Part shown: positions 1-54,755 of the stretch, piece after piece | How positions within the stretch are numbered: the first letter of the stretch is position 1 | How the letters are laid out: each line of letters starts with the position of its first letter | Origin: Pseudomonadota bacterium | GTDB taxonomy: Bacteria > Desulfobacterota > Desulfovibrionia > Desulfovibrionales > Desulfovibrionaceae | NCBI GenBank assembly: GCA_018822105.1 | Contig: JAHJLB010000061.1 | Coordinates: 1-54,755, forward strand | Direction of reading: 5' to 3' | DNA: 54,755 nucleotides | Notes under the pieces: generated by a model | The model's input: only the letters and a program-made list of their open reading frames with translations | Databases searched by the model: none | Told to the model about the DNA's origin: nothing | Translations under genes and position numbers: made by a program

Positions 1-92
1 ACCAGCCCCGAGGCCAGGACCACGGGCCCGGCCATGTCGAAGAGCTGGTACTTGAGCGAGGAGCTCCCGGTGTTGATGACGAGGATGTGCAT
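1..92 (-). CDS. ackA: Acetate kinase, N-terminal fragment (runs off the left edge)
   Basis: Only the first 30 codons are in the window. The protein starts MHILVINTGSSSLKYQLFD, which is the acetate kinase N-terminal signature (the NTGSSSLK phosphate-binding strand of the ASKHA fold). The enzyme makes acetate and ATP from acetyl phosphate and ADP in the cytoplasm. The ATG lies 7 bp after the pta stop codon, so pta and ackA are almost certainly one transcript. The rest of the gene is outside the window, so its integrity cannot be judged. Confidence 0.93.
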   Translation of the reverse strand, partial: MHILVINTGSSSLKYQLFDMAGPVVLASGL

Positions 93-99
93 GCGCGGG

Positions 100-2205
100 C
101 TAGCCCTTCTTGCCGGCCTGGGCCTGGATGGCCGTGATGGCCACGGTGTTCACGATGTCCGGCACGGTGCAGCCGCGGGAGAGGTCGTTGACGGGCTTGT
201 TCAGGCCCTGGAGCACCGGGCCGATGGCCACGGCCTGGGCCGAGCGCTGCACGGCCTTGTAGGTGTTGTTGCCGGTGTTGAGGTCCGGGAAGATGAACAC
301 CGTGGCCCGGCCGGCCACGGCGCTGTCCGGCATCTTGGTGTGGGCCACCTCCGCGTCCACGGCCGCGTCATACTGGATGGGGCCCTCCAGCAGCAGCTGC
401 GGGGCGCGCTCGTGGGCGATCCTGGTGGCCTCAATGACCCGCTCCACGTCCTCGCCCTTGCCCGAGGCCCCGGTGGAATAGGAGAGCATGGCCACCCTGG
501 GCTCGATGCCGAAGAGCTGCGCGGTCTCGGCGCTGGAAAGGGCGATCTCGGCCAGCTCCGTGGCCGTGGGGTTGGGATTCACGGCGCAGTCACCGTAGAC
601 CAGCACGCGGTCCTTCAGACACATGAAGAACACGCTGGAGACGATGGAGGCCCCGGGCTTGGTCTTGATGATCTCAAAGGCCGGGCGGATGGTCTGCTGG
701 GTGGTGGTGATGGAACCGGAGACCATGCCGTCGGCGTGGCCCCTGTGCACCATCATGGTCGAGAAGAAGGTCGGGTCGAGCATGCGGTCCCGGGCGTCCT
801 CCTCGCGGATGCCCTTGTGCCTGCGCAGCTCAAAGTAGGTCTGCACGTAGTCCTCGTAGTGCGGTGAGGTGAAGGGCTCCACGATCTTCACGCCCTCCAG
901 CTCCAGACCCAGCTGGCTCATCTTGTTGCGGATCTCCTGCTCCTTGCCCAGGAGGGTGATGTCCACCACGCCCCGACGCAAAAGGATGTCCGCCGCGCGC
1001 ATGATGCGCTCGCCCGTGCCCTCGGGCAGAACGATGTGCTGCTTCTGGACCTTGGCCTTGAGGATCAGGCCGAACTCGAACATCTTGGGCGTCACCGTGG
1101 TGGGCTTGGCGGCAACGAGCTTGGTCCGCAGCTCTGCCAGGTCCACGTGCTCCTCGAACACGCGCAGGGCCAGCTGGATCTTGTTCTGGTCCCCGGGCTC
1201 GATGCGCCCGTACAGATCGTAAAGGATGCGCGCGGTCTTGTAGGTGTGGCCTTCGGCCATGAGGATGGGGATGGGCGCGCCCACCCAGCCCTCGATGAGC
1301 CGACGCACGGACTCCGAGGGCTCAATGCCTCCGGTGAGCAGGATGCCCGAGATGTCCGCATAATTGGTGGAGAGCCGGGAGGCCAGGGAGCCCAGGATGA
1401 TGTCCGCGCGGTCGCCGGGGGTGATGACCAGGGTGCCGCGCTCGATGTAGTTGAGGAAGTTGCCCAGCTGCATGGCCGCGATGACGTAGGAGTCCACGAG
1501 GTTGCTGAGCATGTCGCCGCCGTAGAGCACGCTCGCGTCCAGCCACTTGACCACATCGGCCACGGTGGGCTTGCCCAGGCGCGGCTCCTCCGGAATGACA
1601 AAGATGGGGAAGCATTCCGGGCAGCGGATGTTGCGCCGCAGCTCCTCCACCATGCCCACCCCGTCCACGTCCTCCACGCGGTTGATGATGGCGGCCAGGA
1701 TGTCCAGGCCCTTGTCCTCGAAGGACTCAATGGTCAGGAGCGCGGAGGCCACGATCTCCTCCTGGGTCTTCTTCTGCGCGTTGCACACCAGGAGCACCGG
1801 GCAGCCGAGGTTGGCGGCGATGTCGGCGTTGGTGTCGAACTCGAAGGCCGGGTCCGAGCCCAGGAAGTCCGTGCCCTCGCAGAGGATGAAGTCGAAGCGG
1901 CCCTTGAGGGCGTTGAAGTCGTTCAAGACCTTTTCCAGCAAGGCCTCGTGCTGGCCCTGGTTGATCATCTCGCGGGCCTTCTGCATGGTGTAGGAGAAGG
2001 TCTCGGAATAGCGCATGTCCAGGTTGAACTGGTTCAGCACGAGGTTGATGTCGTGGTCCTTGGCCGAAGCCTCGGAGGCGTTGATGATGGGCCGGAAAAA
2101 GGCCACGCGCCGGATGTCGCGCAGCAATAGCTGCATGATGCCCAGCACGATGGCGGATTTGCCGCTGCGGGGCTCAACGCCGGTGACGAACAAGGTTTCG
2201 GCCAT
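100..2205 (-). CDS. pta: Phosphate acetyltransferase, long (P-loop/DRTGG) form
   Basis: Converts acetyl-CoA and phosphate to acetyl phosphate, the substrate of the acetate kinase that follows. The protein is 701 residues, close to E. coli Pta (about 714). It has an N-terminal BioD-like P-loop (GVEPRSGKS, residues 9-17), a middle DRTGG-type region and a catalytic PTA/PTB domain from about residue 375 to the end. The start was set at the ATG of MAETLFVTG because AAGGAG lies 6-7 bases upstream; a longer reading frame adds 34 unlikely Arg/Pro-rich residues. With ackA it gives substrate-level ATP when lactate or pyruvate is oxidised incompletely to acetate. Confidence 0.95.
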   Translation of the reverse strand: MAETLFVTGVEPRSGKSAIVLGIMQLLLRDIRRVAFFRPIINASEASAKDHDINLVLNQFNLDMRYSETFSYTMQKAREMINQGQHEALLEKVLNDFNALKGRFDFILCEGTDFLGSDPAFEFDTNADIAANLGCPVLLVCNAQKKTQEEIVASALLTIESFEDKGLDILAAIINRVEDVDGVGMVEELRRNIRCPECFPIFVIPEEPRLGKPTVADVVKWLDASVLYGGDMLSNLVDSYVIAAMQLGNFLNYIERGTLVITPGDRADIILGSLASRLSTNYADISGILLTGGIEPSESVRRLIEGWVGAPIPILMAEGHTYKTARILYDLYGRIEPGDQNKIQLALRVFEEHVDLAELRTKLVAAKPTTVTPKMFEFGLILKAKVQKQHIVLPEGTGERIMRAADILLRRGVVDITLLGKEQEIRNKMSQLGLELEGVKIVEPFTSPHYEDYVQTYFELRRHKGIREEDARDRMLDPTFFSTMMVHRGHADGMVSGSITTTQQTIRPAFEIIKTKPGASIVSSVFFMCLKDRVLVYGDCAVNPNPTATELAEIALSSAETAQLFGIEPRVAMLSYSTGASGKGEDVERVIEATRIAHERAPQLLLEGPIQYDAAVDAEVAHTKMPDSAVAGRATVFIFPDLNTGNNTYKAVQRSAQAVAIGPVLQGLNKPVNDLSRGCTVPDIVNTVAITAIQAQAGKKG

Positions 2206-2644
2206 GATATGCTCCTTGGCGTTTGCCGCCCTTCCACGGGGCTCCCGGCGGCGGCGAGGCCGAAGCCTGCCCGGACCCTGGTCCGGCGCCGGAAGCTCAT
2301 CATGCATGCCTGTGGTTCTGCGCAGCCCTTTGCAAGGGCGTCCGCCCGCGCGGCCGTCCCGCTACTGCATGCCCATATTGGCCGAGATTGGCGCACGCTG
2401 CAAGGTGAAGCTGCCCCTGCTGGGGCAACTGGCGAAAAATACCTCTGCCCCCGACAGGGCCAAGGCCCAGGCCACGCTTCCAGCCTCCACCCTCGGGCCA
2501 TTGCCGCCGGGCTTGCCCCAAACGAAAAAAGCCTGAGAGGGGGACGTATCCCACCTCTCAGGCCGGCTGGTGTTTTCAACTGGAGCGCGTGGTCCCCGGC
2601 ATCCATGCGGAGGCCCGGACAGGGACGCGCGCTGCGGCTATGCC
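2206..2644. other. Intergenic region between rhlE end and pta start
   Basis: About 440 bp without a convincing gene. The right part holds the rhlE terminator. The rest must contain the leftward pta promoter, but I see no clear -35/-10 pair. Short reading frames here are Arg/Pro/Ala-rich and have no ribosome binding site. Confidence 0.6.
2525..2563 (-). terminator. Rho-independent terminator of the rhlE-type helicase
   Basis: A perfect 10-bp stem, GCCTGAGAGG (2531-2540) with CCTCTCAGGC (2554-2563), is followed on the minus strand by six T residues (AAAAAA at 2525-2530 on the plus strand). It lies about 80 bp after the helicase stop codon. Confidence 0.9.
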
Positions 2645-4096
2645 CTAGCGGTTGCCGGAGGAATAGCCCGTGCCGCCCTGGGGACGCGAGCCCTGGACGC
2701 GGGGGCCCAGGGGCCTGTTGCCCTGGGGACGGCCGTAGGCGGGCCGGTCGGAACGGGGGCGGTCGCCAGCCGGACGGTCGCTGGCGTAGATGTTGTCGCC
2801 GGGCTGGGCCGGGTGCGAGGTGTAGCCCTCGGAGGCGCTGCGGTCCGAATGGCCGGAGGGGCGGTACGGACGGGACGGACGTGCGGCCTGGGGGCGGTCG
2901 TAGGCGCGCGCCCTGGGCTCCAGGGGCGGACGCTGGAACTCGCGCTCGCCGGCGGGCACGGAGGCGTTGTAGTCGAAGCCCTCAAGCTTCTTGCGGGCCA
3001 GCGGTTCGCGCAGCAGCCGCTCGATGGCGCGGACCATGCTCACGTCCTCGCCGGTGACGAAGGTGTGGGCCTCGCCGGTGCGCGAGGCGCGGCCGGTGCG
3101 GCCGATGCGGTGGGTGTAGGTCTCCGGCGTGCTCGGCACGTCGTAGTTGACCACATGCTCGATCTGGCTCACGTCGATGCCGCGCGCGGCGATGTCCGTG
3201 GCCACGAGCACACGGTAGCGGCCCGCGCGGAACCCGTCCATGGCGATCTTGCGCTGGGCCTGGGACAGGTTGCCCTGGATGGAGGTGGCCGAAAGGCCGC
3301 CCTTGGCCAGGGTCTCGGCCAGGCGCTTGGCGCGGTGCTTGGTGCGGGTGAAGACGAGCACCGAGCCGGACTTGTTGCGATCAAGCAGCTCCTGCAAAAG
3401 CCGGGTCTTGAGGTGCTGGCCCACGGGGTAGATGGCGTGGCTCACGGTCTCCACCGGGTTGGAGTTGCCCACGCGCACGGTCTCGGGCTCGGTCAGGCAC
3501 TCCGCGGCCAGGCCGCGGATGGCGTCGGGCATGGTGGCCGAGAAGAGCAGGGTCTGGCGCTGCCGGGGCAGGGCCGCGAGGATCTTCTTGATGCCGGGCA
3601 GAAAGCCCATGTCGAACATCTGGTCGCCTTCGTCCAGCACCAGCACTTCAACGCCGGAGAGGTCGATGGTGCGCTGGCCCATGTGGTCCAGCAGGCGGCC
3701 CGGGCAGGCCACCACGATGTCCGTGCCCTGGCGCAGGGCGGAAAGCTGACGGCTCATGGCGCAGCCGCCGTAAATGGTGGTGCTGCGGATGCCGGTGCCG
3801 CGGCCCAGGTCCATGGCGGCCTCGTGGATCTGCTCGGCCAGCTCGCGGGTGGGGGCCAGGATCAGGGCGCGGACCTTGCGGCGCGGGCCGGTGGGCTTGT
3901 TGTTCACCAGACGGGTGAGGATGGGCAGCAGAAAGGCCGCGGTCTTGCCGGTGCCGGTCTGGGCCAGGCCCATGAGGTCGCGGCCCTGCATCACTGCGGG
4001 CATGGCCTGGGACTGGATGGGGGTGGGGGCGGTGTAGCCCATGGCCTTGATGTTCGACAGAAGCAGGGACGGGAAACCGAAAGATTCAAAGGTCAA
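2645..4096 (-). CDS. rhlE: DEAD-box ATP-dependent RNA helicase, RhlE type
   Basis: A 483-residue DEAD-box helicase that unwinds RNA duplexes, probably in ribosome assembly or mRNA turnover. Visible in order: the Q motif region (GYTAPTPIQSQAMP), Walker A AQTGTGKT, motif II as DEGD (VLVLDEGDQM) in place of the usual DEAD, motif III SAT, and C-terminal motifs ending HRIGRTGR. The last roughly 90 residues are a basic Arg/Pro/Gly/Ser/Asp tail of the kind that adds RNA affinity. The start is TTG, with AAAGGA seven bases upstream. The DEGD variant is known in some RhlE-like proteins. It has its own terminator and looks monocistronic. Confidence 0.9.
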   Translation of the reverse strand: MTFESFGFPSLLLSNIKAMGYTAPTPIQSQAMPAVMQGRDLMGLAQTGTGKTAAFLLPILTRLVNNKPTGPRRKVRALILAPTRELAEQIHEAAMDLGRGTGIRSTTIYGGCAMSRQLSALRQGTDIVVACPGRLLDHMGQRTIDLSGVEVLVLDEGDQMFDMGFLPGIKKILAALPRQRQTLLFSATMPDAIRGLAAECLTEPETVRVGNSNPVETVSHAIYPVGQHLKTRLLQELLDRNKSGSVLVFTRTKHRAKRLAETLAKGGLSATSIQGNLSQAQRKIAMDGFRAGRYRVLVATDIAARGIDVSQIEHVVNYDVPSTPETYTHRIGRTGRASRTGEAHTFVTGEDVSMVRAIERLLREPLARKKLEGFDYNASVPAGEREFQRPPLEPRARAYDRPQAARPSRPYRPSGHSDRSASEGYTSHPAQPGDNIYASDRPAGDRPRSDRPAYGRPQGNRPLGPRVQGSRPQGGTGYSSGNR

Positions 4097-4400
4097 AATA
4101 GGTCCTTTGTAAAAAGTGGCCGCGTAAGCGCAAGACGCACCAATACGGCAGCGAAGAGCGTATCGAGTGGCGGATGCTGCGGGCCGGGACAGGATGGCTC
4201 AATCGGGGCAGAGGTCGATTCGGCGTGGGAACTGAGGATTTTTATGGCGGGCTGTGCAGCGTTGCCGCGCCTCTCAAGAACGTGTGCCGTGCCGGGGATT
4301 GCCCCCGGACTCGGGAAAAGTAAGGGGGATGGGAGGGGATGTCAAGGGGAAATGAAGGGGGGCGAAAATGTTTTCACATTCGAGAGCCACTGCAATTGTG
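4097..4400. other. Intergenic region upstream of the helicase
   Basis: About 300 bp that must hold the leftward promoter of the helicase. Base composition falls towards the AT-rich gene at 4401. I see no gene, RNA or clear promoter here. Confidence 0.5.
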
Positions 4401-5174
4401 CTAGAATTCTATGCGTGATGCCCTCGTGGCACGGATAGCTTCAAGACTTTTCTGACGTTCAAATTTATAATCGAACGCCGAGTCTATGCATGCGATAAAC
4501 CTTGATTTAGTGAAATACCAATCAATGATTTTCCCATCAGATTCAACAAAAAAATCACCCGCGACATGGGCCGGAGTAGCATGAAACAATAACACGAGTG
4601 ATGCGGCAAAAACTCGCGCGACTATGGAATTTAAGAAGTTAATATCGTCCCCGCTTTCATAGCCAACGGTTCGCCCCTGTTCTGTGAATGCAATTCTTTC
4701 AGAGATCTGCTGCTGCGAGAGGTGAACATAATGCGATGCGTCACCATATAATCTTCCTATCTCGTCACGAAAGAGCAGTTTTTCCTCTTCTGGCAATAAG
4801 TCTAGGGCTAACTTCCTTTTCATTGTTATTGACGCTGGTCCGAGCACAGATTCAAATTCTGACAATTTTTCGTCGATCGTTGATGTATAATTAGATTGTT
4901 GTATGTAGCAAATCTTTACTGATGCTTCGAGCAAAAAGCGCAGCTCACGCCTTGCAACATTTATCAGTCCGTCTTTAATAAGTGCTGCAATAGACAATGA
5001 CGATTGCAAATAATCCTGAAATAAATATGAGAATAAATGTGTTCTTCTGAATTCAGGATCACGACTTGTATCGAATGAAATGAATTGTAGTGCTCTCAAA
5101 TACTCACGTGAAAGAACTGCTGTGTGGGAAGCTGCTTGTTCTTGCTCAACAGAAATCCCTAGCTTCTTGCTCAC
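4401..5174 (-). CDS. Hypothetical protein, AT-rich, probably acquired
   Basis: A 257-residue soluble, mostly helical protein that I do not recognise. The start is GTG, supported by AGGAGG four bases upstream; the frame has no better ATG. A stretch around residues 60-95 (an amphipathic segment with RRELRFLLEASVKICYI) resembles helical HEPN-like or DUF5677-like families, but this is only an impression. Base composition and codon use are strikingly AT-rich compared with the GC-rich genes on both sides, with A/T-ending codons such as AAA, AAT and ATA frequent. It is a single-gene island between the helicase and the FAD/Fe-S dehydrogenase, with no transposase or integrase next to it. A stress or defence role is possible but unsupported. 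Confidence 0.75.
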   Translation of the reverse strand: MSKKLGISVEQEQAASHTAVLSREYLRALQFISFDTSRDPEFRRTHLFSYLFQDYLQSSLSIAALIKDGLINVARRELRFLLEASVKICYIQQSNYTSTIDEKLSEFESVLGPASITMKRKLALDLLPEEEKLLFRDEIGRLYGDASHYVHLSQQQISERIAFTEQGRTVGYESGDDINFLNSIVARVFAASLVLLFHATPAHVAGDFFVESDGKIIDWYFTKSRFIACIDSAFDYKFERQKSLEAIRATRASRIEF

Positions 5175-5301
5175 ATGGCCTCCTTGCTAACACTATCGCC
5201 TCGCTTACCCACGCCCCCAACGCCCCAAACTGCCGCAGCATGACCTCCACCCTCCACTCTATCTCAGCGCGGCCCGCAGTGGCTAAAGCAACGTCTTCCC
5301 T

Positions 5302-8300
5302 TTACCCCACCACCACCACCATCTTCCCCTTCTTCTCCCCCTTCTCAATCATCCGCTTGAGCTCCCGCCGCCACTTCGGGCCGCCGAGCCTTTCCGCCAG
5401 GTGCTCCGTGGTGTGCAGCACCTCGTTGGGCCTGTGCATCTGCATCAGGCAGCGCTTCACGCCGATCTTGCACGAGGGGCAGCCCACAAGCACCGGTGTG
5501 TCGCGGTCGGGCCGTCTCGAGTCTGGCCGGGCCAGGTCCAGCGCCAACTGCTCCTTCTTGCGGTCGCGGATGCGGTTGTAGATGGCCGGGCTGGTCAGCG
5601 CGCCCAGGCCGGACTCGCCGCAGCACCCGGGCGAGAGCCGCACCGTGGCCCCCAGCGCGTCGGCCAGCGCCTTGCGGTAGATCTCCGGGGCCTTGACCTT
5701 GGGCACGTCCACCCATTCCGCGTGGCAGGCCGCGTGGTAGAGGACCTCGTCCTCCTGTTTGGGGATGTCCAGCCGGGCCAGGAGGAACTGCACGATGTCC
5801 AGGTGGCGCAGGGGCTCGGAGAGCTCCTGGCTGAAGTCGTAGGTCTCGATGGCCTCGCGGCAGGTGCCGCAGTTGGTCACCAATGTGGTGGCCTTGAGCC
5901 CCGCGCGGCCCGTGGTGATGAGCGTGTCCAGGATGTCCTGGATGGTGCGGTGGCGGTTGGCGTTGTAGGCCTCGGTGCAGCCGCTGGAGAGCAGCGGATA
6001 GCCGCAGCACAGGTGGCGGTCGGGCAAAACCACGTTCACCCCGGCCTTGAGGAGCAGGTAGACCCCGGCCAGGCCGATGTCGTGGCTGAACAGCCCGGCC
6101 CCGCAGCCGGGGAAATAGAGCACGGTCTCGTCAAAGGCCGCCCGGGGCGTGCGGAACAGCGAATGCTCCTTGAGCCCCAGCTCCTGGGAGAGGTTGCGCA
6201 GGTCGATGAGCGGGCCGGGGCCTTGCAGGGCCGGGCTCTCCAGCCGCCTGCGGAAATGGCCGGGCACCAGCCCGAGCACGCTGTTGGCCGCGGCCTGGCC
6301 CACGGACAAGAGCTTGGCCATCCTGGGCAGGCGGTTCGACGGGTCCTCGGCGAAGTGCGACAACAGCGCGGTCTTGATGGGATGCCCGCCCTTGCCCTTG
6401 TATTCCAAAAACGAGCGGATCTGCAGCGCGGCCCCGGCGGAGTCGATCTTCACCGGGCACACGCCCTGGCATTTGCCGCAGGCCGTGCAGTGGTCCATGA
6501 TGCGCCTGAGCTCGCCCAGGAGCTCCGGCGCGGGCTCGCCGCCCTGGACCTGGGAGTAGTAGATGGCCTCGGTGAGGGCGCCCAGGCTGATGTTCTTGTT
6601 GCGCGGGTGGAACAGCAGGCCGCGCGCGGGCGAGTACATGGGGCAGACCTGCTTGCACTTGCCGCATCTGGTGCAGGTCTGCACGTGCTTCAAAAGGTCG
6701 ATGAGGGTCTCCTTGTCCTTCAGGGCGGTCTTCTGCAGGTCGCCGATGAGCCGGTTGAAGGAGAAGGTGTAAGGCTCCACCGGCAGCGCGCGCCGGGTCA
6801 GCTTGCCGGGGTTCAGCACGTCCCCGGGGTCCACGATGCGCTTGTAGGCGGCCAGGGCGTCGATCTTCTTCTGCCCCAGGAAGGCGATCTTGGTGATGCC
6901 GATGCCGTGCTCGCCGGAGATCTCGCCGCCGAGCTTCAAGACCTCGGCAAAGACCTCGTCCACGGCCTCGTAGGCCTGGGCCAGCATTTCAGGGTCGTTG
7001 GAGTTCACGGGCACGTTGACGTGGCAGTTGCCGTCGCCGGCGTGCATGTGGTTGGCGATGATGATGCGCCGGGCCTGGGCGTCCTTGTAGATGGCCTCGA
7101 TGTCGCGCTCCAGGCGCGGATATTTGTCGCCCAGTTCGTGGAACAGGAGGCGCACCTGGCTGGCCAGCTCCTCGTCGGAGATGTCGCTGGCCGTGGTGCG
7201 CTTCTTGAGGATGAACAGGGCGCGCTCCAGGCCGAACTCGATGTCCGGGTCGTCCACGGAGACGCCGGGCAGCTCGCGCACCGTGAGCAGGGCCTTGCGC
7301 GCCACCTTGGCCATGTAGACGAGGTTCAGGTTCTCCAGAAACTCGGCGAAGCCGGGGATGGCCCGCATGGGGATGACCACGTCCTCGTTGATCTTGAAGC
7401 CCGAGGTGCGCTTGGAGATGGCCGAGAGCTTGTGCCGGTCCTCCCAGAACAGCTCGGCCTCCCTTTCGTCGCGCGCGGCGAAGATGTCCACGGCTGGGTA
7501 CGGGTGGGCGATGGCCAGCACCGCGTCAACCGCATCCGAGAGCGCGGCCTCGTCGTCGGAGTCCAGCTGCAGGATGAGCACGCTGATGGGGTCGCCCTCG
7601 TACTGCGAGGATTTCTTGCGGTACTCGATGGCCTGCACGTACTTGGTGCCGAATTCCTCCAGGGCCGAAATCTTCACCAGGTCGCCCTGGGTGCGGATGG
7701 TGTCGCGCAGGCCCACCACGTCGCCGATGACGTACATGGCGTTCTTCATGCTGCGGCCGTAAAACTCCAGGCACAGCACCCGGGAATGGACCGGCTTGTG
7801 GTGCAGGGTGAACACGCATTCGGTGATGATGCCGTCCACGCCCTCCTTCTGCACGCCCGGCAGCCCGCCCAGATACTTGTTCGACACGTCCTTGCCCAGG
7901 CCGGTGCCGCGCACGTCCGTGCCCGAGAGCACCACGGCGTCCTTCAGGGCCCCCCGCTCGTCCAGGATCTCGAAGGAGGCGGTCTCGTCCTCGAAGATCT
8001 TGTGGCCGGGGTGGTCCTTGCGGCGCACGGTGATGACCGAGCCATCCGGCGTGACCATGGTGAAGGCCTGGATGTTGTCGATGGTGGTGCCGTACTCGAA
8101 GGCGAAAGGTCCGCCGGAATTCTCGGAGATGTTGCCGCCAAGGGTGGAGGCCGCCTTGGAGGCCGGGTCCACGGTGAACAGAAGGCCCTGCTCGTCCGCG
8201 GCCTTGATGGCGTCCAGGGTGATGACCCCGGCCTGGGCCGTGAGCAGCATGCGGTCCGGGTCGACATCGATGATCTTCTTGAAGCGCGCCAGCGACAAGA

Positions 8301-8868
8301 CCACCGAGCGCGAGAACATGGGGATGGCCCCGCCGGTGAGGCCTGTGCCGCCGCCACGCGGGATCACGCCAAAGGAGAGCTCGTTGGCCAGCTTAACGAT
8401 CTTCTGCACCTGCTCCGTGGTCTCGGGAAAGAGCACGAACAGCGGCAGCTCCAGGCGCAGGTCGGTGGCGTCCGTGGCGCATTCGATGCGCGTGTTGGCG
8501 TGCTCGCCGATGAGCTCGTCGGCCATGAATTCCTGCAGCCGGGCCTTAAGGTCCTGGGCAAAGCCCTGGTCGGCGTCGTAGCGCTCCCAGAAGGCGGCCA
8601 CGGCCGAGGCCAGCACGCGCGGAAACTCCCCGGACAGGCCCGGGCGGGCGATGGACAGCTTGCGGTCCACGCTCTGGCGCACGAGAGACGCGTCCACAAA
8701 GGGGTTGTAGCGCACCAGGAACAGTTCGGCAGCAAGGCTTATGGCCAGCTCGCGCACGCCGTCGGGCCACTGGGCGAAACCGCCCTCCTCGGGCGAGGCC
8801 TCCAGGCCCAGCACGCGGGTCAGGATGCGTTCATCGGAAATGGAGATATGCGGACCGATCAGCGGCAT
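5302..8868 (-). CDS. FAD-linked oxidase fused to Fe-S/CCG domains (2-hydroxyacid, probably D-lactate, dehydrogenase)
   Basis: A 1188-residue fusion of a GlcD-like flavoprotein and a GlcF-like iron-sulfur protein. In order: an N-terminal helical region, a PCMH-type FAD domain with IPRGGGTGLTGG (about residue 175), a FAD-oxidase C-terminal domain, two ferredoxin-type motifs (CTRCGKCKQVC near 730 and CTACGKCQGVC near 800), and two cysteine-rich CCG domains (CCGYP near 952, CCGESG near 1081). This is the layout of large Desulfovibrio FAD/Fe-S oxidoreductases and of E. coli YdiJ. It should oxidise a 2-hydroxyacid and pass electrons to the membrane pool. D-lactate is the likely substrate in this organism type, but 2-hydroxyglutarate is possible. 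The start is the ATG of MPLIGPHIS, with GGAG ten bases upstream. Confidence 0.85.
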   Translation of the reverse strand: MPLIGPHISISDERILTRVLGLEASPEEGGFAQWPDGVRELAISLAAELFLVRYNPFVDASLVRQSVDRKLSIARPGLSGEFPRVLASAVAAFWERYDADQGFAQDLKARLQEFMADELIGEHANTRIECATDATDLRLELPLFVLFPETTEQVQKIVKLANELSFGVIPRGGGTGLTGGAIPMFSRSVVLSLARFKKIIDVDPDRMLLTAQAGVITLDAIKAADEQGLLFTVDPASKAASTLGGNISENSGGPFAFEYGTTIDNIQAFTMVTPDGSVITVRRKDHPGHKIFEDETASFEILDERGALKDAVVLSGTDVRGTGLGKDVSNKYLGGLPGVQKEGVDGIITECVFTLHHKPVHSRVLCLEFYGRSMKNAMYVIGDVVGLRDTIRTQGDLVKISALEEFGTKYVQAIEYRKKSSQYEGDPISVLILQLDSDDEAALSDAVDAVLAIAHPYPAVDIFAARDEREAELFWEDRHKLSAISKRTSGFKINEDVVIPMRAIPGFAEFLENLNLVYMAKVARKALLTVRELPGVSVDDPDIEFGLERALFILKKRTTASDISDEELASQVRLLFHELGDKYPRLERDIEAIYKDAQARRIIIANHMHAGDGNCHVNVPVNSNDPEMLAQAYEAVDEVFAEVLKLGGEISGEHGIGITKIAFLGQKKIDALAAYKRIVDPGDVLNPGKLTRRALPVEPYTFSFNRLIGDLQKTALKDKETLIDLLKHVQTCTRCGKCKQVCPMYSPARGLLFHPRNKNISLGALTEAIYYSQVQGGEPAPELLGELRRIMDHCTACGKCQGVCPVKIDSAGAALQIRSFLEYKGKGGHPIKTALLSHFAEDPSNRLPRMAKLLSVGQAAANSVLGLVPGHFRRRLESPALQGPGPLIDLRNLSQELGLKEHSLFRTPRAAFDETVLYFPGCGAGLFSHDIGLAGVYLLLKAGVNVVLPDRHLCCGYPLLSSGCTEAYNANRHRTIQDILDTLITTGRAGLKATTLVTNCGTCREAIETYDFSQELSEPLRHLDIVQFLLARLDIPKQEDEVLYHAACHAEWVDVPKVKAPEIYRKALADALGATVRLSPGCCGESGLGALTSPAIYNRIRDRKKEQLALDLARPDSRRPDRDTPVLVGCPSCKIGVKRCLMQMHRPNEVLHTTEHLAERLGGPKWRRELKRMIEKGEKKGKMVVVVG

Positions 8869-8942
8869 AGGGTGTGGACTCCGGGTGGAAACGGGGTTGT
8901 CAGGCGTTTGTTGCAGGGGTTGTGCGGCAACGCGAGACCGCA

Positions 8943-8971
8943 ACTATAGGTCCGGGCAAGGCCCTTGGCAA
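8943..8971 (-). promoter_or_regulatory. Predicted sigma-70 promoter of the FAD/Fe-S dehydrogenase
   Basis: On the minus strand TTGCCA (8971-8966) and TATAGT (8948-8943) are separated by exactly 17 bp. The -10 element is about 75 bp before the start codon. This is read by eye and not mapped. Confidence 0.45.
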
Positions 8972-9090
8972 GGGCGGCTGGCCTTGGCCTCCCGCACCGC
9001 TTTACAGGCGTGGACATGAGGGGTAAGGGACTGCTTTCGCGCGCGCCCCGGCGCGCGCCGAACATTCTTCTACCACGAGGTGATTCGCTC

Positions 9091-10224
9091 ATGAGCACCC
9101 AGGATTTTGCCGAACTGCAACTGTTCATCACCGGCCCGACGTACATCCGCCCCGAGGTCCGCGAAGCAGGCCTGCTGCCCGAATTTGGGCACCGCGACTC
9201 CGAGAACAACAAGCGCTTCAAGCCCGTCATGGAGAACCTGAAGAAGCTCGCGGGCTGCGGGGATGACTACCATGTCATCATCTTCAACGGCTCCGGCTCC
9301 AGCGCCATGGAGGCCACGGTGCGCTCCCTGGTGGCCGACGGCGAATGCGTGCTCAACGTCTCCGTGGGCGCCTTCGGCGATCTGTACCACAAGATGGCCG
9401 TGGTCAACGGCAAGAAGGCCGCGCAGCTCAAGTTCCAGGCCGGCGAGGCCATCGACCTGGGCAGGCTTGAGGCCGCCCTGGTGGAGCACAAGCCGGCCTG
9501 CGTCACCTTCACGCACAACGAGACCAGCACGGGCGTGACCAACGACATGCGCGCCGTGTGCGCGCTGATCCGCAAGCACGGGGCGCTTCCGCTGGTGGAC
9601 GGCGTCAGCCTCTTCGGCGGCGCGGCCATCGACCTTTCGAACTCCGGCGCGGCCACCTACGCCACCAGCACCCAGAAGTCCCTGGCCCTGCCCGCGGGCT
9701 TCGGCCTGCTCTTCGCCAGCCCGGAGGCCGTGGAAAAGGCCAAGACCGTGACCAACAAGGGCTTCGCCACGGACATCAACGCCCAGCTGGGCCGCGCCTC
9801 CAAGAACCAGACCCTGACCACCCCCAACTGCACCCTGGCCAACCAGATGTGCGTGCAGCTGGACCACATCGTGAACACCGAGGGCATCGAGCAGCGCTTC
9901 GCCCGGCACCTGAAGATGCAGGGCATGGTGCACGACTTTGTGAAGAGCCTGCCGGGCTTCGAGCTTCTGGCCCCGGAGGGCCACCGCTCGGCCACCCTCA
10001 CCGCCGTGCGCGTGCCCGCGGGCGTCACCGTGGCCGATCTGAAGAAGGTGAAGGAGGCCATGCGCGCCAAGGGCTACCTCTTCGATCCCGGCTACGGCAA
10101 GCTGAACACCGAGTTGGAGGAAAAGGGCCAGCGCGTGCTCATCCGCATCGGCCACATGGGCGACATCACCCCTTCGATGCTCGCCGCGTATCTGGACGCA
10201 CTCAGGCCTGAACTTGCCAAATAG
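9091..10224 (+). CDS. Class V PLP-dependent aminotransferase (probable phosphoserine/serine-pyruvate type)
   Basis: A 377-residue fold-type I aminotransferase of the serine-pyruvate/alanine-glyoxylate group. The protein begins MSTQDFAELQLFITGP; the PLP lysine lies in ATSTQKSLALPAG (about residue 194), and the phosphate-binding NGSGSSAMEA segment is near residue 70. The start follows GAGGTG by eight bases. The serA homologue begins 13 bp after the stop, so the pair most likely makes serine. In that case this enzyme replaces SerC, converting 3-phosphohydroxypyruvate to phosphoserine with glutamate. A glyoxylate or pyruvate aminotransferase role is the alternative. Confidence 0.85.
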   Translation: MSTQDFAELQLFITGPTYIRPEVREAGLLPEFGHRDSENNKRFKPVMENLKKLAGCGDDYHVIIFNGSGSSAMEATVRSLVADGECVLNVSVGAFGDLYHKMAVVNGKKAAQLKFQAGEAIDLGRLEAALVEHKPACVTFTHNETSTGVTNDMRAVCALIRKHGALPLVDGVSLFGGAAIDLSNSGAATYATSTQKSLALPAGFGLLFASPEAVEKAKTVTNKGFATDINAQLGRASKNQTLTTPNCTLANQMCVQLDHIVNTEGIEQRFARHLKMQGMVHDFVKSLPGFELLAPEGHRSATLTAVRVPAGVTVADLKKVKEAMRAKGYLFDPGYGKLNTELEEKGQRVLIRIGHMGDITPSMLAAYLDALRPELAK

Positions 10225-10237
10225 GGAGAGAAACAGC

Positions 10238-11422
10238 ATGCGTATCCTTGCCAATGACGGACTGAACGAAGAGGCCGTCGCCCTGCTCAAGAAGGAAGGC
10301 TTCACCGTGGAGACCGAAAAACGCAGCACCGAGGACCTCCTCGGCGAGATCGGCGACTTCGACGCCCTGCTCGTGCGCAGCGCCACCAAGGTCACCCGCG
10401 AGATCCTGGAGGCCGGCACCAAGAACGGCGGCAGGCTCAAGATCGTGGGCCGCGGCGGCGTGGGCACGGACAACATCGACCTGGAGGCCGCCAAGCAGTG
10501 CGGCGTCATCGTCAAGTTCGCCCCCAACGGCAACACCAACGCCACGGCCGAGCACGCCCTGGGCCTGATGTTCGCCGTGGCGCGCCGGGTGCCCATGGCC
10601 CACCACTGCCTGAAGGGCGGCGTGTGGCACAAGAAGCGCTTCGCCGGCAGCGAGCTCATGGGCAAGACCCTGGGCATCATCGGCTGCGGCCGCATCGGCC
10701 AGGCCCTGGCGGCCAAGGCCCTGGGCATCGGCATGAAGGTCGTGGGCTATGACCTGTACCGCATGCAGGACTCCAACGTGGACTATCTGGAGAGCATCGA
10801 CGAGGTGCTCAAGGTCTCCGACTTCATCAGCCTGCACACCGGCGGCAAAAACGCCATCATCACCGAGCGCGAATTCGCCCTCATGAAGCCCACGGCGTAC
10901 CTCATCAACGCCTCGCGCGGCAGCAACGTGAGCGAGGCCGCCCTGTATGGCGCCCTGAAGAACGGCGTCATCGCGGGCGCGGCGCTGGACTGCTACGAGA
11001 AGGAGCCCAAGCTCGAGGGCGAGGCCTTTGCCTGCTCCCTGCACGAGTTGGACAACATCGTCATGAGCGCGCACCTGGGCGCCAGCACCAAGAACGCCGT
11101 GCGCAAGACGGGCCTGGAGATCGCCGAGGTGGTGACCAAGTACCTGCGCCGCGGCGACTTCGGCAACTCCGTCAACGTGGGCGAGACCGTGGAGGAAGAA
11201 GGCAGGCGCATCTACGCCCTGTTCATCACCCACGAGGACAAGCCGGGCATGTTCGGCAAGTTCGGCACCGCCCTGGGCGACCTGGGCATCAACATCCGCG
11301 AGAACAACTCCCGCTTCCTGTCCGACTCAGTGCAGACCGTGTACGTGGTGCACCAGGAGCCCAACGAGGAAGTGCGCAAGAAGCTCATGAGCATTCCCGG
11401 CGTGAAGCGCGTGACCTTCTAG
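10238..11422 (+). CDS. serA: D-3-phosphoglycerate dehydrogenase (short, ACT-containing form)
   Basis: A 394-residue D-isomer-specific 2-hydroxyacid dehydrogenase. It has an N-terminal substrate domain with FDALLVRSATKVT, a Rossmann domain with GCGRIG (about residues 149-154), the active-site NASRG arginine and the SAHLGAST histidine region, and a C-terminal ACT domain from about residue 325. The ACT domain probably gives serine feedback control. It catalyses the first step of serine synthesis, oxidising 3-phosphoglycerate with NAD. AGGGAGAG precedes the ATG, and the gene is coupled to the aminotransferase upstream. Confidence 0.88.
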   Translation: MRILANDGLNEEAVALLKKEGFTVETEKRSTEDLLGEIGDFDALLVRSATKVTREILEAGTKNGGRLKIVGRGGVGTDNIDLEAAKQCGVIVKFAPNGNTNATAEHALGLMFAVARRVPMAHHCLKGGVWHKKRFAGSELMGKTLGIIGCGRIGQALAAKALGIGMKVVGYDLYRMQDSNVDYLESIDEVLKVSDFISLHTGGKNAIITEREFALMKPTAYLINASRGSNVSEAALYGALKNGVIAGAALDCYEKEPKLEGEAFACSLHELDNIVMSAHLGASTKNAVRKTGLEIAEVVTKYLRRGDFGNSVNVGETVEEEGRRIYALFITHEDKPGMFGKFGTALGDLGINIRENNSRFLSDSVQTVYVVHQEPNEEVRKKLMSIPGVKRVTF

Positions 11423-11444
11423 GCTGAACGATCCATTGAAATGA

Positions 11445-11483
11445 CAAAGCCCCTGTCCGGTACGCCGGATGGGGGCTTTTTTG
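11445..11483 (+). terminator. Rho-independent terminator after serA
   Basis: An AAAGCCCC...GGGGCTTT stem, extended inwards by TCCGG/CCGGA, is followed by a run of T residues (11478-11482). It sits about 25 bp after the serA stop and separates it from the convergent hydrolase gene. Confidence 0.85.
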
Positions 11484-11510
11484 TGCGTTCCCGTTGGTCT
11501 CTCCCCAGCC

Positions 11511-12110
11511 TCACAGCGCCCCGGCCAGCTCCCCAAGCGGCACGCAGGCCACGCCCATGTTGGCAAGGTCGAAGATGTTGGCCCGGGCCACCGCGTCGGT
11601 CTGGGCCGAGCAGGCGTCCGTGACCACGAGGACGCGGTAGTCGCGGCTCAGTGCGTCCACCGCCGTGGCCCGGATGCAGTTGGGGTACTGGGTGCCCGCC
11701 AGAACCAGGGTCGATACCCCCAGGCGGCGCAGCACCAGGTCGAACTGCGTGCCCAGAAAGGCGCTGAAGCGGCGCTTGACCATGCGCTGCTCGCCCGGCA
11801 GCGGGGCCAGCTCCGGCACGATGTCCGCGCCCGGCGTGCCGCCCACGCAGATGCCGCGCCCCTGGGCAAACAGGTCGCGGCGGAAGGCCTCGGCGTCGCT
11901 GCCGTCGGCCCGGTGCTCGCGGGTGACATGGAACACGGGCCAGCCCGCGCCCCGGGCCTGGTCCAGCAGCCGCCGGACCACGGGCACCGTGGCCAGGGCC
12001 CCGGCCACGCAGGCCGGCGCTCCGGGCAGCACGAAATCATTCTGCATGTCGATGACGGCCAGAGCAACCCGCTGGTCTGCGCTTCCGGCTGGCGCGACGG
12101 GCATGGTCAT
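11511..12110 (-). CDS. Isochorismatase-family cysteine hydrolase
   Basis: A 199-residue cysteine hydrolase. The triad is visible: Asp21 in DMQNDF, Lys112 in MVKRRFSAF and Cys145 in YPNCIRATA. The family hydrolyses amides or vinyl ethers (nicotinamide, ureidoacrylate, isochorismate and others). The substrate cannot be told from the sequence. The start ATG follows AGGGGGA. It is the last gene of the leftward run that begins with the amino-acid ABC transporter, 42 bp after the VOC gene. Confidence 0.85.
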   Translation of the reverse strand: MTMPVAPAGSADQRVALAVIDMQNDFVLPGAPACVAGALATVPVVRRLLDQARGAGWPVFHVTREHRADGSDAEAFRRDLFAQGRGICVGGTPGADIVPELAPLPGEQRMVKRRFSAFLGTQFDLVLRRLGVSTLVLAGTQYPNCIRATAVDALSRDYRVLVVTDACSAQTDAVARANIFDLANMGVACVPLGELAGAL

Positions 12111-12152
12111 CCCGGTTCCCCCTGGTCTGGCGACGGCATCCCCAGGCCTGCC

Positions 12153-12593
12153 CTAGTCCGGCAGGATGAGGTTGCCCCCGGGGCCGTGTTCGAAGAAGGG
12201 CACGTTGACGGCCTCCCAGAGGTGTCCGTCGGGGTCCTCGAAATAGCCGGAATACCCGCCCCAGAAGGCCTCCTGGGCCGGCTTGGCGATCCTCGCCCCG
12301 GCGGCCCGGGCCCTGTCCATGAGCTGGTCCACGGCCTCGCGCGTGGGGCAGTTGCAGGCCAGGGTCACGTTGTCGAAGAGCCCGGCCCGGCCCACGCGCT
12401 CCGCGGGCAGGCAGGCGTCGTCGGCCAGCTCCTGGCGCGGATACAGGGCCAAAACAGTGAGCCCGCACTGGTAGAAGCTGATGTGCTCGCTGCTGGCGCT
12501 GGAGGGAACCAATCCCATCCCCTGCTCGTAGAAGGCGCGGGACAGGGCCAGGTCGGCCACGCCCAGGGTCACGGTGGTCAGGTGCAGCTTCAT
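12153..12593 (-). CDS. VOC-family (glyoxalase/dioxygenase fold) protein
   Basis: A 146-residue single-module VOC protein. It shows the beta-alpha-beta repeat start KLHLTTVTLGVADLALSRAF, a DNVTLACNCPT strand in the middle and the C-terminal DPDGHLWEA signature with the metal-binding Glu. Such proteins bind a divalent metal and act as glyoxalases, epimerases or resistance proteins, and the sequence does not say which. The start was placed at the internal ATG (MKLHL) because GGAGG is five bases upstream; an ATG 18 bases earlier overlaps the cbiC stop codon (ATGA) and lacks such a site. Confidence 0.8.
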   Translation of the reverse strand: MKLHLTTVTLGVADLALSRAFYEQGMGLVPSSASSEHISFYQCGLTVLALYPRQELADDACLPAERVGRAGLFDNVTLACNCPTREAVDQLMDRARAAGARIAKPAQEAFWGGYSGYFEDPDGHLWEAVNVPFFEHGPGGNLILPD

Positions 12594-12607
12594 CAGAGCC
12601 TCCGGGG

Positions 12608-13270
12608 TCATCTTGCGGACAAAACCATTTCGGCCAGGGCGTTCACCGCGCTGGCGGCCAGGGGCGAGCCGCCCTTGCGGCCCTCCACGGCGATGTAGGG
12701 GATCCTCGACTGGGCCAGGAGCAGGGCCTTGGATTCGGCGGCGTTGACGAAGCCCACGGGCATGCCGATGATGAGCGCGGGCTCGGCGCGCCCGGCCTCA
12801 ACGAGCTCCAGGAGGCGCAGGAGCGCCGTGGGCGCGTTGCCGATGACCCAGATGGCCGGACCCCTGGGCGGGTCGATGCGCTCCACGGCGCAGTCCACCG
12901 CGGCGCGGGCGCGGGTGACGCCCTGGGCCTGCGCAAGGGCCAGCACCTCGGGGTCGCGCATGAGGCAGCGCACGGTGCAGCCCAGGGAGCCCATGCGGCG
13001 CTCTGGGATGCCCGCCCGGCACATCTCGGTGTCCGTGACCAGGGTGCAGCCCGCGGCCAGGGCGCGCTTCCCGGCCTCCACGGCCTGCGGATGGAAGCAA
13101 ACCTGCTGCAGCAGGCCGAAATCCGCTGTGGTGTGGATCATGCGCCGCACGACGAGCCACTCCCCGCCGGCAAAGGGCCTGGGTTCCGGCACCTCGGACT
13201 CGATGATGCGCATGCTCTCGGCCTCGATGTCCTCGCCGCGCCGGATGTCCAGAATCTCAGGTCCGCTCAT
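12608..13270 (-). CDS. cbiC: Precorrin-8X / cobalt-precorrin-8 methylmutase
   Basis: A 220-residue enzyme that moves a methyl group from C-11 to C-12 in corrin synthesis, giving (cobalt-)hydrogenobyrinate. The conserved RRMIHTTAD segment with the catalytic His46 is present, as are LVTDTEMCRAGI, GNAPTALLRLLEL and IIGMPVGFVNAAESK. An anaerobic sulfate reducer would use the cobalt-early route, hence CbiC rather than CobH. Its ATG overlaps the deoC stop by four bases (ATGA), so translation is probably coupled. No other cobalamin gene is near, which is unusual. Confidence 0.92.
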   Translation of the reverse strand: MSGPEILDIRRGEDIEAESMRIIESEVPEPRPFAGGEWLVVRRMIHTTADFGLLQQVCFHPQAVEAGKRALAAGCTLVTDTEMCRAGIPERRMGSLGCTVRCLMRDPEVLALAQAQGVTRARAAVDCAVERIDPPRGPAIWVIGNAPTALLRLLELVEAGRAEPALIIGMPVGFVNAAESKALLLAQSRIPYIAVEGRKGGSPLAASAVNALAEMVLSAR

Positions 13271-13971
13271 GCCCCTCCCCCCGTGTTCAGCTCCGCGATC
13301 ATCTGCACCGAGGCCGAGGCCCCGATCCTGTCGGCCCCGGCGTCCAGCATGCGCAAGGCCTCGCCCAGGGTGCGGACGCCCCCGCTGGCCTTGACGCCGA
13401 TATCCGGCCCGACGACGCGGCGCAGCAGGCGCACGTCGGCCTCCGTGGCGCCGCCAGGGCCAAAGCCGGTGCTCGTCTTGACAAAGCCCGCTCCCGCGTC
13501 CACGGCCAGGCGGCAGGCCAGCTCCTTCTCCGCGTCGGTCAAAAGGCAGGTCTCCAGGATGACCTTCACCAAAACCGGCCCGCAGGCCCGAACCACCTCG
13601 GCCATGTCCTGGCGCACCAGCGCCAGCTCCCTGTCCTTGAGGGCGCCGATGTTCAGCACCATGTCCACCTCGGCCGCGCCCTGCTCCACGGCCAGCCCGG
13701 CCTCGCGGGCCTTGATGAGCGTCTGCGACGCCCCCAGGGGGAACCCGGCCACGGTGATGGGCAGCACTGCCGTGCCGCGCAGGCAGCGCACGGCCAGGGG
13801 CAGATGCCAAGGATTCACGCACACGGCCTTGAAGCCGTGACGCACGGCCTGGGCGCAGAGCCGCTCGATGTCGGCAGCGCAGGCGTCGGGACGGAGAAGG
13901 GTGTGGTCGAGGCAGGCGGCCAGCGCCGCAGGGCTCGGAAGATGCCGCGGGCTGTCCATCTGCGGGTCCAT
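13267..13971 (-). CDS. deoC: Deoxyribose-phosphate aldolase
   Basis: A 234-residue class I aldolase that cleaves 2-deoxyribose 5-phosphate into glyceraldehyde 3-phosphate and acetaldehyde. Schiff-base Lys165 sits in GFVKTSTGF, the second active-site lysine is Lys194 in GVKASGGVRT, and Asp103 lies in EVDMVLNIGALK. It overlaps the permease gene upstream by one base (TGATG) and cbiC downstream by four. No nucleoside phosphorylase or phosphopentomutase is adjacent, so its place in this operon is not explained by a classic deo pathway. Confidence 0.92.
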   Translation of the reverse strand: MDPQMDSPRHLPSPAALAACLDHTLLRPDACAADIERLCAQAVRHGFKAVCVNPWHLPLAVRCLRGTAVLPITVAGFPLGASQTLIKAREAGLAVEQGAAEVDMVLNIGALKDRELALVRQDMAEVVRACGPVLVKVILETCLLTDAEKELACRLAVDAGAGFVKTSTGFGPGGATEADVRLLRRVVGPDIGVKASGGVRTLGEALRMLDAGADRIGASASVQMIAELNTGGGA

Positions 13972-14666
13972 CAGCGGCCCCGGGCCTGGTAGCGGGCCAC
14001 ATGCCGCTCCATGCGGCGGCTGAAGGCGGTAAGCGCCCAGCAGATGATGAAATAGAGCACGGCGATGGCCATGAAGATCTCCGCCGGGGCAACGACCTCG
14101 CGGTTGTTGATCTGCGTGGCGGCCTTGGTCAGCTCGTTCACGCCGATGATGTAGGCCAGGGAGGTGTCCTTGGTCAGGCTCACGAACTGGTTCACAAAGG
14201 ACGGGATCATGTTGCGCAGGGCCTGGGGCAGGATGACGTAGCGCATGGCCTGGAAGCGGGTCAGCCCGGCTCCGCGCGCGGCCTCCATCTGCCCGCCCGG
14301 CAGGGCGTTGACCCCGGCGCGGACGATCTCCGCCACATAGGCCCCGGTGAAGACCACAAAGGCCAAAAGCGCACTCTGGAACTCCGGCAGGTTGTAGTCG
14401 AAGATCACCGGCCCGAGGAAATAGAACCAGAAGATGAGCATCAACAGCGGCGTGCCGCGGATGACCTCCACGTAGACCATGGCCAGGCCGCGCAGGATGC
14501 GGCTTTTCGACAGGCGCATGAGCCCGAAGACCAGGCCGAGCCAGAAGGCCCCGAAGATGCCCAGCACGGCCAGCATGATGCTCGCGCAGATGCCGCCCAG
14601 GGGGCCGTTGGGATAGCTGCCCCAGAGGAGGTAATCCAGATTGTTGTAGACGATGTCCCAGCGCAC
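13971..14666 (-). CDS. Polar amino-acid ABC transporter permease (GltK/HisM type), second subunit
   Basis: A 231-residue inner-membrane subunit of the His/Glu/Gln/Arg transporter family. It has about five hydrophobic segments and the EAA loop (GGQMEAARGAGLTRFQAM), followed by VILPQALRNMIPS, which contacts the ATPase. The start is GTG (MRWDIVYNN), with GGAAGGA four bases upstream. The reading frame extends further 5', but that part overlaps the previous permease. It should pair with the permease at 14677 to form a heterodimeric pore. Confidence 0.88.
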   Translation of the reverse strand: MRWDIVYNNLDYLLWGSYPNGPLGGICASIMLAVLGIFGAFWLGLVFGLMRLSKSRILRGLAMVYVEVIRGTPLLMLIFWFYFLGPVIFDYNLPEFQSALLAFVVFTGAYVAEIVRAGVNALPGGQMEAARGAGLTRFQAMRYVILPQALRNMIPSFVNQFVSLTKDTSLAYIIGVNELTKAATQINNREVVAPAEIFMAIAVLYFIICWALTAFSRRMERHVARYQARGR

Positions 14667-14676
14667 GGCGTCCTTC

Positions 14677-15378
14677 CTAGTACCTGAGATGATGCAGGAA
14701 ATGCTTGTTGTACATGGTGATGGCAAAGGACACGAGCAGGGACACGGCCAGATACATCAAGGTGGCCACGGTGAAGGACTCGAACCCGTGGAAGGTGAAG
14801 GACTCCACCTGCCGGGCCTGGTAGGTCAGCTCCATGACCCCTATGGTCATGACCAGGGACGAGTTCTTGAGCAGGTTCAGCAGCTGCGAGATGAGCGGCG
14901 GAATGACGATGCGGAAGGCCTGGGGCAGGATCACGAAGCGGTAGGCCTGCAGAAAGCTCAAGCCCGTGGCCCGCGAGGCCTCCAGCTGGTTCTTGGGGAT
15001 GGAGAAGACCCCCGAGCGCAGTTCCTCGGCGATGAAGGCCGAGGAATACACCGTCAACGCCAGGGTGCCTGCCGCGAACTCGAAGTCCATGGAGTAGAGC
15101 CATTCGTTCACGGACTTGGGCAGCAGAACTTCCGAACCGAAGTACCAGAAGAAGATCTGCACCAAGAGCGGCGTATTGCGGAAGAACTCCGTAAAGGCCA
15201 GGCTGAGCCACATGAGCGGCTTCACGCGGGAGAGCCGCAGCACGGCCACCAGCGTTCCCAGGGCCATGGCGCAGCCCCCCGCCACGGCGGAGATCTTGAG
15301 CGTCAGGTAGAAGCCGTCCAGCAGCCAGTCCCTGTACTCGCCGGTGAGCACAAGGCTCCAGTCGAATTGATAACCCAC
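14677..15378 (-). CDS. Polar amino-acid ABC transporter permease (GltJ/HisQ type), first subunit
   Basis: A 233-residue inner-membrane permease. It has an N-terminal segment (WSLVLTGEYRDWLLDGFYLT), several membrane helices, the FFRNTPLLVQIFFWYFG motif typical of glutamate/aspartate permeases, and the EAA loop (KNQLEASRATGLSFLQAY). The start is GTG after GGAG. It is followed by the second permease after 10 bp and preceded by the binding protein across a strong hairpin. Confidence 0.88.
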   Translation of the reverse strand: MGYQFDWSLVLTGEYRDWLLDGFYLTLKISAVAGGCAMALGTLVAVLRLSRVKPLMWLSLAFTEFFRNTPLLVQIFFWYFGSEVLLPKSVNEWLYSMDFEFAAGTLALTVYSSAFIAEELRSGVFSIPKNQLEASRATGLSFLQAYRFVILPQAFRIVIPPLISQLLNLLKNSSLVMTIGVMELTYQARQVESFTFHGFESFTVATLMYLAVSLLVSFAITMYNKHFLHHLRY

Positions 15379-15401
15379 TCAAGACTCCGCAATTCTTCAA
15401 T

Positions 15402-15427
15402 GCGGGGCGCGGCAAGCCGCGCCCCGC
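15402..15427. repeat. Strong GC hairpin between the binding-protein gene and the first permease gene
   Basis: GCGGGGCGCGGC (15402-15413) is followed, after two A residues, by its exact complement GCCGCGCCCCGC (15416-15427). No T run follows on either strand. In ABC operons such hairpins often protect the upstream binding-protein mRNA or reduce readthrough, so the binding protein is made in excess. Confidence 0.8.
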
Positions 15428-15467
15428 GGGGTGCATCTACAAACAGGCCGGAGGCATTGATCCGGCC

Positions 15468-16280
15468 TTAAGGCCAGATGTCCATCTTCCAGCGCAGGGG
15501 GATGGAGTACCTGGTCTTGGGGCCCATCCACTTCTCGTAGGTCTTGGCGTACTCGCCGCTGCGCCACATCTCGATGAGGGACGCGTTGACGAAGTTGCGG
15601 AACTTGGAGTCGTTCTGGGGCACGCCCATGGCGTAGGGCTCCTCGGTGAAGGTGCCTCCCACGATCTCCCAGTTCTCCGGCTTCTCGTCCTTGTTCTTCA
15701 GGCCCACCAGAATGGAGGAGTCGGTGGTGACGGCCACGACCTTGCCCTGCTTGAGGGCCAGGAAGGCCGGGGGGTAGTCCTCAAAGGAGAGCACATGGGC
15801 CTTGGGGTTGGCGGCCATGACGTTCTTCTCGGAGGTGGAGCCCTTGGCCGTGCCGACCTTCTTGCCGGTCAGGTCCTTGACGCTCTTCACGGCGCTGCCC
15901 TTCTTCACCAAAAGGGACTGTCCGTCCATGAAATAGGTGATGGAGAAGTCCACCTGGCTCTCACGCTCGATCTTGTGGGTCATGGTGGCGGCGAGGATGT
16001 CCACGGAGCCCTGGGTCAGCATGGGGATGCGCGTGGAGGAGGTCACGGGCTTGAGCTCAAGCTTCACGCCCATCTTGGCGGCGATGTACTTGAGCAGGTC
16101 GATCTCAAAGCCGACGAGCTGCTTGGTATCGTCCACAAAGCCGAAGGGCGGGGTGGCGTCCTTGACGCCGGCCACGAGCACGCCGCGCTTCTTCACTTCG
16201 TCGAGCTTGCTGGCCTGGGCGGCGCTGACGCCGAGGACCAGGACAAGGGCCAGGGCCATGAGCATACCTAGTCGTTTCAC
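15468..16280 (-). CDS. Periplasmic amino-acid-binding protein of an ABC transporter
   Basis: A 270-residue family 3 solute-binding protein. A signal peptide (about residues 1-23, ending near AQA) precedes the mature domain. Typical elements are GVLVAGVKDATPPFGF, GFEIDLLKYIA, the RIPMLTQGSVDILAATMT segment that contacts the ligand and DFSITYFMDGQSLL. The ligand is probably glutamate, aspartate or glutamine; the sequence does not decide this. The start is GTG with AAGGAG six bases before. It lies between the ATPase and the permeases. Confidence 0.88.
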   Translation of the reverse strand: MKRLGMLMALALVLVLGVSAAQASKLDEVKKRGVLVAGVKDATPPFGFVDDTKQLVGFEIDLLKYIAAKMGVKLELKPVTSSTRIPMLTQGSVDILAATMTHKIERESQVDFSITYFMDGQSLLVKKGSAVKSVKDLTGKKVGTAKGSTSEKNVMAANPKAHVLSFEDYPPAFLALKQGKVVAVTTDSSILVGLKNKDEKPENWEIVGGTFTEEPYAMGVPQNDSKFRNFVNASLIEMWRSGEYAKTYEKWMGPKTRYSIPLRWKMDIWP

Positions 16281-16311
16281 ATCGGTCTCCTTGGTTAACA
16301 GATTGTATACA

Positions 16312-17040
<729 letters not shown>

Positions 17041-17192
17041 GCATGCTCCAGAAGCGGCCCGGCTGTGATAAGCATGTCCGGACCGCGGGGTGTCGCCGGG
17101 ATGCCCGGCGCGTATTGCTTGACGTCTTTAACCTCACGGACAAGCCTGGGTCAAGGAGGGTCTGCCGAATTCGCCTTCAGAGGGTGTTCTAT

Positions 17193-17221
17193 TGCCTTGG
17201 GTCGGCGCACGTGTTAAACAA
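17193..17221 (+). promoter_or_regulatory. Possible promoter of the RND efflux operon
   Basis: TTGCCT (17193-17198) and TAAACA (17216-17221) are 17 bp apart and about 35 bp before the start codon. The -10-like element lies inside the palindrome at 17214-17229. The match to consensus is modest. Confidence 0.3.
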
Positions 17222-17229
17222 ACGTTTCA
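17214..17229. promoter_or_regulatory. Palindromic operator, TetR-like, before the RND operon
   Basis: TTAAACAAACGTTTCA is an inverted repeat (TTAAAC / GTTTCA with a four-base centre and one mismatch). It matches the palindrome before the other efflux operon (36538-36553) at 13 of 16 positions. The size and spacing suit a TetR-family dimer. No TetR gene is visible in the window. Confidence 0.55.
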
Positions 17230-17252
17230 ATCCTTGACCACTGGAGCTACGC

Positions 17253-18431
17253 ATGCGCAACAGCCCTGTTTTGCTGTACCTATTTGCAATTCTTGGTTTC
17301 AGCCTGCTGCTTCCCGGCTGCGGGCAGGGCAAAAAGGAAGGCCCGCGCCCGGCCCCGGTGGTCACGGCCAAGGCCGAAATCAAGGACGCGCCGTACGTGC
17401 TTTCTTCCGTCGGCACCATCAAGGCCGCCGTGTCGGTGAACATCAAGTCCAGGTTCGCCGCGAACATCAAGAAGGTGCACTTCGTGGAGGGCAGCCTGGT
17501 CAAGGCCGGACAGGTGCTGTTCACCATCGACCCGGCGGTGAACGCCTTTGCCGAGCAGCAGGCCGGGGCCACATACTCCCGCGACAAGGCCGACTATGAG
17601 CAGCAGGCGCGCGACCTGGAGCGCTACAAAACCCTGGCCGAGCAGGGCGTCATCAGCCGCGAGATGTTCGAATCCAAGCAGACCGCGGCGGCCCGCGCGC
17701 GCGACGCCATGCGCGCCAGCGGGGCCGGGGCCTCCATGGCCCGCCAGACCCTGTCCTACAACACCATCACCTCGCCCATCGACGGCCGCATCGGCGCGGC
17801 CATGTTCGACGAGGGCAGCTTCGTCAAGGACAAGGACGACATCCTGGCCGTGGTCAACACCACCACCCCCCTCGACGTGAGCTTCTCCCTGCCGGAGCGC
17901 TATCTGGCCGAGCTGCGCAGGCACTACACCGCCGGGCCCATCACCGTGCAGGCCGCGCCCCCCGGCATGGAGGCCCACCCCGAGACCGGGCTGTTGACCT
18001 TCATGGACAACCAGGTGGACCCCGGCACCGGCTCCATCCGCCTCAAGGCCCGCTTCGAGAATCCCGAGGGCCGCCTCTGGCCAGGCCAGTTCGTCACCGT
18101 TGGCCTCGTGCTCAAGACCATCAGGGACGCCGTGCTGGTGCCCGCGAACTCCATCCAGAACGGCCCGGATGGGACGTACGTCTTCGTGGTCAAGGATGGC
18201 CGCGCCGAGATGCGTCCAGTCGGCGTGAGCGTGCGCGTGCACCAGTCCATCATCATCGAGAAGGGCCTTGAAGGCGGCGAGGTGGTGGTCACCGAGGGCC
18301 ACCTGCGCCTGTTCCCCGGCGCGGCGGTGGCGGAGGCTGACCGCAAGGGCGCGGCGCCCGCCGGAAAGCCTGCGCCAGAGCCCGCCCCGGCGCGGAAAGG
18401 CGACAACGAAACCGCCCAGAGCGCCAAATGA
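17253..18431 (+). CDS. RND efflux periplasmic adaptor (membrane fusion lipoprotein)
   Basis: A 392-residue adaptor linking an RND pump to an outer-membrane channel. The N-terminus is a lipoprotein signal (hydrophobic run, then LLPGCGQG, so Cys24 would be lipidated). A lipoyl/barrel-sandwich domain, an alpha-hairpin (about residues 100-155) and beta-barrel follow, in the MdtA/AcrA order. The tail is Pro/Ala/Lys-rich. The ATG follows GGAG, and the stop overlaps the pump start by four bases (ATGA). No TolC-like gene is adjacent, so the channel must be encoded elsewhere. Confidence 0.9.
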   Translation: MRNSPVLLYLFAILGFSLLLPGCGQGKKEGPRPAPVVTAKAEIKDAPYVLSSVGTIKAAVSVNIKSRFAANIKKVHFVEGSLVKAGQVLFTIDPAVNAFAEQQAGATYSRDKADYEQQARDLERYKTLAEQGVISREMFESKQTAAARARDAMRASGAGASMARQTLSYNTITSPIDGRIGAAMFDEGSFVKDKDDILAVVNTTTPLDVSFSLPERYLAELRRHYTAGPITVQAAPPGMEAHPETGLLTFMDNQVDPGTGSIRLKARFENPEGRLWPGQFVTVGLVLKTIRDAVLVPANSIQNGPDGTYVFVVKDGRAEMRPVGVSVRVHQSIIIEKGLEGGEVVVTEGHLRLFPGAAVAEADRKGAAPAGKPAPEPAPARKGDNETAQSAK

Positions 18432-21400
18432 ACACCAGGCTTTTCATCACCCGCCCGGTAATGACCACGCTGGTCATGCTGGGCCTGCTCTTCTTCGGCA
18501 TCGCCAGCTACACGAACCTGCCCGTGAGCTACCTTCCGGCGGTGGACTTTCCCGTCATCCAGGTGACGGCCACCCTGCCCGGCGCCAGCCCCAAGACCAT
18601 GTCCTCCTCCGTGGCCTCGCCCATGGAGCGCCAGTTCTCGGCCATCGCCGGGCTCCAGGCCATGAGTTCCACCTCAAGCCAGGGCCTGACGCAGGTCACC
18701 CTCATGTTCGACCTGGGCAAGGACATCGACAAGGCGGCCATGGACGTGCAGGCGGCCATCACCAAGGCGCGCGGCAGCCTGCCCAACACCATGACCGACG
18801 AGCCGACCTACGACAAGGTCAACCCGGCGGACTCGCCCATCCTCTACCTGGCCATCAAGTCCAAGACCCTGCCCTTGTCCACGGTCAACGACTATGCCAC
18901 CACCTTCGTCACCCAGACCCTGTCCATGGTGCCGGGCGTGGCCCAGGTGCTCATCTACGGCGAACAGAAGTACGCCGTGCGCATCCAGGTGGACCCGAAC
19001 AAGCTGGCCGCCCTGGGCATCGGGCTCGACCAGGTGGCCGGGGCCGTCTCGGCGGAGAACGTCAACCTGCCCATGGGCAGCCTCGACGGGCCGCACAAGA
19101 GCATCACCATCGACGCCGACGGCCAGCTCAAGCGCGCCGAGCGCTATGGCCCAGTCATCGTGGACTACAAGAACGGCATGCCCGTGCGCCTGCAGGACTT
19201 GGGACAGGTCAAGTCCAGCACCCTGTCCGTGAAGACGGGCTCCTGGCTCAACGACGAACGCACCCTGGTCCTGGCCATCAAGCGCCAGCCCGGAAGCAAC
19301 ACCATCGACGTGGTGGACCGCATCAACCACCTCCTGCCCACCATCCGCAAGCAGCTTCCGGCCAGCATCGAACTGGTGGAGCTTTTCGACCGGAGCAAGC
19401 CCATCCGCGAGAGCGTCCAGGACGTGAAGTTCTCCCTGGTGCTGGCCGTGGCCCTGGTGGTGCTGGTGGTCTTCCTGTTCTTGCGCAACATCGCGGGCAC
19501 GGTCATCGCCGCCGTGGCCATCCCCTTCTCCATCATCGCCACCTTCTCGGTCATGCACTTCATGGGCTTCACCCTGGACAACTTCTCGCTCATGGCCCTG
19601 ACCCTGGCCGTGGGCTTCGTCGTGGACGACGCCATCGTCATGCTGGAGAACATCGTCCGGCACATGGAGATGGGCAAGACGCCCATGGAGGCCTCCCTCG
19701 ACGGCGCCAAGGAGATCGGCTTCACCATCCTCACCATGACCCTGTCCCTGGCCGTGGTCTTCATCCCCATCCTGTTCATGCCCGGCATCATCGGCCGCAT
19801 CCTCAACGAGTTCGCCGTGGTCATCACCGCGGCCATCCTCGTCTCCGGCGTGGTGTCCTTGAGCCTCACGCCCATGCTCTGCTCCCGCTGGCTGAAAAGC
19901 GGCTCGCACCTGGAGCATTCCGATCCGCTCTTCGACCGCGTCCTGGCCTTCTACCGCCGCACCCTGCACTACGCCCTGGCCCACCGGCGCCTGACCATGA
20001 TCGGCTCGGGCCTGCTCTTCCTCCTGACCATCGTGCTTTTCGTCATCGTGCCCAAGGGCTTTCTGCCTTCGGACGACATGGGGCTGCTCTTCGGCATCGT
20101 GGAAGGACCCCAGGGCAATTCCTTCGACGACCAGGCCAGGTCGCAGAACGCCCTGACGCCGCTTCTGCTTTCGGAAAAGGACGTCCGCGCGGCCATCCAG
20201 GTGGTTGGCACGGGCACCACCAACCAGGGCTACACGGTCGTCTTCCTGAACGAGAAGCGCAAGTCCACCACCGATGAGGTGCTGGCCCGCATCCAGCCCA
20301 AGCTGCAGTCCCAGCCCGGGCTGCTCGCCTTCGTGCAGAACCCGCCCATGATCCGCATGAGCGGCAAGCCCAGCAAGGGCAACTACCAGTTCACCCTGCT
20401 CTGCCCGGACACCGACATCCTCTACCGGGCCACAGGCGAGCTTGTGGCGGCCTTGTCCAAGCTGCCGGGGCTCCAGCGCGTGACCACGGACCTGCAGGTG
20501 AACGCGCCCCAGGTGGACCTGAAGATCAACCGCGACCTGGCCGCCAGCCTGGGCGTCACGGCCGAGGCCATCGAGACGGCCATGTTCTCGGCCTACGGCT
20601 CCCGGCAGATCTCCACCATCTACGCCGAGAACGACTCCTACAAGGTTCTGCTGGAGCTCATGCCGCAGTACCGCAGCGACCCGCTGGCCCTGTCCATGCT
20701 CCACGTGCGCTCCAAGTCGGGCAAGCTCGTGCGGCTGGACGCCCTGGTGGACATGACCGAGGGCACAGGCCCCATGACCGTGAATCACTCGGGCCAGCTG
20801 CCTTCGGTGACCATCTCCTTCGACCTCGCGCCGGGGGTGTCCCTGAACCAGGCCATGGCCGAGGTGCAGAAGACCGCGCACCAGAGGCTCCCGGACACGG
20901 TGAACGCCGACTTCGAGGGCACGGCCAGCTCCTTCAAGGGCTCCATGGGCACGGCGGGCTTTCTGCTCCTCATCGCCATCGTGGTCATCTACATCATCCT
21001 GGGCTGCCTGTACGAGAGCTTCATCCACCCGCTGACCATCCTTTCGGGCCTGCCCTCCGCGGCCATGGGCGGCCTGCTCTCGCTGCTCATCTTCCGCCAG
21101 GAGCTGCACCTCTACGGCTTCGTGGGCATCATCATGCTCATCGGCATCGTCAAGAAGAACGCCATCATGGTGGTGGACTTCGCCATCGAGGCCGAAAAAA
21201 GCGGCATGACCCCGGCCGAGGCCGCCTTCGAGGGCTGCATGGTGCGCTTCCGGCCCATCATGATGACCACGCTGGCCGCCATCATGGGGGCAATGCCCAT
21301 CGCCCTCGGCATCGGCGCCGGCGCCGAGGCCCGCCGCCCCCTGGGCCTGGTGGTGGTGGGCGGGCTGATCCTCTCGCAGGTGGTCACCCTCTACCTGACG

Positions 21401-21859
21401 CCGGTCTATTACACCTACATGGACGACTTCCAGGACTTCCTGCGCCACCGGGGCCTGGTCGGCCTGTACCGGCACCTGCGGGAGAGCCCGCGGCTGCACC
21501 GCCTGGTCGAGCTCTTCTGCATCGCCGTGGGGCGGCTTGATGCGCTCTTGTCGCGCCTGCCCCTGTACCGCAGGCTGGCCGACCGCCTGCCCGCCCTGCG
21601 CGAAAGCATCCTCCTGCGCGCGGCGCGCACGCGCCACGCCATGGCCGAACGCCTGCGCAGGCTGCGGCCCTCCAGTATCGCCGACCAGAGCAACATGGCC
21701 CAGGGCCTGCGCGACCTCATCATGAAGGACCGCAAGGACGTCCAACCCGGTCAGGACGACAAGCCCGGGCGCAATGGCCAGGCCGGGGGGCAGGACACGC
21801 CGGGCGACATGGATGCACCGGACAAGGATGCTCCGGACAAGGATGCCCCGGACAAATAG
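18428..21859 (+). CDS. RND efflux pump, HAE1/MdtB-like, with a C-terminal extension
   Basis: A 1143-residue proton-driven exporter. It starts with MNTRLFITRPVMTTLVML and keeps the twelve-helix layout: TM1, first periplasmic loop, TM2-6 with the GFVVDDAIVMLENI segment (the paired Asp residues of the proton relay on TM4), TM7, second periplasmic loop, and TM8-12. The usual family length is about 1030-1050. Here a soluble Arg/Leu-rich and then acidic tail of about 110 residues follows TM12 and ends in three DAPDK-like repeats. The substrate cannot be predicted beyond hydrophobic compounds or drugs. Confidence 0.92.
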   Translation: MNTRLFITRPVMTTLVMLGLLFFGIASYTNLPVSYLPAVDFPVIQVTATLPGASPKTMSSSVASPMERQFSAIAGLQAMSSTSSQGLTQVTLMFDLGKDIDKAAMDVQAAITKARGSLPNTMTDEPTYDKVNPADSPILYLAIKSKTLPLSTVNDYATTFVTQTLSMVPGVAQVLIYGEQKYAVRIQVDPNKLAALGIGLDQVAGAVSAENVNLPMGSLDGPHKSITIDADGQLKRAERYGPVIVDYKNGMPVRLQDLGQVKSSTLSVKTGSWLNDERTLVLAIKRQPGSNTIDVVDRINHLLPTIRKQLPASIELVELFDRSKPIRESVQDVKFSLVLAVALVVLVVFLFLRNIAGTVIAAVAIPFSIIATFSVMHFMGFTLDNFSLMALTLAVGFVVDDAIVMLENIVRHMEMGKTPMEASLDGAKEIGFTILTMTLSLAVVFIPILFMPGIIGRILNEFAVVITAAILVSGVVSLSLTPMLCSRWLKSGSHLEHSDPLFDRVLAFYRRTLHYALAHRRLTMIGSGLLFLLTIVLFVIVPKGFLPSDDMGLLFGIVEGPQGNSFDDQARSQNALTPLLLSEKDVRAAIQVVGTGTTNQGYTVVFLNEKRKSTTDEVLARIQPKLQSQPGLLAFVQNPPMIRMSGKPSKGNYQFTLLCPDTDILYRATGELVAALSKLPGLQRVTTDLQVNAPQVDLKINRDLAASLGVTAEAIETAMFSAYGSRQISTIYAENDSYKVLLELMPQYRSDPLALSMLHVRSKSGKLVRLDALVDMTEGTGPMTVNHSGQLPSVTISFDLAPGVSLNQAMAEVQKTAHQRLPDTVNADFEGTASSFKGSMGTAGFLLLIAIVVIYIILGCLYESFIHPLTILSGLPSAAMGGLLSLLIFRQELHLYGFVGIIMLIGIVKKNAIMVVDFAIEAEKSGMTPAEAAFEGCMVRFRPIMMTTLAAIMGAMPIALGIGAGAEARRPLGLVVVGGLILSQVVTLYLTPVYYTYMDDFQDFLRHRGLVGLYRHLRESPRLHRLVELFCIAVGRLDALLSRLPLYRRLADRLPALRESILLRAARTRHAMAERLRRLRPSSIADQSNMAQGLRDLIMKDRKDVQPGQDDKPGRNGQAGGQDTPGDMDAPDKDAPDKDAPDK
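21811..21855 (+). repeat. 15-bp tandem repeat, three copies, in the 3' end of the RND gene
   Basis: The unit GGATGCNCCGGACAA occurs at 21811-21825, 21826-21840 and 21841-21855, differing only at one third-codon position (A, T, C). It encodes Asp-Ala-Pro-Asp-Lys three times immediately before the stop codon. Confidence 0.95.
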
Positions 21860-21917
21860 CCTGTCGGCAGTTGCCTGACCAGGCTGAGACCGCCCACGCC
21901 AACCGCACAGCACGCCC

Positions 21918-21954
21918 AGAGCCCCTTGCACAGGACCGGCAAGGGGCTCTTGTT
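21918..21954 (+). terminator. Terminator of the RND efflux operon
   Basis: A perfect 12-bp stem, AGAGCCCCTTGC (21918-21929) with GCAAGGGGCTCT (21939-21950), is followed by a short T-rich stretch (TTGTT). Confidence 0.8.
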
Positions 21955-22278
21955 ATGCGCGGCAAACCGGCTTGCAGGCCTGGCCCGCGAGTCTCTCCGT
22001 GTAACCCAGCTCGTGCTTGATCCATACATTTCGAAAACAGGCCAGTGCCAACTCGGCGGCCAGGCTTCCGGCTCCCTCAAGTTCTTCTGGCGCGCGCGGG
22101 CAGAGCCGCGCCTGGAAGGCCAGCAGTCCTGAGGCCTCGAACAGGAAGGGAGCGGGGGCGCGGTTTCGGGCTGGGCTTTCACCCACGACAAAGGCGAGGC
22201 CTGGTTCCGGCAGGCCGACAACCCCGCGAGCGGACGGACGGGCAAGCGGACGGACAAGGACCGGCGGGCTCCGCGCCC

Positions 22279-22311
22279 AAAAAAAGGAGCCCGGCCTTGC
22301 GGCCGGGCTCC
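22279..22311 (-). terminator. Terminator of the qrc operon
   Basis: An 11-bp stem, GGAGCCCGGCC (22286-22296) with GGCCGGGCTCC (22301-22311), has a four-base loop and seven T residues after it on the minus strand (22279-22285). It lies just after the qrcD stop codon. Confidence 0.92.
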
Positions 22312-22333
22312 GGGTATCAGCTGTGCGGAGAGC

Positions 22334-23563
22334 CTACTTGTTCAGGCCGCGTTCCTGGGGGAACACGGGCAGGTACCTGTAGGACAGGCTCATGACCAGG
22401 ATGCCGTAGGCCACGATCATGCCGCTGGTGGCCCACTCGGCCCAGTTCGGGGCGTAGAACTGCCAGTTGTCAAAGGGCAGGATGGGCATGGCAATGCTCT
22501 GGACCGTGAACAGGTAGCGGTTCAGGGACACGCCGATGCAGTCCAGGATGCCCGCGGTATAGAGCATGGTCGGGTTGTTGCGGATGCTCGGAGTGATGAG
22601 CATGATGGCCGGGACCAGACCGCAGAGGATGATCTCCGAGAACATGAGCCACTTGCCGTAGATCATGCCGTGGAACATCTGGTCAAAGGTCATGCCCACG
22701 CTGGGCAGGTAGTTGTTGGCCCAGGCCCAGGTGTCCAGAATCTTGAAGAAGATGTAGACGGTCAGCATGGTGCCGGCGATCTTGCCCATGAGGGCCTTGG
22801 TCTTGAAGTCCACGAGCTTGCGGCCGGTCATCTTCTCCATCAGGGTGCAGCAGAGCACCGTGAAGATGGGGCCGCAGCCCACGGCGGAGAGGACGAACAG
22901 GAAGAACGTCCAGGGCCAGATGAAGAAGCCTTCGCGGAAGGCGTAGGGCCGGCCGATGAGCACGCCGTACATGCCGCCCAGGGAGCCCTGGTGGAAGGTG
23001 GACAGGAAGGCGCCGATGCCCGCGAACAAAGCCATGTTCACGTGCATGTTGTGCGCCAGGTGGTGCAGGAAGGGGATCTTGTTCAGCTGCTTCTGCTCAA
23101 GGATGAGGGGCACAAACTCGATGACCAGCACCAGGCAGTAGCAGGTGATGCAGAAGATGACTTCCGTGAGCATGGAGTGGACGTTGGGGTGCCAGTAGCC
23201 GAACCAGGCGCGGATCGGCTGGCCGATGTCCATGGTCAGGACCAGCATGGCGCCCGAGTAGCAGATGAACCCGACGATGACCGTCAGGTTGATAATGTTT
23301 TTGAGCTGGTCGATCTTCAGGATGTACTTCAGGAAGCCCGTGAAGAATGCGCCCGCGCCCAGGGCGATGACCGCCAGGTCGAAGGTGATCCACAGGCCGA
23401 ATCCGAAGTAGTTGTCCAGTCCGGTGACCACGATGCCCTTGGCGAAGATGAGCAGCATGGCATACAGGCCGAAAAGGAAGAAGGCCGAGATGAAACCCAT
23501 CCACAATACGAATTTGCCGAAGGAGCAGCGCTCCACACCATCGGGAAAGAGTGCTCTATCCAT
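22334..23563 (-). CDS. qrcD: Quinone reductase complex membrane subunit QrcD (NrfD/PsrC family)
   Basis: A 409-residue integral membrane protein with about ten hydrophobic helices, the NrfD-like quinone-interacting subunit. It starts MDRALFPDGVERCSFGKFV, and the two-fold four-helix bundle pattern is visible. In sulfate reducers Qrc takes electrons from the periplasmic type I cytochrome c3 (fed by hydrogenases and formate dehydrogenases) and reduces menaquinone. QrcD carries the quinone site and probably the charge transfer. It is the last gene of qrcABCD, 9 bp after qrcC, and is followed by a terminator. Confidence 0.92.
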   Translation of the reverse strand: MDRALFPDGVERCSFGKFVLWMGFISAFFLFGLYAMLLIFAKGIVVTGLDNYFGFGLWITFDLAVIALGAGAFFTGFLKYILKIDQLKNIINLTVIVGFICYSGAMLVLTMDIGQPIRAWFGYWHPNVHSMLTEVIFCITCYCLVLVIEFVPLILEQKQLNKIPFLHHLAHNMHVNMALFAGIGAFLSTFHQGSLGGMYGVLIGRPYAFREGFFIWPWTFFLFVLSAVGCGPIFTVLCCTLMEKMTGRKLVDFKTKALMGKIAGTMLTVYIFFKILDTWAWANNYLPSVGMTFDQMFHGMIYGKWLMFSEIILCGLVPAIMLITPSIRNNPTMLYTAGILDCIGVSLNRYLFTVQSIAMPILPFDNWQFYAPNWAEWATSGMIVAYGILVMSLSYRYLPVFPQERGLNK

Positions 23564-23572
23564 TTGCGCCCC

Positions 23573-24352
23573 CTAGGAATGCTTCTTAGCGGCACCGGGC
23601 TTGCCGGTGGCGGCGTAGTTATCGCCCAGTTTGCGCACCCACTCGCGTTTGCTCACGTAGTACACCTGAGGATTCAGGCCGAGCTTCTCGAGGAGGCGGT
23701 AGGCGTCCTTGCCCTGTGCCAGTTCGAACACTTTGTGTTCCTTGTTCTTCACATCGCCGAAGCTGATGGCGCCCGTGGGGCAGATCTCAGCGCAGGCGGG
23801 CATGTAGGCGCCGTCGGCCAGGGCCTCGGGGTTGCCGCCGTCCTGGCGGGCCTTGTCCTTGGCCTTCATGAGCCTGGTGTGGCAGAAGTTGCACTTCTCG
23901 ACCACGCCGCGCGGACGCGCGGAGGTGTTCGGGGAAAGCGCCTTCTCCATGCCCTTCGGGAAGATGGGGTCCTCCCAGTTGAAGTAGCGGGCATGGTACG
24001 GGCAGGCCGCCATGCAGTACCGGCAGCCGATGCAGCGCGGATAGATCTGGCTGACGATGCCGCCTTCCTCGTTCTTGTCCGTGGCGATGACCGGGCAGAC
24101 CGGCACGCAGGCGGGGTTGCCGCACTGCATGCAGGGGCGGGGCAGGTAGGCCACCTCCGCCTCGGCACCGGACTTCTTGTTGGACAGCTCGTACACCAGC
24201 ATCCAGCTCAAGGTGCGCAGCTTGTTGGACGCATCAACCATGGGCGCGATGTTGTTCTCCACCTGGCAGGCCGTCATGCACGCGCCGCAGCCCGTGCACT
24301 TGTCCAGGTCGATGACCATGCCCCACTTAATATTGAATTCTTTGGCTTTCAT
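23573..24352 (-). CDS. qrcC: Quinone reductase complex iron-sulfur subunit QrcC
   Basis: A 259-residue periplasm-facing ferredoxin-like subunit with four Cys-rich groups: CTGCGACMTAC, CMQCGNPACVPVC, CIGCRYCMAAC and CNFCH with a later CAEIC. This is the pattern of DmsB/PsrB-type electron-wire subunits with four clusters. It should connect the cytochrome subunit QrcA and the QrcB domain to QrcD. It has no signal peptide of its own and would be exported with QrcB. It lies 10 bp after qrcB. Confidence 0.92.
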   Translation of the reverse strand: MKAKEFNIKWGMVIDLDKCTGCGACMTACQVENNIAPMVDASNKLRTLSWMLVYELSNKKSGAEAEVAYLPRPCMQCGNPACVPVCPVIATDKNEEGGIVSQIYPRCIGCRYCMAACPYHARYFNWEDPIFPKGMEKALSPNTSARPRGVVEKCNFCHTRLMKAKDKARQDGGNPEALADGAYMPACAEICPTGAISFGDVKNKEHKVFELAQGKDAYRLLEKLGLNPQVYYVSKREWVRKLGDNYAATGKPGAAKKHS

Positions 24353-24362
24353 CTTTGTCCCC

Positions 24363-26420
24363 CTAGACCTTGGCGACGGTGACGGTGGAGCCAGCCCACA
24401 CCTTCAGGCCCGTGCCTGCCTCGTCGCTCACCGTGAGGATCTTGTAGACGTTATCGCCCTTGCCCTTGGTGAACTCGTCCCAAGCGCTGCGGCCAAAGCC
24501 CAGGAGCACGGCCACCGTGCCGGGGGCCACTCCCTCGTTCAGGTGCACGCGGGCCTTCATCTCGCCGCTGCCAGCGCTGAGCTTGACCTTTGCGCCTTCG
24601 GCAACGCCGACCTTCTTGGCCGTGGCGGCGTTCATCTGGACAAAGAGGTCCTTGCCGGAGAGCTCGGTGTCGCGGACGGTCAGCAGGTTGGCGGGCGGGG
24701 TGGCCAGGGTGGCGCTGCCGTAGGCCAGCTTGCACACAGGGGCCAGGGCCAGGGTCTTGTCGTCGGCCTTGGCCGGCGCAGCCTTGGCCAGGGCGCTGGC
24801 GCCCAGGTTCAGGGAGGCGCCCTTGGCCTCGCCGTTCCAGATGCCGCCAGCGGTAAGCGCGTCGAAGTCCGCGCCCAGGGCCGCAGCCTTGGCCTTGATG
24901 ACGTCGGCGTAAGTCTCGAAGCCCAGGGACAGGCCCAGCTTTCCGGCCGCGCCAAGGAGCACGTCCACAGGGTCCTTGCAGTCGGCCACGGGCTTCTTCA
25001 CCACCGGCTTGCCGGCCAGGTAGGTGGGCTTGGCAACGCCGTAAGGGTTCATGGCGTCGTCAAAGCGCTCGTACGGGTGCGGGGCGGGCAGGATGAGGTC
25101 GCAGAGGGCTGCGGTCTCGTCCATGTAGGTGCTGAAGGAGACCTTGAAGGCGATGTTGCCCAGGGCCTTGGCCATGTCGCCCGCCTGGGGCAGGGCGTAG
25201 GCCGGGTTGGCCTCGTACACGAGCAGCGCGCCCACGGCGGCCTTGCCCGTGGCCACATTGGCCAGGAAGCTCGCGGCGTCCTTTTCGGAAACCGAGGAGC
25301 TGGCGATGGCCTTGGGGGCTGCGGGCAGAAGCGTCATGCCACTGCCCACGCGGCCCAGCAGCACGTTCAAGGAGGCTCCGGCCACGAAGTCCAGGGCGCC
25401 TGCGCCCTGGCCGAAGGAGGCGCCGGCGATGACCAGCGGGGCCTTGGCGGCCTTGATCATGGCGGCCAGCTCCTTCATGGTCTCCGGCTTGAGCCCGGTG
25501 GCCTTCTCCACTTCCTCGGCCGTGTACTTGGCGGCCAGGGCCTTGTACTCGGCGAAGTCCGGGGCGGAGGAGACCGCGCCGGCACTGATGAGCTGGTTGG
25601 CCAGGCCCAGGGCGAAGGCCGCGGTGGCCGTCGGGGGCACGGGCAGGAACTTGTCGCTCACGGCGGCGGAGCTGTTCAGCACCGGTCCGGCGTAGACGAA
25701 CTTGGCCGTGGCCACCCCGCCGGTAGGGCGGGTGGCGGCAAAGGCCTTCTGGTTGGCCACGGTGGCGCCCCAGGAATCGAGCGCGTCCGCGCCGATCATG
25801 AGCACCAGGTCGGCGCCGGCGATGTCGAAGCCGGGCTGGCCGGAGCCGCCCATGAGCTTCACGCCCTTCTCGGCCACGAACTTCTCACCGGGCATCATGT
25901 AAGTGCCGGAGTTGCCCAGGCCGGCCAAAAGGGCGGAGATGACCTCGTTGGCCGTGCCGGTCTCGTCGCCGCTGATGGCGGCGATCTTGCCGTCCTGGCC
26001 CTTGAGGGCGGTCAGCTTCTCCACCAGGAGCGCCTCGGCGTCCTCCCACTTGATGGCCTCGAACTTGCCCTCGCCGACCTTTTTCATGGGCGACTGGACA
26101 CGCGCCGGGCTGTACATGAGCTGGGCGCCGGCAGCGCACACGGGGCACACGCCGCCCTTGCTCATGGGGTTGGCCGCGTTGCCCGCGACGGCAAAGGGAA
26201 GCCCACCCACGGTCTTGACCTTGACGGCGCAACCGGAGGGGCAAAGTTTACTCAGTGCGGCCTTGCTCTTCACCTCGCCCTTGTTCAGGCGGGGAATCCA
26301 CGGCCAGTTCTGGGACCAGATGGACACATCGTCCAGGCTCTGCCAGATGACAGGCGTGAACAGGGTGCCTGCAACGCCCCCCACGACGATTTTGACGAAT
26401 CCTCTGCGATCCAAACCCAT
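24363..26420 (-). CDS. qrcB: Quinone reductase complex QrcB, molybdopterin-oxidoreductase-like subunit
   Basis: A 685-residue protein of the DMSO-reductase superfamily. A Tat signal (DRRGFVKIVVGGVAG, residues about 4-18) precedes a Cys motif (CPSGCAV... and CPVCAAG) for one [4Fe-4S] cluster. Later come GQDGKIAAISGDETGTANEV and a C-terminal dinucleotide-binding-like domain. Published Qrc work reports no molybdenum in this subunit, so it is probably structural. The ATG of MGLDRRG was chosen because AGAGGGG is eight bases upstream; a GTG nine bases earlier is less well placed. The sequence is unusually Ala/Lys/Gly-rich. Confidence 0.9.
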   Translation of the reverse strand: MGLDRRGFVKIVVGGVAGTLFTPVIWQSLDDVSIWSQNWPWIPRLNKGEVKSKAALSKLCPSGCAVKVKTVGGLPFAVAGNAANPMSKGGVCPVCAAGAQLMYSPARVQSPMKKVGEGKFEAIKWEDAEALLVEKLTALKGQDGKIAAISGDETGTANEVISALLAGLGNSGTYMMPGEKFVAEKGVKLMGGSGQPGFDIAGADLVLMIGADALDSWGATVANQKAFAATRPTGGVATAKFVYAGPVLNSSAAVSDKFLPVPPTATAAFALGLANQLISAGAVSSAPDFAEYKALAAKYTAEEVEKATGLKPETMKELAAMIKAAKAPLVIAGASFGQGAGALDFVAGASLNVLLGRVGSGMTLLPAAPKAIASSSVSEKDAASFLANVATGKAAVGALLVYEANPAYALPQAGDMAKALGNIAFKVSFSTYMDETAALCDLILPAPHPYERFDDAMNPYGVAKPTYLAGKPVVKKPVADCKDPVDVLLGAAGKLGLSLGFETYADVIKAKAAALGADFDALTAGGIWNGEAKGASLNLGASALAKAAPAKADDKTLALAPVCKLAYGSATLATPPANLLTVRDTELSGKDLFVQMNAATAKKVGVAEGAKVKLSAGSGEMKARVHLNEGVAPGTVAVLLGFGRSAWDEFTKGKGDNVYKILTVSDEAGTGLKVWAGSTVTVAKV

Positions 26421-26436
26421 CTTAAGCACCCCTCTT

Positions 26437-26985
26437 TTACTTGTGGCAGACGTGACAGGCGTTGCTCACGCCGTTCTCTGCATGACAGCGCTCGCATTGC
26501 CACATCTTCATGGTCTGCTTGCTGTACCCGGACAGCCTGTTTTCATAGTAGACCGGCGGAGTGTCCGACTTCTCGAGCTCAAGGTGGCAGCTCTTGCACT
26601 CGAACGACTCGTGAGCCTTGTGGCTGAAGATGACGTTGTCCGGCTGGTACTGGTAGATGAGCCAGGGAACTTCCTTGCCCTTCTTGGCGTACTCCTCGAC
26701 GTACAGCTTCTCCGCCGGATCGCTGCCAACGACGTCAGAATGGCATTCCATGCATTTGTCGTTGTTCGGCAGCCCGGCATAGGACCCATCGTCGCGGAAG
26801 GCATGGCAGCCTGAACACTCCATGCCCTGCTCCTGATGGATCTTGTGGCTGAAACGGATGGGTTGAACCTTCTTGCTATAGAGCAAGTTCGGGAAGAGCA
26901 CCCAGCCCGCGATCACCGCGGCCACAAAGCCGATAACGAAGGGAAGAGCCCCTCCACACCCCTTGCATTGTTTCTTTTCCTCCAT
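26437..26985 (-). CDS. qrcA: Quinone reductase complex multihaem cytochrome c subunit QrcA
   Basis: A 182-residue membrane-anchored cytochrome. One N-terminal helix (about residues 13-33) anchors a periplasmic domain with five CXXCH haem motifs at residues 57-61, 78-82, 130-134, 164-168 and 177-181. A sixth CXXC (CKGCG, residues 7-10) lies before the helix and lacks the His. QrcA of D. vulgaris is, as I recall, described as hexahaem, so the count here deserves checking. It accepts electrons from cytochrome c3. It is the first gene of the operon. Confidence 0.92.
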   Translation of the reverse strand: MEEKKQCKGCGGALPFVIGFVAAVIAGWVLFPNLLYSKKVQPIRFSHKIHQEQGMECSGCHAFRDDGSYAGLPNNDKCMECHSDVVGSDPAEKLYVEEYAKKGKEVPWLIYQYQPDNVIFSHKAHESFECKSCHLELEKSDTPPVYYENRLSGYSKQTMKMWQCERCHAENGVSNACHVCHK

Positions 26986-27043
26986 AACCTCGCCCCACCA
27001 CTCCTGTAGTTTCTGGTCCTATTTCGCCAAGGAAAACTGCGTT

Positions 27044-27073
27044 CTCATAAGGGACAGCGCTTTTGTGTGTCAA
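27044..27073 (-). promoter_or_regulatory. Predicted sigma-70 promoter of qrcABCD
   Basis: On the minus strand a perfect TTGACA (27073-27068) and TATGAG (27049-27044) are 18 bp apart, about 60 bp before the qrcA start. No clear Rex-type palindrome was seen beside it. Confidence 0.5.
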
Positions 27074-27101
27074 GAGCTTACGAAAAAATTCACGAGTTCC
27101 C

Positions 27102-28547
27102 CTACTTCACCCTGCCGTAGACATCGTCAAAACGCACGATGTCGTCCTCTTCCAGATAAGGCCCGCTCTGAATTTCTATGATTTCAAGGGGCACCTTGCC
27201 GGGGTTGGCCAGGCGGTGCGACGTCGCCTTGCCGATGTCAACCGCCTGGTTCTCCACCAGCAGGCGCTCCTCTCCCCCAATCTCCACCAGGGCCGTGCCC
27301 GAAATCACGACCCAATGCTCGCTTCTGTGATGATGCATCTGCAGGCTCAAGCGCGCCCCGGGCAGCACCTCGATGCGCTTGATCTTGTAGAACTGGCCCT
27401 CCTCCAGCACCGAATAGCTGCCCCAGGGGCGCTTCACGGTGAGGTGGCTCTCCACCAGCTGGCTCTTCTGGGCCTTGAGCAGGGCCACGATCTCCTTGAC
27501 CCGCTGCACCCCGTCGTGGGGGCAGGCCAGGGTGGCGTCGCGGGTCTGGACCATGATCATGTTCGACATGGCCACGGCGGCCAGCTTGCCGCCCTTGGAG
27601 ATGAGCAGGCAGTCGCGGCAGTCCAGGGCCAGCACGTCGCCCTGGATGACGTTGCCGGCCGCGTCCTTCTTGCCCAGGCGGTACACGGCCTCCCAGTTGC
27701 CCAGGTCGTCCCAGTCAAACCCGGCCTGGACCACGGCGATGCCCGAGATTTTCTCCACGATGCCGTAGTCCACGGAGATGTTCGGCAGGTTGGCGTAGCT
27801 CTGCAGCATGGGCCGCTCGGCCCGGTCCGCCCACCAGTCCCAGAGCTTGGGCTCGAACTGCTCCACGGCCTCCAGAAACTCCCCGGTGCGGAACACGAAC
27901 ATGCCGCTGTTCCAGTAGTGCCGCCCGCCCCGGACGAACTCCAGGGCCTTCTCCAGGCGGGGCTTCTCGATGAAGCGCAGGACCTCGAAGGCCCCGCCAC
28001 CCAGGGCCTTGCCCCGCTCCATGTAGCCGTATCCGGTCTCGGGCTTGTCCGGGGTGACGCCGAAGGTCACGAAGCGGCCCTTGGCGGCCAGTTCCAGGCC
28101 CAGCTCCAGGGAGCGCACCCAGGCCTCCTGGTCGGCCACCAGGTGGTCGGAGGGGAACACGCCCACCAGCGCCTCGGCGCAGCCGGCCTCGGTCTTGGGC
28201 AGGACGCGGTCCAGGGCCAGCAGGATGGCGGGCAGGGTGTTGCGGGCCAGGGGCTCGGCCAGAACGTGGCTGTCCAGGGAGGGGTCGATGCCCCGGATCT
28301 GGCTGCGGACCTCGAAGACATGCTCCTCGTTGGTGACGATCCAGATGTTCTCCGGCGCATAGGCCTTGAGCACGCGGGCCAGGGTCTGCTGCAGCAGGGT
28401 CATGTCGCCGCTCAGGGCCAGCAGCTGCTTGGGGAAAAGGGTGCGCGAGAGCGGCCAGAGCCGCGTGCCCGAGCCGCCCGCCAGGATCACGGCGTGCCGG
28501 GGCAGGATGGCGCAGGGGACGGGGGCGCTGGGCTTCTTTTTCGGCAA
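27102..28547 (-). CDS. manC: Mannose-1-phosphate guanylyltransferase / mannose-6-phosphate isomerase
   Basis: A 481-residue bifunctional enzyme of the ManC/AlgA/XanB type. The nucleotidyltransferase signature AVILAGGSGTRLWPLSRTLFP is at about residues 19-39. The C-terminal type II phosphomannose isomerase cupin contains VKRPWGSY and LQMHHHRSEHWVVISGTA. It makes GDP-mannose for LPS O-antigen or capsule. The start is TTG, with AAAGGAGA about seven bases upstream. It lies 15 bp after rfbC and is probably cotranscribed. Confidence 0.92.
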   Translation of the reverse strand: MPKKKPSAPVPCAILPRHAVILAGGSGTRLWPLSRTLFPKQLLALSGDMTLLQQTLARVLKAYAPENIWIVTNEEHVFEVRSQIRGIDPSLDSHVLAEPLARNTLPAILLALDRVLPKTEAGCAEALVGVFPSDHLVADQEAWVRSLELGLELAAKGRFVTFGVTPDKPETGYGYMERGKALGGGAFEVLRFIEKPRLEKALEFVRGGRHYWNSGMFVFRTGEFLEAVEQFEPKLWDWWADRAERPMLQSYANLPNISVDYGIVEKISGIAVVQAGFDWDDLGNWEAVYRLGKKDAAGNVIQGDVLALDCRDCLLISKGGKLAAVAMSNMIMVQTRDATLACPHDGVQRVKEIVALLKAQKSQLVESHLTVKRPWGSYSVLEEGQFYKIKRIEVLPGARLSLQMHHHRSEHWVVISGTALVEIGGEERLLVENQAVDIGKATSHRLANPGKVPLEIIEIQSGPYLEEDDIVRFDDVYGRVK

Positions 28548-28562
28548 GGCTGCTCTCCTTTT

Positions 28563-29153
28563 CTACTGGTGAGGGTGCGGGCCGGCGCCAGCCGCAGGGG
28601 CCTCAAAGACAAAGGGCGTGTCCAGATCCTTCAGCCGGGGCAGAACGCGGTCCTTGGCCGAGAGCACCGGCTCGCACTCCGGCCAGGGGATGCCCAGGTC
28701 CGGGTCGTTCCAGAGGATTCCGGCGTCGCTGGCGGCATCATAGGGCGCATCCACCTTGTACAGAAACTCCGTGTCCGGCTCCAGGGTCACGTAGCCGTGG
28801 GCAAAGCCGCGCGGGATGAACAGGCGCAAAAAATTCGCGGCGGAAAGCTCCACGCCGAAGTGCCGCCCGAAGGTCGGCGAGCCTGCGCGCAGGTCCACGG
28901 CCACGTCCAGCACCCGCCCGCGCACCACCCAGACCAGCTTGGCCTGGGCATGGGGCGGCGCCTGGAAATGCAGGCCGCGCAGGACGAAGGGCGCCGCGGA
29001 ATAGGCGTGGTTGTCCTGGACAAAGGCCGCGCCCAGGCCCAAAGCGGCAAACGCCTTCTGGCTGTATGTCTCCAGAAAGAATCCACGCTCGTCCTGAAAG
29101 AGTTTCGGCTCCAGCAGCACCAGCCCCGGCAAGCCCGTTTCGATCCGCCGCAT
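28563..29153 (-). CDS. rfbC: dTDP-4-dehydrorhamnose 3,5-epimerase
   Basis: A 196-residue cupin epimerase of dTDP-rhamnose synthesis. Key segments are FLETYSQKAF, the catalytic-His motif LRGLHFQ, KLVWVVRGRVLDVAVDLR and PRGFAHGYVTL. The ATG follows GGGGAGAG. It is the first gene of a two-gene operon with manC. rfbA, rfbB and rfbD are not here, so the set is split on the chromosome. The C-terminus is slightly extended and Pro/His-rich. Confidence 0.93.
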   Translation of the reverse strand: MRRIETGLPGLVLLEPKLFQDERGFFLETYSQKAFAALGLGAAFVQDNHAYSAAPFVLRGLHFQAPPHAQAKLVWVVRGRVLDVAVDLRAGSPTFGRHFGVELSAANFLRLFIPRGFAHGYVTLEPDTEFLYKVDAPYDAASDAGILWNDPDLGIPWPECEPVLSAKDRVLPRLKDLDTPFVFEAPAAGAGPHPHQ

Positions 29154-29328
29154 CCCCTCTCCCCGTCGCCTGCGTGAATTCGCGTCCTCCTACCCGAATT
29201 CCCAGGCCAACACAACCGTTGCGTGCGTCTCCAGGGCCAGTCGACAGGCTTCCCTTTCTCCCCGCCCTCTGCTACTTCTGCCCGCAAGCAGGCCACCTGG
29301 CCCGCAGCGGCGCGAACCACGAGGTGCC

Positions 29329-29910
29329 ATGAACTCCCTGGACATCATCATCATCGCCATCATCTGCCTTGTGGGCTTTCGGGGCTTCCACCGAGGGCTC
29401 ATCAAGGAGGCCGTGTCCCTGGTCTCCGTCTTCGTCGGGCTGTTCATGGCCGCGCACCTGCACACCATCTTCGTGCCGCACTTGAAGGTCTATTTCGCCA
29501 ACCCGGGCACGGTGCTGGCCTTGAGCTACCTCATCACCTTCCTGGGCACCATGCTGGCCCTGTGGTTCCTGGTGCGCTTTCTCCAGGGCGTGCTCAAGCT
29601 GGCCATGCTCACCGTGGTGGACAAGGCCGCGGGCGCGGCCTTCGGGGCCGTGGAGGGCATGCTGCTGTCCCTGGTGCTCCTGCTCCTGCTCAAGTCCATG
29701 CTGCCCGGAACGGCGGCGGTGAAGCAGTCCGTCTTCGCCCAGAAGACCGATCCCGCGCTGGTGCTCCTGGCCAACTTCACGCCTACCCCCATCCGCGAGA
29801 CCCTGGAGGAAGGCGGCTTCGCCCTGCCCAGGCCCGCGCAGCTGCCCCCGCCCAAGGTCAGGCCGCACCCCCAGCAGCCCCCGGCCAAGAAAGGCCGCCA
29901 GACGATCTGA
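29329..29910 (+). CDS. CvpA-family membrane protein
   Basis: A 193-residue inner-membrane protein with four hydrophobic helices, starting MNSLDIIIIAIICLVGFRGFHRGLIKE, the typical CvpA N-terminus with its Gly-Arg-Gly turn. The Pro/Lys-rich C-terminal tail is soluble. CvpA was named for colicin V production; later work links the family to envelope homeostasis and bile tolerance, with no agreed mechanism. It is followed about 100 bp later by mazG. Confidence 0.85.
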   Translation: MNSLDIIIIAIICLVGFRGFHRGLIKEAVSLVSVFVGLFMAAHLHTIFVPHLKVYFANPGTVLALSYLITFLGTMLALWFLVRFLQGVLKLAMLTVVDKAAGAAFGAVEGMLLSLVLLLLLKSMLPGTAAVKQSVFAQKTDPALVLLANFTPTPIRETLEEGGFALPRPAQLPPPKVRPHPQQPPAKKGRQTI

Positions 29911-30010
29911 CCCGGTCCATTTGACCCGGATTCCCTAAACCGGGCCCTGTGGCGCGGCCCTGGCCGCACGCGCCACCGCCCGGCACCACCACTGACAGGA
30001 GACAGCCCAC

Positions 30011-30799
30011 GTGAGCACAGACAGCCTTTCCCTTGCAAAGCTGCAGGAGGTCATCGACTCCCTGCTGGGGCCGGACGGCTGCCCCTGGGACCGCAAGCAG
30101 ACCCCCCTGAGCCTCTGCGACTATGTCATCGAGGAAGCCTTTGAGCTTGTCTCAGCCATACGCGCCGGCGACGTCGCCGAGACCGCGGAGGAGCTGGGCG
30201 ACGTGCTCTTCCTGCTGCTCTTCCAGGCCACCCTGCACGCCCGGGCCGGACAGTTCACCCTGGCCGACGTGGTGGACGCCAACGCGGCCAAGATGATCCG
30301 CCGCCATCCCCACGTCTTTGGCGACACGGTGCTGGCGAACCAGGACGAGCTCCTGCGCAACTGGGAGCGCATCAAGCGCGGGGAGAAGGCTGCCGGCGAC
30401 AGGCCGCCGGGTGCCTTTGCCTCCCTGCCCAAGGGCCTGCCGCCGCTTCTGAAGGCCTACCGGGTCCATTCCAAGGCCGCGCGCCTGGGCTTCACCTGGG
30501 CCACGGACGAGGACGCGCGCGCCCAGTTCGACGCCGAGTGGAGGGAATACGAGGAGGCCTGCCAGGGCGGCAGCCCGGAGCGCATGGAAGAGGAGTTCGG
30601 GGACGCCCTGTTCACCCTGGTGGAGCTGGGTCGGCGGCGGGGCATCAAAGCCAACGCGGCCCTGGACCGGGCCAACCTGAAGTTCCTGGCCCGCTATGAA
30701 CGCATGGAGTCCCTGGCCCGCGAGCGCGGGCTGGAACTGCTGGACATGCCCATGGCGGACAAGGACCGCCTCTGGGCCGAGGTCAAGGCCGGGGGCTAG
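30011..30799 (+). CDS. mazG: Nucleoside triphosphate pyrophosphohydrolase MazG
   Basis: A 262-residue tandem-domain MazG that hydrolyses NTPs to NMP and PPi, a house-cleaning function. The N-terminal half has LLGPDGCPWDRKQT, EEAFEL and EELGDVLF (the E-x2-E and E-x2-D magnesium ligands). The C-terminal half repeats the motif with EEFGDALFTLVELGR. The start is GTG with AGGAGA about eight bases upstream. Its TAG stop shares the palindrome CTAG with the stop of the convergent ComFB-like gene. Confidence 0.92.
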   Translation: MSTDSLSLAKLQEVIDSLLGPDGCPWDRKQTPLSLCDYVIEEAFELVSAIRAGDVAETAEELGDVLFLLLFQATLHARAGQFTLADVVDANAAKMIRRHPHVFGDTVLANQDELLRNWERIKRGEKAAGDRPPGAFASLPKGLPPLLKAYRVHSKAARLGFTWATDEDARAQFDAEWREYEEACQGGSPERMEEEFGDALFTLVELGRRRGIKANAALDRANLKFLARYERMESLARERGLELLDMPMADKDRLWAEVKAGG

Positions 30800-31092
30800 C
30801 TTCCGGAAATCCCCGTGGGGGCGAGTTCCACCTGGTTCACCGCGCGGCGCAGCTCGCGGATGATCTCCGCGTCGGACACCGGGTCGCTGATGACGATGGA
30901 GCCGTGCTGCCGGTAGCGGGGGGACAGGTTGTTCAGGGTCAGGGCGTAGATGTCCTGGATGTCCAGGTAGCTGGGCCGATAGTCCAGATGCTCGGCCAGG
31001 ACCTGGGGCATGAGCTTGATCACCCGCTGCTCGTTGCGGTTGCGGATGTTGCCCAGCGGGACGCCATTGACCTCGGACTTCTTTTGCGCCAT
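30796..31092 (-). CDS. ComFB-domain protein
   Basis: A 98-residue protein matching the late-competence ComFB family: IRNRNEQRVIKLMPQVL, then YLDIQDIYALTLNNLSPRY, the family hallmark (DI-x-A-x-x-LN-x-L-x-P-x-Y). Some ComFB proteins in cyanobacteria bind cyclic dinucleotides; a similar role here is inference. The start was set at the internal ATG (MAQKKSEVNG) because GGAGGG is seven bases upstream; a TTG 33 bases earlier has no site. It lies downstream of rlpA on the same strand. Confidence 0.78.
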   Translation of the reverse strand: MAQKKSEVNGVPLGNIRNRNEQRVIKLMPQVLAEHLDYRPSYLDIQDIYALTLNNLSPRYRQHGSIVISDPVSDAEIIRELRRAVNQVELAPTGISGS

Positions 31093-31164
31093 GCCGCCGC
31101 CCTCCGTCGGGTTAGGTTGCGCCAAGGCCCGGCCCGCAGGATGCGGACCGGACCGTGCGGGCTC

Positions 31165-31193
31165 ATTCTAGCCCATGCGCCTCAGCCGCGCAA
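31165..31193 (-). promoter_or_regulatory. Possible promoter of the ComFB-like gene
   Basis: TTGCGC (31193-31188) and TAGAAT (31170-31165) are 17 bp apart on the minus strand, just after the rlpA stop codon is reached. The -10 is good and the -35 weak. Confidence 0.35.
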
Positions 31194-31196
31194 GCC

Positions 31197-32219
31197 CTAG
31201 GCCCCGCTGCTGATGAAGCTGGAGGGGAATTCCATCTTCAGGCTGCGCAGGGCCTCCTCGGCCTTCTCGCGGTGCTCGAAGGCCCCGGCCTGCACCGCCA
31301 GGAACTCCTTGCCGCCGCGCTGCACGCGGGTGATCCTGGCCCCGCCGAAGCCGGCCTGCATCAACCGGGCCTGTACGCGGCGGGCGTTTTCATCCTGCGA
31401 GAAGGCCCCCACCTGCACGGCGAACCTGCCGCTCTCGGTGCGCTCAGCCACCCTGGTCGTCCTGGACGCCTGGGCGCCTGGCGCCTCCGCCTGCGGCCTG
31501 GAGCCGTCGGACAGCGCCAGGGGGCGCTTCTCCTTGGTCCAAACCAGCATCGGCTGGGCCTGCGGCCTGGCGGGCTCTTCGACGATGGTGCGCTCCACAG
31601 GCTGCTGCCTGGTGCGGCGCGGAGGGGCGTCGGCCGAGGCCACGGCCATGGCATTGACGGGGCCGCCCGCAAGGGCCGGATTCTCGCCTATGCCCACCAC
31701 GCGCACCTTGGCCACGCCCTTGTCGGCCATGCCCAGCAGTCGGGCCGAGGCGTAGGAGAGGTCGATGATGCGGCCGTCCACAAAGGGGCCGCGGTCGTTG
31801 ACCATGAGCTCCAGTTCGCGGCCGTTCTCCAGGTTGGTCACGCGGACCTTGGTGCCCAGGGGCAGGGTCTTGTGCGCCGCGGACACGCTGAACATGTCGT
31901 AGACTTCGCCGGTGGCGGTCTTTTTGCCGTGGAAGTCGATGCCGTACCAGGAGGCGTTGCCCACCTCGCTGTAGCCCAGCGCCGACTGGATGGGCCAGTA
32001 GGTCTTGCCCATGATGGAATAGGGCTGGAGCTTCGGGTTCACGAAGCCCGGCCCGCGCTTATAGTCGGCCTGGCCCCGCTCCAGGGCCGATGCGTCCCGC
32101 GCGGCGTGCAGGTTCTGCGGCGCCTCCGACTGGACGCGCTGCGGCGTCCCCGAAGGCAGATACGCGCACCCGCTCAAGACAAGCAGGGACAAAAGAGCTG
32201 TAAGATTCGACAGCTTCAT
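31197..32219 (-). CDS. rlpA: RlpA-family septal ring lytic transglycosylase with SPOR domain
   Basis: A 340-residue outer-membrane lipoprotein. The lipobox is VLSGC (lipidated Cys18). A double-psi beta-barrel follows, with GNASWYGIDFHGKKTATGEVYD, LPLGTKVRVTN and VNDRGPFVDGRIIDLS, the RlpA active-site region with His and Asp. A low-complexity linker leads to a C-terminal SPOR domain (FAVQVGAFSQDENARRV) that binds denuded peptidoglycan at division sites. RlpA cleaves such glycan strands. A sigma-28-like element lies upstream (32332-32357). Confidence 0.9.
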   Translation of the reverse strand: MKLSNLTALLSLLVLSGCAYLPSGTPQRVQSEAPQNLHAARDASALERGQADYKRGPGFVNPKLQPYSIMGKTYWPIQSALGYSEVGNASWYGIDFHGKKTATGEVYDMFSVSAAHKTLPLGTKVRVTNLENGRELELMVNDRGPFVDGRIIDLSYASARLLGMADKGVAKVRVVGIGENPALAGGPVNAMAVASADAPPRRTRQQPVERTIVEEPARPQAQPMLVWTKEKRPLALSDGSRPQAEAPGAQASRTTRVAERTESGRFAVQVGAFSQDENARRVQARLMQAGFGGARITRVQRGGKEFLAVQAGAFEHREKAEEALRSLKMEFPSSFISSGA

Positions 32220-32538
32220 GGACAGCCTCCGTGCGGACGTTTGATACGTCTCCCCTCCCAGGGTTCCCGCTCAAGCCCGGTTCTCCGTCCGGGGCGGCAT
32301 GTGCGCCATGGCGGGTGCGCACGTTAACTGAATCGTACAAGACGCGGCAAAACTTTAGACGCGATTCAGGCTCACTTGGCTTCAATTTCAAGTCGCGCCA
32401 GAGCGCCGATTTTTTGCTTGACATTCAACCTCTGAAGGCACAAAGGTTTCCCTCAATTGTTGTGTAGGGCGGGAGCGAGTTGCCCCGTACGGCTCACAAC
32501 GCGAACGTTCTATTACAATTTCAGGAGCTTCGATTTTT
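32220..32538. other. Divergent intergenic region between rlpA and the RRM gene
   Basis: About 320 bp. It contains a possible sigma-28-like element for rlpA (32332-32357) and a TTGACA at 32418-32423 facing the RRM gene, with no good -10 after it. The RRM mRNA may therefore have a leader of about 90 bases. No gene is seen. Confidence 0.5.
32332..32357 (-). promoter_or_regulatory. Weak sigma-28-like element before rlpA
   Basis: The minus strand reads TAAAGTTT (32357-32350), a perfect -35, and then ACGAT (32336-32332) 17 bases after the TAAA. The -10 matches consensus GCCGATAA poorly. Spacing equals that of the two better candidates in this window. Confidence 0.25.
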
Positions 32539-32808
32539 ATGCCTAAGTCCATCTATGTCGGCAACATCCCCTTCAGCGCCACCGAGGACGACCTCCGCAG
32601 CATGTTCAGCCAGTTCGGTGAAGTCATGTCTGTGAAGTTCATTAACGACCGCGAGACCGGCCGCTTCCGCGGCTTCGGCTTTGTGGAAATGGACGACGCA
32701 TCCGCCAAGGAGGCCGTTGAGGCCCTCAACGGCAAGGAGATCTCCGGACGCGCCCTGCGGGTCAACGAGGCCCAGGAGCGTCAGCCCCGCCCCCGTCGCG
32801 ACTACTAG
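32539..32808 (+). CDS. Small RRM-domain RNA-binding protein
   Basis: An 89-residue single RRM protein. RNP2 is IYVGNI (residues 5-10) and RNP1 is RGFGFVEM (about 44-51), with the aromatic residues that stack on RNA. A short basic Arg/Pro tail follows. Such glycine-free cyanobacterial-type Rbp proteins occur in many Deltaproteobacteria and are often cold-induced; that role here is inference. AGGAG is 11 bases before the ATG. It is monocistronic with its own terminator. Confidence 0.9.
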   Translation: MPKSIYVGNIPFSATEDDLRSMFSQFGEVMSVKFINDRETGRFRGFGFVEMDDASAKEAVEALNGKEISGRALRVNEAQERQPRPRRDY

Positions 32809-32850
32809 CCGCCTCGGAACGCCGGCACTAGAAATACCCGGCTTCAATCA

Positions 32851-32880
32851 CCCCGTCCCGCCCTGCGGGACGGGGTTTTT
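32851..32880 (+). terminator. Terminator of the RRM-protein gene
   Basis: A 10-bp stem, CCCCGTCCCG (32851-32860) with CGGGACGGGG (32866-32875), is followed by TTTTT. Confidence 0.93.
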
Positions 32881-33028
32881 CCTTTCCCACGGCAACTGGT
32901 TTCCTGGCCATGCAGCCCGCCGCCACGGGCTGCCACAGCCCTGTTGCCCTGAAGCCTTTGTCAGGATATAGACTGAAGATCAAAGCTTTCCCTCACCCCG
33001 TAACGCCCGCCCAAAGGAATTCCCTCCC

Positions 33029-34876
33029 ATGAAGACCACCGCCAAGAACGAATCGCTGCGCAACATCGCCATCATCGCCCACGTCGACCACGGCAAAACC
33101 ACCCTGGTGGACGGCCTCTTCCGCCAGAGCGGCGTGTTCCGCGAAAACCAGCAGGTCAGCGACCGCGTCATGGACAACATGGACCTGGAGCGCGAGCGCG
33201 GCATCACCATCTCCGCCAAGAACTGCTCCGTGCGCTGGAAGGGCGTGAAGATCAACATCATCGACACCCCTGGCCACGCCGACTTCGGCGGCGAGGTGGA
33301 GCGCTCCCTGGCCATGGCCGGCGGCGCCATCCTGCTTGTGGACGCCAGCGAAGGCCCCCTGCCCCAGACCCGCTTCGTGCTCAAGAAGGCCCTGGACGGC
33401 GGCCTGCCGGTCATCGTCATCGTGAACAAGATCGACCGCGCCGACGCCCGGCCCGAGGAGGTCCTCAACGAGGTCTACGACCTGTTCATCGACCTGGGCG
33501 CCAACGAGGAGCAGCTCGAATTCCCGGTGCTCTACGCCATCGGCCGCGACGGCATCGCCCAGACCACCCTTGAGGGGCGCGGCGAGAACCTGGACCCGGT
33601 GTTCGACTGCATCCTGGAGAACATCCCGGCCCCCTCCTACGACCCCGTTGCCCCGTTCCAGATGATCGTCTGCGACCTGGGCTACTCCGACTACCTGGGA
33701 CGCCTGGCCATCGGCAAGGTGGTCAACGGCCTGGTCAAGTCCAGCGACTCCATGGTCTGCATCGGCGAGGACGGCACGCCCAAGGCCCTCAAGGTGAGCA
33801 AGCTCCAGGTGTACGACGGCGTGCAGCTGGCCGCCGTGGACGAGGTCCAGGCGGGCGACATCGCCGTGCTGGCGGGCATCGACGACGTGCACATCGGCGA
33901 CACCATCTGCACCAAGGAATTTCCCCAGGCCCTGCCGCGCATCACCGTGGACGAACCCACGGTGAGCATGCGCTTCGGCATCAACACCTCGCCCCTGGCC
34001 GGGCGCGAGGGCAAGCTGGTGCAGAGCAACAAGATCCGCGAGCGCCTGCAGAAGGAGGCCCTCCAGAACGTGGCCATCCGCGTGGAGGAGACCGAGGACC
34101 GCGACAGCTTCATCGTCAAGGGCCGCGGCGAGTTCCAGATGGCCATCATCATCGAGACCATGCGCCGCGAGGGCTTCGAGCTCACCGTGGGCCGCCCCGA
34201 AGTCATCTACAAGAAGGAAGGCGGCAAGATCACCGAGCCCATCGAGCGCGTGTACGTGGATTGCGACGAGACCTTCATGGGCATCGTCACCGAGAAGCTG
34301 TCCATCCGCAAGGGCCGCATGGTCAACCTGGTGAACAACGGCAAGGGCCGCGTGCGCATCGAGTTCAGCGTGCCCTCGCGCGGGCTCATCGGCTACCGCG
34401 ACGAATTCCTCACCGACACCAAGGGCACGGGCATCATGAACTCGTACCTGGAAGGCTACGGCGAATACCGGGGCGACTTCCCCACCCGCTTCACCGGCTC
34501 CATCGTGGCCGACCGCTCCGGCGTGGGCGTGACCTACGGCATCTTCAACCTGGAGCCGCGCGGCCAGATGTTCGTGGTTCCCGGCGACCCCCTCTACGAG
34601 GGCATGATCGTGGGCGAGCACACCCGCGAGGTGGACATCAACGTCAACCCCTCCAAGGAGAAGAAGCTCTCCAACATGCGCGCCAGCGGCAAGGACGAGG
34701 CCTGCACCCTGACCCCGGTGAAGCCCATGACCCTGGAGCGCGCCATCCACTTCATCCGCGAGGACGAGCTGGTGGAGATCACGCCCCTGTCCATCCGCCT
34801 GCGCAAGGTCGTGCTCTCGGCCACCAAGCGCCACACCATGCGCGGCGGCAGCGGAAAGGCCGAAACCGAGAAATAG
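33029..34876 (+). CDS. typA: Ribosome-associated GTPase TypA/BipA
   Basis: A 615-residue translational GTPase related to EF-G, needed for ribosome assembly and growth under stress or cold. Motifs are G1 AHVDHGKTT (about residues 17-25), the switch region RGITISAKN, G3 DTPGHADF and G4 NKID. Domains II, III and V and the TypA-specific C-terminal domain (LRKVVLSATKR) follow. Length is normal. The ATG follows AAGGA. The ferredoxin-like gene starts 19 bp later. Confidence 0.95.
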   Translation: MKTTAKNESLRNIAIIAHVDHGKTTLVDGLFRQSGVFRENQQVSDRVMDNMDLERERGITISAKNCSVRWKGVKINIIDTPGHADFGGEVERSLAMAGGAILLVDASEGPLPQTRFVLKKALDGGLPVIVIVNKIDRADARPEEVLNEVYDLFIDLGANEEQLEFPVLYAIGRDGIAQTTLEGRGENLDPVFDCILENIPAPSYDPVAPFQMIVCDLGYSDYLGRLAIGKVVNGLVKSSDSMVCIGEDGTPKALKVSKLQVYDGVQLAAVDEVQAGDIAVLAGIDDVHIGDTICTKEFPQALPRITVDEPTVSMRFGINTSPLAGREGKLVQSNKIRERLQKEALQNVAIRVEETEDRDSFIVKGRGEFQMAIIIETMRREGFELTVGRPEVIYKKEGGKITEPIERVYVDCDETFMGIVTEKLSIRKGRMVNLVNNGKGRVRIEFSVPSRGLIGYRDEFLTDTKGTGIMNSYLEGYGEYRGDFPTRFTGSIVADRSGVGVTYGIFNLEPRGQMFVVPGDPLYEGMIVGEHTREVDINVNPSKEKKLSNMRASGKDEACTLTPVKPMTLERAIHFIREDELVEITPLSIRLRKVVLSATKRHTMRGGSGKAETEK

Positions 34877-34895
34877 CCCCCTGAAAAGGCAGGCC

Positions 34896-35867
34896 ATGAA
34901 CCCGCTGCACCTTCTGCTCAAGCCCTCGGCCCGGCGCTTCTTCGACGAGGCGCGCACACTGCCGGGGTTCACCACGGGCGACACGCTGCACGGCTACTTC
35001 TACCTGCGCTGGCCTTACTTCTACATCAGCATGGCCACGGGCGAGCATCCCCTCGCCCGTGGCCTCATGCGTCTGTCCCGCGCCCTGGACAGGCTCCTCC
35101 CCGCCCGGGTGGAGGCCCGGCGCAAGGCCCGCAGGGCCCTCAAGGCCCAGGGCGGCATCCGCTTCGCCGACACCTACCACGGCAAGGTCCTGCCCAACGA
35201 GGAGGCCGTCCGGTTGGTCAAGATCGGCCGCGAGGTGGCCCTCACCGCGCCGGAGTCCGTGGTGCCCTACCAGCTGGCCCGCGACATCGTGCTCAAGAAC
35301 CCGGACCACATCGTGGTCTTCGACTGCCCCTGCCGGTCCTCGCGCAAGAACCCCTGCTCGCCCATGGACGTCTGCCTGGTCATGGGCGAACCCTTCGCCA
35401 GCTTGGTGCTGGAGCACCACGGCGGGCGCGCCCGGCGCATCACGCCGGACGAGGCCGTGGACATCCTGCGCGCCGAAAACGCGCGCGGGCATGTGCACCA
35501 CGCCTTCTTCAAGGACGCCGCCCTGGGGCGCTTCTATGCCATCTGCAACTGCTGCGGCTGCTGCTGCGGGGCCATGGCCGCCCAAAGAAACGGGGTGGAG
35601 ATGCTGGCCAGCTCGGGCTATGTGGCGCAGGTGGACGCCGAGGCCTGCGTGGGCTGCGGCAACTGCGTGCAGTTCTGCCAGTTCGGCGCGCTCAAGGCGC
35701 GGGACCGCGGGCTCCAGATCAAGACCGCGCGCTGCATGGGCTGCGGGGCCTGCGTGAGCAAGTGCCCCAAGCAGGCGCTCTCCCTGCGGGCCGACCCCTC
35801 GCGCGGCCTGCCGCTGCTGGTGGAGGAGCTTGAGAAACATGCCTCCGGCGGCATATTGCCCCTGTAA
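34896..35867 (+). CDS. 4Fe-4S dicluster ferredoxin-like protein with extra cysteine motifs
   Basis: A 323-residue cytoplasmic iron-sulfur protein. The C-terminus carries two ferredoxin motifs, CVGCGNCVQFC and CMGCGACVSKC. The middle has FDCPCRSSRKNPC with a later Cys, and NCCGCCCG, enough ligands for one or two more clusters. There is no signal peptide. The N-terminal 100 residues are basic and helical. I do not know a specific function. Similar proteins are common in sulfate reducers as orphan electron carriers. It starts 19 bp after typA and may be cotranscribed. Confidence 0.8.
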   Translation: MNPLHLLLKPSARRFFDEARTLPGFTTGDTLHGYFYLRWPYFYISMATGEHPLARGLMRLSRALDRLLPARVEARRKARRALKAQGGIRFADTYHGKVLPNEEAVRLVKIGREVALTAPESVVPYQLARDIVLKNPDHIVVFDCPCRSSRKNPCSPMDVCLVMGEPFASLVLEHHGGRARRITPDEAVDILRAENARGHVHHAFFKDAALGRFYAICNCCGCCCGAMAAQRNGVEMLASSGYVAQVDAEACVGCGNCVQFCQFGALKARDRGLQIKTARCMGCGACVSKCPKQALSLRADPSRGLPLLVEELEKHASGGILPL

Positions 35868-35975
35868 TTTCAATGGCTTCCCTGGGAATCCGCATGGCGC
35901 CGAAGGGGCTTGGCCCAAGGCGGCGCCCCGGATCAATTCGCAGAGGCAGCGCCCCCGGCTGCATCAAGGAGCGTC

Positions 35976-36491
35976 ATGCCCGACCCCGTCAAGAGCGCAG
36001 ACCGCCCCGCCGGGCTGAAGCTGGTGGCGCTGCTGGAGCTGTCCAAGGGCGCGCTGGTGCTCCTGGCCGGGCTTGGCCTGCTTGCGCTGCTGCACCGGGA
36101 TGTGGGCGACGCGGCGGAAGACCTGGTTCGCCTGTTCCACCTGAATCCGGCCAGCCGCACGCCGCGCGTGTTCATCGAGGCGGCGGACAAGCTCACCGAT
36201 GCCCGGCTGTGGTGGCTCGCCGCGGCGGCCCTGGGCTACGCCCTGGTCCGCGTGGCGGAGGCCTGCGGACTTTGGCTGCGCAAGGCCTGGGCCGAGTGGT
36301 TCGGCGCGCTCACCGGGGCCATCTACATTCCCATTGAAATCTACGAGCTGACGCAGAAGCTGACCTGGCCCAGAATCCTCATCCTGACGGTCAATGCCCT
36401 GGTGGTGGGCTACCTTGCCCTGGAGCTCCTGCGCCGCGGCGCGCTGCACGCTCCGCGCCTGGGGCCGCTTCGGCCTGAACGTTTTTTTTGA
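35976..36491 (+). CDS. DUF2127-type membrane protein
   Basis: A 171-residue protein with four hydrophobic segments: LKLVALLELSKGALVLLAGLG near the start, a WWLAAAALGYALVRVAEACG segment, LTGAIYIPIEIYEL and a last helix in ILILTVNALVVGYLALELL. This is the DUF2127 pattern. Function is unknown. AAGGAG lies four to five bases before the ATG. The gene ends in a run of eight T residues (Phe-Phe-stop). Confidence 0.75.
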   Translation: MPDPVKSADRPAGLKLVALLELSKGALVLLAGLGLLALLHRDVGDAAEDLVRLFHLNPASRTPRVFIEAADKLTDARLWWLAAAALGYALVRVAEACGLWLRKAWAEWFGALTGAIYIPIEIYELTQKLTWPRILILTVNALVVGYLALELLRRGALHAPRLGPLRPERFF

Positions 36492-36501
36492 TGGCGAGCG
36501 A

Positions 36502-36532
36502 CGCGGCTGGGCTGGCCTCGGACACAGCCGCG
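36502..36532. repeat. Hairpin between the DUF2127-type gene and the efflux operon
   Basis: CGCGGCTG (36502-36509) pairs with CAGCCGCG (36525-36532). There is no T run, so it is at best a weak terminator. Confidence 0.45.
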
Positions 36533-36537
36533 CGTTG

Positions 36538-36553
36538 ATTCAAACATACGTTT
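36538..36553. promoter_or_regulatory. Palindromic operator, TetR-like, before the ABC-2 efflux operon
   Basis: TCAAACATACGTTTGA is a perfect 6-bp inverted repeat around a four-base centre. The final bases overlap a TTGACA hexamer (36552-36557), followed 16 bp later by TGTAGG, so a bound repressor would cover the -35. It matches the RND palindrome (17214-17229) at 13 of 16 positions. Confidence 0.65.
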
Positions 36554-36587
36554 GACACGCTCCTCGCGGCGGGTGTAGGGATGGCGT

Positions 36588-37616
36588 ATGCCAAACCCAA
36601 TGGACCTTCTGCAGCGCATCCCGTTCAGGGCCCGGCTCATCCTTGCCGGACTCGCCGCCCTTGTCCTGGGGCTCCTGGTGGTGCGCACCATCTTTTCGCC
36701 CAAGACCGAAACCTTCCAGGGCTACGTGGAGGCCGAGTTCGTGCATGTGGCCGCGCCCGTGGCCGGGGCGCTTTTCGAGCTGCGCGTCAGCCGCGGGCAG
36801 GAGGTGGCGGCCGGGGCGCCCCTGTTCGTGCTGGAGCAGGACTATGAGCGCGCCGCCCTGGCCGTGGCCACCCATTCCCTGAAGCAGGCCGCGGACAGGC
36901 TGGCCGACACCATGAAGGGCCAGCGGCCCTCGGAGCTGGCGGCCATCAGCGCCCGCCTGGGCCAGGCCGGCACCTCCCTGCGCCTGGCGGAGACGGAGTT
37001 CAAGCGCCGCCAAAAGCTCTACGAGGAGCGCACCATCAGCGCCGAGGAGATGGACAGGGCGCGGGCGGACTACGAGTTCAAGGTCCAGCAGGTGCGCGAG
37101 ATGTCCGCCAACCTCTCCACAGCCCGGCTGGGCGCCAGAACCGACGCAGTCGGCGCCGCCCAGGCCGAGGTGGAGGCCGCCAAAGCACGCGTGGAGCAGG
37201 CCGCCTGGACCCTGGCCCAGAAGTCCCAGGCCGCGCCCGCGGCCGCGCGCGTCTTCGACACCCTCTATTCCCAGGGCGAATGGGTGCCCGCGGGCCGGGC
37301 CGTGGCCGTGCTGCTGCCACCGGCCAACATCAAGGTGCGCTTCTACGTGCCCGAGGAAAAGGTCGGCGGCCTCAGCCTGGGCCAGGAGGCCGTGGTGCGC
37401 TTCGACGGCGCGGCGAAGGGGGCCGCAGGGGACGTGCCCGTGCGCCTCAGCTTCATCTCGCCCCAGGCCGAATACACCCCGCCCATCCTCTTCTCCAGCG
37501 GCAACCGCGCCAAGCTGGTCTTCCTGGTGGAGGCCCGGCCGGCGCCCGAGGCGGCCAGGACCTTGCACCCCGGCCAGCCCGTGGACGTGCGCCTGGCCCT
37601 GACCGCAGGGAAGTAA
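36588..37616 (+). CDS. HlyD-family membrane fusion protein of an ABC-2 exporter
   Basis: A 342-residue adaptor anchored by one N-terminal helix (about residues 15-37). A barrel-sandwich half (VEAEFVHVAAPVAGALFELRV), a long coiled coil (about 90-215) and the second half follow, similar to E. coli YbhG and YhiI. With the ATPase and permease behind it, it should carry substrate across the envelope to an outer-membrane channel. The nearest upstream ATG (36581) is out of frame. Confidence 0.88.
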   Translation: MPNPMDLLQRIPFRARLILAGLAALVLGLLVVRTIFSPKTETFQGYVEAEFVHVAAPVAGALFELRVSRGQEVAAGAPLFVLEQDYERAALAVATHSLKQAADRLADTMKGQRPSELAAISARLGQAGTSLRLAETEFKRRQKLYEERTISAEEMDRARADYEFKVQQVREMSANLSTARLGARTDAVGAAQAEVEAAKARVEQAAWTLAQKSQAAPAAARVFDTLYSQGEWVPAGRAVAVLLPPANIKVRFYVPEEKVGGLSLGQEAVVRFDGAAKGAAGDVPVRLSFISPQAEYTPPILFSSGNRAKLVFLVEARPAPEAARTLHPGQPVDVRLALTAGK

Positions 37617-37620
37617 GCCT

Positions 37621-38598
37621 GTGGACGCGGACCTAAGCGCCCACGACGCGGCCGACGACTTCGTCATCGACGTCTCCGGCCTGACCAAGGGCTTCGGCGG
37701 CAAGGTGGTGGTCAACGGCCTGGACATGCGCGTGCGCCGCGGCGAGATCTTCGGCTTCCTCGGCCCCAACGGCTCGGGCAAGACCACCTTCATCCGCATG
37801 CTCTGCGGCCTCTTGAGGCCCGATTCCGGCTCCGGCACCTGCCTGGGCTACGACGTGCTCACCCAGGCCGACCTGATCAAGCCGCACGTGGGCTACATGG
37901 CCCAGCGCTTCAGCCTGTACGAGGACCTCACCGTGCGCGAGAACCTGGACTTCACGGCGCGCATGTACGGCCTGCCCGACCGCGCCGAGATCGTCGACGC
38001 CTGCCTGACGCGCATGGCCATGACGCGCTTCGAGAACCAGCTGGCGGGCAGCCTGTCCGGGGGCTGGAAGCAACGCCTGGCGCTCTCGGCCTGCACCCTG
38101 CACGGCCCGAAGCTGCTGCTTTTGGACGAGCCCACGGCCGGAGTGGACCCCGGCGCGCGGCGCGACTTCTGGGACGAGGTGCACAAGCTGGCCGGCCAGG
38201 GCGTCACGGCGCTCATCAGCACGCACTACATGGACGAGGCCGAGCGCTGCCACCGCCTGGCCTACATCGCCTACGGGGACCTGCTGGCCCAGGACACCCT
38301 GGAGGGCATCGTGGACCACGCCGGGCTGGCCACCTGGAACGTGTCCGGCCCGGGCCTGCCGGAGCTGGCCGAGGCCCTTAGGCCCCTGCCCGGCGTGGAC
38401 CAGGTGGTGGCCTTCGGCAACACCCTGCACGTCAGCGGGGCCGACGCCCAACTGCTGGAGGCCGCCCTCGCGCCCTTCCGGAACGCCGCCGCCCCCCCCG
38501 GCGGCGCGCGCGAATGGCGGCTCATCCGCACCAGCCTGGAGGAGGTCTTCATCCACCTCATGCGCGGCCAGCAGGCCAAGACGGGCGCACGGCCATGA
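37621..38598 (+). CDS. ABC-2 exporter ATP-binding protein (YbhF-like, single domain)
   Basis: A 325-residue ATPase with Walker A GPNGSGKTT, signature LSGGWKQRLALS, Walker B LLLLDEPTAGVDP and switch His in STHYMDEAERC. E. coli YbhF has two such domains; here there is one, so it should work as a homodimer. The C-terminal 90 residues are the accessory domain of this group. The start is GTG, four bases after the HlyD stop, and it overlaps the permease by four bases (ATGA). Confidence 0.9.
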   Translation: MDADLSAHDAADDFVIDVSGLTKGFGGKVVVNGLDMRVRRGEIFGFLGPNGSGKTTFIRMLCGLLRPDSGSGTCLGYDVLTQADLIKPHVGYMAQRFSLYEDLTVRENLDFTARMYGLPDRAEIVDACLTRMAMTRFENQLAGSLSGGWKQRLALSACTLHGPKLLLLDEPTAGVDPGARRDFWDEVHKLAGQGVTALISTHYMDEAERCHRLAYIAYGDLLAQDTLEGIVDHAGLATWNVSGPGLPELAEALRPLPGVDQVVAFGNTLHVSGADAQLLEAALAPFRNAAAPPGGAREWRLIRTSLEEVFIHLMRGQQAKTGARP

Positions 38599-39734
38599 AC
38601 GCGGAGAGTCTGTTCTGCTACCGGCGCTTCGCGGCCATGGTGTACAAGGAGTTCATCCAGATGCGCCGCGACCGGGTGACCTTCGCCATGATGATCGGCA
38701 TCCCGCTCATGCAGCTCATCCTCTTCGGCTACGCCATCAACTCCGACCCCAGGCATCTGCCGACGGCGGTGCTCTCGGCCGACAATTCGCCTTACGCCCG
38801 GGCCATCGTGGCCGGCATGCAGACCAGCAGCTACTTCCGCTTCACCGAGCAGCTCTCAAGCCGCGTCGAGGCCGACAGCGCCCTGAAGGAGGGCCGGGTG
38901 CAGTTCGTGCTGACCATCCCCGAGGACTTCTCGCGGCTTTTGCTGCGCGGGGAGAGGCCGGTGCTGCTGCTGGAGGCCGACGCCACGGACCCGGCGGCCA
39001 CCAGCGGGGCGCTTGCCGCCATGCGCGAGACCGTGAGCCAGGTGCTGGCGCGCGACCTGCCGGCCGCCGCGGGCTACACGCCCACGGACCTGCCCGTGAC
39101 CCTGCGCGTGCATGCCGAGTACAACCCCGAGGCAGTGACCCAGTACAACATCGTGCCCGGCCTCATGGGCGTCATCCTGACCCTGACCCTGACCATGATC
39201 ACCTCCCTGGCCATCACGCGGGAACGAGAGCGCGGCACCATGGAGAACCTGCTCTCCACCCCGGCCAAGCCCCTGGAGGTCATGCTGGGCAAGATCGTTC
39301 CCTACATCCTGGTGGGCTACATCCAGATGACCCTGATCCTCCTGGCGGCGAAGTTCCTGTTCGGCGTGCCGCTGCGCGGCAGCATCCCGGCGGTGTTCGT
39401 GCTGTCCCTGGTGTTCATCGCCGCCAACCTGAGCGTCGGGGTGACCCTCTCGACCATCGCCAAGAACCAGCTGCAGGCCGTGCAGATGAGCGTGTTCTTC
39501 TTCCTGCCCTCGCTGCTGCTGTCCGGGTTCATGTTTCCCTTCCGGGGCATGCCGGTCTGGGCGCAGACCATCGGCTCCGCGCTGCCACTCACGCACTACC
39601 TGCGGCTGGTGCGCGGCATCCTGCTCAAGGGCAACGGCGCCCTGGAGTCCCTGACCCACGTCTGGCCCATCGCCCTGTTCCTGGTCCTGGTCATCAGCCT
39701 GGGCATGCGCCGCTACCGCAGGACCCTTGACTAG
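38595..39734 (+). CDS. ABC-2 type exporter permease (YbhS/YbhR/YhhJ-like)
   Basis: A 379-residue permease with one N-terminal helix, a large periplasmic domain (about residues 45-170) and five C-terminal helices. The segment TRERERGTMENLLSTPAKPLEVMLGK is typical of the family. YbhFSR has two permeases; here a single one must form a homodimer. The family exports drugs such as cephalosporins or acts on Na+/Li+ in some species; the substrate here is unknown. Confidence 0.88.
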   Translation: MNAESLFCYRRFAAMVYKEFIQMRRDRVTFAMMIGIPLMQLILFGYAINSDPRHLPTAVLSADNSPYARAIVAGMQTSSYFRFTEQLSSRVEADSALKEGRVQFVLTIPEDFSRLLLRGERPVLLLEADATDPAATSGALAAMRETVSQVLARDLPAAAGYTPTDLPVTLRVHAEYNPEAVTQYNIVPGLMGVILTLTLTMITSLAITRERERGTMENLLSTPAKPLEVMLGKIVPYILVGYIQMTLILLAAKFLFGVPLRGSIPAVFVLSLVFIAANLSVGVTLSTIAKNQLQAVQMSVFFFLPSLLLSGFMFPFRGMPVWAQTIGSALPLTHYLRLVRGILLKGNGALESLTHVWPIALFLVLVISLGMRRYRRTLD

Positions 39735-39861
39735 CCGCAAGCCGCGGTCCCCGCGCCGACGCCCAGGCCCGGCCTCGCCGAGCAGAGCCGGCGCAGGGCT
39801 TGCCGCGCGCGCCCGGGCAGGGTAGGAAGCAGAATCGACATCCTCAAGCGCGGGAGGCCAC

Positions 39862-42144
39862 ATGGGCGGCAAGACGGACGCACTGGCTGGCGGCAGGCAG
39901 CTCTGCATACACGGGCATTTCTACCAGCCCCCCAGGGAGGACCCCTGGATGGACACCATATTCCCCGAGGGCAGCGCCGCCCCGTTTAGGCACTGGAACG
40001 AGCGCATCTGCGCCGAGAGCTACGCGCCCCTGGCCTGGGCCAGGCGCCTGGACGGCCAGGGCCGCATCACCGAGATCATCAACTGCTACGAGTGGATGAG
40101 CTTCAACTTCGGCCCCACCCTGCTCACCTGGATGGAGCGCCAGGCCCCGGAGGTCTACGCCCGCATCCTGGAAGGCGACAGCAAAAGCCTGGCGCGCCTG
40201 GGCCACGGCAACGCCATCGCCCAGATCCACCACCACGTCATCATGCCCCTGGCCACGGACCAGGAGAAGCGCGCCGAGATCGCCTGGGCCCTGGCCGACT
40301 TCGAGGCCCGCTTCGGCCGCCGGGCCGAGGGCCTGTGGCTCTCCGAGGCCGCCGTGGACACCCGCACCCTGGAGCTCCTGGCCGAGGCCGGCGTGCGCTT
40401 CACCATCCTGGCGCCGCGCCAGGCCCGCGAGGTCGCGGACATCAGCCAAAACAACTGGACCGCGGCCCACGAGGGCAACCTGGACATCCGCGAGCCCTAC
40501 CTTATCGAACTGCCCCTGGGCCGCAGCATCGCCGTGTATTTCTACGACGGCCCGCTGTCCCAGGCCGTGGCCTTTGAGGGGCTGCTGCGCCACGGGGATG
40601 ATTTCTGGGGCAGACTGTCCAGCCTGGCCGGGCCCAAGGGGCTCCTGGCCCTGGCCACGGACGGCGAGACCTACGGCCACCACTTCAAGTTCGGCGAGAT
40701 GGCCCTGGCCTTCGCCCTGTCCCAGGCCAGAGGCGGGGTAGAGGGCGTGCGGCTGACCAACTACGCCGCCTATCTGGCCTTGAACCCGCCGAAGCGGCGC
40801 GCGCGCATCCACGAGGACTCCTCCTGGAGCTGCGCCCACGGCGTGGAGCGCTGGCGCTCGGACTGCGGCTGCGCCACCGAGCACAGGCCGGGCTGGAACC
40901 AGCGCTGGCGCGGCCCCCTGCGCGAGGGCCTGCGCGCGGTGAAGGCGCGCATGGACGGCCACTACCAGGAGCTGGGCCAGACCCTGTTCCAGGATCCTGA
41001 CGCCGCCGTGGTGCAGTATGGCCGCGTGCTGGCCGGCCTCATGGACGCTGCGGCCTTTGAGCAGACACATTTCCAGAAGGGCCTGGCCCCGGCCGAACGC
41101 GATGCGGCCTGGAAGCTCCTGACCATGCAGAAGTGGGCGCTTTCCTCCTTCGCCAGCTGCGCCTGGTTCTTCGACGACCTGGGCCGCATCGAGCCGCTCA
41201 ACGCCCTGACCTTCGCCCTGCGCGCCATGGGCCTGGGCCAGCGCACGGGCATGGAGGACCTGGAGCCGCTCCTGCTTTCGCACCTGGGCAAGGCCAGCTC
41301 CAACGACCCGGCCCTGGGCAGCGGCCACGACCTCTGGACCCACGAGATCCGCCCCCGGCGCGAGACCACGGAGAGCATCCTGGCCCAGGCCCTGGTGCGC
41401 CTCTGGGCCGAGGGCCGCATGCCCGCTCCCGGCGGCAGGGCCGAGGTCGCCTGGCCTGGGCTTGCCGTGGAGCTCCGCGTGGGCGAGGCGACGGCTTCCG
41501 GCGCCCTGGCTGGCTCGGCGTCCATAACCTGGGCCCGCGAGTCCGGCAGCGACGACTGCAACTGGAGATGGGAGCGCGCAAACGGCGGCGGCCCCCTGGA
41601 CGGCTGTGTGCAGGTGGAGCGCGGGACGGGGGCCAAGGACACCGCCAAATGCGTCCCGGCCTCGTACCTCTGCTGGGGCAAGCGCCAGGCCCTGGCCCTG
41701 GCCTGGGTGCGCCGGGCCGAGGCCGACTCCTGGGCCCAGCAATGCGCCGAGTCGCGCCAGGGCGCGCACCTGTTCCTGCCCTACCGCGAAGGCCAGACCA
41801 CCCAGACCTCGGCCGAACGCTGGGGCAGGCTCTGGGCCGCCCTGTGCTGGCAGTGGATCCGGGGCGAGGTCGTGCCATCGAGAGATTTTCTGGACTTTCT
41901 CAAGAATTCCGCCCAGGACCACCCGGAGCGCAACCTGCTGGCCATGCGCGTGGGCGAGGCCCTGGTGGCCCTGCTGGAGGCCAAGTCCCCGAACTTTGCC
42001 GAGGTGCGGCGCATCCTGGAGCGCGCGGCCACAGTGGGGGCCGAGCCGGACCTCTGGTCGGCGCAAAACCGCTACTGGCTGCGTCTCCGCGGCCCCGTGG
42101 CCAGCCGCGAGGCGGGCCTGGCCCTGGGCTTTGCCGAGGACTGA
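39862..42144 (+). CDS. Glycoside hydrolase family 57 / DUF3536 protein
   Basis: A 760-residue cytoplasmic protein. The N-terminal GH57-type (beta/alpha)7 barrel shows HGHFYQPPREDPW, the GLWLSEAAVDTRTLELLAEAG strand where the family nucleophile lies, and ATDGETYGHHFKFGE. The C-terminal half is a DUF3536 region. GH57 enzymes are alpha-glucanases, branching enzymes or 4-alpha-glucanotransferases; this subgroup has no assigned substrate that I know. GGAGG is just before the ATG. It is not next to glycogen genes. Confidence 0.82.
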   Translation: MGGKTDALAGGRQLCIHGHFYQPPREDPWMDTIFPEGSAAPFRHWNERICAESYAPLAWARRLDGQGRITEIINCYEWMSFNFGPTLLTWMERQAPEVYARILEGDSKSLARLGHGNAIAQIHHHVIMPLATDQEKRAEIAWALADFEARFGRRAEGLWLSEAAVDTRTLELLAEAGVRFTILAPRQAREVADISQNNWTAAHEGNLDIREPYLIELPLGRSIAVYFYDGPLSQAVAFEGLLRHGDDFWGRLSSLAGPKGLLALATDGETYGHHFKFGEMALAFALSQARGGVEGVRLTNYAAYLALNPPKRRARIHEDSSWSCAHGVERWRSDCGCATEHRPGWNQRWRGPLREGLRAVKARMDGHYQELGQTLFQDPDAAVVQYGRVLAGLMDAAAFEQTHFQKGLAPAERDAAWKLLTMQKWALSSFASCAWFFDDLGRIEPLNALTFALRAMGLGQRTGMEDLEPLLLSHLGKASSNDPALGSGHDLWTHEIRPRRETTESILAQALVRLWAEGRMPAPGGRAEVAWPGLAVELRVGEATASGALAGSASITWARESGSDDCNWRWERANGGGPLDGCVQVERGTGAKDTAKCVPASYLCWGKRQALALAWVRRAEADSWAQQCAESRQGAHLFLPYREGQTTQTSAERWGRLWAALCWQWIRGEVVPSRDFLDFLKNSAQDHPERNLLAMRVGEALVALLEAKSPNFAEVRRILERAATVGAEPDLWSAQNRYWLRLRGPVASREAGLALGFAED

Positions 42145-42236
42145 GCAGGCCGCCAGTAACGGCCGCCCCGCCCCTTGCCCTGCGCCGCGAGTCAGGGTAG
42201 AGGCGGCGGACACAAGCTCAGCCCCGGAGGTTTCCC

Positions 42237-42860
42237 TTGCTCACTGAACTCATCTCTGAATTCGCCATCCGCGTCCTGGACACCACGGGCTACGCCGGGG
42301 CGGCCTTTCTCATGGGCCTGGAGAGTATGATCTTTCCCGTGCCCAGCGAGGCCGTGATGCCCTTTGTGGGCTTCCTGGTGGCCGACGGGAAATGGGGCCT
42401 GGCCCAGGCCGTGCTGGCCACCAGCCTCGGCTCCTTTCTGGGCTCGTACCTGTCCTACCTCATGGGCTATTTCGGCGGGCGGCCCTTTGTGCTCAAGGTC
42501 GGCAAATACCTGCTGCTCGACGTGGAGGACCTGGAGCGCACCGAGCGCTTCTTCCAGGGCCACAGGAGCGCGCTGACCCTGTTCGGCTGCCGCTTCATCC
42601 CCGTGGTCCGGCACCTGGTGTCCATCCCGGCGGGCATCGGCAAGATGCCCTTCTGGCCCTTCGCCATCGCCACCACCGCAGGGGCCACCCTGTGGAACAG
42701 CTTCCTGCTCTACTGCGGCTTCGCCCTGCGCGAGAACTGGAGCCTGGTGCAGACCTACCGCCACCAGTTCGACGCGCTCATCATCGGCATGCTCGTGGCC
42801 AGCATCGCCTGGTACGTGTGGTACAAGCTCAAGCGCAGGCGGGCCGCAAGCGCCGAATAG
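42237..42860 (+). CDS. DedA-family membrane protein
   Basis: A 207-residue inner-membrane protein. The segments ESMIFPVPSEAVMPFVGF and GCRFIPVVRHLVSIPAGIGKM are the two DedA re-entrant loops with the conserved Glu and Arg residues. Recent work assigns DedA proteins to lipid carrier flipping (undecaprenyl phosphate or phosphatidylethanolamine). The start is TTG with CCGGAGG six bases upstream. Confidence 0.9.
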   Translation: MLTELISEFAIRVLDTTGYAGAAFLMGLESMIFPVPSEAVMPFVGFLVADGKWGLAQAVLATSLGSFLGSYLSYLMGYFGGRPFVLKVGKYLLLDVEDLERTERFFQGHRSALTLFGCRFIPVVRHLVSIPAGIGKMPFWPFAIATTAGATLWNSFLLYCGFALRENWSLVQTYRHQFDALIIGMLVASIAWYVWYKLKRRRAASAE

Positions 42861-42876
42861 CCCGTCCGGCGAATAG

Positions 42877-42920
42877 AGAACGCCCCCGGCCCTCCACACA
42901 CGGAGCGCCGGGGGCGTTCT
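42877..42920. terminator. Bidirectional hairpin between convergent dedA and MCP genes
   Basis: AGAACGCCCCCGGC (42877-42890) pairs perfectly with GCCGGGGGCGTTCT (42907-42920). T tracts are short on both sides. The position between two convergent genes supports a shared terminator. Confidence 0.7.
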
Positions 42921-42937
42921 GCTGCTGCCGGGCAAGG

Positions 42938-45034
42938 TTACAGGAAGGTGATCTCAGCCCGGGCGGTCTCCGGGTCCTGCACCTGCACGGTGATTTCCAC
43001 CTTGGCCTTGTAGTGCTCGGCCGCGCCGCGCAGAATGCCCTCGAAGTAGTGGTGGTAGCCGCGCCGGGACTTGTAGATCATGGTCAGCTTGTTGCCGCGG
43101 TCCTCGTAGCTGAACCGGGGCGGCTGGATGCCCGGATGGGCCTTGGTCAGGGCGGCGTGGGTGTCGTTCATGGACAGATAGAATTCCTTCAGCGTCGCCG
43201 CCTTGAAATACGCCCGGTAGAGCTTGTGGAACTGGCCGATGGTGTACTTGCCCAGGTCCAGGAACACCGCCTTGGCGTCCTTGCCGGACACGCGGGCCAG
43301 GATGTCGGCCATCTGCCGCAGCACCTGGTCCGGATAGCTCTCCGCCGGCAGGAACACCGGGTTGCCCAGCTCCTCCGAGACCTTGGCGTACACGGCATCG
43401 CCGAAGCGCACCTTGACGAAGTCCAGCATGAGCTTGGGCAGAACGCCCTTCATCTGCCCGCGCGAGGCGCGCAGCTTGCTGGCGTCGGACTTGTTGGCCG
43501 TGAAGGTCATGGACGTCTGCAGCAGGCTCTGGGCCAACTCGGCCAGGTCGCGCGTGGCGGCGGCCGCCTGCCCCGCGCCCTCCTCGCTCTCCTTGGCGAT
43601 GTTCGCGATGTCCTCGATGTTCCGGTTGATCTCCTCGGCCGCGGATGACTGCTCCTCGGCGGCGGTGGCGATCTGGTCCACCCGCGCGGTGACGTCGTCG
43701 ATGCGGTGCATGATCTCTTCCAGGGCCTGGCCGGTGCGGTTGGACAAATCCGTGCTGACCTCCACCTGGCGCTCGGTCTCGCGCATGGTGGCCACGGCGT
43801 GCTGGGAGCGCTCCTGGATCTCGCGGATGGAGTTCTCCACCTCCTTGGTGGCGTTCATGGTCTTCTCGGCCAGCTTGCGCACCTCGTCGGCCACCACGGC
43901 GAAGCCGCGCCCGGCGTCGCCCGCCCTTGCGGCCTCAATGGCCGCGTTCAGGGCCAGGAGGTTGGTCTGGTCGGCGATGTCGTTGATGACGTTGATGATG
44001 CGGTCGATCTCGGCGGCCTGGCTGTCGAGCTGCCCCAGCACCTGGGCCAGTTTGCGCGAGGAGTCGGCCACCTGGTTGATGCCCGTGACGCTCTCGCGCA
44101 CGAGCTGCACCCCGTCCGAGGCGGCCTTGGTCGCCGTGGCCGCGGCCTCGGAGGACTGGGAGGCGTTCTGGGCCACCTCAAGCACCGTGGAGGTCATCTG
44201 GTCCATGGCCGTGGAAACGGATTCGGTCTGGGCCTTCTGGCGGTTGGCCCCGCGGGCCTGCTCGTCGGCCGAGGCGGACAGCTCCTCCGAGGCCGAGGCC
44301 ACGCGCTGGGCCAGATCGTTGATGGCGTTGCCCACCTGGATCAGCTGCTCCTGCTGCCTGGCCAGCTCGGCCTGCTGCTCCTTGATGGTGGTCAGGTCCG
44401 CCAGGCAGACCACGGCTCCGGCCACCTTGCCCCCAGTGTCCAGGATGCAGTTCACGTAGAGGAAGACCTCCAGGGTGCGGCCATCCCAGAGCTTCAGGCT
44501 CTTTTCCTCGGCCACGTTGCTGGAGGCGCCCATGCATTGCTCAGTAATGGAGGGGGCCTTGGTGCCGTAGAAGGCCTCGGACACGGTCTTGCCCGCGACG
44601 TCCTTCTCGGCCCTCTGCAGCATGGCCAGCATGCTGGCGCTGACGTGGGTGATGGTGCCAGAGAGGTCGCAGAGCAGAAACGGCGTGCCCACCCCCTGCA
44701 CCGCGCCCCGGTAGTATTCGCGGCGGTGCATGTTGAACTCCACCACCTCGGCCACCAGCGCCGGAAGCTCGCCCAGCGCGCGCCAGGAGTTGACCTCCTC
44801 GAAGAGGAAGTCGCGCTTGCGCGCCAAAATTTTCAAAAGCCCGGACTTCAGTGCCTCCGCATCCCGCCCCTGGCCCGCGGCCAGATATGCGGCAAAACCC
44901 GCCAGGACCACGGTCAGCCCCAGGGCCACCCATAGGTTGGCGGCGAAATGCGTCGCCAGCACCAGGACTGCCGCAACCCCGCCGACGGCCCAGATGGCGG
45001 CGGCCGGGGCGATGCTCTCATGCTCTGTCTTCAC
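42938..45034 (-). CDS. Methyl-accepting chemotaxis protein with PAS and C-terminal H-NOX haem domain
   Basis: A 698-residue chemoreceptor. Two close helices (about residues 10-52) form a membrane hairpin with almost no periplasmic loop. A PAS-like domain (about 115-225), coiled coil and MCP signalling tip ([36 protein letters not shown], in two parts) follow. Residues 528-698 are an H-NOX domain: proximal His626 (NDTHAALTK), YXSXR at 654-658 (YKSRR), a conserved PP at 638-639, and Tyr663 at the position of Tyr140 of Thermoanaerobacter H-NOX. It should report O2 or NO to the flagellar motor. The start is GTG after AAGGAG, and a sigma-28-type promoter lies upstream. Confidence 0.92.
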
Positions 45035-45121
45035 TTGCTACTCCTTGGTGCCGGGTAAGGATTCATTGCGTTGCCGGGAACCGCCGCACGCACTGCCTGC
45101 GCAGCGGCGCGTCTTCAGTTC

Positions 45122-45147
45122 ATCGGTCTGTGCCGGGCATTTCTTTA
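45122..45147 (-). promoter_or_regulatory. Predicted sigma-28 (FliA) promoter of the MCP gene
   Basis: The minus strand reads TAAAG (45147-45143), 17 bases from the end of TAAA to CCGAT (45126-45122), then GAA. Consensus is TAAAGTTT-N11-GCCGATAA. It lies about 90 bp before the GTG start. Confidence 0.5.
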
Positions 45148-45307
45148 CTGCTGTACGTATTTCACCAAAAGGCGAGAGGAAAGGCAACAGAATATGATTC
45201 CTGGCCCCATGTTCCCTCCACGCTCCGGCGCATTGACTTGCCGGGCGGGTTTTGGCAACGTCCAGCACGCCTCGGATGTCGGCCCTGCGCCGCCGACGGG
45301 ACGGTGC

Positions 45308-45395
45308 GGAGGGGTGGCCGAGCGGCTCAAGGCGGTGGTCTTGAAAACCACTGACGGGCAACCGTCCGGGGGTTCGAATCCCTCCCCCTCCGCCA
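45308..45395 (+). tRNA. tRNA-Ser (anticodon UGA)
   Basis: A complete 88-nt type II tRNA. The acceptor stem GGAGGGG (45308-45314) pairs with CCCCTCC (45385-45391), with discriminator G and an encoded CCA. The D arm TGGCCGAGCGGCTCAAGGC, anticodon arm with loop CTTGAAA (anticodon TGA), long variable arm and GGTTCGAATCC T arm are all present. It reads UCN serine codons. Confidence 0.97.
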
Positions 45396-45451
45396 ACAGA
45401 AAACCTGTCCCTGCCCAAGGCAGTATAAAACACCAAGAAAATCAGCCAGGA

Positions 45452-45474
45452 GTGCCGGAGTCCGTGTCCGGCAC
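45452..45474. repeat. Perfect 8-bp inverted repeat after tRNA-Ser
   Basis: GTGCCGGA (45452-45459) and TCCGGCAC (45467-45474) flank a seven-base loop. There is no T run. It could be a processing or weak termination signal between the tRNA and the convergent repeat-protein gene. Confidence 0.5.
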
Positions 45475-45499
45475 CATTCCACTGTGACTCGTCGTCTCG

Positions 45500-45937
45500 C
45501 TATTCTGAATTAGGGGTGTTTCCCCCAGAATCCTGGGGCTTGTCAGGATTGTTGCTGCCGGGGTTCTGAATCTTGCCAGGGTGATGCGTTCCGATCTTTG
45601 AACCATGATGATCGCCGGGCCCGCTTTCTGGTCCGCTTCCGGGCCCGCTTCCGGGCCCACTGCCGGGCCCACTGCCGGGCCCACTGCCGGGCCCGCTGCC
45701 GGGCCCGCTTCCAGGCCCACTGCCGGGCCCACTGCCTCCACCTCTACCGCCACCGCCGCCACCGCCGCCGCCGCCGCCGCCGCCACGCTTGTACACCATC
45801 TTACCTTCTTCCCACTCGCAACAAGAGGATACCCTGACAACCTTGCTGCTGGATGGGACTATTTCTCCAATGGCCGCAAAGGCGTAACTGGCGACAAGGG
45901 TTAGAACCAAAGACAGCGCAAACATTCTCTTGTTCAT
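45500..45937 (-). CDS. Secreted Gly-rich protein with (Gly-Ser-Gly-Pro)n repeats
   Basis: A 145-residue protein of unknown function. A signal peptide (MNKRMFALSLVLTLVASYAFA) would be cut near residue 21. A short domain with a CC pair (SSCCEWEEGKMVYKR) follows, then a run of thirteen Gly, RGGG, about ten SGPG units, and a polar tail rich in His, Pro, Asn and Asp. The start is the inner ATG, with GGGAGG five bases upstream. The low complexity suggests a flexible extracellular or envelope linker. It is the only gene in a rather AT-rich patch beside tRNA-Ser. Confidence 0.75.
   Translation of the reverse strand: MNKRMFALSLVLTLVASYAFAAIGEIVPSSSKVVRVSSCCEWEEGKMVYKRGGGGGGGGGGGGGRGGGSGPGSGPGSGPGSGPGSGPGSGPGSGPGSGPGSGPESGPGDHHGSKIGTHHPGKIQNPGSNNPDKPQDSGGNTPNSE
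45617..45736. repeat. 12-bp tandem repeat (about ten units) coding Gly-Ser-Gly-Pro
   Basis: The unit GGGCCCACTGCC (with G/A, G/T and a few other substitutions) repeats in phase from about 45617 to 45736. A GCC/ACC triplet run (poly-Gly) adjoins it to 45786. It is a likely site of copy-number change by slippage. Confidence 0.92.
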
Positions 45938-46440
45938 AGATGCCTCCCGGTTGTAGTTCCCCATGAAAATCCGAATACACTACCAAAAGAGATTTGCAAG
46001 AGGTATATTCGGATCCGTTAAAATCATACTTGTATGCTTGCAGGTTACAGAGAGCATGCGCTGAAGGAATCGTAAAATTGATCTTGCAGGCTCAAACGCC
46101 TGGGCCCGAATGTTTTGCTGATGAGTTTGAATATTTTGAGTTTACAGAAAGGCCTCGTACGAAACCATTCCTCTAAACATAACATTTGACGTTCTACAGT
46201 CGACTCGACCGACTCCCCCGCATTCCAGGAATCGCAACATCCATCGCTCTGTGCGGCAGGGCTTCCGAACCTGTGCGCGGGCACATTCGATTCCCAACAG
46301 TCCTACACGGCGGCGGTCAGTCCGCTCCCGTTTCGCCTGGGGCAACCCGCCGCCGAAGCCGCCCCCCCCTTGAACAGACCTCCGCGAACTGATAGCCAGG
46401 GTCAGCCCTGGATCGAAACCTCCGGCCAAGAGGAGCAGAC
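45938..46440. other. AT-rich intergenic region upstream of the CocE hydrolase
   Basis: About 500 bp, AT-richer than its surroundings up to about 46190. A 60-codon frame at 45994-46176 starts with TTG and has no ribosome binding site, so I do not call it. It must hold the divergent promoters of the repeat protein and the hydrolase. Confidence 0.5.
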
Positions 46441-48507
46441 ATGCGCGCCCTGCCCGCCCTGCCTTTTCCGGTGCTTCTCCTGTGCCTCGCCCTGCTGCCG
46501 GCGACCCTGGCCCTGGCGGCGCCGGCCGGCCCCGCAGCCTCCTACGCCTTCACCGTGGAGCGCGACACCCTGACCATGCGCGACGGGGTCAAGCTCGCCG
46601 TCACCTACTGGAAGCCCAAGGCCAAAACCTCCGGCGAGACCTTTCCGGTGTTCTTCGAGCTGAACGGGTACCGCAAGGACGACCTCAGCTACCTGTCCTG
46701 GGATTATCCCGTGGGCGCGTATTTCGCCCGGCACGGCTACGTGGTGGCCAAGGTGGACCTGCGCGGCACCGGCGCCAGCGGCGGCGCGCTGCCGGAGGCC
46801 GAGTACTCCGAGCAGGAATTGGCCGACTGCGTCAACGTCGTCGACCTGCTCTCCAAAAAGGACTGGTCCAGCGGCAGGGTGGGCATGTACGGCCTTTCCT
46901 GGGGGGCCTTCAACTCCCTGATGACCGCCCGGCGCAAGCCGCCAGCCCTCAAGGCCATCCTCATCGCCCACTCCTCCGACGACCTCTATTACCAGGACGT
47001 GCACTTCATTGACGGCGTCATGCACAGCGATGTCTGGGAAGCCATGATGGACACCTACAACGCCCTGCCGGACACCAGGGATTACGCCCTGACCCCGGAG
47101 TTCTTCGCCAACCGCTTCGACCGCGAGCCCTGGCACCACAAATGGAAGGGAAACAACGCCGACGGCCCCTTCTGGCGCAGGGAGTCGGCGCGGTTTAACC
47201 CCCCGGTGGAGCTGCCGGTGTACATCATCGGCGGCCTGCTCGACGGCTACCGCGACACCGTGGCGCGCCTGCTCGACTCGCCCAACAGAAACATCAAGGC
47301 CGACCTGGGCCCCTGGAAGCACGACTGGCCGAACACCGGCACGCCAGGGCCCAATTACGAGTGGCGCAGAAAGGCCCTGCGCTGGTGGGACCGCTGGCTC
47401 AAGGGCCTGGACAACGGCATCATGGACGAACCACGGTTCATGGTCTTCATGCGCGACTCCGTGCCGCCGTCCGAGGAGCTGGAGACAACCCCCGGGCAGT
47501 GGCGCTGCGGCGACTGGCCCGTTGGCGGCACCACTGCGCGCCGCCTCCACCCCGCCCCTGGCCGAAGGCTCTCGCCCTCGGCCCCTGCGGAAGGCCCGGC
47601 CCTCAGCCTGGCCTACAAGGCCGGGGCCGGGACCTGCGTCCACGGCTGGTGGGGCGAAACCAGCGGAGACATGGCCTTTGACGACGAAAGCGCCCTGGTC
47701 TTCGACTCCGAGCCCCTGAAGGAGACCCTGGAGATCATGGGCCTGCCCAAGGTCAGCCTGGACGTCTCGGCCGACGCGCCATTGTACCAGTGGGCGGTGC
47801 GCCTGGAGGACGTCTGGCCCGATGGCTCGGTGTCGCTCATCAGCGGCACGCTCATCAACCCGGCCGACCGGGAGTCCCGCCTGGCGCAGAAGCCGCTTGC
47901 ACCGGGCGAAAAGACCAGGCTCGCGGCAGAGATCCACTTCACCACCTGGCGCTTCAAACCGAGACACAGGATCCGCCTGTCCATCTCCAACGCCCAGTTC
48001 CCCATGGCCTGGCCCTCGCCGCACAAGGGCGCGACACGGCTGCATCCGGGGCCGGGCACGTCCGTCGAGCTGCCCGTGGTGGAGAAGAACACCCTGACCA
48101 GGGCCTGCGACCTGCCCAGGCCCGAGCCGGAACAGTGGCCGCCGGACGCCTCGTATTCCGAACAAAACGAAGGCAAGAACACGCACATCGACTACGACCC
48201 GGAGACCGGCGCGGCGGTCTATTCCTGCGGCATCAACCAGAAGATGACCATCCGCGGCACGAAGTACCACATGCGGGAGAAGAACACCTGGAAGGTCAAC
48301 GACAAGGACCCGGCCCACGCCACGTACGAGGCGGTGACGGACTACGGCATAAGCCCGGGGGGCCGCGAGCTGCGCCTGCGCGTGACCTTCCGCATGGCCT
48401 CGGACGAGAAGAACTTCCGCCTGACCACCACCAGGCAGCTCTATGAGGACCAGGAGCTGGTGCGCGAGAGGAAATGGGAGCGCGCCATCCCCCGCAAAAA
48501 CCACTAG
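46441..48507 (+). CDS. Secreted CocE/NonD-family serine hydrolase (X-Pro dipeptidyl-peptidase S15 type)
   Basis: A 688-residue exported hydrolase. A signal peptide (about residues 1-26, ending ALA) precedes an alpha/beta-hydrolase domain with nucleophile Ser153 in [16 protein letters not shown] nearby and the catalytic His around 294 in GPWKHDWP. A jelly-roll domain (about 400-560) is typical of CocE. The C-terminal 130 residues are an extra beta-rich region. The family hydrolyses esters or acyl-peptides; the substrate is unknown. AGAGGAG is about six bases before the ATG. Confidence 0.88.
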
Positions 48508-48598
48508 CGCCCCACGGCTCCGGCCTGTACCTTGCCCCGGAACAGCCAACCGGGCCGGCAAGCCGCCCACAGCACACATACGCAACAGGAGGCCACGA

Positions 48599-49402
48599 AT
48601 GCATCTCGGCAAAGCCATCAGACTGGAACGCATCATCAACCGCAACACCAAGCGCACCATCATCGTGCCCATGGACCACGGCACCACCGTGGGCCCCATA
48701 GCGGGCATCACCAACATGCACACGGCCGTCAAGTCCACCGTGGAGGGCGGGGCCAACGCGGTGCTCATGCACAAGGGCATGCCGCGCTGCTGCCACCGCA
48801 CCCAGGGCAAGGACGTGGGCCTCATCGTGCACCTCTCCGCCAGCACCTCGCTCTCCCCCCTGCCCAACGCCAAGACCCTGGTCTGCACCGTGGAGGAGGC
48901 CCTGCGCCTCGGCGCGGACGCGGTGAGCGTACACGTGAACCTGGGCGACGAAAGCGAGGCCAAGATGCTGGAGGAGTTCGGCCAGGTCACGGGCTCGGCG
49001 CAGAGCTGGGGCATGCCGGTGCTGGCCATGGTCTACGCGCGCGGCCCCAAGGTCAAAAGCGAGTTCGACCCGGAGATCATCGCCCATTGCGCCCGGGTCG
49101 GCGTGGAGCTCGGCGCGGACGTGGTCAAGGTGCCCTACACCGGCGATCCGGAGTCCTTCTCCCGCGTCATCGACGCCTGCTGCGTGCCCGTGGTCATCGC
49201 GGGCGGCCCCAAGCTCGACAGCACCAGGGACTTCCTGGTCATGGTCCACGACTCCATCCAGGCCGGCGGGGCCGGGCTCTCCGTGGGCCGCAACATCTTC
49301 CAGCACAAGCGCCCGGACCTGCTGACCCAGGCCCTGTACAAGGTTGTGCACGAGGACGTCGGCGTGGACGAGGCCATGGAGCTCTTGAAGGGCTACGAAT
49401 AG
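48599..49402 (+). CDS. 2-amino-3,7-dideoxy-D-threo-hept-6-ulosonate synthase (class I aldolase)
   Basis: A 267-residue DhnA-type class I aldolase. It begins [20 protein letters not shown] and has [11 protein letters not shown], the Schiff-base lysine in [10 protein letters not shown] (about residue 177) and IAGGPK near the phosphate site. In archaea and Desulfovibrio the enzyme starts an alternative aromatic pathway, joining aspartate semialdehyde and a deoxyketohexose phosphate. A fructose-bisphosphate aldolase role is the alternative. AGGAGG precedes the ATG by seven bases. The partner 3-dehydroquinate synthase II is not adjacent. Confidence 0.85.
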
Positions 49403-49472
49403 CTCAGGACGCGCGCGCATCCGCGCCAGGCGCCCCGGCGGCGCCGGCAGACCCCCGACCTGGACGTGACAC

Positions 49473-50420
49473 ATGGAAGCACTGGCCCAAGGGCGCTCCA
49501 AGAAGCTCCGCATTGATGAGATCGTCGACGGCCGCCTCAAGGAGGGCAACTTCCGCCATGAGGTGGCCAAGTTCGTGCCGCCGGGCAGCAAGAACATCCT
49601 CGACTACGGCTTCGGGGACGGGTCGCTGCTGCTCTGGCTGCGGCGGGAGAAGCAATGCCGGGGGATCTACGGCGTTGAGGTCAACCCACATGCGGTGCAG
49701 GCCGTGGACGGGCTGTACGACAAGACCTGGCTCATGGACCTGAACCGCCAGGACGCGCACCTGGAGCCGGAATACGAGGGCTTCTTCAGCCACATCCTGA
49801 TGCCCATGTCCCTGGAGCACACCCATGACCCCTGGTACGTGCTCAAGAAGATGAACCGCTACCTGAAGCCGGGCGGCAGTGTCATCATCGAGGTGCCCAA
49901 CGCCCAGTCCTGGGAGTGCGTCTACCGGCTGCTCACCGGAGACTTCCCCTATGTCTCCGGGGGCACCTGGGACTTCACCCACATCCGCTGGTACACCCTG
50001 AAAAGCCTGGTGGACATGGGCCACGTCTGCGGCTTCAGCCTGTCCGACTTCAACCTGCTCTTCCCGGCCCAGATGAACCCCACGCGGCACAAGTCCCAGA
50101 GCGCCATCAAGGTCCTGGAGCTGCCGCCGCCGGAGATCATCTCCAACTCCCCGAAATTCACCATCCAGCTTCCGGTGGACATCAAGGCCATCTACCCGCT
50201 CTTTTTGGCCCTGGTGCTCGTGGTGCAGCTGGAGAAGACACGGGAGCCCGAGGACCACGCCCCCACCACGGCGGACGGATACCTGGAATCCTACCGCATG
50301 GCCTTTGCCAACCCGGTGGCGGGCATTGCCGACCTCTTCGACCACCCCATCTGCCCGCATCTGCTCAAGCGCATCAAGGAGCGCGCCGGCGAGCTGCTGG
50401 CCCGGCACGGCAAGGCCTGA
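49473..50420 (+). CDS. Class I SAM-dependent methyltransferase
   Basis: A 315-residue protein with a Methyltransf_11/23-like Rossmann core. Motif I is LDYGFGDGSLLLWL (about residues 43-56), followed by GVEVNPHAVQAV. MNRYLKPGGSVIIEVPNAQSWE matches the post-motif III helix and strand; a His-rich HTHDP segment lies nearby. The C-terminal 100 residues are extra. Similar proteins modify sugars or lipids in polysaccharide loci. The substrate is unknown. It follows the aldolase by 70 bp, with a weak ribosome binding site. Confidence 0.82.
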   Translation: MEALAQGRSKKLRIDEIVDGRLKEGNFRHEVAKFVPPGSKNILDYGFGDGSLLLWLRREKQCRGIYGVEVNPHAVQAVDGLYDKTWLMDLNRQDAHLEPEYEGFFSHILMPMSLEHTHDPWYVLKKMNRYLKPGGSVIIEVPNAQSWECVYRLLTGDFPYVSGGTWDFTHIRWYTLKSLVDMGHVCGFSLSDFNLLFPAQMNPTRHKSQSAIKVLELPPPEIISNSPKFTIQLPVDIKAIYPLFLALVLVVQLEKTREPEDHAPTTADGYLESYRMAFANPVAGIADLFDHPICPHLLKRIKERAGELLARHGKA

Positions 50421-50548
50421 CGAGCCCCCCGGCTGGGCCGGCACCGGCTTCGCCCTGGCTTTGAGCGCCCCTGTTTGGAAATAGGCTCGCCGGCCCGCCA
50501 CGCCGAGGCAAGGGCAGGCCTGCGCCCAAGGCCATGCCCGCGCGGCCC

Positions 50549-50576
50549 TAAAGTTCCGGCCGGCATCATCCGATAG
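50549..50576 (+). promoter_or_regulatory. Predicted sigma-28 (FliA) promoter of the FlxA-like gene
   Basis: TAAAGTTC (50549-50556) is followed by TCCGATAG (50569-50576), with 17 bases between TAAA and CCGAT. Seven of eight -35 positions and six of eight -10 positions match TAAAGTTT / GCCGATAA. The same spacing occurs before the MCP gene. Confidence 0.6.
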
Positions 50577-50614
50577 ATAGGCAGGGAAAATACAGCCAAT
50601 CGATGGAGGAACCG

Positions 50615-51013
50615 ATGGACATCCAGACACTCTCGACGATCATGGGCAACCAGGCGGCCGCAGCCTCCGGAATGGCCGGCTTCGCGCCGGCGCAGGCCAC
50701 GCAGCCGGAGGGCGCAGGGAAACCGGACGGCGACTCCGTCAACATCTCCGAGGCGGCCCGCGCCAAGGCCGCAAGCGCACCCGCCGCATCAGACAGCGAC
50801 GCCTCGAGCGCCGCGCAGAGCACCGCGGACACCCTGGCCAGGCGCATCGCCAAGCTCCAGAAGGAACTGCAGCGGGAACAGGGGTCCGACCTCTCCGCCG
50901 AGGAAAAGTCCGGCCACCTGACCACCCTGCGCTCCCAAATCCGCCAGTTGCAGAACCAGCAGAAGAACTCCAGCGGCGACGCCGCCACAGCCTTCAAGAT
51001 CAAGCACGTCTAG
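50615..51013 (+). CDS. FlxA-like small protein of the flagellar regulon
   Basis: A 132-residue soluble protein. The N-terminal half is Ala/Pro-rich with DSVNISEAARAKAA, a phrase common in flagellar small proteins. The C-terminal half is a coiled coil (about residues 70-115, LARRIAKLQKELQREQ) like FlxA. FlxA of E. coli is a FliA-dependent protein of unknown function. The start was placed at the second ATG (MDIQTLS) because GGAGG lies five bases upstream. A sigma-28-type promoter precedes it and a terminator follows. Confidence 0.65.
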   Translation: MDIQTLSTIMGNQAAAASGMAGFAPAQATQPEGAGKPDGDSVNISEAARAKAASAPAASDSDASSAAQSTADTLARRIAKLQKELQREQGSDLSAEEKSGHLTTLRSQIRQLQNQQKNSSGDAATAFKIKHV

Positions 51014-51695
51014 CCCCCTCGCCTGAGGACCGGCTGAAACAGCCCCTGCGCGCCAGCTGAAAGGCCCCCGCAGGGGCATTTTCATGGGGGGGGACAAGGC
51101 CTGGCGCGGGTTCGCAAATCCACCTCTGCCGGCAAGGTGCCAGACAGGCGCGGGAATCCCCTTCGTTCTCACCAGAACCCAAGCCGGGCCAAGGCCCTTT
51201 CGGAATGAGGCCGCCGCCGCTCCATCGCTCCTCGGCAATCGCCGCGGACGCCTGGCGGTTGCCAATGCGCCCCGGGATGACTATGCTTCCCGGATTGAGC
51301 GCTGCGCCCGCAGGTTGTTCCCACACGGAGGCCCGCTGGAGCCCGGTCCAGCTGAACAGCTACGGATTGGCGCCACCCTCGCAAGGGCTGCTGGTTCCAA
51401 CTCAGTGCCCTATATCGTGCTTGTCCTCAACGGCCGCACAGGTACCGCCGCGGCGGTCACGGAGAGGAAAGCGCACTGGAGGTGGGAATGGTGCTCCAAG
51501 TGGCGCTGGAATGGTATTGGAGCATGGAAGGGAAATTCGGATTTCGTGCGTCGTCCATCGTCAACACCTCAGGGGAATTGACGTCGCCAAAGCGATTTCG
51601 AGGGCCAGACCATCAACGATGCAGCAAGAGCTGGTCAGTATCACCCGAGACAACAATACAGGCATCGCGGTTCGCAAAGGAACAGGAGTATGATC
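51014..51695. other. 680-bp gap between the FlxA-like gene and rubredoxin
   Basis: The first 70 bp hold the FlxA-like terminator. The remaining about 600 bp have open frames on both strands, but their proteins are unlike anything I know and lack ribosome binding sites. It could hold an undetected RNA, a decayed gene or a long leader. I found no tmRNA, RNase P or SRP RNA signature. Confidence 0.5.
51042..51083 (+). terminator. Terminator of the FlxA-like gene
   Basis: GCCCCTGCG (51042-51050) pairs with CGCAGGGGC (51069-51077), followed by ATTTTC. Confidence 0.7.
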
Positions 51696-51860
51696 ATGCG
51701 TTACGTCTGCCTTTTGTGCGGCTACAAATACGATCCCGAAAAGGGCGATCCGGAGCGTGGCGTGCTGCCCGGAACCCCGGGCCATGAACTGCCTGCGGCT
51801 TGGGTCTGCCCGGGCTGCAGGACCAGCCAGGATGATTTCGCCAGGCTGGAGGAGGACTAG
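51696..51860 (+). CDS. Rubredoxin (variant second metal-binding motif)
   Basis: A 54-residue one-iron electron carrier. The four iron ligands are Cys5, Cys8 (CLLCG) and Cys38, Cys41 (CPGC). YKYDPEKGDPERGVLPGTP and AAWVCP are typical. Two usually constant positions differ: the Phe after PGT-x is replaced in PGTPGHELP, and the Gly after the last Cys is Arg (CPGCRTS). The second of two ATGs was chosen since AGGAGT ends seven bases before it. In sulfate reducers rubredoxin serves O2 and superoxide reduction. A membrane ORF starts right after the stop. Confidence 0.95.
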   Translation: MRYVCLLCGYKYDPEKGDPERGVLPGTPGHELPAAWVCPGCRTSQDDFARLEED

Positions 51861-52025
51861 ATGCCCAGAGAACTGATGCTCCCCCTGGCGCTGCTGGCCG
51901 GGGCGGCCACCTTCGGGCTGCTGTTCTGGAGGCTCAAGGGACGTTGCGCGCCCTGAATCTTCATGTATGCGGCGGTCGCCGCAGGCATCGCAGCCTACGC
52001 GCTGCTGAAGAGCTTGGGCAGCTGA
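51861..52025 (+). CDS. Candidate 54-residue membrane selenoprotein with Cys-Ala-Pro-Sec (in-frame TGA at 51954)
   Basis: The ATG follows the rubredoxin stop directly, with GGAGGAGG about eight bases upstream. The frame gives one hydrophobic helix (about residues 6-23), the basic loop RLKGR, then Cys-Ala-Pro and TGA (51954-51956). The same frame continues for 22 codons to a second TGA (52023-52025), coding another hydrophobic helix (IFMYAAVAAGIAAYALL); 19 of these 22 codons end in G or C. A SECIS-like hairpin follows the TGA. If TGA is read as selenocysteine, the product has two helices around a CXXU redox motif. The plain alternatives are a 31-residue protein ending at 51956 or a nonsense-mutated gene that once had CAPC. 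I do not recognise the family. Confidence 0.45.
51963..51988 (+). promoter_or_regulatory. SECIS-like hairpin after the in-frame TGA
   Basis: TGCGGC (51968-51973) and GCCGCA (51978-51983) form a six-bp stem around the apical loop GGTC; an outer ATG/CAT pairing (51963-51965, 51986-51988) closes an internal loop. The stem starts 11 nt after the TGA and the loop 17 nt after. The E. coli fdhF SECIS has an 11-nt spacer and a GGUC-containing apical loop. The bulged U of fdhF is not clearly present. Confidence 0.4.
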
Positions 52026-52035
52026 GGCTCACCGG

Positions 52036-52083
52036 CGAGCCCGCTTTAGGCGATCATGTCGAGCCCGCTTTAGGCGATCATAT
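52036..52083. repeat. 24-bp tandem duplication over the FlgC-like stop codon
   Basis: CGAGCCCGCTTTAGGCGATCAT plus GT (52036-52059) is repeated at 52060-52083 with one difference (AT for GT). Each copy encodes, on the minus strand, Met-Ile-Ala-stop. The gene ends in the right-hand copy; the left copy is a duplicate tail beyond the stop. Confidence 0.92.
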
Positions 52084-52480
52084 CGAGGATGTTGCCCGTG
52101 CTGCGGTCAATGGAGCCGATGGCCGCGATGTTGGCCGAATAGGCGCGCTCCACCTGGATCAGGTCCACCATCTCCCGGGCGATGTCCACCGCGCCGCCCT
52201 CGCCGGTGTAGGAGGTGGGGCGGATGAGTCCGCTCTCGTAGTCCGTGGGCCGGCTGGAGGGCACCAGGGGGAAGCCCGGGCCATCGGCCCCGGTGGTCCC
52301 CGGGGTGAGCTCGACCAGGTCGGACACGCGCACGCCCTTGCCGCCCATGCCGTCCTCCAACTCCACGCGCACGGGCCGGTAGTTCTCGGAATTGGCGTTG
52401 GCGATGTTCTCCGACGCGGCCATGGCGGAGACGTCCAGGGCCGAGATGGCCTGCACGTTCCAGTTGATGTCCAGAGTCAT
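52070..52480 (-). CDS. FlgC-like flagellar rod-family protein (isolated)
   Basis: A 136-residue protein with the rod-family N-terminal helix (INWNVQAISALDVSAMAASENIANANSENY, containing the ASENIAN-type motif) and C-terminal helix (DIAREMVDLIQVERAYSANI). This is the FlgB/FlgC/FlgG fold; the length fits FlgC. FlgC forms the proximal rod of the basal body. It lies outside any flgBC-fliE cluster here, so it may be a second copy with another task. The spacing to folE2 is 75 bp. Confidence 0.8.
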   Translation of the reverse strand: MTLDINWNVQAISALDVSAMAASENIANANSENYRPVRVELEDGMGGKGVRVSDLVELTPGTTGADGPGFPLVPSSRPTDYESGLIRPTSYTGEGGAVDIAREMVDLIQVERAYSANIAAIGSIDRSTGNILDMIA

Positions 52481-52555
52481 ACGCGCCCCCTTCGGCCCCC
52501 TGCGCGCCCTCTGCCGGGCTTTCGCGGGACCTTCGAGTCTGTCCTCTGAATGCCG

Positions 52556-53344
52556 TTACGCCTTCCGGGCGGGACTTTCAATAGTCGCCTGGGCCGAATG
52601 CCCGTGGATGGACTCGAAGGCCTCCACCTCCACCCGGAACCAGATGATGCGCGGGTGCTCGTTCAGGCCCTTGGCCGCGGCGCGCACCACGTCCTCCACA
52701 AAGGCCGGGTTGGCGAAGGCCGTCTCGGTGACGTATTTCTCATCCTCGCGCTTGAGCAGGGTGTATACCCGTGAGGAGCCCGAACCTTCGGCGATCTCGA
52801 TCAGGTCCTCCAGCCAGAGGAAGCCCTTGAACTTGGCCAGGATGCGCACGCTGGCCCGCTGGCTGTGCGCGCCCTCGTCGCTGATGGCCTTGGAGCAGGG
52901 ACACACGGTCATCACCGGCACGTCCACCCCCAGGGTGAAGTCCAGCTTGCCGTCCTCCCAGGCCCCCACCACGGAGCAGGGATAGCCCATGAGGCCCTTG
53001 GCCTTGCTCATGGGTGAGGACTGGCGCAAAAAATACAGGAAGTCGAAGCGCGCATAGGACCGCCGGGCCTCCAGCCGCAGGGCCACGTCCGAGAGCAGCT
53101 TCTCCATGGACGAGCGCGACAGCTCCTCGCCCCAGTTCTCCAACGCTTCGACAAAGCGGCTCATATGCGTGCCCTTGAAGGCCGCGGGCAGGTCCACCGA
53201 GAGGTCCACGCGGGCCACGGTGTGCTGCGTGCCGGACTCGCGGTCGCGCACCACCACGGGCAGGTGCAGGTCCTTGACGCCCACGTGGTCGATGGGCATC
53301 TGCACGCTGGCCGGGTGCTTCTGCACGTCCTCCATGTGCGCCAT
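52556..53344 (-). CDS. folE2: GTP cyclohydrolase FolE2 (type IB)
   Basis: A 262-residue T-fold enzyme that converts GTP to dihydroneopterin triphosphate for folate or pterin synthesis. The segments [34 protein letters not shown] (the metal-ligand Cys) and [11 protein letters not shown] (His-rich C-terminus) are those of FolE2. It uses a wide range of metals, unlike zinc-dependent FolE. The start ATG overlaps the nikR stop by one base (TGATG), so the two are translationally linked. Confidence 0.92.
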
Positions 53345-53763
53345 CAGCCGATCTCCTGCCCGGTGGTGGTGAGCACCAGATGCCCGTGCTTCACGCCCTT
53401 GGTGGAGATGAGCTTCTGGCCCAGGGCCTTGATGCTCTCGGCCAGGCCCTTGAGGGCCAGCACCTCCAGGCAGTTGTGGTGGTCCAGGTGCACGTGCATG
53501 GTGCACAGGATGGCGTCATGGCTGTCGTGCTGGATCTCGGTCAGCTTCTGGGCCAGGCCGCTCTGGTGGTGGTCGTAGACCAGGGTCAGGGTCCCGGCCA
53601 CCTCGCCGTCGTCGTTCTCCCACTGGCGCTGCACCAGCATGCTGCGGATGAGGTCGCGGATGGCCTCGGAGCGGGTCTGGTAGCTCTTTTCCTTGCACAG
53701 CATGTCGAACTTGTCCAAAAGGTCCGAATCCAGCGACACGCCGAAACGAATGGTCTCTCCCAT
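53344..53763 (-). CDS. nikR: Nickel-responsive regulator NikR
   Basis: A 139-residue ribbon-helix-helix repressor. The N-terminal DNA-binding part is [16 protein letters not shown]...[11 protein letters not shown]. The C-terminal ACT-like domain carries the nickel ligands His79, His90, His92 and Cys98 ([10 protein letters not shown]), at the spacing of E. coli His76, His87, His89 and Cys95. It should repress nickel uptake when Ni is plentiful. It lies between a methyltransferase (2 bp before) and folE2; no nickel transporter is in the window. Confidence 0.95.
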
Positions 53764-53765
53764 GA

Positions 53766-54539
53766 TCAGGCTCCTTGCATGTTCTGCGGGGCTGCGCCGC
53801 GCCCGCTGCGGGATATCTGGCGGATGTGCACGTTCATGTCCTGCCCGCCCTGGGCCACGCGGCCGGAATGCGGGGTCGTGACCCTCCAGCCCAGGGCGGC
53901 CAGCCGCTCCCAGACCGGGGCGGACACGCTGCGCTCCGGATCCGCGATCCAGGCCACGCCGTCCGGGGCCAGGGCGTGGTCCAGCAGCGCGGCCACGGGC
54001 TCGAAAAATCGCCGCTCGTAGAGGATGTCCGCGCCCAGCAGCAGGTCCGCCGCGCCGCGCGCCAGGGCGGGCCTGCGCCAGTCCATCACCGCGAACAGGG
54101 GCGGGGCGTTGCCGCCCAGCAGCTCCCGGTTCAGGGCCACGTTCCTTTTGGCGTAGGCCAGGGCCTCGGGCTCGTAGTCAAAGGCCAGAACCCGGCCGCC
54201 CGCGCTGGCCGCCACCAGGGCGGACAACCCCAGGCCGCAGCCCGCGTCCAGGCACAGCCGGCCGCGCACAAGGTCCCTGTTCCGGGCCACCCAGCGGGCC
54301 AGCAGCACGGCCGCGGGCCAGAGCTCCACCCAGTAGGGCAGGCGCTCGTCCTCATCCCAGCCGGCGGCGCCCGGCCCCCCCTGCCCCAAGTTTTGCCAAA
54401 GGCTCTCCAGGTCCGCCGGACGCGACAGCCGCCAGAGCCGATCCTGCACCACCGCCTCAAGCAGGCCGCTTTGGGCCGCCCTGGAAGCGGAGCCGTCAGG
54501 CGTGGAGGGGAGGGGCGGTATGTGCGGATAGGCTTTCAC
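53766..54539 (-). CDS. SAM-dependent methyltransferase, PrmA/ETFB-lysine-like
   Basis: A protein of about 257 residues from a GTG at 54539; a second GTG at 54566 adds nine residues, and neither has a good ribosome binding site, so the start is uncertain. Motif I is [17 protein letters not shown], with [17 protein letters not shown] after it and [15 protein letters not shown] near the active site. It resembles the Methyltransf_16 / protein-lysine group. NikR begins 2 bp later, so the three genes to folE2 form one operon. Confidence 0.82.
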
Positions 54540-54551
54540 TGCACACACACT

Positions 54552-54576
54552 ACACCACTTCAGCACAAGAAGTCAA
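54552..54576 (-). promoter_or_regulatory. Possible promoter of the methyltransferase-nikR-folE2 operon
   Basis: On the minus strand TTGACT (54576-54571) is followed about 18 bp later by TAGTGT. The -10 is poor. It would place the start of transcription very near the GTG start codon. Confidence 0.25.
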
Positions 54577-54625
54577 CATTTCGTAACACGAATATCGCGA
54601 TGGAAAGCAGGCACCTCGCTGCGCC

Positions 54626-54755
54626 CTAGTAGGAGGAGCCGCCGCCGCTGCCGCCGCTCCCTCCGCTGCCCCCGCCGAAGCCGCTGCTGCCGCCACCGCC
54701 GCCGAAGTCGCCGCCGCCGCCGGAAAAGCCGCCGCCAGCGCCCCCCGCACCGCCC
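54626..54755 (-). CDS. C-terminal end of a Gly-rich protein (runs off the right edge)
   Basis: The last 42 codons end in TAG at 54626-54628. They encode a Gly/Ser/Phe tail (such as GGGFSGGGGDFGGGGSSGFGG, then GSGGSGG and SSY). This is the tail type of TPM-domain (YgcG-like) membrane proteins, but the defining domain is outside the window. Confidence 0.6.
   Translation of the reverse strand, partial: GGAGGAGGGFSGGGGDFGGGGGSSGFGGGSGGSGGSGGGSSY

Follow-up and report, generated by a model that had tools for sequence, protein, structure and literature searches.

A widespread and apparently undescribed family of very small, putatively Sec-only membrane selenoproteins

The locus and its candidate selenoprotein gene

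The window, i.e. the whole stretch of 54,755 nucleotides that was analysed, carries on its forward strand a short gene at 51861-52025, composed of 54 codons and a terminal TGA, whose putative product reads MPRELMLPLALLAGAATFGLLFWRLKGRCAP-U-IFMYAAVAAGIAAYALLKSLGS and for which homologues are found that keep both halves under constraint. Its ATG at 51861 abuts the TAG of a rubredoxin gene lying directly upstream on the same strand (51690-51860; Pfam PF00301, 68 bits), and the strong ribosome binding site that an earlier note on this DNA had described corresponds to the Shine-Dalgarno-like GGAGGAGG located within the 3' end of the rubredoxin gene (51848-51855, + strand), a layout shared by the own-genus relatives. 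Direct reading of the sequence also bears out the Cys-Ala-Pro-TGA at 51945-51956 and the 22 sense codons that follow it in the same frame up to the terminal TGA at 52023-52025, 19 of which have G or C as third base (the exceptions are TAT, GCA and GCA).

The in-frame TGA (51954-51956, + strand), conserved in the homologues, would be read as selenocysteine (Sec) at residue 32 and closes a Cys-x-Pro-Sec motif, here CAPU (residues 29-32, 51945-51956, + strand). A hairpin of the bacterial SECIS type, supported by conservation within the genus and by covariation in relatives, is located at 51968-51983 (+ strand), with six base pairs and a GGUC loop 17 nt after the UGA. The AlphaFold2 model and the hydrophobicity profile predict two transmembrane helices, the first encoded at 51867-51932 (residues 3-24, + strand) and the second at 51948-52019 (residues 30-53, + strand), with Sec in the first turn of the latter.

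Concerning the surroundings, a 24-bp unit is repeated 2.2 times in tandem with 96% match (window 52036-52087) between the selenoprotein gene and a convergent flagellar rod-type gene; by our reading, it represents the duplicated last codons and stop of the flagellar rod-type gene. The ca. 680 bp located 5' of the rubredoxin gene (window 51014-51689) hold no convincing gene in the ORF list, and a terminator-like pattern match lies there at 51064-51077.

The in-frame TGA, the downstream frame and the hairpin in homologues

The 54-residue protein, with Cys placed at the TGA, was used as tblastn query against 198 relatives and yielded 37 places at E<=0.0016, spread over 34 genomes, every one of which (37/37) has exactly one in-frame TGA. 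Matches weaker than E 0.0016 mostly lack the TGA and were treated as chance, being read only where the order or phylum searches met them again. The TGA occupies the identical codon in all 30 translated loci of this search, and its position is the same in all 47 loci translated. In 348 genomes of the order, a profile built from 30 members found 66 places at E<=1.6e-7, all 66 with an in-frame TGA (one in 65 of them, two in G681), while the phylum search, covering 395 genomes, shows one TGA in each of its 16 places at E<=1.3e-7; in the order of genome G546, a single TGA is present in every family place among the matches listed. Since the queries carried Cys at the Sec position, Cys homologues should have scored well. 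The earlier note had proposed to look in homologues for TGC/TGT or TGA at this codon: TGA and the downstream frame are kept, and in these genome searches no Cys homologue was found among the strong places of the relative, order and phylum sets or among the G546-order matches listed. TAA or TAG never takes the place of TGA among the strong places listed.

A DNA pattern that allows TGN at the Sec codon was scanned over one genome per species for 84,980 bacterial and archaeal species. All 98 matching stretches have TGA, and TGC, TGT and TGG occur in none of them (0/98); it should be noted that the pattern fits only members with a second helix of the Tyr-Gly...Gly-x-Gly type, hence the window's own subgroup lies outside this set. 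The 80 matches listed bear Desulfobulbaceae-type and other sulfate-reducer names, including Desulfonatronovibrio, Desulfonatronospira and Desulfovibrio, the rest corresponding to unspecific proteobacterial, deltaproteobacterial or uncultured bins. Desulfogranum mediterraneum, Desulfofustis glycolicus and Desulfoprunum benzoelyticum, which are cultured, are among the species with a pattern match. The lack of TGG in these 98 matches argues against a UGA read as tryptophan, or as another amino acid, through a changed code or a suppressor. An open frame and nothing more speaks for such a reading, which we regard as barely credible: 52 of 142 members end with TGA as their normal stop, and the covarying SECIS-type hairpin described below would not be needed.

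Weaker places were also considered. The order search gave 14 of them (E 1.6e-5 to 0.0097), five with TGA and nine without, and among the ten that were read (all besides G715, G077, G065 and G116) none has Cys at the Sec position. These ten correspond to four diverged TGA-bearing members (G157, G170, G029, G068), a Sec-less companion gene in G681, G693 and G697, a broken second copy in G119, a frameshifted one in G151, and one unrelated frame. The nine weaker places of the phylum search (E 0.0047-0.0096), one with TGA and eight without, include a single one that was inspected, in G465, which shows no family-like frame. Judged from these searches, the family is apparently Sec-only.

At L236 (G151), L235 (G119) and L245 (G147), the selenoprotein gene has a second copy that is broken or incomplete (frameshifted, half-length or tandem partial), which suggests repeated duplication and decay. 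The place with two TGAs, L237 (G681:C4:2683000-2683800), has the second one near the Trp of its relatives, and Cys replaces the usual Tyr at +4; it may be decaying, misassembled or a double-Sec variant.

The window sequence taken alone is compatible with the TGA being an ordinary stop, in which case the gene would encode a 31-residue single-helix peptide and the frame beyond would be open by chance. The homologues make this very improbable. Pooled over 213 moderately diverged pairs, which overlap and are not independent, dN/dS is 0.19 upstream of the TGA, 0.28 downstream of it and 0.36 in codons +12 to +20, beyond the hairpin, i.e. the downstream sequence is conserved as protein, and Gly(+10) is retained in 132 of 133 distinct proteins; that TAA and TAG never replace the TGA among the strong places also argues against a stop. 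Frame 0 is open over 19 codons in 145/145 loci, which were found by that frame, as against downstream stops in the +1 frame in 116/145 and in the +2 frame in just 18/145; the mostly open +2 frame counts against this part of the coding argument. Pooled dS is 0.81 upstream, 0.23 in the hairpin codons +5 to +11 and 0.60 beyond, a minimum which indicates that the constraint on silent sites is strongest at the RNA hairpin. From the substitution pattern, the downstream half is best regarded as under protein-level constraint.

The hairpin of the window, UGCGGC-GGUC-GCCGCA at 51968-51983, begins 11 nt past the TGA, as had been claimed together with its GGUC loop and SECIS-like position. The criteria printed for bacterial SECIS elements (bSECIS) ask for a loop of 3-9 nt, a stem of 4-16 bp, a G in the first two loop positions, a distance of 16-37 nt from the UGA and an MFE <= -7.5 (PMC13188914, in its part on these criteria); the hairpin, with 6 bp, a GGUC loop, a spacing of 17 and -10.0 kcal/mol, falls within all of these. 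Taken singly it could be chance, a caveat that the earlier note had attached to each of its elements and that we share: when the 57-nt stretch is dinucleotide-shuffled 200 times, 8 of the versions fold as stably, which makes the hairpin only mildly unusual, and synonymous shuffles of this GC-rich gene (L001) give equally stable hairpins (z = 0.05). The doubt is removed by the TGA in all strong homologues, the 98/98 result of the TGN pattern, the identity of the hairpin within the genus and silent covariation.

Within the window's genus, the 18 nucleotides of hairpin codons 36-41 show no difference among the 6/6 species that bear the gene, and the same six species show silent variation in 14 of the 18 other codons with unchanged residue. 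Across the family, the bSECIS model fits a hairpin in 94 of 130 distinct loci (taken from 145) vs 18.6% of synonymous shuffles (60 per locus), and 36 of the 130 have no hairpin under the strict model. The loop of the best hairpin begins exactly 20 nt after the UGA in 81/130, and it reads AGGU in 43.

The search for covariation that had been suggested reveals silent compensatory changes in the relatives. It was carried out on 98 distinct sequences, made up of pattern hits and 14 phylum loci with duplicates removed, a set that differs from the 98 pattern stretches. Of the 95 sequences with both glycines, 74 have third bases in the Gly37 and Gly42 codons that form a pair (shuffled mean 42.7, maximum 62 in 10,000), and GGA..GGU exchanges with GGC..GGG leaving the protein unchanged. 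In alignment A2, 50 rows picked from the 98 to cut near-duplicates, 87% of cells are paired vs 78.9% in shuffles, and two-sided changes occur in 45 cells vs 18.5 shuffled, with slid control structures reaching at most 16; per-pair counts on all 98 agree in direction, and the relatedness of the sequences inflates such covariation counts. Four pairs have any two-sided change, no more than in shuffles (3.7). RNAalifold on A2 predicts four of the eight pairs, those beside the loop, at -1.9 kcal/mol, a weak result that perhaps arises because hairpin registers with 3- and 4-nt loops are mixed. An Rfam search of the locus returned just two chance lncRNA matches. On comparative grounds, we regard the hairpin as the SECIS element of the gene.

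Considering the conserved TGA with its downstream frame, the hairpin covariation and the selenocysteine machinery of the genome (see below), the two-helix membrane selenoprotein with a CxxU motif that had been proposed holds, and it is very probable that the UGA at 51954 is decoded as selenocysteine and that the gene represents a new family of membrane selenoproteins, very small and apparently Sec-only.

Selenocysteine machinery, distribution and gene neighbourhood

It had been supposed that the host would carry the selenocysteine machinery, and all four of selA, selB, selC and selD are indeed present in the window's genome: SelA at 533 bits, SelB at 374 bits vs a cut-off of 242, tRNA-Sec (selC) at 81.9 bits vs 47, and a Sec-type SelD at 324 bits that has an in-frame TGA of its own (G000:C10:18145-19074), so that the selenophosphate synthetase is probably itself a selenoprotein.

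The family is found in 212/257 genomes of the order of G546, corresponding to 135/148 of the good-quality genomes and 59/69 genera. In this order, 189 of the 215 genomes with a SelA match have the family, vs 23 of the 42 without (Fisher p = 3e-6, with family-negative and SelA-negative genomes taken as the gaps in the positive lists), a co-occurrence that is supportive but weak, since it is confounded by incomplete assemblies. SelA is found in 165 of the 198 relatives and in 31 of the 34 genomes with a tblastn place at E<=0.0016 (the exceptions being G012, G036 and G171). The SelA search does miss genomes: SelB exceeds its cut-off in seven family-positive genomes without any SelA match, in G171, and in G836, whose single SelA match is weak. 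Altogether SelB passes the cut-off in 9 of the 12 family-positive genomes tested, most of them chosen for their absent SelA match, and it was not found over the cut-off in G874 (94% complete), G012 (73%) and G036 (67%), all family-positive. In genus g319 all five genomes are without a SelA match, without SelB over the cut-off and without the family, absences that are best read as a coherent loss. A tblastn search of plasmids gave no match to the family.

The gene neighbourhood was scanned at 145 loci with flanks of at most 8 kb. The proposed link to rubredoxin stands within the window's genus, where rubredoxin lies directly upstream in 6/6 loci with the gene (of the 145 scanned, on the gene's strand only); elsewhere the neighbours are typA, mtnA, comF-like and der genes, and L027 is the one other locus with a rubredoxin-like motif, located 1.27 kb upstream. 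No selenoprotein gene is found behind the best-matching rubredoxin in 7/7 other species of the genus that were read, and the two remaining species have no such rubredoxin match. A family-wide partnership with rubredoxin was rejected, the adjacency being confined to the window's genus and absent in those seven congeners.

A TypA gene (representative TIGR01394) is present in 62/145 loci, adjacent in 61, on the same strand, and at a distance of 4-9 nt in 21 of the 35 measured. An mtnA-type gene is located downstream in 26 loci; a comF/GntX-like gene (below curated cut-offs) is found in 18, on the opposite strand in 17 of them, and the ribosome GTPase Der lies upstream of the gene in four (L023, L026, L029, L030). 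Two ribosome-assembly GTPases, TypA (its 62 loci falling among L054-L064 and L103-L200) and Der, are thus direct upstream neighbours in two lineages, possibly by coincidence. No constant neighbourhood partner was found across the 145 loci.

A two-helix companion without Sec and with almost no Cys lies directly upstream of the selenoprotein gene in 7 of the 11 loci read in genus g5 (L020, L088, L090, L094, L237, L239, L241). The companions have 62-72 aa, end in GRTGWP or GRIGWP (mostly GSGRTGWP or GTGRTGWP) and are homologous to the family, a paralogue by profile comparison (hhalign probability 95%); the one member scanned has no Pfam match, and NCBIfam matches are scattered only. Such a companion would fit a selenoprotein that serves a larger membrane complex of respiration or sulfur metabolism as a small accessory subunit, its Sec/Cys pair acting in local redox or as a structural cross-link. 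The size of the predicted hairpin, its Gly/Ala-rich helix faces and the presence of the family in 212/257 genomes of one order are consistent with this possibility, which we nevertheless consider rather unlikely, given that the companion occurs in one genus only and that no recurrent neighbour named belongs to such a complex.

Predicted protein, proposed function and comparison with known systems

With its ca. 54 residues, the product is predicted to form a membrane hairpin of two helices, the second of which opens with Cys-x-Pro-Sec. The AlphaFold2 model, which places helices at residues 3-24 and 30-53 with CxPU at the start of the second, is of moderate quality (mean pLDDT 72.5, pTM 0.36). 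Among 133 distinct proteins, derived from 142 loci (three without a start in range were dropped) and drawn from sets partly selected by a motif with Cys and Tyr, Cys(-3), TGA and Tyr(+4) are found in all and Pro(-1) in 130. Pro(-1) or Tyr(+4) is lost in a few diverged members; L231 and L232, outside the 133-protein set, have no Tyr at +4. (In alignment A1, M is written for GTG starts; alignment A3 holds 43 of the 95 available rows.) The stretch before Sec has a mean of 2.47 Lys/Arg and 0.68 Asp/Glu over the 133 proteins, the corresponding values being 0.53 and 0.53 at the N-terminus and 0.83 and 0.02 at the C-terminus. With a short loop so rich in Lys/Arg, the positive-inside rule would have the loop and CxPU face the cytoplasm. 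Helix 2 is Gly-rich, and the helix faces are rich in Gly/Ala.

MerT-type proteins are thought to use cysteine pairs in membrane transport, and the Cys-x-Pro-Sec could likewise bind a metal or a selenide/sulfide ligand for membrane transport or delivery, with no thiol redox involved. The Cys/Sec pair at a helix end in the model and the Gly-rich helix 2 agree with such a role, as does the MerT-family selenoprotein with C/SxxU listed in the table of a 2026 review. We judge it unlikely: PF02411 (MerT) is not listed in the 73 member scans, the 133 proteins have a single Cys/Sec pair and no conserved histidine or acidic residue, and none of the four recurrent neighbour types named is a metal gene.

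As to function, we tentatively propose a membrane-anchored, cytoplasm-facing Cys-x-Pro-Sec thiol/selenol redox switch. The UGA would be decoded under the SECIS hairpin by the genome's own SelA/B/C/D; at the cytoplasmic surface of the membrane, Sec32 would attack a substrate that is oxidised or a peroxide, possibly hydrophobic peroxides or oxidised thiols of membrane proteins, and Cys29 would resolve the Sec32 adduct to give a reversible selenenylsulfide, from which cytosolic reductant or thiol systems would restore the reduced protein. The Tyr one helical turn past Sec may stabilise the selenolate. With no constant neighbour, the redox role rests on the CxxU motif. Rubredoxin has a role in oxygen or peroxide stress, and its abutting gene in the window's genus suggests a place in oxygen/peroxide defence. 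The results back the recoding, the motif and, as a prediction, the helical hairpin; topology, substrate and reductant are what we infer.

It seems fairly likely that this is an old, obligately selenium-dependent membrane redox protein for which selenium seems irreplaceable: the family is found in 212/257 genomes of one order and scattered in another, never with Cys, and is absent from a genus without Sec machinery. It would have been overlooked because the stop codon truncates the gene and homology-based finders ask for Cys homologues. The deep-Sep paper (PMC12013277), in the passages concerned, states that all known selenoproteins have Cys homologues and retains a candidate when its top hits contain a known Sec homologue or >=2 Cys homologues. 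A widespread family lacking a Cys form would break the rule that selenoproteins have interchangeable Cys relatives, and it points to a class of genes invisible to pipelines based on Cys homologues; the question why selenium could not be replaced would also become cleanly testable with it. For sulfate reducers and related bacteria, the family adds a widely kept small membrane protein, and if this protein acts in redox at the membrane, it would matter for oxygen tolerance and energy metabolism.

That the protein is undescribed, as the earlier note had it, agrees with the absence of a match in open-access text and two family libraries, which is the ground covered. Pfam and NCBIfam release 20 gave no credible model match for the 30 + 43 members scanned, with stray single matches to unrelated membrane families (best E 6.6e-4), and a profile search of the PDB had no match. 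No prior description was found in the main texts of the open-access literature, and no entry of Table 1 of the 2026 review (119 families or subfamilies; PMC13188914) was recognised as the family by name, motif or domain id. By these searches, the family appears both widespread and undescribed.

Compared with known bSECIS selenoproteins, as tabulated and defined in that review (PMC13188914), the family shares the in-frame UGA, the CxxU motif, the Sec machinery in the genome and a hairpin 16-37 nt downstream with G in the loop; it differs in its size of ca. 54 residues, its two predicted membrane helices and the lack of any Cys homologue found. The MerT-type mercuric transport selenoprotein of the review's table (PF02411, C/SxxU; PMC13188914) is likewise a membrane protein with a C/SxxU motif, but PF02411 is not listed for the 30 + 43 members (E <= 1 and E <= 0.1). 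Like CxxU selenoproteins of the thioredoxin/SelW type, the family has Cys-x-x-Sec at a helix start. Thioredoxin-fold redox sites carry their Cys-x-x-Sec/Cys-type motif at the start of a helix; unlike them, the family shows a predicted membrane helical hairpin and no thioredoxin fold, with no sequence match. Animal SelK and SelS are small membrane-anchored selenoproteins with one helix and Sec in a soluble tail; with no sequence relation claimed, the family resembles them in being small and anchored in the membrane.
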